NCBI RefSeq assembly: GCF_000768065.1
Contig: NZ_JRKM01000001.1
Coordinates: 186,001 to 250,000, forward strand
Length of the DNA stretch: 64,000 bases
Direction: 5' to 3'
Origin: Aquabacterium sp. NJ1
Lineage (GTDB): Bacteria; Pseudomonadota; Gammaproteobacteria; Burkholderiales; Burkholderiaceae_C
Shown: positions 1 through 64,000 of the stretch, in pieces
Numbering within the stretch: position 1 is the stretch's first letter
How the letters are laid out: every line of letters starts with the position of its first letter
Made by a program: the position numbers and the translations under genes
The notes under the pieces: generated by a model
What the model was told of the DNA's origin: nothing
What the model saw: only the letters and a program-made list of their open reading frames with translations
The model's database searches: none

Positions 1-277
1 CTTCACCCAGCTCCAGATCGGCTTCGACATCCGCCTCGATGTCACCCACATCGTCTTCGTCGAAGCTGCCCTTCTTGGTGGCCTCTTTCTTGGCAGCAGG
101 TGCCGCTTCAGCGGCGGCCTTGGGCTTGCGACCGCGCTTCTTGGGCTCGGCAGGTGCAGCGACTTCAGCCGTATCAGCGCCCTTGGCCTTGGCGGCACGG
201 GTCTTGACCTTCTTGTCGGTCTCGTCGGCTTGCGTCGCCGCTGTATCAGCTTTTTTCGCGGTTTTTTTCGCGGTCAT
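1..277 (-). CDS. rpoD: RNA polymerase primary sigma factor RpoD, N-terminal part (cut by window edge)
   Basis: Only the first 92 codons are in the window; the rest lies beyond the left edge. The ATG at 277 is preceded by GAGGAA at good spacing. The protein begins with a run of Thr/Ala/Lys repeats (MTAKKTAKKADTAATQ), then Ala/Lys-rich sequence and an acidic stretch around KGSFDEDDVGDIEADVEADL. Such a basic/Ala-rich tail before region 1.1 is usual for betaproteobacterial RpoD. The position directly downstream of dnaG, in the same direction, is the classic macromolecular-synthesis order (primase then sigma-70). The conserved sigma regions 2-4 are not visible here, so the call rests on this N-terminus and on synteny. 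Confidence 0.85.
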   Translation of the reverse strand, partial: MTAKKTAKKADTAATQADETDKKVKTRAAKAKGADTAEVAAPAEPKKRGRKPKAAAEAAPAAKKEATKKGSFDEDDVGDIEADVEADLELGE

Positions 278-314
278 GCGCTTCCTCGAAAGAGAATTCT
301 GGGTGCTTATCGAA

Positions 315-339
315 CCTTCCATTATCGCGCAATGGAAGG
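315..339. repeat. inverted repeat over the rpoD -10 region
   Basis: CCTTCCATT (315-323), 7 bases, AATGGAAGG (331-339): a perfect 9-bp inverted repeat. It lies across the spacer and -10 of the proposed rpoD promoter. It could be an operator, or a hairpin in a dnaG read-through transcript. No U-run follows it in the minus direction, so it is not a typical intrinsic terminator. Confidence 0.5.
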
Positions 340-349
340 GGGTCGTCAA
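321..349 (-). promoter_or_regulatory. sigma-70 promoter for rpoD
   Basis: Read on the minus strand: -35 TTGACG (349 to 344), a 17-base spacer, then -10 GATAAT (326 to 321). This is close to the sigma-70 consensus with ideal spacing and would start RNA near 313, about 36 bases before the rpoD ATG. It lies in the dnaG-rpoD gap, so rpoD need not depend only on read-through from dnaG. A 9-bp inverted repeat covers the -10 (separate entry). Confidence 0.6.
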
Positions 350-397
350 AAATCTTGTCCAAATGGGCTGTTTAAATCCTCAGCCCCGCACAAAACC

Positions 398-2545
398 TCA
401 TCCGGAGATGGGTCGGTTCTGGCTGATTTCAAGTTTCATGGCCAGGGTCAGCCTGACCAGCTCCATCTTTCGAGCCTCGGCCGCCTCGGAGAGTTCACCG
501 GACTGCGTGAGCAGGTCGAGCTCCTCGCGCAGGGCCACCAGCTCGATGGGGCGGATCAGGTTCATCAGCTGGGCGACCGTGTCCTTGTTGTCGGGCACAT
601 CCACAAACTGGGTGATGCGCTGGGCCAAGGGCTTGAAGTGGCCGGCTTCCTCCGGGTGCTCGGGGTCCGGCGCGTCGCCGCGCATGAGCGGGAGCAGGGT
701 CTCGGCAGGCAGCAGGCCCTGCGCCAGCAGCATGCGGTCCAGCCAGCGGAAGAACTCGCCGTATGGGGCAGGCTGATCGCACAGCAGGTCGTGCGTGGCG
801 CTGGGCAATTGCTCCCAGAACTCGCTGTGGCACACGAGCACCCAGACGATGCGATCCAGCGGCGTGGCAGCCTGGGGCAGGGGGCGTTGCTCGACCGGGC
901 TGCCCCGGCTTTGCCAGCGTGAACCACCGCCGCCTTTCCAGGGCTTCCAGGGTTTGCCGTCGCGGCGCTGGCCGCCTTGTTTGTAGCCGCCTTGGCCTTG
1001 CCAACCGCCCTGGTTGGGCGAGGCCGAGTGCGCCTGTTCGCCGTATGACGTGTCACCGGCACCGCCATGCCCCCAATCGTCGCTACCACCGCCATCAGGC
1101 TCGAAAGCCGGAATGTCACCGAAATCGCCATCCCAGCCTGAACCCGCGTCAGCAGAGCGGGAGGCTGAGCCGCCCGAGGCGCCGCCCCCAGGCGCTCGTC
1201 GATCGCGCCCCGCGCTTTGCTGCCGGGCCTTTTGCTGATGCTCGGCCAGCCTGCGGCGCACTTCATCAGGCGAGGTGCGGGCCATCTGGGCCAGGTCGTC
1301 GGCCACCAGACCTTGCAGGGCGCCTTCAGGGAACTGCGCAATCAAGGGGATGGCCTGGACAAGCAGGCGCGCACGGCCTTCGGCACTTTCCATGTCGCAA
1401 TCGGCCGCAGCGTGCTCCAGCACCTGGCGTGACAGCGGCACGGCCTGTTTGACGCACTGTTCGAAGGCCTCTGCACCGAACTCGCGGATGTAGCTGTCCG
1501 GATCGTGCTCCTTGGGCAGAAACAGGAAGCTGATGCGGCGCGTGTCCGTGGCGTAGGGCAGGGCAGCCTCCAGCGCGCGGCCAGCGGCGCGGCGCCCGGC
1601 TGCGTCACCGTCGAAGCTGAACACCACCTGGTCCGTGAAGCGAAACAGCTTCTGGGCGTGATCGGCCGTACACGCGGTGCCAAGGGTCGCCACCGCGTTG
1701 CCAAAGCCCCATTGGGCCAGCGCCACCACGTCCATGTACCCTTCGGTGACGATGGCGTAGCCCTTGTTGCGCAAGGCGGCACGCCCTTCATACAGCCCGT
1801 AAAGCTCGCGGCCCTTGATGAACACGGGCGTTTCAGGCGAGTTCAGGTACTTGGGCTCGCCCTTATCGAGCACGCGCCCACCAAAACCGATGACCTCGCC
1901 CTGCGGGTTGCGGATCGGGAACATGATCCTGTCTCGGAAGCGGTCGTAGCGCTTGCCTTCGGTCTCGCCCGGTTCGGGGTCATGCGCGATGACCAGGCCG
2001 GACTCCACCAGCAGCGGGTCGTCGTACTTGGGGAAGGCGCTGGCCAGCCCACGCCAGCTGTCAGGCGCATAACCCAGCGCAAAGCGGGCCGCAACTTCAC
2101 CCGTGAGCCCACGGCCCTTGAGGTAGTTGACGGCGCGCGGCGTCTTCTTGAGTTGCTGCTTCCAGTGCTGTGCGGCCTTGGCCATCACATCGGTCAGCGA
2201 GACCTGCTTTTCCTTGATCTGCTTCTGGCGCTCGCGCTCTTCAGGCCGGATGTTGTCATCGGGCACCTGCATGCCCTGCATCTGGGCCAGGTCCTTGACG
2301 GCGTCAACAAAACCCATGCCGCCGTACTCCATCAGGAAGCCGACAGCATTGCCGTGCACGCCACACCCGAAGCAGTGGTAGGTCTGGCGCGAGGGCGAGA
2401 CGATGAAGCTGGGGGATTTCTCGCCGTGGAAGGGGCACAGGCCCTTGAAGTTGATCCCGGCTTTCTTCAGGGTGACATAGCGCCCGACCAGGTCGGCGAT
2501 GTCAGTGCGGGCCAGCAGGTCCTGAATGAATGACGGAGGGATCAC
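398..2545 (-). CDS. dnaG: DNA primase DnaG
   Basis: Synthesises RNA primers at the replication fork. 715 aa, starting at GTG. The N-terminal CHC2 zinc-binding domain has ligands C37, H40, C58 and C61. The RNA polymerase core and TOPRIM follow, with EGYMD at 268-272 and FDGDAAG at 311-317. From about 440 to 555 there is a long Gly/Ser/Gln-rich linker (GGWQGQGGYKQGG-type sequence) before the C-terminal helicase-binding domain (about 560-715). That linker makes the protein about 130 residues longer than E. coli DnaG. No strong Shine-Dalgarno (SD) sequence precedes the GTG, but the N-terminus aligns with the family there. rpoD follows downstream in the same direction. Confidence 0.97.
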   Translation of the reverse strand: MIPPSFIQDLLARTDIADLVGRYVTLKKAGINFKGLCPFHGEKSPSFIVSPSRQTYHCFGCGVHGNAVGFLMEYGGMGFVDAVKDLAQMQGMQVPDDNIRPEERERQKQIKEKQVSLTDVMAKAAQHWKQQLKKTPRAVNYLKGRGLTGEVAARFALGYAPDSWRGLASAFPKYDDPLLVESGLVIAHDPEPGETEGKRYDRFRDRIMFPIRNPQGEVIGFGGRVLDKGEPKYLNSPETPVFIKGRELYGLYEGRAALRNKGYAIVTEGYMDVVALAQWGFGNAVATLGTACTADHAQKLFRFTDQVVFSFDGDAAGRRAAGRALEAALPYATDTRRISFLFLPKEHDPDSYIREFGAEAFEQCVKQAVPLSRQVLEHAAADCDMESAEGRARLLVQAIPLIAQFPEGALQGLVADDLAQMARTSPDEVRRRLAEHQQKARQQSAGRDRRAPGGGASGGSASRSADAGSGWDGDFGDIPAFEPDGGGSDDWGHGGAGDTSYGEQAHSASPNQGGWQGQGGYKQGGQRRDGKPWKPWKGGGGSRWQSRGSPVEQRPLPQAATPLDRIVWVLVCHSEFWEQLPSATHDLLCDQPAPYGEFFRWLDRMLLAQGLLPAETLLPLMRGDAPDPEHPEEAGHFKPLAQRITQFVDVPDNKDTVAQLMNLIRPIELVALREELDLLTQSGELSEAAEARKMELVRLTLAMKLEISQNRPISG

Positions 2546-2580
2546 GGCAGCAACACGAACAGATGGGGCGCTTCAAGTGC

Positions 2581-2614
2581 AACGGCCCCGACGCGGCTTG
2601 GCGACGGGGCCGTT
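2581..2614 (-). terminator. hairpin between adk and dnaG (possible terminator)
   Basis: AACGGCCCCG at 2581-2590 pairs perfectly with CGGGGCCGTT at 2605-2614 (10 bp, 14-base loop). It sits between the adk stop and the dnaG start. In the minus direction no clear U-run follows, so termination may be weak or Rho-assisted. Confidence 0.4.
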
Positions 2615-2641
2615 GTCGTCAGCCTGGGGCCGACAGATGGC

Positions 2642-3319
<678 letters not shown>

Positions 3320-3452
3320 TCACTGACGGCCATGGGCCGATCAGTCCTTCAAGGGCGGGAGGATAGCATGGGTACCCCCTCCTTGGGCGGGGGGATTCAC
3401 CGCATGCAGGCACCTGCCGCCAGCAATTCGCATACCTGCACGCCAGCGGGCG

Positions 3453-4205
3453 TCAGGCAAACAGGGCACGAACCCTTTCCAGGTCTTCGGGGGTGTCCAC
3501 GCCCGCGCCAGGCGCCTGCTGCGTCACGTGCACGGCGATACGCTCACCGTGCCACAACACCCGCAACTGCTCCAGCGACTCGGCCGCTTCCAGCGGGCTG
3601 GGCGGCAGCTGGGGGAAGCGCCGCAGAAAACCTGCACGGTAGCCGTAGATGCCAATGTGCCGCAAGGGCCTGGCATCCCCGCTGGCGGGCTGGCCAGCTT
3701 GCGGTGCGTCACGCCACCACGGAATCGGTGCACGCGAAAAATACAGCGCCCGACCTTGGGCATCCAGCACCACTTTGACCACATTGGGGTTGCCAAAGTG
3801 AGCGTCATCCTCGATCGGATGCGCCGCCGTGCTGACCACGCAGTCAGGGCGCTGATCCAGTTGCGCGGCGCAGGCGTTGATCAGGGCAGGGTCGATCAAG
3901 GGCTCATCACCCTGCACATTGACCACGGCGTCCAGCCCATCGAGGCCCAGGATGGTGCACGCCTCGGCCAGGCGATCGCTGCCGGTAGGGTGATCAGCCC
4001 GGGTCATGACACAGCGCACGCCGTGCTGCTCACATGCCTGCTGGATGCGCGGGTCATCCGTGGCCACAACCACCTGGCTGGCCGCACTCTGGGCCGCACG
4101 CTGGGCCACGCGCACCACCATGGGCAGGCCAGCGATGTCGGCCAGGGGCTTGTCCGGCAGGCGGGTGGATGCCAGCCGCGCAGGGATCAGAACGGTGAAC
4201 CCCAT
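3453..4205 (-). CDS. kdsB: 3-deoxy-manno-octulosonate cytidylyltransferase
   Basis: Activates Kdo with CTP to CMP-Kdo for lipopolysaccharide inner-core synthesis (cytoplasm). About 250 aa. The N-terminal nucleotide-binding motif is [17 protein letters not shown]; further family motifs are [24 protein letters not shown] and YFSRAPIP. I chose the ATG at 4205 over a TTG two codons upstream (4211) because homologues start right at this motif. The start lies 2 bases past the stop of the Trm112-like gene, so the two are probably translationally coupled. Part of an exbB-exbD-lpxK-trm112-kdsB-adk run. Confidence 0.96.
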
Positions 4206-4207
4206 GC

Positions 4208-4420
4208 TCAAGACCCCATGGGGGCGGAGGGCACGGGCGCGACAGGCATGTCGTTGTCGTCCAGAGGTACCGCCTCGTTTTCCAGCATCACAGGGATACC
4301 GTCGCGAATGGGAAAGCCCAGGCGATCAGCGTGGCAGATCAGGTGCTGGCCCTGGAGCCGGCGCTGCAGCGGCCCTTTGCAGACAGGGCAGACCAGCAGT
4401 TCAATGAGTCGAGTATCCAT
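4208..4420 (-). CDS. Trm112 / YcaR-family small zinc-ribbon protein
   Basis: 70 aa. It starts [18 protein letters not shown], with a CPVC pair at residues 11-14, and has the family core [15 protein letters not shown]. In E. coli the equivalent gene, ycaR, sits between lpxK and kdsB, exactly as here. Eukaryotic and archaeal Trm112 proteins activate methyltransferases; the bacterial role is unclear. The second Cys pair of the classic zinc ribbon is not obvious. The C-terminal tail ([11 protein letters not shown]) is Pro/Ala-rich. Confidence 0.9.
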
Positions 4421-4429
4421 AGCGGTTCT

Positions 4430-5512
4430 TCAGCCAGGTTGGTGGCGATTCGGGAGCTTTTCCAGCGCCGAGTCAAGCTCGCGCCAGAAAGAGGCCTGAG
4501 GGTGGAAGTCTAGTGCCGCAACCCACACGCGACAGCCCGGGCGCTCGCGGGCCAGTCGATCAGGGTCAAGTTTGACGGCATCTTTTTCGGTCACGATGAC
4601 CTCCCGGGCGTGTTCAGGCCAGGGGATGTCGGCCATTTCGGCATGATCAGGCAAAGCCACCGGCGTGATCCGCAAGCCCTGGCTGCGCAGCGCATCAAAA
4701 AAGCGTTGCGGATGCGCGATGCCGGCCACCGCCCAGACACCATCTGCGCTGTTGGCAAGAGAGGCCGTCGCACTGTTGGCCAAGCCACCGACCCACCAGT
4801 CGTCCAGCAAGCGCAGCGGCGCCATGGCACTGAGGGCAAGGTGGCCGGGCAGGGTGGTGCTGGCTTGCGGTGCGTTGTAGAGCACCAGGGGCGGCGCACA
4901 CAGCCCAGGTGTTGGCGGCGTGTGGATGGGTTCGCGCAAAGGGCCCGCGGGCAACAGCCAGCCATTGCCTGCGCCCCGACCATCGAACACGATGACCTCG
5001 ACATCGCGCTGCAGGCGCAGGTGCTGCAAGCCATCGTCACAGACCAGGATGTTGATGTCGGGATGAGCCTGCAGCAGCGCCAGGCCACCCGATGCGCGGT
5101 CACGGTTGACCATGATCGGCACGCCCGTGCGTCGCCAGATCAGAAGTGGTTCGTCCCCGCACTGCCGGGCGGTCAATCGTGAAGCCGAATTCACATCGAT
5201 CAGCAGCCCCTGCTGGCCTTGCGGCAACTGGGCCTTGTAGCCGCGCGTCAGGACACCGGGGCGCCAGCCGCACGCCTTGAGGTGCGCCAGCAAGGCGATC
5301 GTGGTGGGCGTCTTGCCTGCCCCGCCGACGATCCGGTTGCCCACCACCACCACGGGCACCGGCATCTTGCGGGATGCCAGCCAGCCCATGCGGTAGCCCT
5401 GGCGCCTGCACGCCACCACCGCCCCCATCAGCCAGGCGAGAGGCAGCAATGCCATGGCCAGAGGCCCCTTGCGGAGCCAGGCCTGGTTGAGTCGGGCTTC
5501 GATGAGGCTCAT
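4430..5512 (-). CDS. lpxK: tetraacyldisaccharide 4'-kinase LpxK
   Basis: Phosphorylates the 4' position of the lipid A disaccharide precursor at the inner membrane, forming lipid IVA. 360 aa. A hydrophobic N-terminal segment (about 17-35) is the membrane anchor. The P-loop is GNRIVGGAGKTPTT (58-71), and the family motif DDGLQHLRLQRD lies near the middle. ATG start at 5512, 57 bp after exbD. It shares the operon with trm112 and kdsB, so lipid A and Kdo synthesis are linked here. Confidence 0.97.
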   Translation of the reverse strand: MSLIEARLNQAWLRKGPLAMALLPLAWLMGAVVACRRQGYRMGWLASRKMPVPVVVVGNRIVGGAGKTPTTIALLAHLKACGWRPGVLTRGYKAQLPQGQQGLLIDVNSASRLTARQCGDEPLLIWRRTGVPIMVNRDRASGGLALLQAHPDINILVCDDGLQHLRLQRDVEVIVFDGRGAGNGWLLPAGPLREPIHTPPTPGLCAPPLVLYNAPQASTTLPGHLALSAMAPLRLLDDWWVGGLANSATASLANSADGVWAVAGIAHPQRFFDALRSQGLRITPVALPDHAEMADIPWPEHAREVIVTEKDAVKLDPDRLARERPGCRVWVAALDFHPQASFWRELDSALEKLPNRHQPG

Positions 5513-5569
5513 GCGGCTTGTGTATCCAGGCGTGGCCAGGCCATCAGGCCAAGGGCCAGCGCTTGGGCG

Positions 5570-6025
5570 TCAAGGTTGGGGGCCTGCAGCAGCACCAGGC
5601 TCGGTCTGGCCTTGGGTGGCAAAGGTGAGCTGGCTGAGCCCGGCGCGGCGGGCCGCATCCATCACATTGATCACGCTCTGGTGCGTGGCCGACGCATCGG
5701 CCGTGACCACCACCACCGTGTCCTTGACACCGCCTGTGGCGGCGGCCAGGCCAGCAGCCAGCACATCCACGCTGCGGCCTTCAATCAGGCGCTGGTTGAT
5801 GGTGTAGCGCCCATCAGCCGTGACCACCACCACCAGCTCGTGCGGGCGAGGCTTGGACGCTTGCGCATTGGCCGTGGGCAGGTTGATCTTGAGTTCCGTG
5901 AGCTTGGAATAAGTGGTCGTCAGCATCAGGAAAATCAGGACCACCAGCAGCACGTCGATGAAGGGGATGAGGTTGATCTCAGGCTCTTCTTCGCGCAGGT
6001 GGTGCTTGCGAAAGTTCATCGACAT
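5570..6025 (-). CDS. exbD: ExbD/TolR-family energy-transduction protein
   Basis: Subunit of a proton-driven motor that powers TonB (or Tol-like) machinery at the inner membrane. 151 aa: a short cytoplasmic N-terminus (EEEPEINLIPFIDVLLV), one transmembrane helix at about 20-42 carrying the conserved Asp (FIDV), then a periplasmic domain. The C-terminus ends in an Ala/Gly/Pro-rich tail. It lies 18 bp after exbB. No tonB gene is nearby. Location next to lpxK is common in Betaproteobacteria, and some of these pairs are annotated TolR-like. Confidence 0.92.
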   Translation of the reverse strand: MSMNFRKHHLREEEPEINLIPFIDVLLVVLIFLMLTTTYSKLTELKINLPTANAQASKPRPHELVVVVTADGRYTINQRLIEGRSVDVLAAGLAAATGGVKDTVVVVTADASATHQSVINVMDAARRAGLSQLTFATQGQTEPGAAAGPQP

Positions 6026-6043
6026 GGGTGTGCCCCTTGTCGC

Positions 6044-6682
6044 TCAGCGGCGGCTGGAAGTCAGGCGCAGCAGGTGCGGCACCATGCGCTCGGCGGCCTG
6101 CTCCATGGCCACGGTGTAGGCGTCGATGCGGGCCCGGAAATGGCGGTAGAACATCAACGAGGGAATGGCCACGATCAGGCCAAATGCGGTGTTGTACAGC
6201 GCCACAGAAATACCGTGCGCCAGTTCCATGGGGTTGGCGCCGGCCGAACCGGTGGCGGCGCCCGAGGCGCCAAAGATCTCGATCATGCCGATCACCGTGC
6301 CGAGCAGGCCCATGAGCGGCGCTGCGCTGGCAATGGTGCCCAAGGCATTGAGGTTGCGCTCCATCTGGTGGACCGCATCACGCCCGGCGGACTCGAAAGC
6401 CGCACGGAGGTTGGCATCGCTGATGCGGGGCTCGGCCAGCGCGGCGCGCAGCCCCTGTGCGAGCAACAGCCCGAGGACGGAGTTTTCGGCCAGCTTGTTG
6501 ACCGTGTCGGCCGAAGGCAGGCCGGAGCGTGTGACCGAGATCACCTCGTCAACCAGGCGGCTGGGGGCGACACGCGCCTCACGCAGGCTGAGAAAGCGCT
6601 CGATGACCAGGGCCAGGGCCACAATGGAGCACAGCACGAGGGGAATGATGGGCCAACCGGCGGCTTGAAGGATCGACAGCAA
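6044..6682 (-). CDS. exbB: ExbB / MotA-TolQ-ExbB proton channel family protein
   Basis: Forms the inner-membrane proton channel with ExbD. 212 aa with three transmembrane segments (about 10-30, 108-135, 155-180). The family core APLMGLLGTVIGMIEIF is present. The start codon is TTG at 6682, supported by GGGAG seven bases upstream. First gene of the minus-strand run that continues through exbD, lpxK, trm112, kdsB and adk. Its control region is the long gap 6683-7160. Confidence 0.93.
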   Translation of the reverse strand: MLSILQAAGWPIIPLVLCSIVALALVIERFLSLREARVAPSRLVDEVISVTRSGLPSADTVNKLAENSVLGLLLAQGLRAALAEPRISDANLRAAFESAGRDAVHQMERNLNALGTIASAAPLMGLLGTVIGMIEIFGASGAATGSAGANPMELAHGISVALYNTAFGLIVAIPSLMFYRHFRARIDAYTVAMEQAAERMVPHLLRLTSSRR

Positions 6683-6833
6683 CAGAGGACTCCCGAGGGG
6701 CAGGGCACCATGAACGCCTGTGATGTGGCGCGCTCTGACAAGGTGCGAAACAAGCCCTTGATTATGGGGCTGAATTCGCGCGCTTCCGCATGGTGGCGCG
6801 TTGTCAGGCTGGCTCAGGACTTACCCCCAATCA

Positions 6834-6855
6834 GCCTGAAACGCTCGTTTCAGGC
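6834..6855. promoter_or_regulatory. 22-bp palindrome, possible operator
   Basis: GCCTGAAACG (6834-6843), two bases CT, then CGTTTCAGGC (6846-6855): a perfect 10-bp inverted repeat. The inner TGAAACG..CGTTTCA resembles the two-fold operators of LacI-family repressors. It is about 150 bp upstream of exbB and 305 bp upstream of xseA. No regulator gene is adjacent, so the binding protein is unknown. Confidence 0.45.
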
Positions 6856-6892
6856 ACGCCTGTTGCGGTGCGGCAAAATCATCCACCGAAGC

Positions 6893-6913
6893 TGTGGATA
6901 ACTTTGTGGGTAA
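6893..6913 (-). promoter_or_regulatory. two tandem DnaA-box-like sites
   Basis: On the plus strand TGTGGATAA (6893-6901) and TGTGGGTAA (6905-6913), separated by 3 bases. Their complements are TTATCCACA (the perfect E. coli DnaA box) and TTACCCACA (one change). An AT-rich tract begins about 55 bp further on. No dnaA or dnaN gene is in the window, so this may be a DnaA titration or regulatory site. Confidence 0.4.
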
Positions 6914-7160
6914 ATGCCCCGGACCGCGCCCAAACCCGCGCAAATCCACGCCATTCGACAGAATGCCTCATTTTTAAGCAGCAAAAACATCATATAAATC
7001 ATATGCTTAGGACATTATTAAGGCGCCGTGACAGGCATTCACGCCTGGTGGCACACGCTACGGCAAGGTGTGGACTTGTCCTCCAATGCCAGGGGTGTGG
7101 CGACACCTGTCAAGAACGGCCTGGCGCCCTTTTGCGCTGCGCCAGCACGGGGGCAACAGC

Positions 7161-8516
7161 ATGAGCGGCTGGATGCCCGAGCGCGCCTCAGGGCAAGTGC
7201 GGGTGTGGGGCGTGGCCGCGCTGGTCCAGGCCGTGGGCGACACCTTGGCGGCCAGGTTTTCGTCATGCGTCGTCAAGGGCGAAATCAGTGGTTTCACCCG
7301 CGCAGCCAGCGGGCACGGCTACTTCACGCTCAAGGACGAGCATGGCAATGCCTCCCTGCGCTGCGCGATCTTCCGGCGCGCCTTGTCACAGGTGGATTTC
7401 ACGCCGGCCGAAGGGATGCTCGTGGAGGCGCGGGGCAACCTGGCCGTCTACGAGGCCCGCGGCGAATTGCAGCTGGTGGTGGAGGGCTTGCAACGCGCCG
7501 GCGCAGGCGCCCTGTACGAGCAGTTCCTGCGCCTGAAAGCGCGACTGGAGGCCGAAGGGCTGTTTGACGCAAGCCGCAAGCGCGCCATCCCGCGCTTCCC
7601 GTCCCGCGTGGCGGTGGTCACGTCGACTGCCGCCGCTGCCTTGCGTGATGTGCTGACCGCCATGCGCCGGCGCAGCCCGCACGTTGAAGTCGTGCTCTCG
7701 CCTTGTGCCGTGCAAGGTTCGGAGGCCCCCGCCCAGATCGTGCAGGCCCTCGCCAACGTGGTCCTGGCGCACCGCGCCGGCACGCAGATCGATGCGGTCA
7801 TCGTTTGCCGAGGCGGCGGCTCGCTGGAGGACTTGTGGTCTTTCAACGACGAACGCGTGGTGCGCGCCATCGCTGCCTGCCCGATCCCGGTGATTTGCGG
7901 CGTGGGCCACGAAACGGACTTCACCCTGGCCGAATTCGCCGCAGACCTGCGTGCCCCCACCCCGACGGCTGCCGCAGAACTGGTCGCACAGGACCAGGAC
8001 ACGTCCTGGGTGCAACTGGATGCCCTGGCCCGACACATGGCCCACCGCGTTCATCAACGCCTTGACGGCCTGGCGCAGCGACTGGACCAAGCCGCCGTGC
8101 GCATGGCGCGCCCCGCCCAGTTGCTGAGCAGGCAAGGGCAGACCTTGAGCCTGCTGGAGCACCGCATGCTGTCGGCGTGTCAGGCTCGCACCCGGCGCGC
8201 CCGCCAGCAACTGCCGCATGTGCAGGATCGCATGATGCGCGCGGTGTCTGTTCAGCAAAGCAGGCAAGCACAAGCCCTGCAAGCCTGGGACGCCCGTTTG
8301 TCTGCACTCAACCCCCACAGGGTGCTGGAGCGTGGCTTCGCCTGGTTGACAGACGAGGCCGGCCACCCCGTCACCCGCGCCAGCCAGGCACATGCTGGCG
8401 GCAAGGTCACGGGCGTCCTGGCTGACGGGCTGTTGCGCATGAACATCACCGAGATCACGCTGGATACGGCGCCAACGCCCGATCTCGGCCCTTTATCCGA
8501 CGCCAGCGATCGCTAA
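7161..8516 (+). CDS. xseA: exodeoxyribonuclease VII large subunit
   Basis: Catalytic subunit of exonuclease VII, which degrades single-stranded DNA to acid-soluble oligonucleotides. About 451 aa from the ATG at 7161. The frame is open further upstream to 7068, but homologues begin close to QVRVWGVAALVQAVGDTL. N-terminal OB-fold (about 11-105), then the catalytic domain with FPSRVAVVTSTAAAALRDVL and the family motif RGGGSLEDLWSFNDE. A coiled-coil-forming helical region (about 280-400) and a C-terminal GFAWLTD segment follow. The small subunit xseB is not in the window. SD is only a weak GGGGGC. Confidence 0.96.
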   Translation: MSGWMPERASGQVRVWGVAALVQAVGDTLAARFSSCVVKGEISGFTRAASGHGYFTLKDEHGNASLRCAIFRRALSQVDFTPAEGMLVEARGNLAVYEARGELQLVVEGLQRAGAGALYEQFLRLKARLEAEGLFDASRKRAIPRFPSRVAVVTSTAAAALRDVLTAMRRRSPHVEVVLSPCAVQGSEAPAQIVQALANVVLAHRAGTQIDAVIVCRGGGSLEDLWSFNDERVVRAIAACPIPVICGVGHETDFTLAEFAADLRAPTPTAAAELVAQDQDTSWVQLDALARHMAHRVHQRLDGLAQRLDQAAVRMARPAQLLSRQGQTLSLLEHRMLSACQARTRRARQQLPHVQDRMMRAVSVQQSRQAQALQAWDARLSALNPHRVLERGFAWLTDEAGHPVTRASQAHAGGKVTGVLADGLLRMNITEITLDTAPTPDLGPLSDASDR

Positions 8517-8551
8517 AACCCCCAGGCTCGCAAGCGCAAGCCTGGCATGCC

Positions 8552-8557
8552 TACAAT
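8552..8557 (+). promoter_or_regulatory. putative -10 element of sodB
   Basis: TACAAT at 8552-8557, 41 bases before the sodB ATG, is a good -10. No clear -35 is visible 16-18 bases upstream. A hairpin CCAGGCT...AGCCTGG lies just upstream (8522-8544) and may mark the end of xseA transcripts. Confidence 0.3.
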
Positions 8558-8597
8558 CGCGCGTCGATTTTCTTCACATCCATCAGGAACAAGCACC

Positions 8598-9179
8598 ATG
8601 GCACACACGCTTCCTCCTCTGCCTTACGCGCAAGACGCACTGGCTCCCCACCTGTCGAAGGAAACCTTCGAATACCACTACGGCAAGCACCATCAGGCTT
8701 ACGTCACCAACCTGAACAACCTGATCCCGGGCACCGAGTTCGAAAGCCTGTCGCTGGAAGACATCGTGAAGAAGTCCAGCGGTGGCATCTATAACAACGC
8801 CGCCCAGATCTGGAACCACACCTTCTTCTGGAGCTGCATGAAGCCCCAAGGCGGCGGCGCCCCCACTGGCAAGCTGGCTGACGCCATCAACGCCAAGTTC
8901 GGCAGCTACGACGCCTTCAAGGAAGCCTTCACCAAGTCGGCCGTGGGCAACTTCGGTTCGGGCTGGACCTTCCTGGTCAAGAAGGCCGATGGTTCGGTCG
9001 ACATCGTCAACATGGGCCCGGCCGGCACCCCGCTGACCACCGGCGACACCGCGCTGCTGACCATCGACGTGTGGGAACACGCCTACTACATCGACTACCG
9101 CAATGCCCGTCCCAAGTTCGTTGAGACCTTCCTCAACAGCCTAGTGAACTGGGACTTCGCTGCCAAGAACTTTGGCTGA
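8598..9179 (+). CDS. sodB: superoxide dismutase [Fe]
   Basis: Converts superoxide to oxygen and hydrogen peroxide in the cytoplasm. 193 aa, the usual size. Metal ligands are H27, H74, D157 and H161 (DVWEHAYY). Gln70 in NNAAQIWNH is the second-sphere residue typical of iron rather than manganese enzymes. I chose the ATG at 8598, preceded by AGGAAC. The frame is open to 8547, but that extension is not seen in homologues. Monocistronic, with a strong terminator directly downstream. Confidence 0.97.
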
Positions 9180-9223
9180 TCCTTCGGCTGACACATTCAG
9201 CCTTTGCCTTTTCAGGCAACACC

Positions 9224-9251
9224 AAAAGCCGGGCCATGTGCCCGGTTTTTT
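9224..9251 (+). terminator. Rho-independent terminator after sodB
   Basis: CCGGGC (9229-9234), loop CATGT, GCCCGG (9240-9245), then TTTTTT. An A-run precedes the stem. It lies 45 bases after the sodB stop. Confidence 0.85.
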
Positions 9252-9506
9252 GTTGGATCGCCGTTTTGCTGCGCCGCATCCAATATCCGAGGTCTTTTTG
9301 TGTTTTCCGCGATACACCGTGGTGGCGAGTCACTTCGGTGGTACATTTGATCTCGGTTTTTTACGGCCCTTCCCGTCGCCCTTGCTGGATTTTGTTTTCC
9401 AAGCAGTCAGCAAGGCGGGTCGCAATCCGCCAACCGGTCAAGCCGTGTCGCGGAAGGTTTTTCAACCAGCCAATGTCCAGGCAAACCCTGGAGCGAGGTG
9501 AGCGAA
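9252..9506 (+). other. leader/promoter region of the 2-oxoglutarate dehydrogenase operon
   Basis: No gene here. The stretch is less GC-rich than its surroundings, with T-runs (CTTTTTGTGTTTTCC, CGGTTTTTTACGG). It must hold the odhA promoter and leader; I cannot assign a -35/-10 pair with confidence. It ends with the SD sequence GAGGTGA at 9495-9501. Confidence 0.4.
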
Positions 9507-12365
9507 ATGATGCAGCAGTTCAGGTCGAACTCGTACCTGTTCGGGGGCAACGCCCCATATGTCGAAGAGTTGTACGAGGCTTACCTCGACAATCCCGGGT
9601 CCGTGCCAGATAACTGGCGTTCCTACTTCGACGCCCTCCAGAACGTCCCAGCCTCTGATGGCACCGATCACCGCGATGTGGCCCATGCGCCCGTGGTTGA
9701 ATCGTTTGCCCAGCGTGCCAAGGCCAATGCCTTCATGGTCAAGACCAGCTCCGCTGATCTGGCTGTCGCACGCAAGCAGGTTCACGTTCAATCGTTGATT
9801 GCTGCCTATCGCTTCCTCGGTTCCCGCTGGGCGGATCTTGATCCCCTCAAGCGCCAGGAACGCCTCAAGATCCCCGAACTCGAACCGTCCTTCTACGACT
9901 TCACCGAGTCGGACATGGACATCACGTTCAGCGCCACCAACACGTATTTCACCAAGGCCGAGCACATGACCTTGCGCGAAATCGTGCAGGCCCTGCGTGA
10001 AACCTACTGCGGCAGCATCGGCGCCGAGTACATGCACATCACCGACCCCGGTGAAAAGCGCTGGTGGCAGGAAAAGCTGGAGTCCATTCGCTCCAAGCCC
10101 ACCTTCACCGCCGAGAAGAAGAAGCACATCCTGGAGCGCCTGACGGCTGCCGAAGGCCTGGAGCGCTTCCTGCACACCAAGTACGTCGGCCAGAAGCGTT
10201 TCTCACTGGAAGGCGGCGAAAGCTTCATCGCCTCGATGGACGAATTGATCCAGCGCGCCGGTGAAAAGGGCGTGCAGGAAATCGTCATCGGCATGGCCCA
10301 CCGCGGCCGCTTGAACGTGCTGGTCAACACGCTGGGCAAACAACCTGGCGAGCTGTTCTCCGAGTTCGAACACACCGCGCCCGAGAACCTGCCGTCCGGC
10401 GACGTGAAGTACCACCAGGGCTTCTCCAGCGACGTGACCACGCCTGGCGGCCCCGTCCACCTGTCCTTGTCCTTCAACCCGTCGCACCTGGAAATCGTCA
10501 ACCCGGTGATCGAAGGTTCGGTCAAGGCCCGTATGGACCGCCGCGGCGACGTCAAGGGCTCGCAAGTGCTGCCCGTGCAGGTGCACGGCGACGCGGCCTT
10601 TGCCGGCCAGGGTGTGGTGATGGAAACGCTGGCACTGGCGCAGACCCGTGGTTACTACACGGGCGGCACGGTGCACATCGTGATCAACAACCAGATCGGT
10701 TTCACCACCTCCGACCCGCGTGACAGCCGCTCGACGCTGTACTGCTCGGACGTGGTCAAGATGATCGAAGCGCCCGTGCTGCACGTGAATGGCGACGACC
10801 CTGAAGCGGTCGTGCTGGCCACGCAGCTGGCGCTGGACTATCGCCAGGAATTCAGCAAGGACGTGGTGGTGGACATCGTCTGCTTCCGCAAACTGGGCCA
10901 CAACGAGCAGGACACGCCTGCCATGACCCAGCCGCTGATGTACAAGAAGATCGGCCAGCACCCCGGCACCCGCAAGGTGTACGGCGACAAGCTGGTGGGT
11001 GGCGGCACCTTGCCCGCCACCGGCCCGGACGACATGGTCAAGGAATACCGTGGCGCCATGGAAGCCGGCAAGCACACGGTTGACCCGGTGCTGACCAACT
11101 TCAAGAGCAAGTATGCCGTCGACTGGACGCCTTACCTGGGCAAGAAGTGGACGGACAGCGCCGACACGGCCTTGCCTTTGGCCGAGTTTCGCCGCCTGGC
11201 CGAGCGCATCACGACCGTCCCCAAGGACTTCAAGCCTCACCCGCTGGTGCAGAAGGTCATCGATGACCGTGCTGCCATGGGCCGTGGCGAGGTCAATGTG
11301 GACTGGGGCATGGGCGAGCACATGGCCTTCGCTTCGCTGGTGGCTTCCGGTTACCCGGTGCGCCTGTCTGGCGAAGACTGCGGCCGCGGCACCTTCACCC
11401 ACCGCCACGCCGTGCTGCACGACCAGAACCGCGAAAAGTGGGACATCGGCACCTATGTGCCGCTGCAACACGTGGCCGAGAATCAGGCCCCGTTCGTTGT
11501 CATCGACTCCATCCTGTCTGAAGAAGCGGTGCTGGGCTTCGAGTATGGCTACGCCGGCTCCGACCCCAACAGCCTGGTCATCTGGGAAGCCCAGTTTGGC
11601 GACTTCGCCAACGGCGCCCAGGTGGTGATCGACCAGTTCATCGCATCCGGTGAAGTGAAGTGGGGCCGCGCCAACGGCCTGACGATGATGCTGCCGCACG
11701 GTTATGAAGGTCAGGGCCCCGAGCACAGCTCGGCCCGCCTGGAGCGCTTCATGCAGCTGGCTGCCGACAACAACATGCAGATCGTGCAGCCGACCTCGGC
11801 CTCGCAGATCTTCCATGTGCTGCGTCGCCAGATGGTGCGCATGTTCCGCAAGCCGCTGGTCATCATGACGCCCAAGTCGCTGCTGCGTAACAAGGACGCG
11901 ACCTCGCCCCTGACCGAGTTCACACGCGGCGAATTCCGCACCGTGATCGGCGAGGTGGACGAGACCATCGACAACAGCAAGGTCAAGCGCATGATCTGCT
12001 GCTCTGGCAAGGTCTATTACGACCTGGTCAAGAAGCGTGCAGAGAAGAAGGCCACCGACACGGTCATCGTCCGCGTCGAGCAGCTGTATCCCTTCCCGCA
12101 CAAAGCCTTCGCCGCCGAGGTCAAGAAGTATCCCAACCTCACGGATCTGGTGTGGTGCCAGGACGAGCCGCAGAACCAGGGGGCCTGGTTCTTCGTTCAG
12201 CACTACATCCACGAGAACATGGCAGACGGCCAGAAGCTGGGATATGCAGGTCGCCCTGCATCGGCTTCGCCCGCAGTGGGTTACGCCCACCTGCACCAGG
12301 AACAGCAAAAAGCTTTGCTGGACCAGGCCTTCGCCAAGCTCAAGGGCTTCGTTCTCACCAAGTAA
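9507..12365 (+). CDS. sucA: 2-oxoglutarate dehydrogenase E1 component
   Basis: Thiamine-diphosphate E1 subunit of the TCA-cycle 2-oxoglutarate dehydrogenase complex. About 952 aa. The N-terminus MMQQFRSNSYLFGGNAPY and the motifs GMAHRGRLNVL, HGDAAFAGQG, VINNQIGFTT and GEDCGRGTF are all classic SucA. I chose the ATG at 9507 rather than the GTG at 9498. The SD sequence GAGGTGA (9495-9501) overlaps that GTG and sits five bases before the ATG. First gene of odhA-odhB-pspC-lpdA. In this clade the symbol odhA is also used. Confidence 0.98.
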   Translation: MMQQFRSNSYLFGGNAPYVEELYEAYLDNPGSVPDNWRSYFDALQNVPASDGTDHRDVAHAPVVESFAQRAKANAFMVKTSSADLAVARKQVHVQSLIAAYRFLGSRWADLDPLKRQERLKIPELEPSFYDFTESDMDITFSATNTYFTKAEHMTLREIVQALRETYCGSIGAEYMHITDPGEKRWWQEKLESIRSKPTFTAEKKKHILERLTAAEGLERFLHTKYVGQKRFSLEGGESFIASMDELIQRAGEKGVQEIVIGMAHRGRLNVLVNTLGKQPGELFSEFEHTAPENLPSGDVKYHQGFSSDVTTPGGPVHLSLSFNPSHLEIVNPVIEGSVKARMDRRGDVKGSQVLPVQVHGDAAFAGQGVVMETLALAQTRGYYTGGTVHIVINNQIGFTTSDPRDSRSTLYCSDVVKMIEAPVLHVNGDDPEAVVLATQLALDYRQEFSKDVVVDIVCFRKLGHNEQDTPAMTQPLMYKKIGQHPGTRKVYGDKLVGGGTLPATGPDDMVKEYRGAMEAGKHTVDPVLTNFKSKYAVDWTPYLGKKWTDSADTALPLAEFRRLAERITTVPKDFKPHPLVQKVIDDRAAMGRGEVNVDWGMGEHMAFASLVASGYPVRLSGEDCGRGTFTHRHAVLHDQNREKWDIGTYVPLQHVAENQAPFVVIDSILSEEAVLGFEYGYAGSDPNSLVIWEAQFGDFANGAQVVIDQFIASGEVKWGRANGLTMMLPHGYEGQGPEHSSARLERFMQLAADNNMQIVQPTSASQIFHVLRRQMVRMFRKPLVIMTPKSLLRNKDATSPLTEFTRGEFRTVIGEVDETIDNSKVKRMICCSGKVYYDLVKKRAEKKATDTVIVRVEQLYPFPHKAFAAEVKKYPNLTDLVWCQDEPQNQGAWFFVQHYIHENMADGQKLGYAGRPASASPAVGYAHLHQEQQKALLDQAFAKLKGFVLTK

Positions 12366-12472
12366 AGGTTCAGGCGCCGTTGCGTGGCGCTCGATCCTGG
12401 CTGCCTGCAAACGCATCGAGCGAACAGGCCAGCCGGTGAGCGCGAACGCAGGGCCCACAGGAGATACACATC

Positions 12473-13750
12473 ATGGCAATCATTGAAGTCAAGGTTCCCC
12501 AGTTGTCCGAGTCGGTGGCCGAAGCCACCCTGCTGCAGTGGAAGAAGAAGCCCGGCGAAGCGGTCGCCGCCGACGAAATCCTGATCGAGATCGAGACGGA
12601 CAAGGTCGTGCTTGAAGTGCCGGCCCCCGCTGCAGGCGTGCTGTCGGCCCTGGTGGTGGGTGATGGCGGCACCGTGGTGTCCGACCAGGTCATCGCACAG
12701 ATCGACACTGAAGCCTCTGCGGGCGCTGTGGCAGCACCCGCAGCTGCGCCTGCCGCTGCGGCACCTGCACCCGTGGCAGCTGCGCCTGCCGCCGCCACCG
12801 GTGGCAGCAAGGCCGATGTGGCCATGCCTGCAGCGGCCAAGCTGCTGGCTGACAACGGCTTGAGCACCGGCCAGGTGGCTGGCTCCGGCAAGGATGGCCG
12901 CGTGACCAAGGGCGACGTGCTGCAAGCCGTGGCCAGTGGCGCCACCAGGCCCGCCGCTGCTGCGCCTGCCGCACCGGCGATCCCTACCGGTGTACCAACC
13001 AACGCCTTGCCCGCCGTCCAGGCCCCCAACGTGCCTAACTCGCTGGGCGAGCGCCCCGAGCAGCGCGTGCCGATGAGCCGCCTGCGTGCCCGCGTGGCCG
13101 AGCGCCTGCTGCAATCGCAAGCCACCAACGCCATCCTGACCACGTTCAACGAAGTGAACATGGCCCCAGTGATGGAGATCCGCAAGAAGTTCCAGGAGAA
13201 GTTCGAGAAGGAACACGGCGTCAAGCTGGGCTTCATGAGCTTCTTCGTCAAGGCCGCCGTGCACGCCTTGAAGAAGTACCCAGTGATCAACGCGTCGGTG
13301 GACGGCAATGACATCGTCTACCACGGCTACTTTGACATCGGCGTGGCGGTGGGTTCGCCCCGCGGCCTGGTGGTGCCGGTGCTGCGCAACGCCGACCAGA
13401 TGACCTTCGCCGAGATCGAAAAGAAGATTGCCGAATTCGGTGCCAAGGCCCGTGACGGCAAGCTGGGCCTGGACGACCTCACCGGCGGCACCTTCTCGAT
13501 CTCCAACGGTGGCACTTTCGGCTCGATGTTGTCGACCCCCATCATCAACCCGCCGCAATCGGCCATCCTGGGCGTGCACGCCACCAAGGACCGCCCGGTT
13601 GTGGAGAACGGCCAGATCGTGATCCGCCCGATCAACTACCTGGCCATGTCGTACGACCACCGCATCATCGACGGCCGCGAAGCCGTGCTGGGCCTGGTCG
13701 CCATGAAGGAAGCGCTGGAAGAACCCGCGCGCCTGCTGTTCGACATCTGA
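12473..13750 (+). CDS. sucB: 2-oxoglutarate dehydrogenase E2, dihydrolipoyl succinyltransferase
   Basis: Core subunit that transfers the succinyl group to CoA. 425 aa. The N-terminal lipoyl domain has its lipoylated Lys44 in [11 protein letters not shown]. An Ala/Pro-rich linker (about 85-110) is followed by the peripheral E1/E3-binding domain (about 115-150, [13 protein letters not shown]). The C-terminal acyltransferase carries the catalytic motif [10 protein letters not shown] (His396, Asp400). SD AGGAG before the ATG. It follows sucA after 107 bp. That gap holds nothing obvious beyond the SD. Confidence 0.98.
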
Positions 13751-13830
13751 ACGACCTTTGATTTTGCGGCCGGGCGGGCCTCAAAAGGGCCCGCTCCGGA
13801 CTTGCAAGCCCCCTGACAGGATCCACACAC

Positions 13831-14163
13831 ATGTCTCTGGCTGATGAACTCGAACGCATCGCGGCGCTGCATGAACGCGGCGTGCTCAGCGATGAGGAGT
13901 TCCAGCAGATCAAGACCCGGCTTATCCAAAAATTGCCCCAGTCGGGCGACGGCTTACCGGCCGACGTTCCCGGCAGCCTGGAGGTCAGCCAACTGCGCCG
14001 TTCACGAGACGACCGTTGGCTGGGTGGCGTTTGCGGTGGCATCGCGCGCTTGACGAACATGGAGTCGTGGATCTGGCGGCTGATCTTCGCTGCCATGTTC
14101 CTGCTCTGGGGTACAGGTCTCTTGCTTTACATCCTGCTGTGGATCTTCGTTCCTGACGAGTGA
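13831..14163 (+). CDS. SHOCT + PspC-domain small membrane protein
   Basis: 110 aa. The N-terminal 40 residues ([26 protein letters not shown] in outline) match a SHOCT short-helix oligomerisation motif. Residues about 58-110 match a PspC domain: [15 protein letters not shown], then one strongly hydrophobic segment (about 78-105) ending IFVPDE. PspC proteins belong to envelope-stress (phage-shock) systems, but no pspA/B/F is nearby. The gene lies between sucB and lpdA, 80 bp after sucB, and its stop abuts the lpdA leader. It is probably cotranscribed with the TCA enzymes. The biological link is unknown. Confidence 0.85.
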
Positions 14164-14204
14164 AACCCACGACTGATCACACGGCGCAACAAGCGGATCA
14201 CATC

Positions 14205-15632
14205 ATGTCCAATCAATTCGACGTCATCGTCATCGGCGGGGGCCCTGGTGGCTACATCGCGGCCATCCGTGCTGCGCAACTGGGCTTCAAGGTCGCGTGT
14301 GTCGACGAATGGAAGAACAGCAAGGGCGGCCCCGCACCTGGTGGCACCTGCACCAACGTGGGCTGCATCCCGTCGAAGGCCTTGCTGCAATCGTCCGAGC
14401 ACTATGAACAGGCGGCGCACCACTTCGTGGACCACGGCATCACCGTGGAAGGCCTGAAGATGGATGTGGCCAAGATGATCGGCCGCAAGGACACGGTCGT
14501 CAAACAGAACAACGACGGCATCCTCTACCTGTTCAAGAAGAACAAGGTATCGTTCTTCCACGGACGTGGCTCGTTCGTGAAGGCTGCTGACGGTGGTTAT
14601 GAAATCGCGGTGGCGGGTGACAAGCCCGATACGCTGACCGGCAAGCACGTCATCGTGGCCACGGGCTCGAATGCCCGCCAGCTGCCAGGTGCCGAGTTCG
14701 ATGAAAAGCTGATCCTGTCCAACGACGGCGCGCTGGCCATCGGCGAAGTGCCCAAGAAGCTGGGTGTGATCGGCTCCGGCGTGATCGGCCTGGAGATGGG
14801 CTCGGTGTGGCGCCGCCTGGGTGCGGAAGTCACCGTGCTGGAAGCGCTGCCGACCTTCCTGGCTGCCGTGGACGAGCAAGTCGCCAAGGAAGCGCAGAAG
14901 ATCTTTGTCAAGCAAGGCATCAAGCTGGAGCTGGGCGTGAAGATCAGCGAAGTGAAGGCCGGCAAGAAAGGCGTGAGCGTGAGCTACGCCAACGCCAAGG
15001 GCGAAGAACAGAAGCTGGACGTGGACAAGCTGATCGTGTCCATCGGCCGCGTGCCCAATACCAATGGCCTGAACACCGAGGCCGTAGGCCTCAAGCTCGA
15101 CGAGCGTGGCGCCATCATCGTGGACGACGACTGCAAGACCAACCTGCCCAATGTCTGGGCGGTGGGTGACGTGGTGCGCGGCCCCATGCTGGCGCACAAA
15201 GCTGAAGAAGAAGGTGTGGCAGTGGCCGAGCGCATTGCCGGTCAACATGGCCACGTCGATTTCAACCTCATTCCCTGGGTGATCTACACCAGCCCGGAGA
15301 TCGCCTGGGTCGGCAAAACCGAACAGGCGCTGAAAGCGGAGGGCCGGCCCTACAAGGCCGGTTCCTTCCCCTTCATTGCCAATGGTCGCGCCCGTGCCTT
15401 GGGTGACACGACCGGTTTCGTCAAGTTTCTGGCCGACGCCGCGACCGACGAAATCCTGGGTGTGCACATCATCGGGCCGTTTGCCAGCGAGTTGATCTCG
15501 GAAGCGGTTGTGGCCATGGCTTTCAAGGCCAGCGCCGAAGACATCGCGCGCATCTGCCACGCTCACCCCAGTTTGAGTGAGGCGACCAAGGAAGCAGCGC
15601 TCGCAGTGGACAAGCGCACCTTAAACTTCTGA
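14205..15632 (+). CDS. lpdA: dihydrolipoyl dehydrogenase (E3) of the 2-oxoglutarate dehydrogenase complex
   Basis: FAD enzyme that reoxidises the lipoyl group and passes electrons to NAD+. About 475 aa. FAD-binding [17 protein letters not shown] (11-27), redox-active disulfide C49 and C54 in [18 protein letters not shown]-binding [13 protein letters not shown], and the C-terminal HAHPSLSEA His-Glu motif. I chose the ATG at 14205. A GTG at 14160 overlapping the upstream stop would add 15 unconserved residues. It has no lipoyl domain, unlike the second E3 at 53484. Confidence 0.96.
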
Positions 15633-15655
15633 GTTCAGCGCAAGCTACTCGCATC

Positions 15656-15680
15656 AGGGGCGGCTGGGCTGCCCCTTTTT
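15656..15680 (+). terminator. Rho-independent terminator after lpdA
   Basis: AGGGGC (15656-15661), a 9-base loop, GCCCCT (15671-15676), then a T-run (CCCCTTTTTCTT). It separates the odh operon from zapE, 24 bases after the lpdA stop. Confidence 0.75.
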
Positions 15681-15702
15681 CTTGGTCTTTCCACATTGTC
15701 AA

Positions 15703-16815
15703 ATGCCAGCGTCCGCGATCTCCGTTACCAAGCTGTATGAGCAGAGCCTGGCCGAGCGAGGCTACAAAGCCGACCCGGCACAGCTCAAGGGCATCGCGGC
15801 ACTGCAACGCTGCCAGGACGAGTGGGCTGGCTACAAGCGCCAGCGCTCCAATGCGCTGACCAAGATGCTGCGTTACCCGGACCTGCCCAAGGGCGTCTAC
15901 ATGTACGGCGGGGTGGGGCGGGGCAAGAGCTTCATCATGGACTGCTTCTACAACGCGGTCCCGCTGCAGCGCAAGACACGCCTGCACTTTCACGAGTTCA
16001 TGCGAGAGGTGCACCGGCAGTTGCACGAGCTCAAGGGCGTGCAGGACCCGCTGGAGGTGCTGGCCAAGCGCATGTCGCGCAAGCACCGCCTGATCTGCTT
16101 TGACGAGTTCCACGTGGCCGATGTGACTGACGCCATGATCCTCTACCGTTTGCTGGACGCCATGTTCCGCAACCGGATGAGCATCATCACCACGTCGAAC
16201 TTCCACCCGGACGGCCTGTATCCCAATGGCCTGCACCGCGACCGCATCCTGCCGGCCATCGAGCTGCTCAAGAGCCAGTTGGAGGTGATCAATGTGGACA
16301 GCGGCAACGACTACCGCCGCCGCACCCTGGAGCTGGCCAATCTCTACCTGACGCCGCTGAACGACGAGACGGCCAAGGAGATGAGCGAGATCTTCGGCAA
16401 GCTGGCGGAAACCGCTGACGAAGACCCGGAGCTGCACATCGAGCACCGCGTGCTCAAGGCCAAACGCCGTGCGGGCGGTGTCGTGTGGTTCGACTTCCAG
16501 ACCCTGTGCGGTGGCCCGCGCTCGCAGAATGACTACCTGGAGCTGGCCTCACGTTTTCACGCGGTGATGCTGTCTGACGTGCCGCACATGCCGGTGCGCA
16601 TGGCCTCGGAGGCCCGGCGCTTCACCTGGCTGATCGACGTGCTGTATGACCGCAAGTGCAAGCTGGTGATCTCGGCCGAGGTGCCGCCCGAGCAGCTCTA
16701 CACCGAGGGGCCGATGTCGCACGAGTTCCCGCGCACGGTGTCCCGCCTCACCGAGATGCAGTCCAAGGAATACCTGAGCGAAGAGCGGCGCGTGGTGGAC
16801 ACCTCGCTGACCTGA
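15703..16815 (+). CDS. zapE: cell division protein ZapE (AFG1-like ATPase)
   Basis: P-loop ATPase that binds FtsZ and affects the Z-ring at constriction; homologue of mitochondrial AFG1/LACE1. About 370 aa. Walker A is MYGGVGRGKSFIMD (near residue 70), Walker B is LICFDEFHVADV, followed by a sensor region TTSNFHPDGLYPNGLHRDRILP. The ATG at 15703 fits homologues better than the TTG at 15682. zapE commonly follows the odh genes in Betaproteobacteria. It faces the acyltransferase gene, with 24 bp between their stops. Confidence 0.95.
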   Translation: MPASAISVTKLYEQSLAERGYKADPAQLKGIAALQRCQDEWAGYKRQRSNALTKMLRYPDLPKGVYMYGGVGRGKSFIMDCFYNAVPLQRKTRLHFHEFMREVHRQLHELKGVQDPLEVLAKRMSRKHRLICFDEFHVADVTDAMILYRLLDAMFRNRMSIITTSNFHPDGLYPNGLHRDRILPAIELLKSQLEVINVDSGNDYRRRTLELANLYLTPLNDETAKEMSEIFGKLAETADEDPELHIEHRVLKAKRRAGGVVWFDFQTLCGGPRSQNDYLELASRFHAVMLSDVPHMPVRMASEARRFTWLIDVLYDRKCKLVISAEVPPEQLYTEGPMSHEFPRTVSRLTEMQSKEYLSEERRVVDTSLT

Positions 16816-16839
16816 GCGACCAGCAGTCTGGCGTCAGGC

Positions 16840-17994
16840 TCAGGCGAAGTGGCGCTTCAGGCGCAGAAAGTGCACTTCGTACAGGTGGTAGGTGAGCCAG
16901 GCGGCGGCATAGCTGATCAAGGTAACCGCCAGCACATGCAGGCAGGCGTTGAGGATGTGCCCCTCGGTCTGCACCCCCATTCTGGCCAGCACATCGGCGC
17001 TGAACAGATCATGCAAGGGTTTGTGGATCACGTACATCCCGTAGCTGTACTTGCCCACGCTTTGCAGAACAGGGTTACGGAGCGCGCGGTGCCATGCAGG
17101 CGTCCGCACGCCTCCGGTGGCCGCCAGCGCATCGTGGTTTGCCGCCAGATAGAGCCAGGCCGCGAACCCGATGGCCAGCACCGTATAGCCCTCAGTCATG
17201 CTCCTGAATGTTGCGCGAGGGAAAGCATGCGTCCACAGGAAGGAGCTTGTCAGCAAGAGCAGCAAGGCCCAAGCCAGTTGACGACGATGCGCCGCAATCC
17301 AGTTCCGCCATGTCTCCACACGCCAGCAAGTCGCAGCCAGCCCCCCCAGTGCCAGTGCGTCCATCCGGCAGATGGTCCACTCGTACACAATCCGATGGTT
17401 GGCGTCAGCGTTGTACAAGGCCATGCGGCACAGCAGCGAAATGATGCTGACCAGGGCGCACATGACGGCCACGCGCTGGGGTGTGCGCAAGGAGAAGACC
17501 AGCAAGGGCCACAGCAGGTAGAACTGCTCCTCGACGGCCAGCGACCAGAAATGCGGCAAGCTCCCGGGGCCGATGCCCATCGCATCCGTCCAGTTGGAGA
17601 GGTAGACCCATAGCCAGATCTGATAAGGCGCCTGGGCCTTGTACATCTCGGGTTGCGCGCCCAGCAGCGGCAGCAGCACGAAGATCAGCACCAGCGCGCC
17701 GTAGTACAGCGGAAAGATCCGCAAGGCGCGCCGGGCGATGAAGTTGCGCAGGCCATGGGGCTGCCCGACCGAGTCCAGCAAGATGCCGGTGATCAGGAAG
17801 CCGCTGAGCACAAAGAACAGCTGAACACCGATCCAGCCGATGTTGAGGGCAAGCTGGGCCAGGGCGACTGCCCCGTGCATCTCGGGCACGTCCAGCAGTT
17901 GGACGTTGTGTGCAATGACCATCAGGATGGCCAGGCCACGGATGCCATCCAGTGATGGCAGGTGGGAGGGGCGCGTCAACGGCAGCTCCAGCAA
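16840..17994 (-). CDS. acyltransferase family 3 (OafA/YrhL-type) membrane protein
   Basis: Predicted inner-membrane O-acyltransferase that modifies a cell-surface sugar (LPS, exopolysaccharide or similar); the substrate is unknown. 384 aa with about ten hydrophobic segments. The family signatures are PSLDGIRGLAILMV near the N-terminus, FFVLSGFLITGILL, RRALRIFPLYY and FWSLAVEEQFYLLWPLL. The only upstream start available is a TTG at 17994, four bases after the stop of the PP2C gene. Translation is therefore probably coupled to that gene. Confidence 0.88.
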   Translation of the reverse strand: MLELPLTRPSHLPSLDGIRGLAILMVIAHNVQLLDVPEMHGAVALAQLALNIGWIGVQLFFVLSGFLITGILLDSVGQPHGLRNFIARRALRIFPLYYGALVLIFVLLPLLGAQPEMYKAQAPYQIWLWVYLSNWTDAMGIGPGSLPHFWSLAVEEQFYLLWPLLVFSLRTPQRVAVMCALVSIISLLCRMALYNADANHRIVYEWTICRMDALALGGLAATCWRVETWRNWIAAHRRQLAWALLLLLTSSFLWTHAFPRATFRSMTEGYTVLAIGFAAWLYLAANHDALAATGGVRTPAWHRALRNPVLQSVGKYSYGMYVIHKPLHDLFSADVLARMGVQTEGHILNACLHVLAVTLISYAAAWLTYHLYEVHFLRLKRHFA

Positions 17995-17998
17995 TCGA

Positions 17999-18766
17999 TC
18001 AGTTAGGGGCTTCGACGCGTACCAGGGCCAGGGAAAGGTTGTCGCCGCCAGCGCGGGCGCGGTGGCGCGCCTTGCCGATCAGCATCTCGGCGGCCTCGCG
18101 TGGGGGCAGCGTGTGCACGATGGCGCCCAGCTCCTTGGGCGTGAAGTAGTGCCACAGGCCATCAGAACACACCAGCAGGCTGTCGCCGATCTCCAGTTGA
18201 TGGATGCGGTGCGTGGCAACGGGCGGGTCCTGCTGCGTGCCCAGGCAACCCGTCAGCAGGTTGGCCTGCGGGTGCACATTGGCCTCGTCTTCCGTGATCT
18301 GGCCTTCGTCGACCAGGCGCTGCACGAAGGAGTGGTCCAGGGTGCGGTGCGCCAGTTCCGGCCCCCGGAAGTGGTAGACGCGGGTGTCGCCGGCATGCAC
18401 GATGTCGGCAGATAGATCCGGGTTGACGATGAAGGCGCCGATGGTGGAGTGCGGCTCCTCCTCGAAGGCGAGCGCCGTCAGCTTGATCATGAGGTGGGCC
18501 TCATTGACCAGTTGCGCCAGCGTCTGGGCGGATTCGTCCTTGCTGGGCACGTAACGGTCAAATACCTGCCGGGCAGTCATGATGACCTGGTCGGCCGCCT
18601 TGCGACCGCCGCTCTTGCCCCCCATGCCATCGGCGACCACGGCAAGCAGGCACCCCTGCACCCGGGGGTGAGGGATGACTTCCACTTGGTCTTGCTGATA
18701 CGGCCGGTCTCCCCGATGGATACCTGTGGCGGCCACCAGTCGAAAACTGGACGGTGCATTCATCAT
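17999..18766 (-). CDS. PP2C-family Ser/Thr protein phosphatase
   Basis: Metal-dependent protein phosphatase of the Stp type. About 255 aa from the ATG at 18766. The next codon is also ATG, and the frame is open to 18823. PP2C motifs: GDRPYQQDQVE near the start, VVADGMGGKSGG (metal-binding Asp), HAGDTRVYHFRG, LLVCSDGLWHY and GGDNLSLALVRV at the C-terminus. No Ser/Thr kinase gene is adjacent, so its substrate is unknown. A -10-like TTATAGT reads into the start, so the leader may be very short. Confidence 0.92.
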   Translation of the reverse strand: MMNAPSSFRLVAATGIHRGDRPYQQDQVEVIPHPRVQGCLLAVVADGMGGKSGGRKAADQVIMTARQVFDRYVPSKDESAQTLAQLVNEAHLMIKLTALAFEEEPHSTIGAFIVNPDLSADIVHAGDTRVYHFRGPELAHRTLDHSFVQRLVDEGQITEDEANVHPQANLLTGCLGTQQDPPVATHRIHQLEIGDSLLVCSDGLWHYFTPKELGAIVHTLPPREAAEMLIGKARHRARAGGDNLSLALVRVEAPN

Positions 18767-18774
18767 GGGAAAAC

Positions 18775-18780
18775 TATAAT
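18775..18780 (+). promoter_or_regulatory. -10 element for the DUF465 gene
   Basis: Perfect TATAAT at 18775-18780 on the plus strand, giving a leader of about 70 bases before the GTG at 18855. The -35 region is not convincing. The same AT-rich patch read on the minus strand (ATTATAGT) could serve the divergent PP2C gene. Confidence 0.4.
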
Positions 18781-18854
18781 CGCTAATCAGTAGGATCCGG
18801 GGGGTGGCGATGCCCCGGGGCATCCCTTGTTCAAGCGCCTAATCATGGAGCTTT

Positions 18855-19070
18855 GTGGCGTCCAAGATGCAAGAAAACCTGCACTCTCCCCATCGCCAGC
18901 TCATCGAGTTGAGGATGGAGCATGCTGATCTGGACAATTTGATTGACCGTGCAGCCGAGCAGACGCCGGTGGACGAGCTGTCGTTGCGCCGCCTCAAGAA
19001 GCGTCGTTTGCTGCTGCGCGACCTGATCGCGCGGCTGGAATTGATGCTTGACCCGAAAGAGCCGGCCTGA
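18855..19070 (+). CDS. DUF465 (YdcH-like) small protein
   Basis: 71 aa from the GTG at 18855, which has GGAG at 18847-18850. An in-frame ATG at 18867 is the alternative start but has no SD. The protein is almost entirely helical and charged: RQLIELRMEHADLDNLIDRA, then LSLRRLKKRRLLLRDLIARLE. This is the two-helix coiled-coil hairpin of DUF465. Function in the family is unknown. It runs towards glnD, with 33 bp between the stops. Confidence 0.85.
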   Translation: MASKMQENLHSPHRQLIELRMEHADLDNLIDRAAEQTPVDELSLRRLKKRRLLLRDLIARLELMLDPKEPA

Positions 19071-19103
19071 ATTTCCGGCTTGGCCATCCCAGCCCGGGAG
19101 CGC

Positions 19104-21695
19104 TCAGGCGGCCAGCGCTTCAAGCAGTTCGGTTTCCAGCGTCAGCTGCAGCTTGTCCTGGCGCAAGGCGTCGCCGGTGACCAGGAAGGTGTCTTCCACC
19201 CGCTCGCCCAAGGTGCTGACTTTTGCCAGTTGGACGTTGACGTGATGGCGGGCCAAGGTGCGTGCGATCACGTAAAGCAGGCCTGAACGGTCGCTGGCCG
19301 ACACGCTCAGCAGCCAACGCTGGGCGCGCTCGTCCGGGCGCAGGCTCACGCGCGGCTTGACCGGGAAAGACTTCACACGGCGCGACAGGCGGCCCCGGCT
19401 GGGCTCATGCAGGGGCTTGTCAGACGCCACGGCCTCGGCCAACTGGTTTTCAACCAGGGCGATGAGATCACGGTAGTGCACCCCTTCGAAGGCCATGTTG
19501 TCGGCCGCCAGGATCTGGAAGGTGTCCAGCGCGTAGCCGGATTTGGAGGTGTGGATGCGCGCATCCTGGATGCTGAAGCCGGCCTTGTCGAAGTAACCGC
19601 ATATGCGGGCGAACAGATCGGGCCGATCAGGCGAGTAGACCAGCACCTGCAGGCCTTCGCCCACGGATGAGAGGCGGGCGGCCACAACCGGTTTTTCTGT
19701 CTGGACATGGCGCCACAGCATGCGGGTGTGCCAGGCAATATCCGCCGAGTCGTGCCGCGCGAAGTAGCTCATGTCCAGCGTCTTCCACAATGGCTCTTCG
19801 ATGCCGGTGGGCATGTAGTAAAGCGCCAGGGTGTGGCGGGTCTGCTGCTTGCGCGCTTCGATCTCGGCGTCCATGTGGGGCCGTGCACCGCCCAGCGCAC
19901 GCAAGGTGAGCTTGTAGAGGTCTTCCAGCAGCTTGCCCTTCCAGGCGTTCCAGACCTTGGGGCTGGTGCCGCGGATGTCGGCCACGGTCAGCAAATACAG
20001 GCCGGTGAGGGCACGCTCGTTGCCCACGCGCTTGGCAAAGGCCTGGATCACATCCGGGTCGGACAAGTCCTCCTTCTGGGCCACGCGGGACATGGTCAGG
20101 TGCTCGGCCACCAGGAACTCGATGAGTTTGGCGTCATCACCGGTGATGTTGTGGTCGCGGCAGAAGCGCCGAACCTCGGTGCCGCCCAGCACGGAGTGGT
20201 CGCCACCACGGCCCTTGGCCACGTCGTGGAAAAGGGCGGCCACGTACAGCAGCCAGGGCTTGTCCCACTCAGCGGCCAGTTGCGTGCAGAAGGGGTACTC
20301 GTGCGCGTGCTCGGGAATGAAGTAGCGGCGCACATTGCGCACCACCATCAGGATGTGCTGGTCCACCGTGTAGACGTGGAACAGGTCATGCTGCATCTGC
20401 CCGACGATGCGGCGGAACACCCACAGGTAGCGGCCCAGCACCGAGGTCTGGTTGAGCAGGCGCATGACGCGGGTCTGCCCCTGGGGCTGGCGCAGGATCG
20501 CCATGAAGGCTTCGCGGTTGACCGGGTCCTTGCGGAAGGCACCGTCCATCACGTTGCGGGCGTTGTACAGCGCGCGCAGGGTGCGGGCGGACAGGCCTTT
20601 GAGCGTGTTGTCCTGCTGCAGGGTCAGGAAGGTGGCCAGGATGGCATGCGGGTCACGCTGATACAGGTCGTCGCTGGTCACTTCCAGGAAACCGCCGCGG
20701 TCCATGAAGCGCTCGTTGATCGGGCGCATGGGGGCGTCCTGAGAGCCATGCACGCGCTCTTCGATGTTGAGGATCAGGATCTGGTTGAGCTGTGTGACCG
20801 CCTTGGCTGCCCAGTAGTAACGGCGCATCAGCGCTTCGCTGGCACGCAGTTCCGGCGTGTTGGTGTAGCCGAAGGACTCGGCCACGGCGGTCTGCAGGTC
20901 GAACACCAGGCGGTCTTCGCGGCGGCCCGCGATCTGGTGCAGGCGGGTGCGGATCAGCTTGAGCGTGCCTTCGTTGCGCTGCAGCTGGCGGGCCTCGAAC
21001 GCGGTCAGCAGGCCGTTCTTGGCCAGCTCGTGCCAGTTCTTGCCCAGGCGCGCGGCGCGGGCCAGCCACAGCACCACCTGCAGGTCGCGCAGGCCACCAG
21101 GGCTTTCCTTGCAGTTGGGCTCCAGCGAGTAGGGCGTGTCTTCGTACTTGGTGTGCCGCTGGCGCATCTCCAGCATCTTGGCGGTCACGAAGGCGGCCAC
21201 GTCCAGGTGATCGAAGGTGGAGTGCTGCAGCTCGTCAAAGCGCGCCTTGGAGCCGCAGATGAAGCGAGCTTCCAGCAAGGCCGTCTGCACGGTGACGTCG
21301 CGCTGGGCCTCTTCGCCACATTCTTCAACGCTGCGCACGCTGGAGCCGATCTCCAGGCCGATGTCCCAGCAGGCGCTGATGAAGCTCTCGACGCTGGGCG
21401 CCAGGCTCTCGTCACCGCCGATGGAGGGCGACACCGGCAGCAGCATCAGCACGTCCACATCCGAGTGGGGAAACAGCTCGCCGCGCCCGTAGCCGCCCAC
21501 GGCCACCAGGGCAGCCCCCTTGGGCAACGCATGCGCCTCCCAGATCTGGATCAGGGTGCGGTCCACCAGCTTGGCCAGCTGGGTGAGCAGCCGGCTGGCC
21601 GTGACGGTCGATGCCCGGCTTTGCTGGAACTGGGTGAGCAGCTCGGTCTTGGCGGTTTTGAACTGCGTGCGCAGCGCGGCGACGTCCAGGGGCAT
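19104..21695 (-). CDS. glnD: bifunctional uridylyltransferase/uridylyl-removing enzyme GlnD
   Basis: Central nitrogen sensor that adds UMP to PII proteins when glutamine is low and removes it when glutamine is high. About 863 aa. Nucleotidyltransferase motif [16 protein letters not shown] (67-82), HD hydrolase motif [13 protein letters not shown], and two C-terminal ACT domains (about 670-750 with [17 protein letters not shown], and 790-860 with [14 protein letters not shown]). I chose the ATG at 21695; the frame runs on into map but homologues start at MPLDVAALR. It lies 71 bp downstream of map on the same strand. Confidence 0.96.
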
Positions 21696-21722
21696 GTTGT
21701 GTGAGGCGGTACTGCAATGACA

Positions 21723-21752
21723 AAGGCCCTGTCCAGTTTGCGGCAGGGCCTT
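21723..21752 (-). terminator. hairpin between map and glnD
   Basis: AAGGCCCTG (21723-21731) pairs with CAGGGCCTT (21744-21752), a 9-bp stem with a 12-base loop, 15 bases after the map stop. In the minus direction only a short TTTG follows. It may be a partial terminator or an attenuator that lowers glnD expression relative to map. Confidence 0.5.
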
Positions 21753-21766
21753 GCGCTGTTTGCGGG

Positions 21767-22579
21767 TCAGGTCTTGGTCGACGTGATGAAGTCGGGCAGG
21801 GGCGGGCTGCCAGCCGACAGGGTCAACACCTCGTAGCCGGTTTCGGTCACCAGCACGGTGTGCTCCCACTGGGCGGACAAGGAGCGGTCCTTGGTGACGA
21901 TGGTCCAGCCATCACCCAGCGACTTGATGTCCTTCTTGCCCGCGTTGATCATGGGCTCGATGGTGAAGATCATGCCGGGCTTGAGTTCTTCCAGCGTGCC
22001 GGGGCGGCCGTAGTGCAGCACTTGCGGCTCTTCGTGGAACTTCTCGCCGATGCCGTGGCCGCAGAATTCGCGCACCACCGAGAAGCCCTGGTTTTCGGCG
22101 AAGGTCTGGATGGCGTGGCCGATGTCGCCCAGGCGGATGCCAGGCTTGACCTTGGCGATGCCGCGCCACATGGCTTCGTAGGTGATGGCGCACAGGCGCT
22201 TGGCCGCGATGGAGCCATTGCCCACGATGAACATGCGGCTGGTGTCACCGTGCCAGCCGTTCTTGATGACGGTGATGTCCAGGTTGACGATGTCGCCATC
22301 TTTCAGCTGCTTGTCACTGGGGATACCGTGGCAGACCTGCTGGTTGATCGAGGTGCAGATGGACTTGGGGTAGGGCTTGTGGCCGCCCGGGGCATAGTTC
22401 AGCGGGGCGGGCACGCAACCCTGCTCGTTGACCATGTAGTCATGGCAGAGCTTGTCCAGCTCTTCGGTGGTGACACCGGGTTTGACGAAGGGGGTGATGT
22501 AGTCCAGCACCTCGGACGCCAATCGACCGGCCAGACGCATGGCGTCGATGTCGGCGCCTGTTTTGATGGTGATGCTCAT
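21767..22579 (-). CDS. map: methionine aminopeptidase, type I
   Basis: Removes the N-terminal methionine from new proteins. 270 aa, usual size. The metal-ligand motifs are all present: [19 protein letters not shown] (two Asp), [18 protein letters not shown] (His), MIFTIEPMI (Glu) and [10 protein letters not shown] (Glu). Short type Ia form without an N-terminal extension. In many proteobacteria map lies upstream of glnD, as here. Divergent from purL. Confidence 0.97.
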
Positions 22580-22768
22580 GGACGCGAATTATCCGTATTT
22601 CGCGCGTGCTATGACGCAGGCAGGGGCATGAGAAAGGCATTGAATTTCAGGCGCGGGAGGCCCGAGCCCGGTAAAATGCGCGTTTTTCCTCACGACAAGC
22701 CCACCCGCGCACCTCGCGGGTGTAGCAAAAAGGCCCACCCCGCCGTGACCGAACGCACCCCCCAAGCG

Positions 22769-25700
22769 ATGTCCAACCTGATGCACTTCGAGGGCGGCAA
22801 CGCCCTGGCTCCCCACCAAGTCCAGGCTCTGCTGCCCAAGCTGCAGGCCATCAACCCTCGCATCAGTGGCGTGCATGCCCGCTTTGTGCACTGGGTGGCC
22901 CTGGACCAGGCCCTGCCGCAAGGTGAGCTGGACAAGCTGTCGGCGCTGCTGACGTATGGCGATGCCTACGAAGGCCCGTCTGACGGCGACCTGATCGTGG
23001 TGGCGCCTCGCCTGGGCACCGTGTCGCCCTGGGCCTCCAAGGCCACGGACATCGCGCACAACTGCGGCCTGGGCATCCGCCGCGTCGAGCGCGTGACCGA
23101 ATTCCGCATCACGGTCAAGGCCGGCGTGATCGGCGCCTTGATGGGCGGCGCCAAGGGCCTGGCCGTGCAGGACCTGAAAGCCTGCGCCGCGCTGCTGCAC
23201 GACCGCATGACCGAGAGCGTGCTGCTGGCCCGTGACGAAGCCCGCCACCTGTTCGACGAGCAACAAGGCGCACCCATGGCCCACGTGGACGTGCTGGGCG
23301 AGGGCCGCAAGGCGCTGGAAGCCGCCAACGTGACCTTCGGCCTGGCCTTGTCGGATGATGAAATCGACTACCTGGTCAGCGCCTTCAAGGGGCTGAAGCG
23401 CAACCCGACGGACGTCGAGCTGATGATGTTCGCGCAGGCCAACAGCGAGCACTGCCGGCACAAAATTTTCAACGCGCAGTTCACCATTGATGGCCAGGCA
23501 CAGGACCTGTCCATGTTCGGCATGATCCGCAACACGGAAAAGCTGAACCCGCAACACACCGTGGTGGCCTACAGCGACAACGCCTCGGTGATGGAAGGCC
23601 ACCAGATCGAGCGCTGGATGCCAGCCGGCTACACCAACGCCCCGCAGTACCAGGCCCGCGAAGAGCTGGCCCATGTGCTGATGAAGGTGGAGACCCACAA
23701 CCACCCGACCGCGATTTCGCCTTACCCTGGCGCGTCGACGGGTGCGGGTGGCGAGATCCGTGACGAAGGCGCCACGGGCCGTGGTTCGCGCCCCAAGTCG
23801 GGCCTGACCGGCTTCTCGGTATCCAACCTGAACCTGCCTGGCACCAACGAGCCCTGGGAAGCCGTGAAGTTCGGCAAGCCCGAGCACATCGCCAGCCCGC
23901 TGCAGATCATGATCGAAGGCCCGCTGGGTGGCGCCGCGTTCAACAACGAATTCGGCCGCGCCAACCTGGGCGGCTACTTCCGCGTGTTCGAGCAGTCAGT
24001 GGGCGAGGGCGCTGCAGCGATTCGCCGCGGTTACCACAAGCCCATCATGATCGCGGGTGGCATCGGCACCATCAGCAGCGAACAGACGAAGAAGATCCAG
24101 TTCGCCGCTGGCACGCTGTTGATCCAGCTGGGCGGCCCCGGCATGCGCATCGGCATGGCGGGTGCGGCGGCGTCGTCTATGGCGGCAGGTACCAACTCCG
24201 CGGCACTGGATTTCGATTCCGTGCAGCGCGGCAACCCCGAGATCGAGCGCCGTGCGCAGGAAGTCATCAACCACTGCTGGGGGCTGGGCGCCAACAACCC
24301 CATCCTGGCCATCCATGACGTGGGCGCGGGCGGCATCTCCAACGCCTTCCCGGAACTGGTGGACGGCGCCGGCAAGGGCGCCCGCTTCGATCTGAGCAAA
24401 GTGCCACTGGAAGAAACCGGCATGGCCCCCAAGGAAATCTGGTGCAACGAAAGCCAGGAGCGTTACGTGCTGGCCATTGCGCCGGAGTCGCTGCCCATCT
24501 TCACCGAGATGGCCAACCGCGAGCGTTGCCCGTTTGGCGTGATCGGCGTGGCCACCGAGGCCTGTGAGCTGATCCTCGAAGACAGCACCAAGCCTGGCTC
24601 TGACAAGCCGGTCGACATGCCCATGGAAGTGCTGCTGGGCAAGCCGCCCAAGATGCACCGCGACGTCAAGCGCGTGGTGTGGGATGGCGGCCAGCTGGAC
24701 CTGACCGGCGTGGCGCTGGACAAGGTCGCCTTCGACGTGCTGCGTCACCCCACTGTGGCCAGCAAGCGCTTTTTGATCACCATCGGTGACCGCACCGTGG
24801 GTGGCCTGAACTCGCGCGACCAGATGGTCGGCCCCTGGCAGGTGCCCGTGGCCGACGTGGCCGTGACCCTGGCGGACTTCAAGGGTTTTGCTGGTGAAGC
24901 CATGGCCATGGGCGAGCGCACGCCGCTGGCCTCGGTGAACGCGCCCGCATCCGGCCGCATGGCCGTGGCCGAGTCCATCACCAACTTGCTGGCCGCGCCG
25001 ATCGAGCTGAGCAAGGTGAAGCTGTCTGCCAACTGGATGGCTGCTTGCGGTGAAGCCGGTGAAGACGCCGCCTTGTACGACACGGTCAAGGCCGTGGGCA
25101 TGGACCTGTGCCCGGCGCTGGGCGTGTCCATCCCAGTGGGCAAGGACTCGCTGTCCATGCGTACAAAATGGGCCGACAAGGGCGAGAGCAAGTCGGTGAC
25201 CGCGCCTGTGTCCCTGATCGTGACGGCCTTCGCGTCGATCGACGACGTTCGCCCCACGCTGACCCCGCAACTGATCACCGCCGAGAACGGCCAGCCGCTG
25301 GACACCAGCCTGATCCTGATCGACCTGGGCGAGGGCAAGAAGCGCATGGCCGGCTCGATGCTGGCGCAGGTGCTGGGCCAGTTCGGCAACAAGGTACCTG
25401 ACTGCGACAACCCCGAGATGCTCAAGGCCACCGTGGCCGCCGTGAACGCACTGCGCGCCCAAGGCAAGCTGCTGGCTTATCACGACCGTGGTGACGGCGG
25501 CCTGTGGGCCACCGTGTGTGAGATGGCCTTTGCCGGCCACACCGGTGTGAGCCTCAATGTGGACATGCTGGTCACCGAAGGCGACGGCATCACCGACAGC
25601 CGCGCTGACACCGGCGACTCCAAGAACTGGGCTGGCCAGGTGGGCGAGCGTCGCAACGAACTGACGCTCAAGGCCTTGTTCAACGAAGAGCTGGGCGTGG

Positions 25701-26803
25701 TGCTGCAAGTGCGCACGGCTGACCGCGATGCCGTGATTCAGACCTTGCGCGAGCACGGCCTGAGCAAGCACAGCCACGTGATCGGCAAGCCCATCCTGAC
25801 GGGCGCTGCCAAGGACGAGGTGCAGGTCTGGCGCGATGCCAAGCCCGTGTTCAGCGCCCCGCTGGAACAGCTGCACAAGACCTGGGATGACGTGAGCTGG
25901 CGCATTGCCCAGCTGCGCGACAACCCCGTCTGCGCCAACAGCGAGCACGCTGCCATCGGCCTGCCCACCGACCCCGGCATGCACGTGCACCTGAGCTTCG
26001 ACCCGCTGGACAACGTCGCCGCGCCCTTCATCAACAAGGCCCGCCCCAAGGTCGCGATCCTGCGTGAGCAGGGTGTGAACTCGCATGTGGAGATGTCGTA
26101 CGCCGTGGCGCAAGGCGGCTTCGACACGTTTGACGTGCACATGAGCGACCTGCAGAACGGCCGTGCTCGCCTGGACCAGTTCCAGGGCTTCATCGCCTGC
26201 GGCGGTTTCAGCTACGGCGACACGCTGGGCGCCGGCGAAGGCTGGGCCCGCTCGATCATGTTCAACCCCAAGCTGGCCGAGCAGTTCGCCGCCTTCTTCG
26301 GCCGCAACGACACCTTCGCACTGGGCGTGTGCAATGGCTGCCAGATGCTGGCCGCGCTGAGCCCCATCATCCCGGGCGCGCAGGACTGGCCCAAGTTCAC
26401 GCACAACCAGAGCACCCGCTTTGAAGCCCGCCTGAGCCTGGTCGAAGTACTGGAAAGCCCCTCGATCTTCTTCGAAGGCATGGCCGGCAGCCGCATGCCG
26501 ATCGCCGTGTCGCACGGTGAAGGCTTTGCCAACTTCTCGCAGCGCGGCAACGCGGCCAAGGTGCACAAGGCCATGCGCTTTGTGGACAACACCGGCGCGG
26601 CCACCGAGGTCTACCCGTTCAACCCGAACGGCTCGCCCGGCGGCCTGACCAGCGTGACCACGGCAGACGGCCGCTTCACGGCCATGATGCCGCACCCCGA
26701 GCGCGTGTTCCGCAACATCCAGATGAGCTGGACCAGCGGTGACAAGAGCGATGCGAGCCCCTGGCTTCGCATGTTCCGCAACGCGCGCAAGTGGGTGGGT
26801 TGA
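22769..26803 (+). CDS. purL: phosphoribosylformylglycinamidine synthase, large single-chain form
   Basis: Fourth step of purine synthesis: FGAR to FGAM using ATP and glutamine. About 1344 aa in one chain, the gammaproteobacterial/betaproteobacterial type. N-terminal domain, two AIRS-like ATP-binding halves ([30 protein letters not shown]), and a C-terminal class I glutamine amidotransferase with nucleophile Cys in GVCNGCQML and His-Glu in MPHPERVF. Start uncertain: the ATG at 22769 and GTG at 22745 are both possible, and neither has a good SD. A -10-like TAAAAT lies at 22672. The frame open further upstream is antisense to map and not coding. Confidence 0.97.
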
Positions 26804-26837
26804 TCACCTGTGCCAGCAAGGTGCTGGGTGAATGTGC

Positions 26838-26862
26838 AAGGGGCCTTTCGGGGCCCCTTTTT
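26838..26862 (+). terminator. Rho-independent terminator after purL
   Basis: AAGGGGCC (26838-26845), loop TTTCGG, GGCCCCTT (26852-26859), then TTT. It lies 34 bases after the purL stop. Confidence 0.85.
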
Positions 26863-26898
26863 CATGACGCTCTCCCAGCGGGAAGGCCGGCGGCGTTG

Positions 26899-27150
26899 TC
26901 AGGTGCCAGGAAAAGCCTCTTGCTCAAATGCCATCTCACGGACAAGCACCGCATGCTGCGGGAACTTGCCCAGCAGCACGGCGCGGTCATCCAGCGAGAA
27001 GTCCTCAAAGTCGAACCCGGGTGCCACAGTGCAGCCGATCAGGCTGAAGCTCCCTGCCATCTCACAGCGCAAGACGAACCAACTGTCGCCCGGGATCACC
27101 AGAGAGAACAGCTCAACACTGTCCAGATCGCGCCCTATTGATGCGGCCTC
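26899..27150 (-). pseudogene. remnant of a DUF985 (cupin_5) protein, C-terminal part only
   Basis: The minus strand from about 27135 down to 26899 reads VIPGDSWFVLRCEMAGSFSL, then IGCTVAPGFDFEDF, then DDRAVLLGKFPQHA. This closely matches the C-terminal cupin half of DUF985 proteins, including the hallmark GCTVAPGFDF. The N-terminal half is missing: upstream of about 27150 the frame stays open but no longer resembles the family, and a transposase fragment occupies that DNA. No start codon with an SD is seen. I read this as the decayed 3' end of a gene cut by an insertion or deletion. The boundary is approximate. Confidence 0.65.
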
Positions 27151-27188
27151 ATAAAGCCTGAACCCAATGCGAGATTTGGTGTCGAAGA

Positions 27189-27326
27189 GCCAAAGACAAA
27201 GAAGACGCCCGCTATCAAAAATTGGAGCAACTGCACGAGAGGCGCAAGCAAGTCGTGCGGTTGCATAAGAAGGCCCAAGGGATCATGACGATCGTCGAGA
27301 TGGCGGGACTGAGTTACCTGGCGTGA
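27189..27326 (+). mobile_element. IS630-type transposase remnant (N-terminal fragment)
   Basis: The plus strand encodes AKDKEDARYQKLEQLHERRK, then QVVRLHKKAQGIMTIVEMAG, then LSYLA and a stop at 27324. This matches the N-terminal helix-turn-helix start of IS630-family transposases, where the equivalent of LSYLA normally continues LSYPAV and on. A stop in place of that continuation, no start codon with an SD, and no DDE domain show it is a dead fragment. No terminal inverted repeats were recognised. It directly abuts the cupin remnant. Confidence 0.6.
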
Positions 27327-27330
27327 TCGG

Positions 27331-28245
27331 TCATTGTCGGCTTTGCAACATCATGGCATTGGCCTCGGGCTGCTTCATATAGCGCTTGATCAGGCGCAAG
27401 ATGGTGCCGTCGCGACGCATGTTGTCGAGCAGCGCCTGCCATTTTCGAGCCTCGGCTTCGGTGAAGCTTTGTTTGCTAAGCCCAAGACCGCGGGGGCTGG
27501 CGGCGCTGGGACCACCCCAGTCAAGAATCGTTACCTGATCGACCATGCCGTTCCTTGTTAGCGCGGAAAGATAGTTCAATGGGGTGGCGATCATTGCGGA
27601 AATGCGCCCGGCTTTCAACATGCGGAAGAGTTGATCGGATCTCACCACCTCGTCCACACGCCCGTTTGCAGCGAGCTTCTTCAGCATGGCGTCGTACTCC
27701 AGTCCGTACTTGTAGCCACGCACCACCCCAATTCGCAAGGCGTTGCCAGGCTTGTCAAAGTCCTGAAGTGCAGCGAGTCTGTTGGCATCGGACTTACGCA
27801 CCAACAGGTAGTTTCGCAGTTGCAGGTAGTCAAGCACCCACAGCGTCTTCTCGCGTTCAGGTGTACGCAAGACGGTCGTCGTCATGTCGAGATGACCGGC
27901 TTCGAATTCATTCCAGATTCGCACCCTGGGCATGACTATCGTTTCAAATCGGCAGCCGCTACGGGCCCGAATTTCATCGAAAAGGTCTTTCTCCAGCCCC
28001 TTGCCGGCCTCGAACAGCACAGGTGATTCAAAAAACGCATAGCGAATTGGGCGATCCGGGCAGCGGATGGCATCATCGGCCGCTTTCGCTGCACTCACCG
28101 GCCCGACCAGCGTCAGACTGAGCGTAACGAGCAGCACCAACATCACCCGACAAAACCAGGGCACCGCTTCGCCACGAGAGGTCGGGCGATTCGCTTCGCC
28201 CATTCTCGTGACCACTTGCGCTTCGGTGACTCGATGTTTCTTCAT
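27331..28245 (-). CDS. periplasmic substrate-binding protein (SBP_bac_3-like), orphan
   Basis: 304 aa. A long basic N-terminus is followed by a hydrophobic signal segment (about 34-50, VMLVLLVTLSLTLVGPV) and a likely cleavage after VSAAKA. The rest resembles the two-lobed family 3 solute-binding fold: IRYAFFESPVLF at the start of lobe 1, MTTTVLRTPEREKTLWVLDY, and LRIGVVRGYKYG in the second lobe. No permease or ATPase gene is nearby, so it may be a sensor or a stray. Its base composition looks less GC-rich than that of neighbouring genes, and it lies beside a transposase remnant. Both suggest acquired DNA. Start uncertain: no strong SD at 28245, with an alternative ATG at 28203. Confidence 0.7.
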   Translation of the reverse strand: MKKHRVTEAQVVTRMGEANRPTSRGEAVPWFCRVMLVLLVTLSLTLVGPVSAAKAADDAIRCPDRPIRYAFFESPVLFEAGKGLEKDLFDEIRARSGCRFETIVMPRVRIWNEFEAGHLDMTTTVLRTPEREKTLWVLDYLQLRNYLLVRKSDANRLAALQDFDKPGNALRIGVVRGYKYGLEYDAMLKKLAANGRVDEVVRSDQLFRMLKAGRISAMIATPLNYLSALTRNGMVDQVTILDWGGPSAASPRGLGLSKQSFTEAEARKWQALLDNMRRDGTILRLIKRYMKQPEANAMMLQSRQ

Positions 28246-28285
28246 GGTGACTAGGGAGATGGGGAAAGAAAGTTAACTGCCGTGC

Positions 28286-28757
28286 TCAGATATGCCGCTG
28301 TCGACGAGCCCATGGATCCGAGCGGTGCATGCGCTCCAAATGTGCCGATGCGCCTCTCCGGCCGTTGTGGCCAATCGTGCCGACTAGGCTGCACTGTTCG
28401 TCTTCGAGCATCAGCACGTTCAACTCGTCGCCTGGGCTGAAGCCGCACTTCGCACAACGTTCGGAGGCAAGGCCGGATCAACAGCTTGTGAACATGCATG
28501 GCGCAGCAGGAAGTAAATGCCGGGCTGGCGATCTCTTTTGATGTCCGAGTGTCGCAGGGAATGTCCTTGTCGTACCAGGCCTCAAACCATGGGTGTTCAG
28601 GCAGCGCAGCAGACCTGCTTTGAAAAGCCCGCAAATGGGTGGGTGAAAAGTTGCGTTTGGCCAGGTTCATGCGCCCCAGCGGGGGAATACACCACAGCTG
28701 ATCGCATGGCGCGCAACGGACAATATCCAGGCTTTCCGTGCGTGCTCGCGTTCGCAC
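28286..28757 (-). pseudogene. possible frameshifted gene of unknown function
   Basis: Two coherent-looking minus-strand segments lie in different frames. The upstream one (from 28757) includes CAPCDQLWCIPP and FSPTHLRAFQS. The downstream one (28477 to 28286) includes ERCAKCGFSPGDELNVLML, then EDEQCSLVGTIGHNGR, ending at TGA 28288-28286. Both have Cys-x2-Cys pairs, and the second reads like a folded domain. A frameshift or small deletion near 28480-28520 would separate them. I recognise no family. The 538-bp stretch between the binding-protein gene and the DUF898 gene otherwise shows nothing. Confidence 0.3.
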
Positions 28758-28783
28758 CCGTTTTGCGTCAGTCAGTCAACAAG

Positions 28784-30004
28784 ATGTCCCATATCCGTTA
28801 CGAGGTGACTTTCACCGGCGATGCCGAGACCTACCGGCCCATCTGGCGCAGGAACATGCTGCTGATGTTGCTGACGGCCGGGATCGCCTTGCCCTGGGCC
28901 CTGGTGGGCCGGCTGCGCTATTTCTACCAGCACACCTATGTGGCGGGCGCCAACCTCGACTACCACGTCAACCCCTGGAAGATGTTCGCCGGCAACATGG
29001 TGGCCACGGTGATCCTCAACGCAATCTATTACGGCATCTCCTTGACCGGGCCATATCGCCTGATGGGCGTGGCGGCCATGCAGTTGCTCACCGCCTCGAT
29101 GCTGCCCATTGGCCTGCACGGCTACCTGGAGTTCCAGCTTCAGCACACGAGCTGGCGCGGGCAGCGCCTGAGGCTGGCCGCCACGCCGGTGGACGCCATC
29201 AAGGCCATGGGCTTGCCCACGCTGCTGTACATCACAGGCGGCGTGACCGCCGTGTGGGCCGTGATCGCCGGCATGGATGGGCAGCGTAGCTTGTCTTATG
29301 GCCTGGGCGCCGTGGCTGCCGTGGCCCTGTGTATCGCCTTGCCTTGGGTGTATGTGCAATTCAAGCGCTACCAGCATCGCCATGCCGTGCTGGGCAACTG
29401 GGGCAATGAGCGAAGCTCGGGCATGCCCCGCGGGCAAGCCTGGGGGATCACACTGGTCACGGGCACGCTGGCGCTGCTGGCCCTGCTGGCGGTGGTGTTG
29501 CCTTTGACTTGGGGCTTGTCCGAACTGGTCGGGTTGGACTGGGCCACCGTGGCCCGCATGAAGCAGACCGAGCACACCGCCGAAAGCATCCGGCTGGCCC
29601 TGGTGTGGGTGCCTGGCGTGCTGCTGCTGATTGTGGCGATGATGGCCTTGCCTTATCCCTATCTCAGCGCGCAACTGCAAAACCGCCTGTGGTCTGACAC
29701 CGCGCACGAACTCATCCGGTTCGAGAGCGCGGTGCCCTTGGCGGAACTGCTCAAGCTGACCAGCCGCAACTGGGCCTTGATCGCCTGCACCCTGGGCTGG
29801 TACTACCCGAAGGCGGCCATCACCGAGGCCCGGCTGCGCATGCAGTCGGTCTCGGTGTGGATCAGGCCAGAAGCACTGGCCGAGCCTCCGCAAGAGCCGT
29901 TGCCCGTCACGACGACATCACCCGATCAGCAAGGCACCCAGCTGCAGGCGCGCCATGTGGGGCTGGTGATGTCAGGACCGACGGAGCCCACGCCCCAGAG
30001 GTGA
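28784..30004 (+). CDS. DUF898 (YjgN-family) inner-membrane protein
   Basis: About 406 aa from the ATG at 28784. The start fits the family: IRYEVTFTGDAETYRPIWRR, with the FxG motif seen at the beginning of YjgN proteins. It continues NMLLMLLTAGIALPWALVGRLRYFYQHT and has about eight hydrophobic segments. WGNERSSG and FKRYQHRH are loop motifs. Function in the family is unknown. The last 79 bp overlap the 3' end of the convergent DUF6345 gene, and the final 40 residues (Gln/Thr/Pro-rich) are probably a non-conserved tail. Confidence 0.85.
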   Translation: MSHIRYEVTFTGDAETYRPIWRRNMLLMLLTAGIALPWALVGRLRYFYQHTYVAGANLDYHVNPWKMFAGNMVATVILNAIYYGISLTGPYRLMGVAAMQLLTASMLPIGLHGYLEFQLQHTSWRGQRLRLAATPVDAIKAMGLPTLLYITGGVTAVWAVIAGMDGQRSLSYGLGAVAAVALCIALPWVYVQFKRYQHRHAVLGNWGNERSSGMPRGQAWGITLVTGTLALLALLAVVLPLTWGLSELVGLDWATVARMKQTEHTAESIRLALVWVPGVLLLIVAMMALPYPYLSAQLQNRLWSDTAHELIRFESAVPLAELLKLTSRNWALIACTLGWYYPKAAITEARLRMQSVSVWIRPEALAEPPQEPLPVTTTSPDQQGTQLQARHVGLVMSGPTEPTPQR

Positions 30005-31641
30005 TCGTTGCCGGTCGACCCACTGGCGTTGCCGATGTAGTAGGCCCCCACCCAGATGCCCGATCCCTGGATTTCCTGCCCCGTTCTGAACCAGGACTGG
30101 ATGATGCTGGAGCCGCTCTTGGCGTACTGCGCCAGGCGCTTGCCTTCTTCCTCGGTGTCGTAAGTGACCTGGGCGTAGCCCATCAGGATGTGCATGCCGT
30201 CGAAGGCATCGCGCCAGCGTTCCAGCACATCGCCACCGCTCTCCACCACCTCGTCCTGCAAGGGGCCGCAAGCGGCAATGACCGCCCATTCCAGGTTGTT
30301 GGCGCCCCAGAGATCGCGGGCACCAGCCGTTTCGGTGAAGTGCAGGAAGGTGTCGTCCGGCGTGGCCAGCACCCAACCATCGCTGTTGGCATGGCCCGTG
30401 TAGAACACGAAGTCCACGGCATCCACCCAGCTGTCGTCGTTCCTGCGCCAGTCGGATTCCCAGGCAGCGGCATCCCCCCAGTTGAAGCGGATGTTCCAGC
30501 CAATGGCAGATAACTCGTCCACAAAGCCCTTGGCGTTGTTCTGACTGCCGCTGAGCCCGCCTGACAAGCCGATCCACGAGGTACCGGCCGAGTAGTAGCC
30601 CAGCAGGTTGGCCAGCTCCTTGATCTGCACCTGCGTCAGGTTGGGGTTGACGATCAAGGGCGTGTTAGCAGGCCCCGGCACGAAGTAGTCCGTGAACTGG
30701 AGCTTGCGGCTGAGCATCGTCCGCTTGTTGAGCGCGATGCCGGGTGGCAGGGCCTTGCCCGGCACAGGCATGAAGTCGGCCGGCAAGGGGCGAACGTGAG
30801 GCTCACTCTTGCTGCTTCGCGGTGGGGCCATGGCGGCAGCTTGCGCGGCTGGCCCGACATCCGTGGCAGGGATCATGACCTTGCGCAGGGGTACCCGGTT
30901 GCCCTTGAAGTCGGCCACGGCGCTGTAGACATAGACGGGGTAGAGCATGTCCTGCTCTGCAAACGCCGGCGCGGCGTAATAGGCCAGCTCGGACGTGAAT
31001 TCGCTGACAGGGGTGTTGCCCATCCGCGCCTTGAATTGCTCGTCTGCCTTCTTCTGCGGGATCACGTCATGCAGGACGGGCTTGCCGATGCTGGGCCGCC
31101 AGACGCCACCCGCAGCAAGCAGGCTACCGCCATCGCCGTGCACCGTGGTGAAGCGGCCTCCACCACCAACCACGGACAGAGCCTTTTGCTTGAGGCCGTA
31201 ATCGCTGACATCCACCTCGACATCGGTGATCACGGTGTTGTCCTCGTGAATGACCTGGCGAGGCGCGCCCTTCTTGGCGGAGAAGGCCGTGACCGCACCA
31301 GTGGCCCGGGGCGTCTTGAGCCGAAACGGGCCAGACAGCTCAGGCGTGATGTGGTGGGTCTTGAGGATGTCGAGGCTGAGCTTTCTGGCCTCTGGCGTGC
31401 CCAGCAGGCGGGGCTTCTTGCCCGAAGCGGGATCGAATCGCCAAAGCCGAGTGGTGTCAGCGGCCCAGACCCCGCCCTTGCCGGTGTCCACTTCGATCTG
31501 CCCGAGCGGGCAGCGCAACTCCAGCTTGGTGCCACGCTCCACGATCTGGTGGTCCTGGCGAGGAAAGAGGCGTTGCCCAAGTTCTCTGATGTGATCGGCC
31601 GGCGCAATGGTGCTGGCGACCTTGTAGACAGGTAGTTTCAT
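29926..31641 (-). CDS. DUF6345 protein with caspase/gingipain-like His...Cys pattern
   Basis: 571 aa from the ATG at 31641, which has GGAG eight bases upstream. No signal peptide or membrane segment, so it is probably cytoplasmic. Residues about 1-210 are a beta-rich part with several short hydrophobic strands. Residues about 270-305 are a Pro/Ser-rich linker. The C-terminal 240 residues match DUF6345 in pattern: DFVFYTGHANSDGW (His417), then EWAVIAACGPL (Cys458) 41 residues later. A strand followed by H-x-N/G, and a strand followed by A-C-G, is the layout of the catalytic dyad in clan CD cysteine peptidases. That is my inference. The family has no established activity that I know of. A small unknown gene lies 56 bp upstream on the same strand. 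The family name is fairly sure, the peptidase role is not. Confidence 0.75.
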   Translation of the reverse strand: MKLPVYKVASTIAPADHIRELGQRLFPRQDHQIVERGTKLELRCPLGQIEVDTGKGGVWAADTTRLWRFDPASGKKPRLLGTPEARKLSLDILKTHHITPELSGPFRLKTPRATGAVTAFSAKKGAPRQVIHEDNTVITDVEVDVSDYGLKQKALSVVGGGGRFTTVHGDGGSLLAAGGVWRPSIGKPVLHDVIPQKKADEQFKARMGNTPVSEFTSELAYYAAPAFAEQDMLYPVYVYSAVADFKGNRVPLRKVMIPATDVGPAAQAAAMAPPRSSKSEPHVRPLPADFMPVPGKALPPGIALNKRTMLSRKLQFTDYFVPGPANTPLIVNPNLTQVQIKELANLLGYYSAGTSWIGLSGGLSGSQNNAKGFVDELSAIGWNIRFNWGDAAAWESDWRRNDDSWVDAVDFVFYTGHANSDGWVLATPDDTFLHFTETAGARDLWGANNLEWAVIAACGPLQDEVVESGGDVLERWRDAFDGMHILMGYAQVTYDTEEEGKRLAQYAKSGSSIIQSWFRTGQEIQGSGIWVGAYYIGNASGSTGNDHLWGVGSVGPDITSPTWRACSWVPC

Positions 31642-31697
31642 GATGGCGCTCCATGTTGGTGAATCACTGCCACTCAATCGAACTGCTTGCTGTCGGC

Positions 31698-32006
31698 TTA
31701 TTCGCCTTCGCCGACCGGCTCGGTGGTACCGGTGCCGAAGAAGCCCCGGCCTTGTGCGAAATAGATCTGGATCGGTTTCTCGTTGCGCAGGATGTCCAGC
31801 ACGCTCTGGAACATGGTGCTGGGCAGGTGCATGGTGATGACGCCGTTGTTGTAGGCATCGTTTTCAAACACCATGCCGGGGTCGTTGAAACGAACGTAGG
31901 CAATGGTGTTGCCCGCGCTGCCGTACAAGGCAATTTGCGAGCGGTTGGTCTGGTAGCCCTCCGGGCCGCCGTAGACGAGCACGTGGTATTTGGTGACTTC
32001 GGCCAT
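31698..32006 (-). CDS. small protein of unknown function, partner of the DUF6345 gene
   Basis: 102 aa from the ATG at 32006, with GGAG seven bases before it; an ATG one codon earlier is equally possible. Sequence features: an N-terminal strand KYHVLVYGGPEGYQTNRSQ, ALYGSAGNTIAYVRF, a MHLPSTMFQSVLDILRNEKP segment, and an acidic C-terminal tail (TTEPVGEGE). It looks like a small compact alpha/beta domain. No signal peptide or membrane segment. I do not recognise a named family. It is directly upstream of the DUF6345 gene, same strand, 56-bp gap, so the two are likely one transcript. It could be an activator, inhibitor or substrate. Confidence 0.75.
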   Translation of the reverse strand: MAEVTKYHVLVYGGPEGYQTNRSQIALYGSAGNTIAYVRFNDPGMVFENDAYNNGVITMHLPSTMFQSVLDILRNEKPIQIYFAQGRGFFGTGTTEPVGEGE

Positions 32007-32194
32007 CATCTTTCTCCGTATCTGGTTTGACGATGAAGGGCGGGGCGGGCTGCCACCTGCATCACGGAGCCTGTCGCCGCCGGAAATGCCTTGCGGCAAC
32101 GCTGTGCCGGCATGGGCAAGCGAAGGATACGCGCCGCACTTGCTGCGGCCATCCCTAGAAAATTTCACATGACGGAGATCAAGGCAGGCGCTTT

Positions 32195-32818
32195 TCAGCG
32201 CACCTCGGCGATGCCCCAGTAGTGGTACGACACGAACCTGGGCCCCGGCAGGTAGCTGGACTGCACGTCGGACTGGAAACCCGCGTCGCGCAGCAAGAAG
32301 GGCACATCGCGGTCGAGCATGCAACCGCCGGCCAGCTTGCTCCAGTAGGGTTGCAGGCGCGTCTGCCATTTGCTGACGTTCGCGTCCGGTGCGCGGCCGT
32401 GTTCGGAGAACAGCAGCTTGCCGCCAGGTTTGAGCACGCGGCGCATTTCAGCCAGGGCCGCCGCCGGGTCCGGAATGGTGCACAAGGTGTAGGTGCAGAC
32501 CACGGTGTCGAAACTGGCATCCTCAACGGGCAGGCGCTCGGCCGACAGCCCGATGAGGTCGACGTCCAGGCCTGCCTGTGCGATGCGCTTTTGCGCCAGC
32601 CCATGCATGCGCAGTGCAGGGTCCACGCCGGTGATGCGGGCGACGCGGGCCTTGTCGTAGAAGGGGATGTTCAGGCCCGTGCCGATACCGATCTCCAGCA
32701 CCCGGCCTTGCGCCAGCGGGACGACCTTTTCACGTTGACGCGCCACGGGGCGAATGCCGCACGCCATGTCGATGAGATAGGGCAGCACATGCCGGTCGTA
32801 CCAGCTTTCATCGCTCAT
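32195..32818 (-). CDS. class I SAM-dependent methyltransferase
   Basis: 207 aa. SAM-binding motif I is GRVLEIGIGTGLNIPFYDK, motif II region TGVDPALRMHGLAQKR, then FDTVVCTYTLCTIPDPAAAL and VLKPGGKLLFSEHGRAPD. This is the UbiE/METTL7-like pattern (short form, Methyltransf_11). The substrate is unknown. It lies 6 bp after the PRPP-synthetase-like gene on the same strand, so it probably belongs to the same transcript as the two phosphoribosyl genes upstream. The 188-bp gap to the small gene at 32006 shows nothing clear. Confidence 0.88.
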   Translation of the reverse strand: MSDESWYDRHVLPYLIDMACGIRPVARQREKVVPLAQGRVLEIGIGTGLNIPFYDKARVARITGVDPALRMHGLAQKRIAQAGLDVDLIGLSAERLPVEDASFDTVVCTYTLCTIPDPAAALAEMRRVLKPGGKLLFSEHGRAPDANVSKWQTRLQPYWSKLAGGCMLDRDVPFLLRDAGFQSDVQSSYLPGPRFVSYHYWGIAEVR

Positions 32819-32824
32819 GGGGGC

Positions 32825-33721
32825 TCACTTCAAAAGAGGCGTCAAGGCTTGCGCAAGCGCGGGCGCCATCTCGATGGCATTGCTGGGGTGGGCGATGCAG
32901 TCCGTGCTCCAGACATGCGCCACGCCGGCGGACTGGATCACGTCCAAGGCATCACCGGCAAACAAGGCATGCGTCACGGCCACATCGACCGACGCGGCGC
33001 CCGCATCGCGAAGCAGTCGCGCGGCCACAGCCAGGGTGCGGCCCGAGCTGGCGACATCGTCCAGCAGCACCACGGCTCGCCCATGCACAGGCACGGCGGG
33101 CAAGGTGATCTCGACCTGCTTGTCGCCATGGCGCTGCTTGGTGCAGACGCCGTAGTCAAAACCATGCACGCGCGCAGCGGCCTCGATCCATTGCGCTGAC
33201 TCGGCATCCGGGCCGATCAGCAAAGGCTTGTCATGGTGCCGGGCGATCAATTGCGCCAACATCGGCGCGCCGGACAGGCTGATGGCATGGGGCAGGGCAA
33301 TGGCTTCGTCGAGCGTGCGGATGCGGTGCAGATGTGGGTCCACCGTTATCACGGCATCAAACAGGTCGGCCAGGAAACGGCCCACCACCTTCTGGCTGAC
33401 GATCTCGCCCGGGTGAAAGGCCATGTCCTGCCGCATGTAGGCCAGATACGGTGCGACCAGGGTGAGGCTGCGCGCGCCCAGTTCACGGGCCTGGCGCGCC
33501 ACCAGCATCAGCTCGATCAGCTTGTCATTGGGTCGATCCAGGCTGCGGTAGATCACCAGTTGCCCGGGCAGCTTGCCTTGCGCATTCACAGGCAGGCGCA
33601 GGCGCAACTCCTCGTCGGGGAAGCGGTGCGACTCGATGCTGGCAGCCGGGATACCGCAAGCCTGAGCCAGCCGCTGCGCTGCGGCGCGCTCGTCTTCAAA
33701 ATGGAGCAACAAGGCGGCCAT
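32825..33721 (-). CDS. divergent ribose-phosphate pyrophosphokinase (PRPP synthetase-like)
   Basis: 298 aa. Predicted to make PRPP from ribose 5-phosphate and ATP, or to act on a related sugar phosphate. Motifs: SHRFPDEELRLRLP near residue 32, YLAYMRQDMAFHPGE, the DPHLHRIRTL segment replacing the usual bacterial DLHA-type motif, and the PRPP loop VVLLDDVASSGRTL. It is shorter and clearly different from housekeeping Prs, which would be expected elsewhere in the genome. It starts 3 bp after the stop of the AMP-phosphorylase-type gene, so the two are coupled. The pairing suggests nucleotide-sugar salvage. Confidence 0.88.
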   Translation of the reverse strand: MAALLLHFEDERAAAQRLAQACGIPAASIESHRFPDEELRLRLPVNAQGKLPGQLVIYRSLDRPNDKLIELMLVARQARELGARSLTLVAPYLAYMRQDMAFHPGEIVSQKVVGRFLADLFDAVITVDPHLHRIRTLDEAIALPHAISLSGAPMLAQLIARHHDKPLLIGPDAESAQWIEAAARVHGFDYGVCTKQRHGDKQVEITLPAVPVHGRAVVLLDDVASSGRTLAVAARLLRDAGAASVDVAVTHALFAGDALDVIQSAGVAHVWSTDCIAHPSNAIEMAPALAQALTPLLK

Positions 33722-33724
33722 CGG

Positions 33725-35299
33725 TCAGAACTCCACGTACAGAGGGGGGATGTCTTGTGCGTGCCCGAGGGTGAAGCCGGTGCTACGCTCGCTGGCCTGG
33801 CGCGCGAACGCCAGATCGGCCGGAAAGGCCGCGTAGACGCGGTAAAGCGGCTCACCGGCCTTGACCGGCTCGCCCATCTTGCGCAGCAGGTCCACGCCGG
33901 AGCCTTGCACTTTCGGTGCGCCTGCCAGGCGCGCGATGCGAGCCAGTTGCAGGTTGTCGATGCTGGTGACCACGGCATCCTGATCGGCCAGCACATCGAA
34001 GCTCAAGGGCGCCAGCTCGGGGTGATCGGGGTCGAAGGGCTTGGCACCTTGTGCCTCGATGATGGCCATCATCTTCTTGAACGCCCGGCCGGAGTCCAGA
34101 ATGTCACGGGCAATGGCAAAGCCATCACCGCCACGCACGTCGGGGTCGAACTCCAGCATGCGGCCGGCCAGCCGCAAGGACTTCTGACGCAGATCCTGCG
34201 GCGCGTCCGGGTCATTGCGCAGCACGCGCATCACGTCACGGGCCTCCAGCACGGGGCCAATGCCCCTGCCCACGGGTTGCCGCCCATCGGTGATGACCAC
34301 GTCCAGCGTCAGGCCCAGGCGGTTGGCCACGAACTCGAACAGCTTGCGCAGGCGTTGGGCCTCGGGCATGGCGCGCACCTTGGCGGTCGGGCCCACGGGG
34401 ATGTCCAGCAGCAGGTGGGTGGAGCCGGCAGCGACCTTCTTGGACAGGATGGAGGCGACCATCTGCCCAGGCGAGTCGATCGACAAAGGCCGCTCCACGG
34501 CGATCAGCACGTCATCGGCGGGAGACAGATCGCTGGTGCCGCCCCAGGCCAGGCAGGCGTGGTGCTCGCGCACGATGTCCCACAGCTTGTTGAATGGCGG
34601 CTCGACATTGGCCAGCACCTCCATGGTGTCGGCCGTGCCGGCCGGCGAGGTGATGGCGCGCGAGGAGGTCTTGGGGCAGACCATGCCGTGTGCGGCCACG
34701 ATGGGCACCACCAGCATGGATGTGCGGTTGCCGGGGATGCCTCCGATGCAGTGCTTGTCCACCACCGGGTGCTCGCGCCAGTCCAGCTTGCGGCCGACCG
34801 AGGCCATGGCGTCCGTCAGGTAGTAAACCTCTTCACGGTCCAGCTCGCCCTGATTGGAGGCGACCACAAAGGCCGTCAGCTCGATCTTGGAATAGCGGTG
34901 CTCGGCGATGTCCCGCACGATGGCGCGGAAGTCATCCCCATTGAGGCGCTCACCGGCGATCTTGCGGTGCAGGGCGGGAATAGAAGAGGGTGGCTCGGCC
35001 TGATTGATGAAGGCGGGGTGGCCGTTTTCAACGCCGAGCTGCGTGAACGCATCCTCGGACACCCCCAGCTCGTCCACGCCCACGATGCAGGTGTCGTCCA
35101 CCACATTGAGGCTGGCCAGGATGCGCCGGCCATTGGCGCGGATCTCGACTTTGGAGAGCGCCTGGAAGCCTTCGGCCCGGTAGATGGCGCAGTCGCGGTG
35201 CAGATAGGCGACGTTTTCCCGGTATGTGTCAATGGCAACGCGCTTGAGCTTGAGTTGCGGTGCGACCGCGTCCGAGGGTGATGCGTGTTCAGTGGCCAT
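33725..35299 (-). CDS. thymidine phosphorylase family protein, AMP phosphorylase type
   Basis: About 524 aa from the ATG at 35299. The sequence follows the long archaeal DeoA/AMP phosphorylase form rather than the 440-aa bacterial thymidine phosphorylase. The extra N-terminal domain spans about 1-90. The signature reads [20 protein letters not shown] followed by [41 protein letters not shown] appears later. AMP phosphorylases split nucleoside monophosphates with phosphate to give ribose 1,5-bisphosphate and base. No RuBisCO or ribose 1,5-bisphosphate isomerase gene is in the window. The immediate downstream gene is the PRPP-synthetase-like protein. No SD is visible at 35299. Specificity is inferred. 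Confidence 0.88.
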
Positions 35300-35348
35300 G
35301 GAGAGTACGGTTGTTTGTTTCAATCGTACTCCCGCCACGGGGGAACAA

Positions 35349-35663
35349 TCAGGCCGGGATCAGCTTGGCCGTGAAACCCTCACCAGTCTCGACGACCTTG
35401 AGCAGGCGATCGATATTGGGGTGCTTGCCGGGGTTGGCGCGCGAATCGACGGTGTGCTCGGCGTAAATCTCCAGGCCTTCCTGGGCGGCAGCGGCGTTGA
35501 TGCCACCGTGCTTGGCGGCCAGTGCGGCATACACGGCCAGAGAGCCAGCCTGACCGGGCTTGTTCTCGATGGTGGCGGCCACCTGACCTGCGGCGTCGAT
35601 CAGTTGCAGGGCAGCCAGATGGGCCACGGGCGGGAGTTGTTTGAGGTTGTCGGCGAAGGCCAT
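35349..35663 (-). CDS. DUF2322 family protein
   Basis: 104 aa. The ATG at 35663 has AAGGAG six bases upstream. The sequence [20 protein letters not shown], then [20 protein letters not shown] and [19 protein letters not shown], matches DUF2322, a small conserved proteobacterial family of unknown function. Soluble, no signal peptide. It lies 49 bp upstream of the AMP phosphorylase start on the same strand and 61 bp after the LpxH-like gene, so it may be cotranscribed with either. Confidence 0.85.
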
Positions 35664-35724
35664 GAAAGCTCCTTGGGGCAAGGGGCGCTATTTTGCCGCA
35701 GGCCAGGGCCGGCTACGTGCCAGC

Positions 35725-36612
35725 TCAGGCGGTCTGCATCTGGGTAAGGGGTCGGCTTCGCTGGGCCATGACCTCAGCCCAATCCAGGATCTCCAGTTGC
35801 CCATCCGGGTGCTCGACCAGCGCGGTGAGGCTCTCCACCCAGTCGCCGTCGTTGCAATACAGGATGCCGTCGATGTCGCGCATCTCGGCGTGGTGGATGT
35901 GGCCGCACACCAGCCCTTCGACACCGCGTTTGCGTGCTTCGCGGGCCAGTGCCTGCTCGAAGTCACCCACATAACTCACGGCCCGCTTGACCTTGAGCTT
36001 GAGGTATTTGGATAGCGACCAGTAGGGCAGCCCAACGCGTGCGCGCCAGGAATTGAGGTGGCGATTGAGCTTGAGCGTGAACTCGTACAACGAGTCGCCC
36101 AGCAAGGCCAGCCAGCGCGCGCACTGGATCACGCCATCGTACAGATCACCGTGTGTGACCCACAGCTTGCGGCCATCGGCCGTGGTGTGGATCCACTCTT
36201 CGGCCACCTCGACACCGCCAAAAGAATGCTCCAGGAACTTGCGCGCAAACTCGTCGTGGTTGCCAGGAATGAAGATCACGCGCGTGCCTTTGCGCGCCTT
36301 GCGCAGGAGCTTTTGCACCACGTCGTTGTGCGCTTGCGGCCAGTACCAGTTGCGGCGCAACTGCCAGCCGTCGATGATGTCGCCCACGAGGTAGAGCGTG
36401 TCGCACTCGACATGCTTGAGGAAATCCAGCAGGGCGTGGGCCTGGCAGCCTGGCGTGCCCAGGTGCACATCCGAGATCCACACGGCTCGGACTTGATGGC
36501 TGGGCGCCTTGTCGTCATCCTGAGGGGAAGTGGTGCCCCGTCCCAGGCCGGCCAGATGGCCAGCGGGCGATGTCAAGGCTCTCAGCAAAGGGGCATTGAT
36601 CCAGGGCCGCAT
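35725..36612 (-). CDS. UDP-2,3-diacylglucosamine diphosphatase-like metallophosphoesterase (LpxH-like)
   Basis: 295 aa calcineurin-like phosphoesterase. Metal-binding motifs are in order: ISDVHLG (D48, H50), GDIIDGW, GNHDEF, THGDLYDG and GHIHHAEM. The YWPQAHNDVV, LYLVGDIIDGW and CGHIHHAEMRDIDG segments place it in the COG2908 group with LpxH. It has a longer C-terminal half and an N-terminal extension of about 40 residues compared with LpxH, so it may be an LpxH2-type enzyme or act on another pyrophosphate lipid. It contains no transmembrane helix. Role in lipid A synthesis is likely but not shown. Confidence 0.8.
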   Translation of the reverse strand: MRPWINAPLLRALTSPAGHLAGLGRGTTSPQDDDKAPSHQVRAVWISDVHLGTPGCQAHALLDFLKHVECDTLYLVGDIIDGWQLRRNWYWPQAHNDVVQKLLRKARKGTRVIFIPGNHDEFARKFLEHSFGGVEVAEEWIHTTADGRKLWVTHGDLYDGVIQCARWLALLGDSLYEFTLKLNRHLNSWRARVGLPYWSLSKYLKLKVKRAVSYVGDFEQALAREARKRGVEGLVCGHIHHAEMRDIDGILYCNDGDWVESLTALVEHPDGQLEILDWAEVMAQRSRPLTQMQTA

Positions 36613-36696
36613 GTCGCCATGGTGATCAGCCCGTGTGACAGCCTCGCGACGGCCCGGTGACGGTTTGATTCACCACAAGCCTGCGCCCGTGCCGTC

Positions 36697-36725
36697 TTGG
36701 ATTCCAGATGCAATCGGAGTACGCT
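36697..36725 (+). promoter_or_regulatory. putative promoter of the release-factor-like small gene
   Basis: TTGGAT (36697-36702), 17 bases, TACGCT (36720-36725), about 30 bases upstream of the ATG at 36757. Moderate match to sigma-70; spacing is ideal. Confidence 0.35.
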
Positions 36726-36756
36726 GGCAGCCTCAATTGACCATGGAGGATGCGAC

Positions 36757-37155
36757 ATGTCCCACTATCACGCTGTTGTCTGGGTAGACCACGCCCAAGC
36801 CCGCGTCATGCACGTCAGCCCGGACGATGTCGAGAAGGCGGTCGTCAAGCCAGAGCACCCGCACAAGCACCTGCACCACAAGCGGGGCACGATCGAAAAC
36901 GGCGATGTGGGTACCGGGCGCTCGCCGGAAGACCAGCACTACTACCACGCCATCATCGAGGCGCTGGCCGGTGCGCAGGAGATCCTGATCGTGGGTCCCG
37001 GGCAGGCCAAGCTGGCCTTGCTCAAGCATGCCCACGCGCATGACCCCAAGGTGGCCGAGAAAATCGTGGGCATCGAAACCGTTGATCACCCGACCGATGG
37101 GCAACTGGTGGCCTACACCCGCAAGTACTTTGTGGCCAAGGACAGGATGCTTTGA
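36757..37155 (+). CDS. bacterial eRF1-like (translational machinery) small protein
   Basis: 132 aa. ATG at 36757 behind GGAGG. The beginning HAVVWVDHAQARVMHVSPDD, then HHKRGTIENGD and ALAGAQEILIVGPGQAKLAL, and the ending RKYFVAKDRML resemble the single-domain bacterial proteins related to archaeal/eukaryotic release factor domain 2/3, often annotated translational machinery protein. It is His-rich near residues 33-43 (HPHKHLHHK). The GGQ domain of true release factors is absent. It probably acts on ribosomes or stress response, but the role is unproven. Stands alone between two oppositely oriented genes. Confidence 0.7.
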   Translation: MSHYHAVVWVDHAQARVMHVSPDDVEKAVVKPEHPHKHLHHKRGTIENGDVGTGRSPEDQHYYHAIIEALAGAQEILIVGPGQAKLALLKHAHAHDPKVAEKIVGIETVDHPTDGQLVAYTRKYFVAKDRML

Positions 37156-37188
37156 GCGCCCAGCCAGCCGCTTGAAGGCCAGCGCCTA

Positions 37189-39156
37189 TCAGGCGCTCGG
37201 CCGGGCCTTGTAGAACTGGATGGGTGCCGCCGGCACCTGGTTGAGCACCGACTTCTTCATCTTGCCGACCACGTGCATTTCGCAGGGTTTGCAGTCAAAG
37301 CGCAGGGTGAGCTTTTCCTTGCCGTTGACCAGTTGCAGCGGCTCGGCCTTGACCTGGCCCTGCACGCCGGTCACGCCCTTGGCCTGCTTGGGGCACAGGC
37401 TCAATGAGAAGCGCACGCAGTGCTTGGTGATCATCAGGCTGACTTCACCCAGTTCTTCGTGGCTTTCGTAAGCTGCTTCGATCACTTTCACGCCATGCTT
37501 GGCGTAGAAGTCGCGCGCCTTGTGGTTGAACACATTGGCCAGGTAGCTGAGCGTGTCTTCGGGGTAAGGCACAGGCGGCTCGACCGCAGGCGTGCGCTGG
37601 GGCCGGATATAGGCCGCCGCACGCGCCGCTTCCAGCGCGTTGATGGCATCGCGGCGCAAGGTATTGACCGCCGATGCCGGCACGAACCAGGGCTGGGCGA
37701 TGGCCAGTGAAATGTCGTTGGCCGAGAAGATGGTGGCGCCCAGCTTGCCCAGGTTCTCGCGCAGGCTGGTTTCGGACTTCTCGGCGTTCTGCGGCGCCTG
37801 CCTGTCGCAGACCACGCTGGCTTCGCCCACGTTGCCGTTTTCATCGGTCACGCTCAAGCGCAGGCCATCAGGTGTGTCGCTCAAGCTCATCCACACGCCA
37901 ATGCGGCGTTCGGCGGACTTTTTCGCCAGCGCGTTTTCCCACGAGCGGTCGCCATTGCGGTTCACGGCCACGCCGGGCTTGAGGTCCTTGAGCGCGGCCA
38001 TGTCCTCGTTGGGGTACACACGCCAGAGTCGCTCCGACTTGCCCACCGGCTCGGCCACGTTGACCTTCATGCCGATGATGTCGCGCGTCAGCGTCTGGTA
38101 GTTGATGCCATCACCATTGGCCATGCCCGTTGGCTGCTGTTCGGCATTCAGTGCGATGTCAAACCACTTGTCACCCACCTTGGCCACTTCACCCAGCGGC
38201 AGGCCCAGGAACTTCGGCGATTCGAAGGCACCGATGTCTTCCTTGCGCCCGTTGACGAAGTAGTCCGTGCTACCGCGATTGAAGTTGCGATCGGGATCCG
38301 GCTGGAAGTAGAAGGTGCAGTCACCTGACGATGCCGGCTGCAGCTCGGGGCGAGCCTCCAGGATCTCGTCCAGCAGGAGCCGATAGTGGGCGGTGATGTT
38401 CTTCACATAGCCCATGTCCTTGTAGCGGCCCTCGATCTTGAACGAGCTCACGCCCGCATCGATCAAGGCATTGAGGTTGGCGCTCTGGTCGTTGTCCTTC
38501 ATCGAGAGCACGTGCTGCTCGAAGGCCACGACCTGGCCGGCACCGTCCATCACGTTGTAGGGCAGGCGGCAGGCCTGCGAACAATCACCCCGGTTGGCGC
38601 TGCGGCCCGTGTGCGCATGGCTGATGAAGCACTGGCCGCTGTAGGCCACGCACAGCGCGCCGTGGATGAAGAACTCGATGGCGCAATGCGTGTTGGCCGA
38701 GATGTCACGGATCTGCTTGAGCGTGAGCTCGCGCGCCAGCACGATCTGGCTGAAACCCGCGTCCTGCAGGAACTTGGCCTTCTCGACCGTGCGGATGTCG
38801 GTTTGCGTGCTGGCGTGCAGCTGGATGGGGGGCAGATCCAGCTCCAGGATGCCCATGTCCTGCACGATGAGCGCGTCCACCCCGGCGTCATACAGCTGCC
38901 AGATCAGCTTGCGCGCGGGCTCCAGTTCGTCGTCGCGCAAGATGGTGTTGAGCGTGGTGAAGATCTTGCTGTTGTAGCGGTGCGCGTGCTGCACCAACCG
39001 GGCAATGTCGGACACCTCGTTGCTGGCGTTGCTGCGTGCGCCAAACGAAGGCCCGCCGATGTAGACCGCATCCGCCCCGTGGTTGATGGCCTCGATGCCG
39101 ATCTCGACGGTTCGGGCAGGGGCAAGCAGTTCAATTTCGTGGCGGGCGAGGGACAT
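37189..39156 (-). CDS. rlhA: 23S rRNA 5-hydroxycytidine C2501 synthase RlhA (U32 peptidase family)
   Basis: Hydroxylates cytidine 2501 of 23S rRNA in E. coli, using prephenate-derived chemistry. About 655 aa, matching E. coli RlhA (formerly YdcP) in length and motifs: ELLAPARTVEIGIEAINHGA, GPSFGARSNASNEV, ASTQTDIRTVEKAKFLQDAG, SGQCFISHAHTGRSANRGDC and SQACRLPYN. The C-terminal half (ITKHCVRFSLSLCPKQAKG, RFDCKPCEMHVVGK) has the extra Cys of the full-length form, distinguishing it from shorter U32 members such as TrhP. Start at ATG 39156; the frame is open further but overlaps the divergent gene. Confidence 0.93.
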   Translation of the reverse strand: MSLARHEIELLAPARTVEIGIEAINHGADAVYIGGPSFGARSNASNEVSDIARLVQHAHRYNSKIFTTLNTILRDDELEPARKLIWQLYDAGVDALIVQDMGILELDLPPIQLHASTQTDIRTVEKAKFLQDAGFSQIVLARELTLKQIRDISANTHCAIEFFIHGALCVAYSGQCFISHAHTGRSANRGDCSQACRLPYNVMDGAGQVVAFEQHVLSMKDNDQSANLNALIDAGVSSFKIEGRYKDMGYVKNITAHYRLLLDEILEARPELQPASSGDCTFYFQPDPDRNFNRGSTDYFVNGRKEDIGAFESPKFLGLPLGEVAKVGDKWFDIALNAEQQPTGMANGDGINYQTLTRDIIGMKVNVAEPVGKSERLWRVYPNEDMAALKDLKPGVAVNRNGDRSWENALAKKSAERRIGVWMSLSDTPDGLRLSVTDENGNVGEASVVCDRQAPQNAEKSETSLRENLGKLGATIFSANDISLAIAQPWFVPASAVNTLRRDAINALEAARAAAYIRPQRTPAVEPPVPYPEDTLSYLANVFNHKARDFYAKHGVKVIEAAYESHEELGEVSLMITKHCVRFSLSLCPKQAKGVTGVQGQVKAEPLQLVNGKEKLTLRFDCKPCEMHVVGKMKKSVLNQVPAAPIQFYKARPSA

Positions 39157-39196
39157 GGGACGACGGTCGAAAGCGCAAACCGCCGATACTATCGCC

Positions 39197-40102
39197 ATGC
39201 GCTCCGGAAAAGGCAAAACCCCACGGATAACACCCCAAGTAGACGCCCAAAATGGCACGGGCGGCGGAGCGCAGGGCGCCCCAGGCAAAGCGCATCATGC
39301 GCCCCATTCGCCCAGTTCGCCCCATGCACGCTACGACCGCCTCGACGCCCTGCGCGGTTTCGCGCTGATCTGGATGGCGTGTTTCCACTTCTGCTTCGAC
39401 CTCAGCAACTACCGCCTGCTGGACGCCAATTTCTACACCGATGCGCTGTGGACCAACCAGCGCACCTGCATCCTGTCGCTGTTCCTGCTGTGCGCCGGGG
39501 CGGGGCAGGCCGTGGCGACCAGCCAGGGGCAGAGCTGGGCCCGGTTCTGGCGCCGCTGGGCCCAGATCGTGGGCTGCGCTGCCCTGGTCAGCCTGGGCAG
39601 CTGGTTCATGTTCCCCAACAGCTTCATCTACTTTGGCGTGCTGCACGGCATGGCCGTGATGCTGATCATCGCGCGGCTCATGGCGCCACTGGGCAACTGG
39701 CTGTGGCCGCTGGGTGTGCTGGCGGTGAGCCTGCCCCAGTTCGTGTCCCACCCCTTCTTTGACGGCCGCCTGACGAACTGGGTGGGCCTGGTCACGCACA
39801 AGCCCATCACGGAAGACTACGTGCCGCTGCTGCCATGGATCGGGGTGATGTGGTGGGGGCTGGCCGGTACGCAATGGCTGCTGCGGCATCGTGCTCATTG
39901 GCTAGCATGGGCCACAGATGCACATGCGGGTGAACCCGCAGTTTCAGGCGACAATGCCGGGCCGGCGCGTGTGCGGCAGGGCGTCCGCAAGGGCCTGGCC
40001 ACGCTGGGCCGCTGGAGCCTGACTTTTTACATGGTGCATCAACCTGTGCTGATCGGCGGCCTGCTGGCGTGGATGGCGCTGACCGGCCGCCCGGTGCCGT
40101 GA
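39197..40102 (+). CDS. DUF1624 membrane protein (heparan-alpha-glucosaminide N-acetyltransferase-like)
   Basis: About 301 aa from the ATG at 39197. An N-terminal stretch of 45 residues is Gly/Ala/His/Pro-rich and unlike the family. The conserved part then starts RYDRLDALRGFALIWMACFH and FCFDLSNYRLL, followed by about seven to eight hydrophobic segments. Motifs include RTCILSLFLLCAGAGQA, PNSFIYFGVLHGMAVM and the closing LGRWSLTFYMVHQPVLIGGL. Predicted integral membrane acyltransferase-like protein; substrate unknown. Only 40 bp separate its start from the divergent rlhA start, so their promoters overlap. A TACTAT -10-like element sits almost at the ATG. It precedes rpiA by 74 bp. Confidence 0.82.
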   Translation: MRSGKGKTPRITPQVDAQNGTGGGAQGAPGKAHHAPHSPSSPHARYDRLDALRGFALIWMACFHFCFDLSNYRLLDANFYTDALWTNQRTCILSLFLLCAGAGQAVATSQGQSWARFWRRWAQIVGCAALVSLGSWFMFPNSFIYFGVLHGMAVMLIIARLMAPLGNWLWPLGVLAVSLPQFVSHPFFDGRLTNWVGLVTHKPITEDYVPLLPWIGVMWWGLAGTQWLLRHRAHWLAWATDAHAGEPAVSGDNAGPARVRQGVRKGLATLGRWSLTFYMVHQPVLIGGLLAWMALTGRPVP

Positions 40103-40176
40103 GCCCCGCTGATTCGCGCTCGATGCAGCCAGATCCCGTTTCTTCCGCCTTATCGACCTGATTGAACCCGACTGCC

Positions 40177-40848
40177 ATGACCCAAGACGAACTCAAGACC
40201 CTGGTGGGCCGCGCGGCCCTTGACTACGTGCAAGCTGGCAGCATCGTTGGCGTAGGCACAGGCTCGACGGTCGACAAGTTCATTGATGCCCTGGGCGAGG
40301 CCGTGAAGGCCGATCCGGCCCGCGTCGCCGGCGCCGTGTCCAGCTCGGTTCGCAGCACGGAGCGCCTGCAAGCGCTGGGCATCAAGGTGCTGCCCTCCGA
40401 GTCCGTGACCGCGCTGGGCGTCTACATCGACGGTGCCGATGAAATCGACCACCAGGGCAACATGATCAAGGGCGGCGGCGCGGCCCTGACCCGTGAAAAG
40501 ATCGTGGCCGACCTGGCCGAGAAGTTCGTCTGCATTGCCGATGAGTCCAAGCTGGTGGACGTGCTGGGCAAGTTCCCGCTGCCCGTCGAGGTGATCCCCA
40601 TGGCTGCTGCGCAGGTGATCCGTGCGTTCGCCAAGCTCGGCGGTACCGGCAAGGTTCGCGAAGGCGTGACCACCGACAACGGCAATGTGATCGTAGACGT
40701 GACCGGCCTTCAGATCACCCAGCCCGCACAGTTCGAGTCGGACATCAACCAGTGGCCTGGTGTGGTGACGGTTGGCGTGTTCGCCCGCAACAAGGCTTCG
40801 GTGTGCCTGCTGGGCACCTCACAAGGCGTCAAGACGCTGAGCTTCTGA
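40177..40848 (+). CDS. rpiA: ribose-5-phosphate isomerase A
   Basis: Interconverts ribose 5-phosphate and ribulose 5-phosphate in the pentose phosphate pathway. 223 aa from the ATG at 40177; a TTG at 40162 is the alternative. Motifs: [16 protein letters not shown] (phosphate loop), [20 protein letters not shown] (catalytic Asp) and [20 protein letters not shown]. Full length. It lies 74 bp downstream of the DUF1624 gene, same strand. The gap 40849-40938 to the convergent flavoprotein gene holds only an imperfect GC-rich hairpin. Confidence 0.97.
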
Positions 40849-40938
40849 TTCGGTTTGCTTGGGCGGAGGGGCTTTCGGCCTCGCACCGCCCCCCCGGCCT
40901 GATCGCGGCCACTCAAGCTATCAGCGGCCACGCACGCT

Positions 40939-42234
40939 TTACTCGAGCGCGTTCAGATACGCCGACACGCCCGCGCCCGCAGCCTTGCCCGAGGCCATGC
41001 TGGCCGTCAGCAGATAGCCGCCGGTGGGCGCTTCCCAGTCCAGCATTTCGCCGCAGCAGAACACGCCCGGCCGGGCCTTGAGCATGCTGCGGGCGTCCAG
41101 CGATTCGAAGGTCACGCCGCCCGCCGTGCTGATGGCCTCGTCCACAGGTCGGGGGCGTGCCAAGGTGATCGGCAGTGCCTTGATCTTGCCAGCCAGCGCT
41201 TGTGCGTCATTCAACTCGGCCGGCGTCAGGCACTCGTGCAGCAGGGCCATCTTGATGCCCTGGATGCCCAGCCGGCTCTTGAGGTGGGTGGACAAGCTGC
41301 GTGGGCCGCGCGGCCTGGCGGTTTCCGCCTGCACCTGAGCCAAGGTGTGCTGCGGCAGCAGATCAAGGTGGATGGTGGCCTGGCCCGTGCGCTCGATTTC
41401 GTCGCGGATGCGTGCCGAGAAGGCATAGATCAGGCTGCCTTCCACGCCGGTATCGGTCAGGACGAACTCGCCTTGCTGGTAGTGGATTTGCCCATCTTGC
41501 CCGACGAAGGACACGGCCACGGGCTTGATCGGCTGGCCCGCAAAGCGCTGGCGCAGGTGATCGCTCCAGCCCGATCGATCCGGCCCGGTAGGCTGCACAT
41601 CAAAGCCGCAGTTGGCCGGGCGCAGCGGCGCCACGCTGGCCCCGGCGGCTTCCAGCGGCGCAACCCAGGCGCCATCGGAGCCCAGCCGAGCCCAACTGGC
41701 GCCACCAAGCGCCAGCACGGTGGCATCAGCGCTCACCAGCACCTCGCCTTGCGGCGCGTTGAAGCGCAATTCGCCGGTATCGGCCCAACCCGCCCAGCGG
41801 TGGCGCATGTGAAAGCGCACGCCGGCCTGGCGCAAACGGTGCAGCCAGGCACGCAACAGCGGCGCGGCTTTCATGTCCGTCGGGAAGACACGGCCAGACG
41901 TGCCCACGAAGGTGTCGATGCCCAACCCCTTTGCCCAGGCACGCAGATCATCTGGCGTGAACTGGTGAATCTGCGGCGCCAGATCGGCCTGCCGGCTGCC
42001 AAAGCGTGTCAGGAAAGCAGGCAGCGGTTCGGAGTGCGTGAGGTTCAGGCCGCCTCGCCCCGCCAGCAGGAACTTGCGCCCCACCGAAGGCATGGCGTCG
42101 AACAGGTCCACGCTCACGCCCTGCCGGGACAGCACTTCTGCCGCCATCAGGCCCGCCGGCCCGCCACCCACGATCGCCACGCGCGGGCCGGTTGACGCGC
42201 GTTCGGGCGTCTTGTCTTGCAGAGAATCAGTCAA
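40939..42234 (-). CDS. BaiN/HI0933-like flavoprotein (TIGR03862 type)
   Basis: 431 aa. FAD-binding motif VAIVGGGPAGLMAAEVLSRQG (about 19-39), LLAGRGGLNLTHSEP, SGRVFPTDMKAAPLL, and the C-terminal GEMLDWEAPTGGYLLTASMASG. This is the YhiN/BaiN oxidoreductase family of unknown substrate. The start is a TTG at 42234, two bases after the stop of the glutaredoxin-like gene. No ATG upstream of the nucleotide-binding motif is available, and translation is probably coupled. The two may cooperate in a redox process, but this is inferred from position only. Confidence 0.88.
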   Translation of the reverse strand: MTDSLQDKTPERASTGPRVAIVGGGPAGLMAAEVLSRQGVSVDLFDAMPSVGRKFLLAGRGGLNLTHSEPLPAFLTRFGSRQADLAPQIHQFTPDDLRAWAKGLGIDTFVGTSGRVFPTDMKAAPLLRAWLHRLRQAGVRFHMRHRWAGWADTGELRFNAPQGEVLVSADATVLALGGASWARLGSDGAWVAPLEAAGASVAPLRPANCGFDVQPTGPDRSGWSDHLRQRFAGQPIKPVAVSFVGQDGQIHYQQGEFVLTDTGVEGSLIYAFSARIRDEIERTGQATIHLDLLPQHTLAQVQAETARPRGPRSLSTHLKSRLGIQGIKMALLHECLTPAELNDAQALAGKIKALPITLARPRPVDEAISTAGGVTFESLDARSMLKARPGVFCCGEMLDWEAPTGGYLLTASMASGKAAGAGVSAYLNALE

Positions 42235-42236
42235 AG

Positions 42237-42854
42237 TCAGAAGCGGATACCGGCGGGCGAAGAGCCCGCAGGCGGTGCAGGCGAGTCAGCAGGCGCCGGC
42301 GCCGCGTTGCGGTTGGAGGCGGGCGATGCAGGCTTGCTTTCGGCAGGTGGCGCCAAAGGGGTCGCATCCGGCCAACGGTAGTTCAAGGGCAGGGCGGACT
42401 TGGCCGGATACCCTGCCGCATCGATGTAGCTGGCCCACTCGGTCTGGCTGTAGCCCAGCAGCTGCTTCTGGCCGATGCGGGCAGTCGGCAACTGGTCGGT
42501 GGCCTCCTGCTTGGTATAGGCCTTGACGTCATCCGGGGTTGAAACGGTTTTCTCGACGAAAGGCACACCGCGCTCTTTCAGGAACTGGCGTGCTGCATCG
42601 CAGGAAGCGCACTTGGGCCCGGTGAACAGGCTGACCGGGTAGCGGCTCACCACGCGCTGCAACTCGTAGGGCAAGCCCTCCGTGGATGCGGTGGCACCAT
42701 TGGTTTGAATGGTTTGCGCAGGGCGGTCACTGGGCGGGCGATCGGTATAGGTGATCCGGCCGTCGGGGCCCACCACCTTGTAGAGCGCCCACGCGGACGA
42801 GCCGGACATCAAAGCCAGGACAGCCAACAACGACGACAGTACAGCACGATGCAT
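42237..42854 (-). CDS. exported DUF4124 / glutaredoxin-like protein
   Basis: 205 aa from the ATG at 42854; a TTG three codons upstream is also possible. Signal peptide about 1-22, cut after SSAWA. A DUF4124 segment follows (ALYKVVGPDGRITYTDRPPS), then a glutaredoxin-like domain with a C82-x2-C85 motif (LFTGPKCASCDAARQFLKE) and VEKTVSTPDDVKAYTKQEA. The C-terminal 45 residues are Ala/Pro-rich. Probably periplasmic thiol-redox protein. It lies 19 bp after prlC on the same strand and is coupled to the flavoprotein gene. Confidence 0.87.
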   Translation of the reverse strand: MHRAVLSSLLAVLALMSGSSAWALYKVVGPDGRITYTDRPPSDRPAQTIQTNGATASTEGLPYELQRVVSRYPVSLFTGPKCASCDAARQFLKERGVPFVEKTVSTPDDVKAYTKQEATDQLPTARIGQKQLLGYSQTEWASYIDAAGYPAKSALPLNYRWPDATPLAPPAESKPASPASNRNAAPAPADSPAPPAGSSPAGIRF

Positions 42855-42873
42855 ATTCTTCAAACCCTGTAGA

Positions 42874-44925
42874 TCAGCTCATGCCCTGGTGGCGCAACAA
42901 GGCGTCGATCCGGGGCTCGCGGCCACGGAAGGCCTTGAAGTTCTCCATGGCCGAGCGGCTGCCGCCCGCCTCCAGAATGGCCTCGCGGTAGCGACGGCCC
43001 ACCTCGGGGTTGAGCACGCCGGTTGCCGGTGTGGCAGCCTCTTCAAAAGCGGCATAAGCATCTGCCGAGAGTACCTCAGCCCACTTGTAGCTGTAGTAGC
43101 CCGCAGCGTATCCGCCTGCAAAGATGTGTGAAAAGCTGTGCTGGAAGCGATTAAACGCGGGGGGGATGTTGACCGCCACTTCCTGACGAACCTCGTCAAT
43201 GACCGACTGCACATTGGCTTCGCGGCCCGGTTCGGCGTGCAGGCGCATGTCGAACAGCGAGAACTCGATCTGGCGCAGGGTCTGCATGCCGCTCTGGAAG
43301 TTCTTGGCGGCGATCATCTTGTCGAACAGCTCGCGGGGCAGGTGCGCACCGGTATCCACATGGCTGGTGAGCTTCTGGACCACGTCCCACTCCCAACAAA
43401 AGTTCTCCATGAACTGGCTGGGCAACTCGACGGCATCCCACTCAACACCGCTGATGCCGGACACGCCCAGGTCTTCAACCTGGGTCAGCATGTGGTGCAG
43501 ACCGTGGCCGAACTCGTGGAACAGGGTGGTGACGTCGTCGTGCGTCAGCAGGGCAGGCTTGTCGCCCACACCCTTGGCAAAGTTGCACACCAGATGGGCC
43601 ACGGGGGTCTGGGTGGCGCCGTTGTCAGGACGCTTCCAGCGGCCACGCACATCGTCCATCCAGGCGCCAGGGCGCTTGCCGGTGCGGGCATAGGGGTCGA
43701 GGTAGAACTGGCCGACCAGCTTGCCAGCGCGCTCGATGCGGAAGAAGCGCACCGATTCGTGCCAGACGGGGGCCGTATCAGGCAGGATCTTCACGTCGAA
43801 CAAGGATTCGATCAGGCCAAACAGGCCCTTGAGCACGGTCGGCTCGGTGAAGTACTGTTTGACTTCCTGATCGCTGAAGGCATAGCGTGCTTCCTTGAGC
43901 TTCTCGCTCACGAAGGCCACGTCCCAGGCTTGCAGGTCATCGATGCCGCATTCGGTCCTGGCGAACTCACGCAGCTCGGCCATGTCCTTCTCGGCGAAGG
44001 GGCGGGCACGCTTGGCCAGGTCACGCAGGAAGTCCATCACCTGCTGCGGGCTGTTGGCCATCTTGGGCACCAGCGAGACCTCGGCAAAGGTCTTGTAGCC
44101 CAGCAGCTGCGCCTCTTCCTGGCGCAGGGCCACGATCTCGGTCATCAGGGGCGTGTTGTCACGCTCCGATGGGCCGAACTCGCTGGCACGCGTGCTGTAG
44201 GCACGGTACATGGTTTCGCGCAGGTGGCGGTTGTTCGCGTACTGCATGACGGGCAGGTAGACCGGCATGTGCAGGGTCAGCTTGTGGCCCTCTTTGGACT
44301 CGCCCTCGGCCATCGCCTTGGTGGCCTGGATGATGTCATCGGGCACGCCGTCGAGCTCTTCCGTGCGGACGTAATGCGCGTAGGCATCGGTTTCGTCCAT
44401 CACGTGCTCGGAGAAGGCTTGCGAACGCGCCGCCTGCAGCTCCTGGATTTCGGCAAAACGTACCTTGGCCTGGCCTTGCAGCTCGGCGCCACCCAGCACG
44501 AAGGCGCGCAGGGCGTTGTCCAGCGCGCGCTGGCGGGCAGGGCTCAGGCGCAGTTCAGGATCGACGGTCTTTTGCGCTTCGTTGAGGGCCTTGTACTTGG
44601 CATACAGGCGTTCATCGGCACCCAGGCGCGTGTAGAACTCGGTGATGCGCGGCAGGTTGTCGTTGAAGGCGGCGCGCAGCTCGGGCGTGTCCGCCACGGC
44701 GTTGAGGTGGCCCACGGCGCCCCAGGCTCGGCCCAGGCGCTCGGTGCTCACGTCCAGCAAGAGGGACAGCGCATCGTAGTCAGCAGGGACATCGGGGCCG
44801 ACCACCTTGGCCAGCGCGGCTTCGGCATCCGCCAGCAGGGTGTCCAGTGCAGGGGTGACATGCTCCGGCTTGATCTGGTCAAACAGGGGCAGGCCGGTGG
44901 TGTCTAGCAATGGGTTGGTGCTCAT
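42874..44925 (-). CDS. prlC: oligopeptidase A (M3 family zinc peptidase)
   Basis: Cytoplasmic zinc metallopeptidase that degrades peptides, including cleaved signal peptides. 683 aa, the normal length. The zinc motif HEFGH is at 470-474 (FHEFGHGLHHML), with the third ligand Glu downstream in the GVEWDAVELPSQFMENF segment. ATG at 44925 with AGGA upstream. It lies 55 bp after folD on the same strand. Confidence 0.96.
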   Translation of the reverse strand: MSTNPLLDTTGLPLFDQIKPEHVTPALDTLLADAEAALAKVVGPDVPADYDALSLLLDVSTERLGRAWGAVGHLNAVADTPELRAAFNDNLPRITEFYTRLGADERLYAKYKALNEAQKTVDPELRLSPARQRALDNALRAFVLGGAELQGQAKVRFAEIQELQAARSQAFSEHVMDETDAYAHYVRTEELDGVPDDIIQATKAMAEGESKEGHKLTLHMPVYLPVMQYANNRHLRETMYRAYSTRASEFGPSERDNTPLMTEIVALRQEEAQLLGYKTFAEVSLVPKMANSPQQVMDFLRDLAKRARPFAEKDMAELREFARTECGIDDLQAWDVAFVSEKLKEARYAFSDQEVKQYFTEPTVLKGLFGLIESLFDVKILPDTAPVWHESVRFFRIERAGKLVGQFYLDPYARTGKRPGAWMDDVRGRWKRPDNGATQTPVAHLVCNFAKGVGDKPALLTHDDVTTLFHEFGHGLHHMLTQVEDLGVSGISGVEWDAVELPSQFMENFCWEWDVVQKLTSHVDTGAHLPRELFDKMIAAKNFQSGMQTLRQIEFSLFDMRLHAEPGREANVQSVIDEVRQEVAVNIPPAFNRFQHSFSHIFAGGYAAGYYSYKWAEVLSADAYAAFEEAATPATGVLNPEVGRRYREAILEAGGSRSAMENFKAFRGREPRIDALLRHQGMS

Positions 44926-44980
44926 GGTGTCCTGTTGGCGGTGACGATGCGTGTGAACCTCGGATACTCAGGTGGGGCCC

Positions 44981-45844
44981 TCAGCCACGGACGGCGGCAA
45001 CGCGCTCCGCCGCTTCCATGGTGTTGACCAACAACATGGTAATCGTCATCGGGCCCACACCGCCGGGCACAGGGGTAATCCAGCCCGCCACTTCCTTCAC
45101 GCCAGCGAAGTCCACGTCTCCGCAGAGCTTGCCTTCTTCGTCTCGGTTCATGCCCACGTCGATCACCACGGCGCCGGGCTTGACCATGTCGGCCGTCAGC
45201 ACATTGCGCTTGCCCACGGCGGCCACCACGATGTCGGCCTGACGGGTCATGGCGCCCAGATCGGCGGTACCGCTGTGGGTGATGGTGACGGTGGCGTTGG
45301 CCGCCAGCAGCATCATGGCCATGGGCTTGCCGACGATGTTGGAGCGGCCGATCACCACGGCGTGCTTGCCGCGCAGGTCCTTCATGCCGATGGATTCGAG
45401 CATCTTCATGCAGCCGTAGGGCGTGCAAGCCTTGAAGCCTTGCTCACCCACCATCAACGCACCGGCGCTGGCCACATGGAAGCCGTCCACGTCCTTGGCG
45501 GGCGAAATGGCTTCGATGACCTTGTGGTCGTCGATGTGCTTGGGCAGGGGCAGTTGCACCAGGATGCCGTGGATGGACGGGTCGTTGTTGAGCGCCTCGA
45601 CCCGCGCCAGCAATTCGGCTTCGGTCATGGTGGCCTCGTACTTTTCCAGCACGGAGTTCAGGCCGGCGTCTTCACAGGCCTTGACCTTGTTGCGCACGTA
45701 CACCTGGCTCGCGGGGTTGTCACCCACAAGGATGACGGCCAGACCGGGTTTGACACCTTGGGCAGTCAGTTTCGCGGCGCGGGCGGCGACTTCACCGCGG
45801 AGTTGTTTGGACAGGGCGTTGCCGTCGATGAGTTGGGCTGTCAT
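44981..45844 (-). CDS. folD: bifunctional methylenetetrahydrofolate dehydrogenase / methenyltetrahydrofolate cyclohydrolase
   Basis: One-carbon folate enzyme interconverting methylene-, methenyl- and formyl-THF with NADP+. 287 aa. Motifs: [20 protein letters not shown] (catalytic Lys about 56), [31 protein letters not shown] and [21 protein letters not shown] 45844 with GGAG at good spacing. prlC follows it. A terminator serving the upstream response-regulator gene lies just before it. Confidence 0.97.
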
Positions 45845-45874
45845 GGGCTGCTCCGAAGGAATGCTGGAAAGGCG

Positions 45875-45920
45875 AAAAAATCAATAGAAAAAGGCCGCCA
45901 CGGTGGGGTGAGGCGGCCTT
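45875..45920 (-). terminator. Rho-independent terminator after the response regulator gene
   Basis: On the minus strand AAGGCCGCC (45920 to 45912), a 12-base loop, GGCGGCCTT (45899 to 45891), then T-rich sequence TTTCTATTGATTTTTT. It lies between the regulator stop (45976) and folD. Confidence 0.75.
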
Positions 45921-45975
45921 CTGGAGGTCCGGCGGACGATTCGGTGTGGGCAGCCCCGGGGCCACCCACCGCTCG

Positions 45976-46614
45976 TCACTTGGTCTGGGCGGCACCAGGT
46001 GCGTTGGCACCCAGGGCAATCTTGAGCAAGTCGGCCACGGTGTTGGCGTTGAGCTTTTCCATCACGTTGGCTCGGTGGGCTTCCACGGTCTTGATGCTGA
46101 TGCCCAGATCGTCGGCGATCTGCTTGTTCAGGCGACCGGCGACGATGCGCTCCAGCACCTGGGCCTCACGCGTGGTCAGGCGCGACAGCAGGGCCTCGCG
46201 GCTGGCAGCTTCCTGAGACTGCGAGAAGGCGGTGCGGGCCTGTTCGAGCATGCGCTCCACCAGGGCCACCAGGGCGTCTTCCTTGAAGGGCTTCTCGATG
46301 AAGTCCATGGCACCCTTTTTCATGGTGTTCACAGCCATGGGCACGTCGCCGTGGCCGGTGATGAACACGATGGGCAGGGGGGACTTGCGCTCCAGCAGCT
46401 TGTCCTGCAGCTCCAGACCGCTCATGCCATCCATGCGGATGTCGGCGATCAGGCAAGCGACTTCACGGGGGTCGAAACGGGCCAGGAAGGATTCGGCGGA
46501 ATCGAAGCAACGGACACGGTAGTCCTTGCCTTCCAGCAGCCACTGCAACGAGTCGCGAACGGCCTCGTCGTCATCAACCACATACACAGTGCCTTTTTTG
46601 GGGATCAAGCTCAT
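45976..46614 (-). CDS. FixJ/NarL-family response regulator
   Basis: 212 aa. Receiver domain (about 8-125) with acidic pocket D14-D16, phosphoacceptor Asp58 in CLIADIRMDG, TGHGDVPMAV and KPFKED. A LuxR-type HTH (about 145-205) contains LTTREAQVLERIVAGRLNKQ and IADDLGISIKTVEAHR. The upstream kinase gene overlaps its start by 4 bases (ATGA), so the pair is translationally coupled. A terminator lies downstream. It most resembles FixJ-type single-output regulators. Targets unknown, but the divergent pyruvate dehydrogenase operon is an obvious candidate. Confidence 0.94.
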   Translation of the reverse strand: MSLIPKKGTVYVVDDDEAVRDSLQWLLEGKDYRVRCFDSAESFLARFDPREVACLIADIRMDGMSGLELQDKLLERKSPLPIVFITGHGDVPMAVNTMKKGAMDFIEKPFKEDALVALVERMLEQARTAFSQSQEAASREALLSRLTTREAQVLERIVAGRLNKQIADDLGISIKTVEAHRANVMEKLNANTVADLLKIALGANAPGAAQTK

Positions 46615-49199
46615 GGGTTATCGGCAAGTAAGTCGTTGGAAGGGGGCGTGACGGTATCTGCGAAATCCGTGGCACTCCCACTGTCAATCGGCAGGGTGAA
46701 CGTGAAACGACAACCTACCACCATGTCCTCATTGTAGATGTTCTCGGCCTTGATACGGCCATGATGTGACTCAATGATGGATCTGCACAGACTAAGGCCT
46801 ATCCCCAGGCCCTCGGCCTTGGTGGAGTGGAAGGCCTCGAACAGCCGCGCCAGCATCTCTTCTTTCATGCCGGGGCCGCCGTCGCTGACCGAGAACTCCA
46901 CCACCGGCCCCTGTTCTTCGGTTTTGCGCTGGGCGACGCGCAGATCGATGATCCGACGCGACTGTGGCATCTGCGCCGAATCGATGGCTTCTGCCGCATT
47001 TTTCAGCAGGTTCAGCAGCACCTGCTCGATCAGGATCGGGTCCGCCATGAGGACGGGCAGGCGGTTGGCGACCGTGGTGTTGAGCGTCACCCGGCGGCGT
47101 TTCATCTCGAACACGGCCAATTCGAGCACGGCGTCGGTGATGTCGCGCACCTTGGCGGGCTGGCGTTGCGGCTCGCTGCGTTTCACGAACTGGCGGATGC
47201 GGTGGATGATCTGGCCAGCCCGTTGCGCCTGGCGGGAGGTCTTTTCCAACGCACCGACGAGCTGCTCGGTGTCGATGCTGCCGGACTGCACCCGGCTGAT
47301 CATGCCGCTGCAGTAGTTGGAGATGGCCGCCAGTGGCTGGTTGAGCTCGTGGGCCACGGTCGAGGCCATCTCGCCCATGGTGATCAGGCGGCTGGTGAAC
47401 TGCGACTTTTCGGCCTGGCGGGCGGCGGCCTCTTCGGCGTGCTTGCGGGCGGTGATGTCGGTGGCGATCAGCATCTGAGCCAGGTGGCCGTCGGTCCACT
47501 GCACGTAGCGGGCGCGCACGTCGAACCATTTCTGGACGCCGTCCATGAAGACTTCGCGGGTGTCGCTGCCAGCATTGGTCAGGGCCTGGGTGGGCAGGCC
47601 GCCGAAGTGGTCCACGGACTCGTCGCCGTCCAGCACCTCGTCGGGCATGATTTCGCCGCCGGTGAGTTGCGCGTGGGCGTCCGGGTTGGCGCCGAACCAC
47701 AGGCGGTAGGAGCGGTTGGCAAACAGCAACTCGCCGCGCTGAACGGACACCACGGACACGGCCGCATCCAGCCCTTCCAGCACGGTGGTGAAACGCTCGT
47801 GGGCCGCGGTGAGCTGGTCGCGCACGCGCTTGGCTTCGGTGATGTTGGTCACCGAGGTCATCCAGCCGGTCTGGTCGCCCTGGGCGTCGATCAGGGGCGA
47901 CACGTACATGCGGGCGTCAAACTGGCTGCCGTCGCGGCGCTGCATCACCACCTCGATGCCGCCCATGGGGCTGCGGCCGAGCAGTTCCTGCTGGAACATG
48001 CGGTTGAACTCGTCGAGCCGGTCCTTGGGCCAGTAGGGGTAGGGCGGCACACAGCCGATCAGCTCTTCTTCCGAGAAGCCGGTCATGGCGCAGAAAGCCG
48101 GGTTCACGTAGGTGATGCGGCCTTCCAGGTCGATGGTGCGCATGCCAGTGAGCATGGAGTTCTCCATCGCCCGGCGGAAATTGGTTTCCTGCACCAGCGT
48201 CTTCTGGATCTGGGAGCGCCGGCGCATGTGGCGCAAGGTGCCCATCAGTGTCCAGACCGTGAGTGCGGACAAGGCCACCACCATCCAGAACAGGGTGTTG
48301 CCGATCAGGTTGGACGAGGTCTTGAAACCCATGCCGCGCAACATCAGCCCGTTGCCCACCGGGGTGACGATGACGTCATACATGAAGGTGGGCCTGGCCG
48401 AGTTGCTGCTTTCGCCCCCCACCGTGCTGGTCAGCATCTCGCCATCCGCCTGGATCAGGCCCATGGCGTGCCGCGCGGCCACCTCGCGCGGGACGAGGTA
48501 GCGCATCAGTGATTCGAGCGAGTACTCGGTCACCACCGTGCCGATGAAGCCGCTGCGGTCGATCAGCGGGATGTGGACCTGGATGACCTTGCCGCCCATC
48601 TGGTTGGCGTAAGGTTTGGAATAGATCGGCTGGTTGCGTTCACGGGCCAGTCGGAAGGCGCTTTGCTGCTCCTTGCTGACGTGCAATGGGTCGTATTGCT
48701 CGGGCCGCGTCCCCAGAGGGTCCAGGTCCATGGCCTGGCCAGGGTCCAGCGGCAGGCTCAGGGTGGTGCGTGCGGCCTTGACGCTTTCGTCGGCCTGCAC
48801 CCACGAGACGCTGATGACCTCGGGGCGCGCGCGCACGAAATCGCCCGCCTGGCGCATGAACTGCTCGGGCGAGACGGCCTTGATGCTGATTTCGCGCCCC
48901 AGCCGAAGCAATTGCTCCTGGTTTTCAATCAGGCGCAGGCGAATTTGTTGCTGAACCACCTCAGTGTCGCGTTTGACCGACTCCTGCTCGCGCTCCAGTT
49001 CCTCATTCCGCAAATACCAGAACGCGGCAATGATCGCCGCCAGAAACAGCAGCACGGAAACCAGCGGCCCCAGGGTCGCATACCGGTCTTGCTGAGAGGG
49101 AGACTGCTTGCGCCACCAGCGCCAGAACAAACGGTTGGTCTGGCCGGGGTTTGCCATGGGCAAGGTCGCCGGGTTGTTGGTGGATGCAGAAAATGCCAT
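46611..49199 (-). CDS. membrane PAS-containing sensor histidine kinase
   Basis: About 862 aa from the ATG at 49199; a GTG nine codons upstream is possible. Transmembrane segments at about 42-63 and 299-320 enclose a periplasmic sensor domain of about 235 residues. Two PAS domains follow (about 335-450 with TYVNPAFCAMTGFSEEEL, and 465-580). The kinase core has the H box VAHELNQPLAAISNY (His617), N box LLNLLKNAAEAI and G box SDGGPGMKEEM. Domain order resembles FixL/DctB-like kinases. Its stop overlaps the FixJ-like gene. The ligand is unknown, though the periplasmic part suggests a small extracellular molecule. Confidence 0.92.
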   Translation of the reverse strand: MAFSASTNNPATLPMANPGQTNRLFWRWWRKQSPSQQDRYATLGPLVSVLLFLAAIIAAFWYLRNEELEREQESVKRDTEVVQQQIRLRLIENQEQLLRLGREISIKAVSPEQFMRQAGDFVRARPEVISVSWVQADESVKAARTTLSLPLDPGQAMDLDPLGTRPEQYDPLHVSKEQQSAFRLARERNQPIYSKPYANQMGGKVIQVHIPLIDRSGFIGTVVTEYSLESLMRYLVPREVAARHAMGLIQADGEMLTSTVGGESSNSARPTFMYDVIVTPVGNGLMLRGMGFKTSSNLIGNTLFWMVVALSALTVWTLMGTLRHMRRRSQIQKTLVQETNFRRAMENSMLTGMRTIDLEGRITYVNPAFCAMTGFSEEELIGCVPPYPYWPKDRLDEFNRMFQQELLGRSPMGGIEVVMQRRDGSQFDARMYVSPLIDAQGDQTGWMTSVTNITEAKRVRDQLTAAHERFTTVLEGLDAAVSVVSVQRGELLFANRSYRLWFGANPDAHAQLTGGEIMPDEVLDGDESVDHFGGLPTQALTNAGSDTREVFMDGVQKWFDVRARYVQWTDGHLAQMLIATDITARKHAEEAAARQAEKSQFTSRLITMGEMASTVAHELNQPLAAISNYCSGMISRVQSGSIDTEQLVGALEKTSRQAQRAGQIIHRIRQFVKRSEPQRQPAKVRDITDAVLELAVFEMKRRRVTLNTTVANRLPVLMADPILIEQVLLNLLKNAAEAIDSAQMPQSRRIIDLRVAQRKTEEQGPVVEFSVSDGGPGMKEEMLARLFEAFHSTKAEGLGIGLSLCRSIIESHHGRIKAENIYNEDMVVGCRFTFTLPIDSGSATDFADTVTPPSNDLLADNP

Positions 49200-49391
49200 G
49201 ACGGAATTATCGGTGTGGGCTTCCACAATTTGAGAGCGGCCCGCAAATCGTATATTTTGTGCACCGCGCCATGCGTTGCTTCGATCGCACGTTTGGCAGT
49301 GTGTCCAGGTTTGCGGCGTTTATCCACGTTCGCAGACTCTTGGCTTATGTCCATACTGTGAAATAAGCCTCACCAACCGGAGACTGAACCC

Positions 49392-52094
49392 ATGTCTGCA
49401 CTTGATCCAATTCCGTCCGCATCCATGGACATGGATCCCCAAGAGACCCGCGAATGGCTGGATGCCTTGAGCGGCGTGATCGAAACCGAGGGCCGAGCCC
49501 GCGCGCACGATCTGCTGGAAACACTGTTGGACCACGCCCGTCAGGCCGGCATCGACATGCCGTTTTCGGCGACCACGGCCTACGTGAACACCATTGCCGT
49601 GGAAGACGAGGCCCATTGCCCGGGCAACCTGGAGATGGAAGAGCGCCTGCGCGCCTTCATGCGCTGGAACGCCATGGCCATGGTGGTGCGTGCCAACCGC
49701 CACAACCCCGCCGACGGCGGCGACCTGGGCGGGCACATCTCCTCGTTTGCCTCGCTGGCGACCATGCTGGGCTGCGGCTTCAACCACTTCTGGCACGCTG
49801 ACACGCCGGATCACGGCGGCGACCTGCTGTACGTGCAGGGGCATTCGGCACCCGGCATTTATGCGCGCGCCTTCATGGAAGGGCGCATTTCCGAGGAGCA
49901 GTTGCTCAACTTCCGGCAGGAGGTGGGTGGCAAGGGGCTGTCGAGCTACCCGCACCCCAAGCTGATGCCCGAGTTCTGGCAGTTCCCGACCGTGTCCATG
50001 GGCCTGGGGCCCATCATGGCGATCTACCAGGCCCGCTTCCTGAAATACCTGCATGCCCGCGGCATTGCCGATACGTCCAAACGCAAGGTCTGGGTGTTCT
50101 GCGGCGACGGCGAGATGGACGAACCCGAATCGCTGGGCGCCATCGGCCTGGCCGCGCGCGAAAAACTCGACAACCTGATCTTCGTCGTCAACTGCAACCT
50201 GCAGCGTCTGGACGGCCCGGTGCGAGGCAACGGCAAGATCGTGCAGGAGCTGGAGGGCGAATTCCGTGGCTCGGGCTGGAACGTCATCAAGCTCTTGTGG
50301 GGCTCGTACTGGGACCCGCTGCTGGCGCGCGACAAGGACGGCACGCTGCGCCGCATCATGATGGAGATGGTCGACGGCGACTACCAGGCGTGCAAGGCCA
50401 ACGACGGCGCCTTTGTTCGCCAGCACTTCTTCGGGCGTGACCCCAAGACCCTGGAAATGGTGGCGCGCCTGTCGGACGACGACATCTGGCGCCTCAACCG
50501 TGGTGGCCATGATCCGCAAAAGGTGTACGCGGCCTACCACGCGGCGGTGAACCACACCGGCCAGCCCTCCGTGCTGCTGATCAAGACCGTCAAGGGCTTT
50601 GGCATGGGCAAGAGCGGTGAAGGCAAGAACACCGCGCACCAGACCAAGAAGCTCACGGATGAAGACATCAAGGTCTTCCGTGACCGCTTCAACATCCCCG
50701 TGACCGACGAGGATCTGCCCAAGCTGCCTTTCATCAAGCCGGCCGAAAACACGCCGGAGATGCAGTACCTGCATGCCCGCCGGCAAGCCCTGGGTGGCTA
50801 CCTGCCCAAGCGCCGCACGAAGGCTGAAGAGTCGCTGCAGGTGCCCGAGTTGTCGGCCTTCCAGAGCATCCTGGAACCCACAGCCGAAGGCCGCGAGATT
50901 TCAACCACGCAGGCCTTCGTGCGTTGCCTGACACCGCTGCTGCGCGACCCGGCGCTGGGGCCCCGCGTGGTGCCCATCCTGGTGGACGAAGCCCGCACCT
51001 TCGGCATGGAGGGCTTGTTCCGCCAGATCGGCATCTATGCGCCTGAGGGCCAGAAGTACACGCCGGTCGACCGCGATCAGGTCATGTACTACCGCGAAGA
51101 CAAGGCTGGCCAGATCCTGCAGGAAGGCATCAACGAAGCGGGCGGCATGTGCTCGTGGATTGCCGCGGCCACGTCGTACTCGACGAACAACCGCGTGATG
51201 ATCCCGTTCTACGTGTATTACTCGATGTTCGGCCTGCAGCGCGTGGGCGACCTGGCCTGGGCGGCTGGCGACATGCAGGCACGCGGCTTCCTGCTGGGCG
51301 GCACCTCGGGGCGCACGACGCTCAATGGCGAGGGCCTGCAGCACGAAGACGGTCACAGCCAGCTGGTGGCCGGCACCATCCCCAACTGCATGAGCTATGA
51401 CCCCAGCTTCGCGCATGAAGTGGCGGTCATCATCCAGGACGGCCTCAAGCGCATGGTCGAGAAGCAGGAGAACGTCTTCTACTACCTGACGCTGCTCAAC
51501 GAGAACTATGCGCAACCCGGCCTGAAGAGCGGCACCGAAGCCGAAATCGTCCAGGGCATGTACCTGCTGCAGGAAGCGGATGCGAAGCACAAGCTGAGCG
51601 TCAACCTGCTAGGTGCAGGCTCGATCCTGCGGGAATCCATGGCGGCCAAGGAGTTGCTGGAAGCCGAGTGGGGCGTGGGCGCCAATGTGTGGAGCTGCCC
51701 CAGCTTCAACCTGCTGGCCCGAGAAGGCCTGGACGCCGAGCGCCACAACCTGCTGCACCCCACCGAGACGCCTCGCGTGCCTTTCGTGACAGCGCAACTG
51801 AACCGCACGGCTGGCCCCGTGGTGGCTTCGACCGACTATGTGAAGGCCCTGCCTGAGCAGATCCGCGCCTTCATCCCCAAGGGCCGTTCGTACAGGGTGC
51901 TGGGCACCGATGGCTTCGGGCGCAGTGATTTCCGCTACCGCCTGCGCGAGCACTTCGAGATCAACCGCCATTACATCGTGGTGGCAGCGCTCAAGGGCCT
52001 GGCTGATGACGGGCAGTTGCCACTGGCCAAGGTGGCCGAGGCGATTGCCAAGTACGGCATCGACACCAACAAGATCAACCCGCTGTACGCCTGA
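49392..52094 (+). CDS. aceE: pyruvate dehydrogenase E1 component (homodimeric)
   Basis: Thiamine-diphosphate decarboxylase that feeds pyruvate into acetyl-CoA. 900 aa single-chain type. Motifs: [37 protein letters not shown] (ThDP-binding), [20 protein letters not shown] and [23 protein letters not shown] at 49392 with CCGGAG upstream. First gene of aceE-aceF-lpdA, divergent from the two-component system. The 192-bp gap 49200-49391 carries AT-rich patches (TCGTATATTTTG) that may be promoter parts, not assignable with confidence. Confidence 0.97.
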
Positions 52095-52114
52095 GGCAGG
52101 AAGGTAGACATCTC

Positions 52115-53467
52115 ATGGCTGTGATTGAACTGACCGTACCCGATATCGGGGACGTGAAAGATGCTGCGGTGATCGAGTTGCTCGTCAAACCGGGCGACAC
52201 CATCAAACCTGAACAAAGCCTGATCACGATTGAATCGGACAAGGCTTCCATGGAAGTGCCCAGCGCCGTAGGCGGTGTGCTCAAGGAGCTGCGCGTCAAG
52301 CTGGGCGACAAAGTGAGCCAGGGCTCGCTGGTGGCCTTGCTGGAAACGGCGGAGGGTGCCTCTGCGGCACCGGCGTCGGCACCTGCTGCCGCGCCCGCGC
52401 CAACACCAGCGCCCGCGGCTGCCCCCGTTCCTGCAGCGGCCCCGATCGCCGCTGCATCTATGGCCGCGGCGGCTTCCCACGAGCGCACGCCGCCCACAGC
52501 GGCCTTGGCCGACCTGGAGGTGCCCGTGCTGGGTGCGGTCTCCCACGCATCGCCCTCGGTGCGCCGGTTCGCGCGTGAGCTCGGCGTGGTCCTGAGCAAG
52601 GTGCCCGGCACAGGCCCCAAAGGCCGCATCACCCATGTCGACGTGCAGAACTTCGTCAAGGGCGTGATGGTGCGTGCGGATCAAACGCAAGCTGGCGCCA
52701 CGGGCGCTGGTGTTGGCTCTGCCGACCTGGGTGGCATGACCTTGCTGCCCTGGCCTTCAGTGGACTTCACCAAGTTCGGCCCGATCGAGCGCCAGCCGCT
52801 GTCGCGCATCAAGAAGATCTCGGGCGCCAATCTGCACCGCAACTGGGTGCGCATCCCCCACGTCACCAACAACGACGAGGCCGACATCACCGAGCTGGAA
52901 GCCTTGCGCGTCAAGCTCAATGAAGAGCATGCCAAGGCCGGCACCAAGTTCACCTTGCTGGCCTTCCTGCTCAAGGCCTGTGCGGTGGCGCTCAAGAAGT
53001 TCCCGCAGTTCAATGCTTCGCTGGATGGCGATGATCTGGTGCTCAAGCAGTACGTGCACATCGGCTTTGCCGCGGATACCCCCAATGGCCTGGTGGTACC
53101 CGTGATCCGGGACGTTGATCAAAAGAGCTTGAGCCAGCTCGCGCTGGAGACCGCTGCGCTGGCCGCCAAGGCCCGCGAGGGCAAGCTGTCACCTGTCGAG
53201 ATGCAGGGTGGCTGCTTCTCCATTTCGTCCCTGGGCGGGTTTGGCGGGACCACGTTCACGCCCATCATCAACGCGCCGGAAGTGGCCATTCTGGGCGTGT
53301 GCCGCTCGGCGATGAAGCCCGTGTGGAATGGCAAGGAATTCGTACCAAGACTGATCCTGCCGTTGAGCCTGAGCTACGACCACCGCGTCATCGACGGCGC
53401 ATCGGCGGCGAAGTTCAACACCTACCTGGCCAGCCTGCTGGCCGACTTCCGCCGCGCGCTGGTGTGA
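52115..53467 (+). CDS. aceF: pyruvate dehydrogenase E2, dihydrolipoyl acetyltransferase
   Basis: 450 aa with a single lipoyl domain at the N-terminus (Lys43 in [10 protein letters not shown]); E. coli AceF has three. An Ala/Pro-rich linker (about 85-125) follows, then the E3/E1-binding domain (about 145-185, [14 protein letters not shown]) and the catalytic domain with [16 protein letters not shown] near the C-terminus. It begins 20 bp after aceE, with AGGAAG near the start. Forms the 24-mer core of the complex. Confidence 0.97.
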
Positions 53468-53483
53468 GCAAGGGAACCATCAC

Positions 53484-55379
53484 ATGGCATTGATCAACAT
53501 TCCCGTTCCCGACATCGGGGACATCGCGGACGCGGCTGTCATCGAAATCCTGGTCAAACCGGGGCAGGCGATCACGGCCGAGCAAAGCCTCATCACGCTG
53601 GAGTCGGACAAGGCTTCCATGGAAGTGCCCTCGCCGCAAGCCGGCGTGGTGGGCGAGATCAAGGTGAAGATCGGCGACCGGGTGGGGCAGGGGCAGGTCA
53701 TCCTGACCCTGGACGTGGCTGGGGCCGATGCCGGCGCATCAGCGGCACCTGCTGCACCTGCACCCGCTGCCGCGCCTGCGTCGTCGGCCAGTAGCGCGCC
53801 CTCATCGTCAAGCGGTGCGGCCTCCGCAGCAGCTTCGGCTGCCAACGCTGCTGCACCATTGGCGGCTGCGCCCGTCGCGGCGGCGGTCAACGCGCCCGCT
53901 GACACCGATTGCGACGTGCTCGTGCTCGGCGGTGGCCCCGGTGGCTACAGCGCTGCCTTCCGTGCGGCCGATCTGGGCCTCAAGGTGATCCTGGTCGAGC
54001 GCTACGCCGAATTGGGCGGCGTGTGCCTGAACGTGGGCTGCATCCCCTCGAAGGCTTTGCTGCATGTGGCCGCTGTCATGGACGAGGTCAAGCACTTCGA
54101 TGCATTGGGCGTGAGCTTTGCCGCGCCCACGCTGGATCTGGACAAACTGCGCGCGCACAAGAGTGGCGTCACGCGCAAGCTCACCACTGGCCTGGCCGGC
54201 ATGGCCAAGGCCCGCAAGGTCGAGATCGTGCGCGGTTATGGCTCGCTGGTCGATGCCCACCACCTGCAGGTGGAGCTCACCAGCGGCAGCAGCCAGGACA
54301 AGACCGGCGAGCGCCGCAGCATCAGCTTCAAGCGCGCCATCATCGCGGCAGGCTCGCAGGCCGTGCGCCTGCCTTTCCTGCCTGATGACCCACGCGTGGT
54401 GGATTCAACCGGCGCCCTGACGCTGCCGGCCATCCCCAAGAAGATGCTGGTGATCGGCGGCGGCATCATCGGCCTGGAGATGGGTACGGTGTACTCGTCA
54501 TTGGGTGCGCAAAGCGGCACGCGAATCGACGTGGTCGAAATGAGCGACACCCTCATGCCCGGCGCAGACCGCGATCTGGTCAACGTCTGGCAGAAGTTCA
54601 ATGCCGGGCGCTTTGACCGCATCATGCTGGGCACCAAGACGGTGGCGGCGCAAGCCACGCCGGAGGGCATCCGCGTGAGCTTCGAGTCGGCCAAGCCCGG
54701 TGTCGATGCGCCTGCACCCGAGACCTATGACCTGGTGTTGCAAGCCGTCGGCCGCAGCCCCAATGGCCGCAAGATCGGTGCTGACAAGGCCGGACTGACG
54801 GTCAACGAGCGCGGCTTCATCCCCGTGGACGCACAGATGCGCAGCAATGTACCCAGCCTGTTTGCCATCGGCGACATCGTCGGGCAACCCATGCTGGCGC
54901 ACAAGGCCGTGCATGAAGGGCATGTGGCCGCTGAAGTGATCGCCGGTGAGCTGCAAGGCAACCATGAGCTCGCCAGCGCCGCGTTTGACCCGCTGGTGAT
55001 CCCCAGCGTGGCCTACACCGACCCCGAGATCGCCTGGGTGGGCCTCACCGAAGAGCAAGCCAAGGCGCAAGGCAAGGCCATCAAGAAGGGCCTGTTCCCT
55101 TGGGGCGCCTCCGGGCGGGCGTTGGCCAATGGCCGCGCAGAGGGCTTCACCAAGCTGCTGTTCGACGCCGAGACCGGCCGCATTGTGGGCGGTGGCATCG
55201 TGGGCACGCATGCGGGTGATCTCATCAGCGAGGTGGCCCTGGCCATCGAGATGGGCGCCGACGAGGTCGACATCGGCAAGACCATCCACCCGCACCCGAC
55301 CCTGGGCGAAAGCGTGGGCCTGGCGGCCGAGGCCGCACACGGCTCATGCACCGACCTGATGCCGGTGCGCAAGCGCTGA
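53484..55379 (+). CDS. lpdA: dihydrolipoyl dehydrogenase with fused N-terminal lipoyl domain (pyruvate dehydrogenase E3)
   Basis: 631 aa. A lipoyl domain at 1-80 (Lys43 in [10 protein letters not shown]) is nearly the same as in aceF. An Ala/Ser-rich linker follows (about 85-145), then a standard E3: [30 protein letters not shown] (redox Cys pair), [13 protein letters not shown], and C-terminal HPHPTLGES. The fused lipoyl domain is common in Neisseria and Burkholderiales. Starts 16 bp after aceF. Its stop abuts the convergent beta-helix gene, with no intergenic base. Confidence 0.97.
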
Positions 55380-56963
55380 TCAAGGCGCGGCCATGGCCCC
55401 CAGGGCCGTGCGCCCGGGCTTGCTGGACGCAGGCCTGGGCACGATGCCCACACCTGTCTTGTACTGGTGCTCGACCCGCAGGTTCTCGGCAATGGCGCCT
55501 GGCGGCGTGAAGCTCGGCCCGGCGTCGGGCTGATTGAGCACGGGAGAGCCGGGCAGCGGCAGGCCATTTGCATCCAGCTTCGGGTTGCTGCCGGCCAGCA
55601 TGATGGCGGCCTTTTTCTGTACATCGGCGGGGCTGCCTGGCTTGCTGGGATACCAGATCGGTGGCACATAGTTCGTGCCGACGAACTTCAAGGTGCCGGC
55701 CTGGCTCAGGAAGCGCCATTCGTTGTCCGACTGCTGCCAGAACACATTGGCTGCGGCCTCCACCGTGGCACCTTGCGGGGCCAGGCCATCTCGGCCGATC
55801 TGGAAGGCGACCACGTAAGGAAAGGCCTGAGGCTCGATGCGGCTGACAACCGTGTTGTGATAAAAAAACAGCACCCCGTTGCGACCACGCTCAACGGCAT
55901 TGTCAAAGCCCCAGTGCACCATGTTGACAGCCATGCCAGCCGGAGCCTGACTGTCGTTGATGATGATGTTGCCGTAGACCCAGGCGTAAGGGTAGAGCGG
56001 GTCCACCCTGAGGATTTTGACGTCTTCTTCGCTTTCGACAAGATCCATGGCATGCCCACGGGCCAGGATCTTGTTGTAGCGGATCACGGTGCCGCTGCTG
56101 CGGTCTTTCAACGGGCCGCCGCCATAGGCCTGCCCGATGAAGTTGCCCTCGTACAGTGCGCGGCGCGCCTGAATGTACAGGTTGTGCTCGTAGTAGCTGC
56201 CGGGGTTGCCGTTGTAGTAGATCAGGTTGCCGCGGATGATGATGTTGGCGCTGTATTCGTCAGGGGCATCACCCTTGGTGTCGACGAAGATGCCCATGCT
56301 GTTGCCGGTGATCTCGCAGTTCTGCACCGTCAGGTTGTGAACGCGCAAGGCATAGATGGCCGCTGAGAAGTTCGCGTAGTTTTGAACCTTGCCTGCCTCG
56401 TTGAAAAAGCCTTTGCCGCCCCTCACACCCGTGAGCTTGAGGTTCTGGATGATGATGTGGCGCGGCGTGAAGGTTTCACTGGCGCCCTCAGGTGGCCGAT
56501 GGATCAGGATGAGGCCGGCCCCTTCGGGGCTGCGGTTGAAATCGGCCATGCGGGCGTCGCGCGCGGTGACAGCCTGCTCGCCAGAGATCACGGGCCGAGC
56601 GCAGGTGTTGCTGGTCACGCCGTTGATGATGACGGGGGCGTCGGCGGTGCCTTGTGCACGCAGGCCGAACTTGGTGCGATAGGGCGCAGGGCGATAGTGG
56701 ATGTTGACGACATCACCGGCTTGCAGGGCCAGCCAGGGCACATCCGTGAGTTCGGTCAAGGCCTGGCCCGGGCCCACGTCATAGGTGGCGTGGCGGCCAA
56801 TCAGGCGTGGAGAACAGTGGTCTGGCGGCGAGGTCTGTGCGGGCGGGGGCCAACGCTCAGGCAAGGCTGCATGGTCATTCGCCGCTGCTACGCTGGCATG
56901 CAGGCCAACAAGGCAGGCAACCAAAACAGGCAGCCAGATGTGAAAAGACTTGAGAGAAGCCAT
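55380..56963 (-). CDS. secreted right-handed parallel beta-helix protein
   Basis: 527 aa. Signal peptide about 1-28 (SFHIWLPVLVACLVGLHASVAAA). The middle shows repeated N/I-rich rungs, for example IIIQNLKLTGVRGG, LTVQNCEITGNSMGIF, NIIIRGNLIYYNGNPGSYYE and YEGNFIGQAYGGGP, as in pectate-lyase-like beta-helices. No catalytic motif of a known polysaccharide lyase is recognised. It might bind or cleave extracellular polysaccharide. It stands alone, and its stop codon touches the end of lpdA. A 66-bp gap separates its start from dnaE2. Confidence 0.75.
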   Translation of the reverse strand: MASLKSFHIWLPVLVACLVGLHASVAAANDHAALPERWPPPAQTSPPDHCSPRLIGRHATYDVGPGQALTELTDVPWLALQAGDVVNIHYRPAPYRTKFGLRAQGTADAPVIINGVTSNTCARPVISGEQAVTARDARMADFNRSPEGAGLILIHRPPEGASETFTPRHIIIQNLKLTGVRGGKGFFNEAGKVQNYANFSAAIYALRVHNLTVQNCEITGNSMGIFVDTKGDAPDEYSANIIIRGNLIYYNGNPGSYYEHNLYIQARRALYEGNFIGQAYGGGPLKDRSSGTVIRYNKILARGHAMDLVESEEDVKILRVDPLYPYAWVYGNIIINDSQAPAGMAVNMVHWGFDNAVERGRNGVLFFYHNTVVSRIEPQAFPYVVAFQIGRDGLAPQGATVEAAANVFWQQSDNEWRFLSQAGTLKFVGTNYVPPIWYPSKPGSPADVQKKAAIMLAGSNPKLDANGLPLPGSPVLNQPDAGPSFTPPGAIAENLRVEHQYKTGVGIVPRPASSKPGRTALGAMAAP

Positions 56964-57029
56964 GGCGGGTGCAGATCAGTGTCGGCAATGTAGCAGCTGC
57001 CCTGACCAGGCACGCCCGGCATGAGGCAC

Positions 57030-60000
57030 TCAATGAAAATCGCGGCTGGTGGTGGCCAGGCTGCCCAGCAGGGGCGTGAGATCACGCAGGTAATGGGCAA
57101 TCAGGTGGCGCACCTCGCCCTCACGTTGCCACACGCCGTAGACCGCCAGCAAGCGGGACTGCAGCAGGGCCTGCCTGAAGCGGTCACGCACGTGCGTCCA
57201 GACCACCACATTGACCGTGCCGGTTTCGTCCTCCAGCGTCACGAAGATCACGCCCGAGGCCGTGGCCGGTTGCTGCCGCACGGTGACGATGCCACAGGCA
57301 CGCGCCAGCCGGCCGCCCGGGAAGTCGCGCATCTCCTGCGCGGTAGACAGCCGCTGTGCCGCCAACTGGGGGCGCAACAAAGCCAAGGGGTGGCGCCGAA
57401 GGGTCAACCCCAAGGAGGCATAGTCGAACACGATCTCCTCGCCTTCAGGGGCCTGCGGCAGGGTCAGCCAGTCTTCTTCGACCGGGGCCTCGCGCAAGAG
57501 CAGGGGGGCGCGGTGCAAGGCCGAAGCCTCCCAGACCTGCTGCCTGCGGTGCCCGGACAGGCTCATCAATGCATCGCCTGCGGCCAGGGCACGCATGTCG
57601 CCCTGATCGAGGTCCGCGCGGCGAGCCAGGTCATCCACGTCGGTGAAGAGCATCTGCTCGCGTGCCCGCACGATGCGCTCAGCCGCCTGACGGGACAAGC
57701 CCGCCACCAGGCGCAGGCCCAGGCGCACCACTGCTTGATCATCCCTTTTGATGAGCACCCGACGGTCTGCAGGGGCCTTGCGAGTCGTGCCAGTTGAGGT
57801 GGCAAGGCGAGCTTCCAGCGTGCAATCCCACTGGCTGTCCATCACATCGGGTGGGCGCACCTCCACGTCATGGCGGCGCGCATCCTGCACGAGCTGGCTG
57901 GGTGAATAAAAGCCCAGGGGTTGTGCGTTGAGCAAGCCGGCCAGAAACGCGGCAGGCTCGTGGCACTTGACCCAGGCGCTCGCATAAACCAGCAGGGCAA
58001 AGCTGGCCGCGTGCGACTCCGGGAAACCGTACTCACCAAAGCCCTGGATCTGATTGAAGATCTGCTCGGCAAAGGCCTGCTCGTACTTGTTTACCACCAT
58101 GCCGTTGATGACCTTGTCCTTGAACTTGTGCACGCCACCTTTGCGCCGCCAGGCGGCCATGGAGCGGCGCAACTCATCGGCCTCACCCGGCGAGAAACCG
58201 GCGGCCAGCACCACGATCTGCATCACCTGCTCCTGGAAGATGGGGATGCCCAGGGTGCGCTTGAGTGCGGCCTCCAGGCCGTGCGGATAGGTGATGGCAG
58301 AAGGGTCACGCCGGTAGATCTCGCGCCGCTCCAGATAGGGGTGGACCATGCCGCCCTGGATCGGCCCCGGGCGCACCAGGGCCACCTCCACCACGAGGTC
58401 ATAGAACTGCCGAGGCCGCAGGCGCGGCAGCATGCTCATCTGCGCGCGGCTTTCGATCTGGAAGACGCCGATGGTGTCAGCCTGGCAGATCATGTCGTAG
58501 GTGGCCTTGTCCTCCTTGGGAATGTCCTGCAGATCGAAGGCGTGACCGCGTTGCTGGCCGATGAAATCCAGGGCCTTGCGCAAGGCCGTGAGCATGCCCA
58601 GCGCCAGCACGTCCACCTTGAGCAGGCCCAGCGCATCCAGGTCGTCCTTGTCCCACTGGATGACGCTGCGATCGGGCATGCTGGCGTTCTCGATGGGCAC
58701 CATGCGGCACAAGGCGCCCTTGGCGATGACGAAGCCACCGGTGTGCTGGCTGAGGTGGCGTGGGAAACCGATGAGCGTGCGTGACAGATCCTGCCATTGG
58801 CGCAGGCGAAGCTCGTTCGGGTCCAGCCCCAGCTCCTGCAAGCGCTCCGGCAGGAGGCCTTTGCCATCCCACCACTGGTGGTTGTTGGCGACTTGCTCGA
58901 TCAAGCTCGCGTCAAAGCCCAAGGCCTTGCCCACATCGCGCAAGGCGCTGCGCGTGCGGTAGCTGATGACGGTGGCCGTCAATGCCGCACGATCCCGGCC
59001 ATAACGCTGGTAGAGGTACTGGATGACCTCTTCTCGGCGCTCGTGCTCGAAGTCCACATCGATATCGGGCGGTTCGTTGCGCTCTTTGGAGATGAAGCGC
59101 TCGAACAAGAGGGTGGACTGATCGGGATCGACCTCGGTCACGCCCAGGCAGTAGCACACGGCGGAATTGGCCGCACTGCCTCGGCCCTGGCAGAGGATGT
59201 GCCTGGAGCGAGCGAAGCGCACGATGTCGTACACCGTGAGGAAGTACTTTTCGTAGCCCAGTTCGGCAATGAGGGCCAACTCTTTGTCGATCTGTTGCTG
59301 GACGCGGGCGGGTACCCCCTTGGGGTAGCGCCAGTTGCTGCCCTCGTAGGCGAGGCGTCGCAGGTAACTGGATGGCGTTTCGCCAGCCGGCACCACTTCT
59401 TCCGGGTACTCGTAGCGCAGTTCATCCAGGCTGAAGTCGCAACACGCGGCCACATCCCATGTGGCGGCCAAGGTGTCCGCGGGATAGCGTTGTGCCAGTT
59501 GCACGCGGCTGCGCAAGTGGCGCTCGGCATGGCGCTCCAGTTCCAACCCGCATTCGGGCAAGGGTTTGCCGATGCGGATGGCGGTGAGCACATCCTGCAA
59601 GGGCTTGCGGGAACGGGCATGCATGTGCACATCACCCGATGCCACCAGGGGCACGCGACAGGCCTCGCTGACATCGCGCAGCGTGCGCAACCACACGGCA
59701 TCGTCCAGCTGGTTGTGCAGCTCCAGGGCCAGCCAGCAACGACCGGCAAAGTGCTGCCTGAGCCAGCGTGCCTGTGCTTCGATGACATCAGCAGGTGCAT
59801 GACGATGGGGGGCCATGAGCACCACGCAGTCCCCCAAGGCTTCTTGCCGTATCTGGGGGCGTTCCAGCCTTGCATGGCCCTTGCCCTCGGCCGCACCACG
59901 CAAGCGCGTGATGAACTCGCTCAGCAAGCCGTATCCCCAGCGATGGCAGGCCAGCACGATCAGGCGAAACGGAGCCTCATCTTGCGCATCCTCGAACACC

Positions 60001-60269
60001 TGGAACTCGCTGCCGATCAGCAGCTTGAACGTGTCTGCGCCAGCTTGCCTGGCCTGCCGGGCCTCGCGCAGTGCCAGGTGGGCCCGCACCACGCCGGCCA
60101 GGCTGCATTCATCCGTGATCGCCAGCCCGCCATAACCGAGCGCCAAGGCGCGCTGCACCAACTCCTCCGCATGCGAGGCGCCGCGCAGGAAGGAGAAGTT
60201 CGAGACGGCATGCAGCTCGACATAATCCGGCAAGGCAAAGGGCGAAAAGGCCATGGGGGCTGTCGACAT
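57030..60269 (-). CDS. dnaE2: error-prone DNA polymerase DnaE2
   Basis: Translesion C-family polymerase of the SOS mutasome. About 1079 aa. PHP domain at the N-terminus (ELHAVSNFSFLRGASHAEEL), catalytic motif region PDIDVDFEHERREEVIQYLY, the helix-hairpin-helix and OB-fold C-terminal parts, and GDALMSLSGHRRQQVWE. I chose the ATG at 60269. A TTG at 60281 is in frame, but GGAGG sits just before the ATG. It starts 12 bp after imuB. DnaE2 lacks the housekeeping DnaE tail that binds the clamp loader. Confidence 0.96.
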   Translation of the reverse strand: MSTAPMAFSPFALPDYVELHAVSNFSFLRGASHAEELVQRALALGYGGLAITDECSLAGVVRAHLALREARQARQAGADTFKLLIGSEFQVFEDAQDEAPFRLIVLACHRWGYGLLSEFITRLRGAAEGKGHARLERPQIRQEALGDCVVLMAPHRHAPADVIEAQARWLRQHFAGRCWLALELHNQLDDAVWLRTLRDVSEACRVPLVASGDVHMHARSRKPLQDVLTAIRIGKPLPECGLELERHAERHLRSRVQLAQRYPADTLAATWDVAACCDFSLDELRYEYPEEVVPAGETPSSYLRRLAYEGSNWRYPKGVPARVQQQIDKELALIAELGYEKYFLTVYDIVRFARSRHILCQGRGSAANSAVCYCLGVTEVDPDQSTLLFERFISKERNEPPDIDVDFEHERREEVIQYLYQRYGRDRAALTATVISYRTRSALRDVGKALGFDASLIEQVANNHQWWDGKGLLPERLQELGLDPNELRLRQWQDLSRTLIGFPRHLSQHTGGFVIAKGALCRMVPIENASMPDRSVIQWDKDDLDALGLLKVDVLALGMLTALRKALDFIGQQRGHAFDLQDIPKEDKATYDMICQADTIGVFQIESRAQMSMLPRLRPRQFYDLVVEVALVRPGPIQGGMVHPYLERREIYRRDPSAITYPHGLEAALKRTLGIPIFQEQVMQIVVLAAGFSPGEADELRRSMAAWRRKGGVHKFKDKVINGMVVNKYEQAFAEQIFNQIQGFGEYGFPESHAASFALLVYASAWVKCHEPAAFLAGLLNAQPLGFYSPSQLVQDARRHDVEVRPPDVMDSQWDCTLEARLATSTGTTRKAPADRRVLIKRDDQAVVRLGLRLVAGLSRQAAERIVRAREQMLFTDVDDLARRADLDQGDMRALAAGDALMSLSGHRRQQVWEASALHRAPLLLREAPVEEDWLTLPQAPEGEEIVFDYASLGLTLRRHPLALLRPQLAAQRLSTAQEMRDFPGGRLARACGIVTVRQQPATASGVIFVTLEDETGTVNVVVWTHVRDRFRQALLQSRLLAVYGVWQREGEVRHLIAHYLRDLTPLLGSLATTSRDFH

Positions 60270-60281
60270 GCGGGCCTCCAA

Positions 60282-61808
60282 TCAGGCAAAGAAGCCGTGC
60301 AGGTACCAGGGGCTACCAGGCTCGTCTGCGGCCTGCTGACTTCTGAAGACCCACAACAGCCCCGCATGGGCACTGCTGGCCAGGTAGTAGTCGCGTGTGA
60401 AGCGGGCATGACCGGTGTTGGCATCCCACCAGCCTGCTTCGATGCGGTGCGGGCCGGCCAGCAGCGTCAAGCGCCCCTGGTAGACCGGGTGCTGGCCCAA
60501 TTCGTGGTCCAGCGCCAAGGGCAGGGGCTCGGGCAGCACCCAGCCAGGCTGCGGCATGTCGGCAACCCGCTGGGCCTGCTCGGGCTGTCGGCGCTTGTCT
60601 GACAAGGCTTGCACGGCAGACAGCCACCGCTGCGCGCACTCCAGCCGGTGGTCGGCCTGGATGCGGGCCTGCAACACGCGCTCGGGCCCCAGGCGCACGC
60701 TGAGCTTTTCCAGCAAGGCCAGCAAGGCATCGCGCTGAGCACGCTGCGCGGCCGGCGTGAGCAAGGCATCGGGCCGAGCGCTCAGTTGATCTTCGCGGTG
60801 CTCCTGAAACAGTTGCTGGTTGCCCACGGGCAGCGCCTCGATGGCGTCGGCATGCAGGCTGATGTCACCCACGGGCGCATGCAGCTGGATGCGTTGCAGG
60901 TGCTCGGCCAGCAGGCGGCTCAGGCGTGGGTAGTCACGCGTGGGGCTGGCCAGGCGCACGGTCCATTCGCCTTCGCGGCTGCTGTCTCGCCGGTGCCAAT
61001 CGTGCAGCCAGCGCAGGGTGAAGGCCGTGACGCCCGCTTGCCGGCCGGCGAGCCAGGCGCACAGTTGCTGCAACAGCCGGCTGGCGGCGAACAGCAGGGC
61101 AGGGGCCGATTCAACCCGGCCAGGCAACTCCAGCCGGGCGTCGAACACAGGCGGCAGCACCAGCCAGTCAAAGGCCTCGGGGCTGCGGCCATAGGCCCGG
61201 TCCAGCGTCTGCAGCAAACCTGCACCGAACCGCCGGCTCAAGCCACCTCGGGGCAGGGCACGCACATCGGCCAGGGTGCGGCAACCCAATCTGGCCAGCG
61301 TGTGGCTGTGCATGGCGACGCCCGGCAGCACATCCAGCGGCAAGGCATCCAGAGCGGCTGCCAGTCTGGCAAGGCCTTCGGTGTCACCCTTGCTGTCGCC
61401 TTCGTTGTCGCCTTCACTGCCGTCACCTTCATCGGCAGCATGCAAAGCCGCATGCACCCGCGGTGACACCACGCGGGCAGGCTCAGATGAGGACGCCGCC
61501 GCTTGCCCATGGCGAGCCAGCGCCACAGCCGCCAAGGCCGTGGCGGCATGGGCATGGGCTGATGCGCCATGGGCATGGGCTTCAGCCACGATGCGTTCAC
61601 GCAATACCGAGGCGCCACCAAACAGGCGCTCGCTGGCTTGCACCTCCAGCACCACGGCATCTTCCAGCAAGGCCACCCGAGGCGTGAACTGCAGAGCCCA
61701 CCAGCCCAGGTGCAATGCGCTCAGCACGGTGGGTGCAACGCTGACTGGCACCTCAGGATCAGGACAGAACGCGGGGCTCCCGGGCAGCAGTGCGATCCAG
61801 TGCAGCAT
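60282..61808 (-). CDS. imuB: ImuB, Y-family polymerase-like mutasome protein
   Basis: 508 aa. Adapter that links DnaE2 to the beta clamp; related to Y-family polymerases but lacking the catalytic carboxylates. N-terminal segment ALHLGWWALQFTPRVALLED, the LGCRTLADVRALPRGGLSRRFG HhH-like part, and the C-terminal DNA-binding little-finger region ending GLLWVFRSQ and WYLHGFFA. Residues about 127-143 are an acidic repeat (see the repeat entry). It overlaps the end of imuA by 50 bp and is followed by dnaE2. Confidence 0.93.
   Translation of the reverse strand: MLHWIALLPGSPAFCPDPEVPVSVAPTVLSALHLGWWALQFTPRVALLEDAVVLEVQASERLFGGASVLRERIVAEAHAHGASAHAHAATALAAVALARHGQAAASSSEPARVVSPRVHAALHAADEGDGSEGDNEGDSKGDTEGLARLAAALDALPLDVLPGVAMHSHTLARLGCRTLADVRALPRGGLSRRFGAGLLQTLDRAYGRSPEAFDWLVLPPVFDARLELPGRVESAPALLFAASRLLQQLCAWLAGRQAGVTAFTLRWLHDWHRRDSSREGEWTVRLASPTRDYPRLSRLLAEHLQRIQLHAPVGDISLHADAIEALPVGNQQLFQEHREDQLSARPDALLTPAAQRAQRDALLALLEKLSVRLGPERVLQARIQADHRLECAQRWLSAVQALSDKRRQPEQAQRVADMPQPGWVLPEPLPLALDHELGQHPVYQGRLTLLAGPHRIEAGWWDANTGHARFTRDYYLASSAHAGLLWVFRSQQAADEPGSPWYLHGFFA
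61382..61429 (-). repeat. four 12-bp tandem repeats inside imuB
   Basis: Four imperfect units of TGTCGCCTTCGT type (61382-61393, 61394-61405, 61406-61417, 61418-61429) on the plus strand. In the imuB frame they encode four acidic Glu-Gly-Asp-x units. Slipped-strand changes would add or remove whole codons, so the frame would be kept. Confidence 0.7.
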
Positions 61809-62640
61809 GGTGTGGCCTGCGGTGTGTGTCGAGATCAGGATGGGGCAGGGAGTCGGCGGCGGTAATGGGCAAAGGCGTGGGGAAGGGGGGAGAAAGGAGC
61901 GGAACGGAGCGCGAAGAAACTGGCAGCTGGCTTGGCAAAGAGGCCGGCGGCAGCAGCGGCATCAGGCCAGTTGGCCAATGCGGCAGGCTCAAGACCTGAT
62001 CCAGCATCGGCCCTCGCCGTTTGATGATCTGTACTTGCAAGGGATGCGGGCATGGCCCCAGCCCCAGCAGCACACGCAAGGGCGCTGCGGATGAATCGGC
62101 CTGGGCCTTGGCAGGCCGAAACACGAACAGAGACCCTGGGTGCTGCGCCGCGCAGGCATGCAGACGCCGGATCTGCTCCGGGCGCACCTGGGGCAACCAG
62201 CTCAGGACAGCGCTGACGCACCCGGCCTTCAGTGCCTGCTCGGTGGCCCACAGCCGCTCGGCGGGTGTCTGGGCATCCACGCGGATCAGGCGTTCTTCAT
62301 GCAGCCCTTCGCGAAACAAACCGGGCAGGTGGGGTGAATGCGGCGGCGCAATCAACAAGATGCTGCCACCTTGCCGCACGACCTGCGCCAGCGCCGGGCT
62401 CAGCAAGCGCCACTCGGCCTGGGCCGATTGGGCCAGCAACACCTCGGTCATGGCCTGACACGGCCAGCCCCCGCCCGGCAATTCGGCATCCAGCGTCGGG
62501 TGCCCACTGGGGATGACCGTGCTGGCCACCCGCCCCATGGCATCCCCACGCCACACAGCCTGCGCCACGTGCTCAGGCAAGGCAGACGCGCCGCAGGACG
62601 GATCGTGAGCGTGTGAGAGGCGGGCGGAAGGCAGGTTCAT
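61759..62640 (-). CDS. imuA: ImuA, SOS mutagenesis protein (RecA/SulA-like)
   Basis: 293 aa. Start of the SOS mutasome operon. Pattern typical of ImuA: IPSGHPTLDAELPGGGWPCQ near residue 43, SILLIAPPHSPHLPGL, GCVSAVLSWLPQVRPEQIRR and SLFVFRPAKAQADSSAAPLR. The C-terminal 60 residues are Pro/Ser-rich. ImuA is thought to bind ImuB and RecA. ATG at 62640, 16 bases after a strong LexA box. It overlaps imuB by 50 bp. Confidence 0.92.
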   Translation of the reverse strand: MNLPSARLSHAHDPSCGASALPEHVAQAVWRGDAMGRVASTVIPSGHPTLDAELPGGGWPCQAMTEVLLAQSAQAEWRLLSPALAQVVRQGGSILLIAPPHSPHLPGLFREGLHEERLIRVDAQTPAERLWATEQALKAGCVSAVLSWLPQVRPEQIRRLHACAAQHPGSLFVFRPAKAQADSSAAPLRVLLGLGPCPHPLQVQIIKRRGPMLDQVLSLPHWPTGLMPLLPPASLPSQLPVSSRSVPLLSPPFPTPLPITAADSLPHPDLDTHRRPHHAALDRTAAREPRVLS

Positions 62641-62656
62641 ATCAAGCGACGCAATA

Positions 62657-62672
62657 CTGTATACGCATACAG
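62657..62672 (-). promoter_or_regulatory. LexA (SOS) box of the imuA-imuB-dnaE2 operon
   Basis: CTGT-ATACGCAT-ACAG, the classic CTGT-N8-ACAG form, within the perfect outer palindrome TACTGTAT...ATACAGTA. It lies 17 bases upstream of the imuA ATG, where LexA would block the promoter. DNA damage would release it. Confidence 0.9.
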
Positions 62673-62712
62673 TATGTTAGCGAGAATGAACGCTGCCGTC
62701 CAGTGCGATCAC

Positions 62713-63045
62713 TCAGCTCGTACTGCCCCAGGTTCGCACGGTTTTTTCGTCCACCCCGCACCAGCGCGCCACGGCCCGTGCACTCTGGCCAGCCTGCAAG
62801 GCCTGTCGGACCCAGGCATCCAGCGCCCGGGTCAGGCGCTTGCCCGGCAAGGCCCAATCCGGCTGGCAAGAATGGGTCTGGCTGCAGGCGGGGCAACGCC
62901 AGCGCACGATGTCTCCGCGACGAACCTGCGGCCGGCCGTCTTGCGGCACATCACGCCACCAACTGGGCCGCACGGCGTGGCGCAGCAAGGGGCCGACATG
63001 ATGGCAACTGGGGCAGACCCCGGACATGTGGGATGCGCGCCTCAT
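62713..63045 (-). CDS. small zinc-ribbon plus HTH protein, coupled to leuA
   Basis: 110 aa. Its ATG overlaps the leuA stop by 4 bases (ATGA); an ATG at 63027 is an alternative. Zinc ribbon: C11-x2-C14 (GVCPSCHHVGP) and C51-x2-C54 (RWRCPACSQTH). A helix-turn-helix follows at about 70-107 (LDAWVRQALQAGQSARAVAR, then WCGVDEKTVRTWGSTS). The combination resembles the start of ISL3-type transposases but no transposase body follows, so it may be a free-standing regulator derived from one. Ends 40 bp before the LexA box of imuA. Confidence 0.65.
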   Translation of the reverse strand: MRRASHMSGVCPSCHHVGPLLRHAVRPSWWRDVPQDGRPQVRRGDIVRWRCPACSQTHSCQPDWALPGKRLTRALDAWVRQALQAGQSARAVARWCGVDEKTVRTWGSTS

Positions 63046-64000
63046 GCTGCCCGCTCCTTGTCTGGGTCCATCTCGGCGTCAGCAGACCAGCCGGCCTTGA
63101 CCGCCAGGCGGTTGAGCGCCTGCATCATGGCCAGCACGGACGCACTCACGATATGCGGGTGCCGCCCTGCGCCATACACGCTGCCCGCCACACCCGGTGC
63201 GCCCACCTCCACCCAGGCCAGCGCGGTGGCGTCGGAGCCCTCTCGGGTGGCGTGCTCTTCAAAGCCATGCCACTGTGCGCCCTCGGGCAAGCCCAAGTCC
63301 TGCACGGCTTGCCATGCTGCATCCAAGGGCCCGTTGCCATGTCCTTGCAGACGGCGCGTGCCATGCGGGGTCTGCACGAGCAACTCCACGCGGCATTGGC
63401 CCAAGTCGTCGCTCACATGGTGGTGCAACAGGGCCCAGGGGCCAGGGGCCGCCAGGTACTCGGACTGGAACAGGGCCCACAAGGCACCAGCCGTCAGCTC
63501 ACGCCCGGTGTCATCGGCCACCGCCTGCACGCTGGCGCTGAACTCCACCTGCGCCCGGCGCGGGATCACCAGGCCATACGCCGACTCAAGCAGGTAGGTG
63601 ATGCCCCCCTTGCCGGACTGGCTGTTCACCCGGATCACGGCCTCGTAACTGGCCCCGACATCGCGCGGGTCGATGGGGAGGTAGGGCACCGTCCAGGGCG
63701 CATCGGGCTGCTGCGCGGCCAGCCCCTTGCGAATGGCGTCCTGATGCGAGCCCGAAAACGCGGTGAAGACCAGATCGCCCGCATACGGATGGCGCGGGTG
63801 CACCGGCAAGGCGATGCAGTGCTCCACCGCACGCGCAATCGCCGGCAGGTTGGAGAAGTCCAAGCCGGGGCTGACACCCTGGCTGTAGAGGTTCAAGGCC
63901 AGGGTCACCAGGTCCACATTGCCGGTGCGCTCGCCATTGCCGAACAAGCAGCCCTCGACACGCTGGGCACCCGCCATCACGGCCAGCTCGGCGGCGGCCA
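63042..64000 (-). CDS. leuA: 2-isopropylmalate synthase, C-terminal part (continues beyond window)
   Basis: First committed step of leucine synthesis: 2-ketoisovalerate + acetyl-CoA. Only the last 318 or so codons lie in the window; the frame runs through 64000. Visible motifs: ELAVMAGAQRVEGCLFGNGE, RTGNVDLVTLALNLYSQGV, AFSGSHQDAIRKGL and PYLPIDPRDVG, then the C-terminal LeuA dimer (regulatory) domain to the stop. This is the long LeuA2-like form. Its stop overlaps the small zinc-ribbon gene. Confidence 0.95.
   Translation of the reverse strand, partial: AAAELAVMAGAQRVEGCLFGNGERTGNVDLVTLALNLYSQGVSPGLDFSNLPAIARAVEHCIALPVHPRHPYAGDLVFTAFSGSHQDAIRKGLAAQQPDAPWTVPYLPIDPRDVGASYEAVIRVNSQSGKGGITYLLESAYGLVIPRRAQVEFSASVQAVADDTGRELTAGALWALFQSEYLAAPGPWALLHHHVSDDLGQCRVELLVQTPHGTRRLQGHGNGPLDAAWQAVQDLGLPEGAQWHGFEEHATREGSDATALAWVEVGAPGVAGSVYGAGRHPHIVSASVLAMMQALNRLAVKAGWSADAEMDPDKERAA

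Follow-up and report, generated by a model that had tools for sequence, protein, structure and literature searches.

A predicted caspase/CHAT-like DUF6345 protein in Aquabacterium sp. NJ1, its N-terminal module and its small neighbouring gene

The CHAT caspase-like peptidases include TPR-CHAT/Csx29 of type III-E CRISPR as an example. Among the DUF6345 proteins compared in this work is the one encoded in the window, that is, the whole stretch of 64,000 nucleotides of Aquabacterium sp. NJ1 DNA that was analysed here, which comes from a host genome of 5.02 Mb; neither DUF6345 nor its Pfam entry PF19872 is named in any paper of the literature searched. The DUF6345 domain is like CHAT (PF12770) in having a hydrophobic strand followed by T-H-G/A and a hydrophobic strand followed by S/A-A-C, and its downstream Gly-rich strand and C-terminal Trp motif fall in line with those of CHAT when the two are aligned globally. 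It is unlike CHAT in that it has no Pfam CHAT match, no TPR and no CRISPR partner, and in that it carries an N-terminal module of its own. With regard to the gingipain-type C25 peptidases, the GHANSDGW of DUF6345 resembles by eye the DHGWWDGW in a C25 protein from the same genus, but the window protein stays below the Pfam cut-off and has no signal peptide. True C25 genes are present elsewhere in 12 of the 31 genomes searched, the host genome included. MEROPS clan CD hallmarks are a His-Cys dyad, a Gly beside the catalytic His, a caspase-like fold and endopeptidase activity with P1 specificity (PMC12445089).

The locus in Aquabacterium and the small neighbouring gene

The features of the locus are collected in Table 1. 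The small gene lies upstream of the DUF6345 gene on the same strand, with a gap of 56 bp, and GGAG stands 7 bases ahead of both start codons (read by eye for DUF6345; ahead of the ATG at 32006 for the small gene, as its own SD). A second ATG is found one codon upstream of the start chosen for the small gene. An earlier note on this DNA had described the 102-aa reading frame with this spacing, strand and SD, and coordinates and GGAG were verified; the DUF6345 reading frame with FYTGHANSDGW (His417) and VIAACGPL (Cys458), 41 residues apart, was likewise found again when the sequence was re-read. The absence of a signal peptide from the window protein, also claimed there, agrees with a best 15-residue hydropathy mean of 0.68 in the first 45 residues, the same measure giving 1.6, 2.29 and 1.43 for P0003, P0009 and P0010, all of them DUF6345-linked proteins. 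Further upstream there are ribose-phosphate pyrophosphokinase-like and thymidine/AMP phosphorylase-like genes (named by eye). The nearest named relative found is an Aquabacterium MAG (L007), whose DUF6345 protein is 93% identical to P0001 and has the same start.

Table 1. Features of the DUF6345 locus, with positions numbered along the window
Feature	Position	Strand	Description
DUF898 gene	28778-30004	(+)	408 aa; convergent, downstream of DUF6345
DUF898/DUF6345 overlap	29926..30004		tail-to-tail, 79 bp; DUF898 C-terminal tail runs into the insertion
DUF6345 gene (P0001)	29926..31641	(-)	ATG start, 571 aa, GGAG; PF19872 match
DUF6345 domain	29929..30606	(-)	about residues 346-571; predicted clan CD-like hydrolase domain
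Cys458 codon	30268..30270	(-)	predicted nucleophile; kept in 6/7 (alignment A2), Ser in P0010
His417 codon	30391..30393	(-)	predicted general base; kept in 7/7 (alignment A2)
Linker	30607..30831	(-)	about residues 271-345; basic, proline-rich (alignment A2)
N-terminal module	30832..31641	(-)	about residues 1-270; propeptide-like by eye (PVVGGGG...; YPVYVYSAVADF...); border approximate
Small gene (P0002)	31698..32006	(-)	102 aa; C-terminal end EPVGEGE
Methyltransferase	32195-32818		upstream neighbour; Pfam

At the limits used, searches of Pfam, NCBIfam, PADLOC and PHROGs with the small protein found nothing, and its description in the earlier note as a protein of no known family stands. Its relatives (L007, L037, L010, L011 and L012) have an invariant E-P-x-G-E tail in common. 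The gene was detected in 3 of 42 genomes of the genus, 1 of 250 genomes of the family and 4 of 369 genomes of the class, the host being included in each count, and a profile run against 299 genomes of the phylum recovered the host's own copy only. The relative in L010, which is 62% identical, lies near an EndoU RNase-like gene (PF09412, E 2e-33), that in L011 near a sub-threshold trypsin-like protein and that in L012 near a protein without family. The small gene is under purifying selection, with dN/dS 0.05-0.07 in comparisons with and without DUF6345, although these values may in part date from before the DUF6345 deletion.

Conserved co-occurrence of the two genes across genomes was not found: the small gene adjoins DUF6345 in only two of seven DUF6345 loci (the window and L007, a single Aquabacterium lineage), and DUF6345 adjoins the small gene in only two of six small-gene loci. 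In the stretches searched, no small-gene relative was found around L008, L009, L013, L014 and L078 (the wider L015), and no DUF6345 around L010 (a contig of 15.4 kb), L011 and L012. The orthologous methyltransferase locus was examined in eight relatives. Both genes are present there in G922 (L007), and in the sister species G899 (L037) the small gene is 96% identical and only residues 542-571 of DUF6345 are left, a natural deletion; in the six other relatives (L038-L043) neither gene was found in the stretch examined. In three of these six (L038, L039 and L043) the methyltransferase directly abuts DUF898, which measures 375-381 aa in these genomes without both genes and 408-409 aa where the insertion is present. 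The comparison of the eight relatives points to a two-gene insertion into one lineage and a later loss of DUF6345 in G899, where the remaining piece probably owes its survival to lying antisense to the tail of DUF898.

In view of the synteny, an obligate DUF6345-small gene pair is rejected. The small gene is probably not a dedicated partner of DUF6345 and, as judged from its distribution, is to be regarded as a separate conserved small-protein family, with no obligate tie to DUF6345.

Conservation of the DUF6345 domain and comparison with CHAT and C25

Residues 359-563 of P0001 match PF19872 with an E-value of 1.4e-50 (172.3 bits, against a cut-off of 26.9). Conservation was assessed in alignment A2, which contains seven proteins, those of the window, L007, Paraburkholderia (L008), Dyadobacter (L009, Bacteroidota), a Deinococcus plasmid (L014) and the two same-class loci L013 and L015. 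The conserved His-Cys dyad of clan CD was found (His in 7/7, Cys in 6/7), and the invariance of both residues, which the earlier note named as a check, holds in full for His417 and, with the exception of P0010, for Cys458. All seven proteins further agree at Asp407, Asp410, Glu451, His484 (in FDGMHILMG), Trp517, Asn545 and Asp546. The residue after the catalytic-type His is Gly in three members (P0003, P0004 and P0010) and Ala in the four others, the window protein included, and H-A is also present in 4 of the 13 CHAT domains compared. Between the window and L007, dN/dS is 0.012 over residues 336-571 (5 non-synonymous differences in 543 sites, dS 0.77), 0.10 over residues 1-335 and 0.059 over the whole gene; the C-terminal domain of DUF6345 is under extreme purifying selection.

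Peptidase_C25 (PF01364) gave sub-threshold matches over residues 402-459, spanning both dyad residues, in two of the seven members (E 0.038 for P0001 and 0.033 for P0008; 13.7-13.8 bits, against a cut-off of 23). A C25 profile was made from 9 of 15 matches, leaving out L047 and L048, which are cut by a contig end, and L055-L058, which are partial; its comparison with DUF6345 was at chance, with 76/100 and 15/100 shuffles reaching the score. Membership of Peptidase_C25 was rejected, given 13.7 bits against a gathering score of 23 and this chance-level profile comparison.

None of the seven DUF6345 members has a Pfam match to CHAT (PF12770). The CHAT profile comprised 13 of 17 matches (L061, which is cut, and the partial L070, L074 and L075 were left out), and global hhalign of the six-domain DUF6345 profile against these 13 domains gave an E-value of 0.005 over 181 columns, in a register that pairs the His and the Cys of the two families and places NDHLWGVGSV (the Trp549 region) over the CHAT Trp motif. 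The global score of 15.5 was reached by 0/100 column shuffles (mean 1.8, maximum 9.9), which are a lenient null because the order of secondary structure is destroyed too; the local score was reached by 1/100 column shuffles, and the probability assigned by hhalign itself was 2.9%. When CHAT sequences were used singly, 4/13 exceeded the 95th percentile of 156 unrelated ORF segments locally and 0/13 globally. C25 and CHAT were not joined by the profile method either, which means that with these profiles the method has low power and its negatives say little.

A motif rule (hydrophobic strand-H[G/A], 25-90 residues, hydrophobic strand-[ASN]C), written after DUF6345, CHAT and C25 had been seen, was matched by 6/7 DUF6345 proteins, 12/13 CHAT domains and 9/9 C25 domains, and by 4/103 other ORFs and 73/5000 domain shuffles; an earlier and narrower rule, since dropped, had been matched by 4/7 DUF6345 proteins, 0/103 ORFs, 0/13 CHAT and 0/9 C25 domains. 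A search of solved structures gave no useful match to the sequences searched. What had been claimed as a clan CD dyad finds support in the conservation, the sub-threshold C25 match and the CHAT register; against it stands that neither C25 nor CHAT was called by Pfam, and fold and activity are predictions. Taken together, it is quite likely that DUF6345 is clan CD-like.

The N-terminal module and the linker

The N-terminal module is fused to the DUF6345 domain in five of the seven members. It is present in the full-length Paraburkholderia and Dyadobacter homologues (alignment A2) and in the Deinococcus lipoprotein P0003 (hhalign E 1e-5; 0/156 decoys, 0/100 shuffles), in which an Ig-like domain (residues 272-374) stands between the module and the DUF6345 domain. 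In L013, a short DUF6345 protein (P0004) is followed 3 bp downstream by P0005, which scored against the module with an E-value of about 0.01, with 0/100 shuffles reaching the score and above 155 other segments (the 156-segment decoy set contains P0005's own segment as its top decoy), at an hhalign probability of 2.8%; by BLASTP, P0005 had no match to P0001. L015 encodes a secreted DUF6345 protein and, 33 bp downstream of it, the secreted P0009, which has a similar-looking strand. No clear relationship of P0009 to the module emerged, its score not being significant (21/156 decoys with one profile and 3/156 with another; a count of 5 of 156 includes P0005, itself part of that profile).

On this evidence, weaker than that for the fused forms, the module may occur as a next-door gene in one, perhaps two genomes, and such an alternation between fusion and adjacency is the usual sign of a functional link. 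In the loci compared, the recurrent partner of DUF6345 is its own N-terminal ~270 residues and not the small gene.

The module has no Pfam match. Its PVVGGGG...GDGGSLLAAGG resembles by eye what we take to be the PepSY strand pattern of the FTP/PepSY propeptides of M4 peptidases. No Pfam match to FTP/PepSY was obtained with whole proteins or fragments, in a comparison that contained no true FTP/PepSY sequences, and no FTP family was found in the host genome. The linker of the window protein is longer than those of its Paraburkholderia and Dyadobacter homologues, which have a KLRRS stretch in common but are otherwise divergent.

Distribution and proposed function

DUF6345 is rare, being found in 2 of 369 genomes of the class and 2 of 299 genomes of the phylum (host included in both), and in 1 of 11 genomes of the family of G338; it is also present in Methanosarcina (a control match). 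Plasmid searches gave a single match for P0001, on a Deinococcus plasmid, nothing new for queries from L013 and L014, and no match for P0002 and its relatives from L010, L011 and L012. Against phages, P0001 and P0002 had no match and P0003 matched only in its Ig-like region, and scans of viral contigs returned no relative. The suggestion of a role in death or defence was not borne out, as there was no PADLOC match and no neighbour pointing to defence or death.

The earlier note had seen in the two genes an intracellular peptidase with a dedicated small activator, inhibitor or substrate. Their same-strand spacing of 56 bp, seen in two Aquabacterium genomes, and the purifying selection on both genes speak for such a pair, but we regard it as improbable, since adjacency is confined to two of seven DUF6345 loci and two of six small-gene loci, G899 retains the small gene without DUF6345 (96% identity, dN/dS about 0.05-0.07), the 62% identical relative in L010 has no DUF6345 on its 15.4 kb contig, and the relatives have other neighbours.

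Two further explanations concern the domain itself. It could have a clan CD fold and be no peptidase, either as a dead or ligand-binding domain or as a hydrolase of another bond; this would accommodate the Ser at the Cys position in one of the seven members (P0010) and the invariant His484, Trp517, Asn545 and Asp546, which suggest a site unlike those of the known clan CD families. Set against an intact dyad in the six other members and a domain with only 5 non-synonymous differences at dS 0.77, it seems unlikely. Alternatively, the domain could be an alpha/beta domain outside clan CD, its HxN...AC arrangement being due to chance. This would fit the C25 and single-sequence CHAT comparisons, which lie at or near background, and the 4 of 103 unrelated ORFs that match the motif rule, but the dyad is kept among distant relatives and both of its residues are in register in the alignment with the CHAT profile, and we doubt this explanation as well.

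We lean, with somewhat better than even confidence, towards DUF6345 being a caspase/CHAT-like cysteine hydrolase, an active peptidase with a regulatory, propeptide-like module. In such an enzyme, His417 would activate Cys458, which would attack a peptide bond of some target protein, and the window protein would most likely work in the cytoplasm. The N-terminal module could be a propeptide or regulatory domain that keeps the enzyme inactive, in a zymogen-like control, or that presents the putative substrate, and the basic linker is a plausible maturation site. The small gene came to this site too, in a single Aquabacterium lineage, but is an independent small-protein gene. A bolder proposal, which we advance tentatively, is that DUF6345 constitutes a family of clan CD cysteine peptidases that has gone unrecognised and whose propeptide-like module can be detached, the split-off neighbour being a trans-acting regulator and KLRRS the self-cleavage site. 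The arrangement belonging to this bolder proposal, with the module fused in the cytoplasmic Aquabacterium, Paraburkholderia and Dyadobacter forms and in the secreted Deinococcus lipoprotein and encoded by an adjacent gene in others, is held just as tentatively.

The natural deletion shows that the small gene is separable from DUF6345, and a misleading lead is thereby removed. If the proposed function is true, DUF6345, a Pfam domain of unknown function with members in Proteobacteria, Bacteroidota, Deinococcus and Methanosarcina, would gain an activity that can be tested, with C458A as the obvious mutant, and would illustrate how a caspase-like enzyme can have its regulatory module fused in one genome and unlinked in another.

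C25-type peptidases and distant DUF6345 homologues

In a search within the genus, true Peptidase_C25 (gingipain-type, PF01364) proteins scoring above the Pfam cut-off were found in 12 of 31 relatives, including the genome of the window.

Coordinates of the C25-type peptidase gene and of distant DUF6345 genes
Feature	Position	Remarks
C25-type peptidase, window's own genome	G000:C1:3236040-3237278	score above Pfam cut-off
Full-length DUF6345 gene, Paraburkholderia locus L008	6060-7811	177 bp downstream of same-strand flavoenzyme gene (FAD_binding_2)
Full-length DUF6345 gene, Dyadobacter locus L009	3739-5451	123 bp downstream of same-strand flavoenzyme gene (GMC oxidoreductase)

In each locus the flavoenzyme gene is an unrelated one, and the corresponding place upstream of the window's DUF6345 gene holds no flavoenzyme gene. 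The linkers of the L008 and L009 proteins (P0006 and P0007) share a KLRRS stretch immediately N-terminal to the DUF6345 domain and are otherwise divergent.

Neighbours of a small-gene relative

In locus L010, which holds the small gene's 62% relative, two nearby features at 4165-5415 and 6191-6631 encode an EndoU-like RNase that may carry a lamin tail domain (match under that domain's cut-off) and a secreted, Cys-rich protein of 146 aa, which had no match in Pfam.

The DUF6345 gene: its overlapped end, and its loss in a sister species

The convergent DUF898 gene (28778-30004, + strand) encodes about 30 residues more than relatives without the insertion, and this extra C-terminal tail is encoded antisense to the DUF6345 gene end. 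In the sister species G899, DUF6345 has been lost from the small gene up to the last 30 DUF6345 codons (L037 6927-6973 versus window 31698-29926), and directly after the small gene comes a short segment of new sequence that contains the inverted repeat CGCCTT...AAGGCG.
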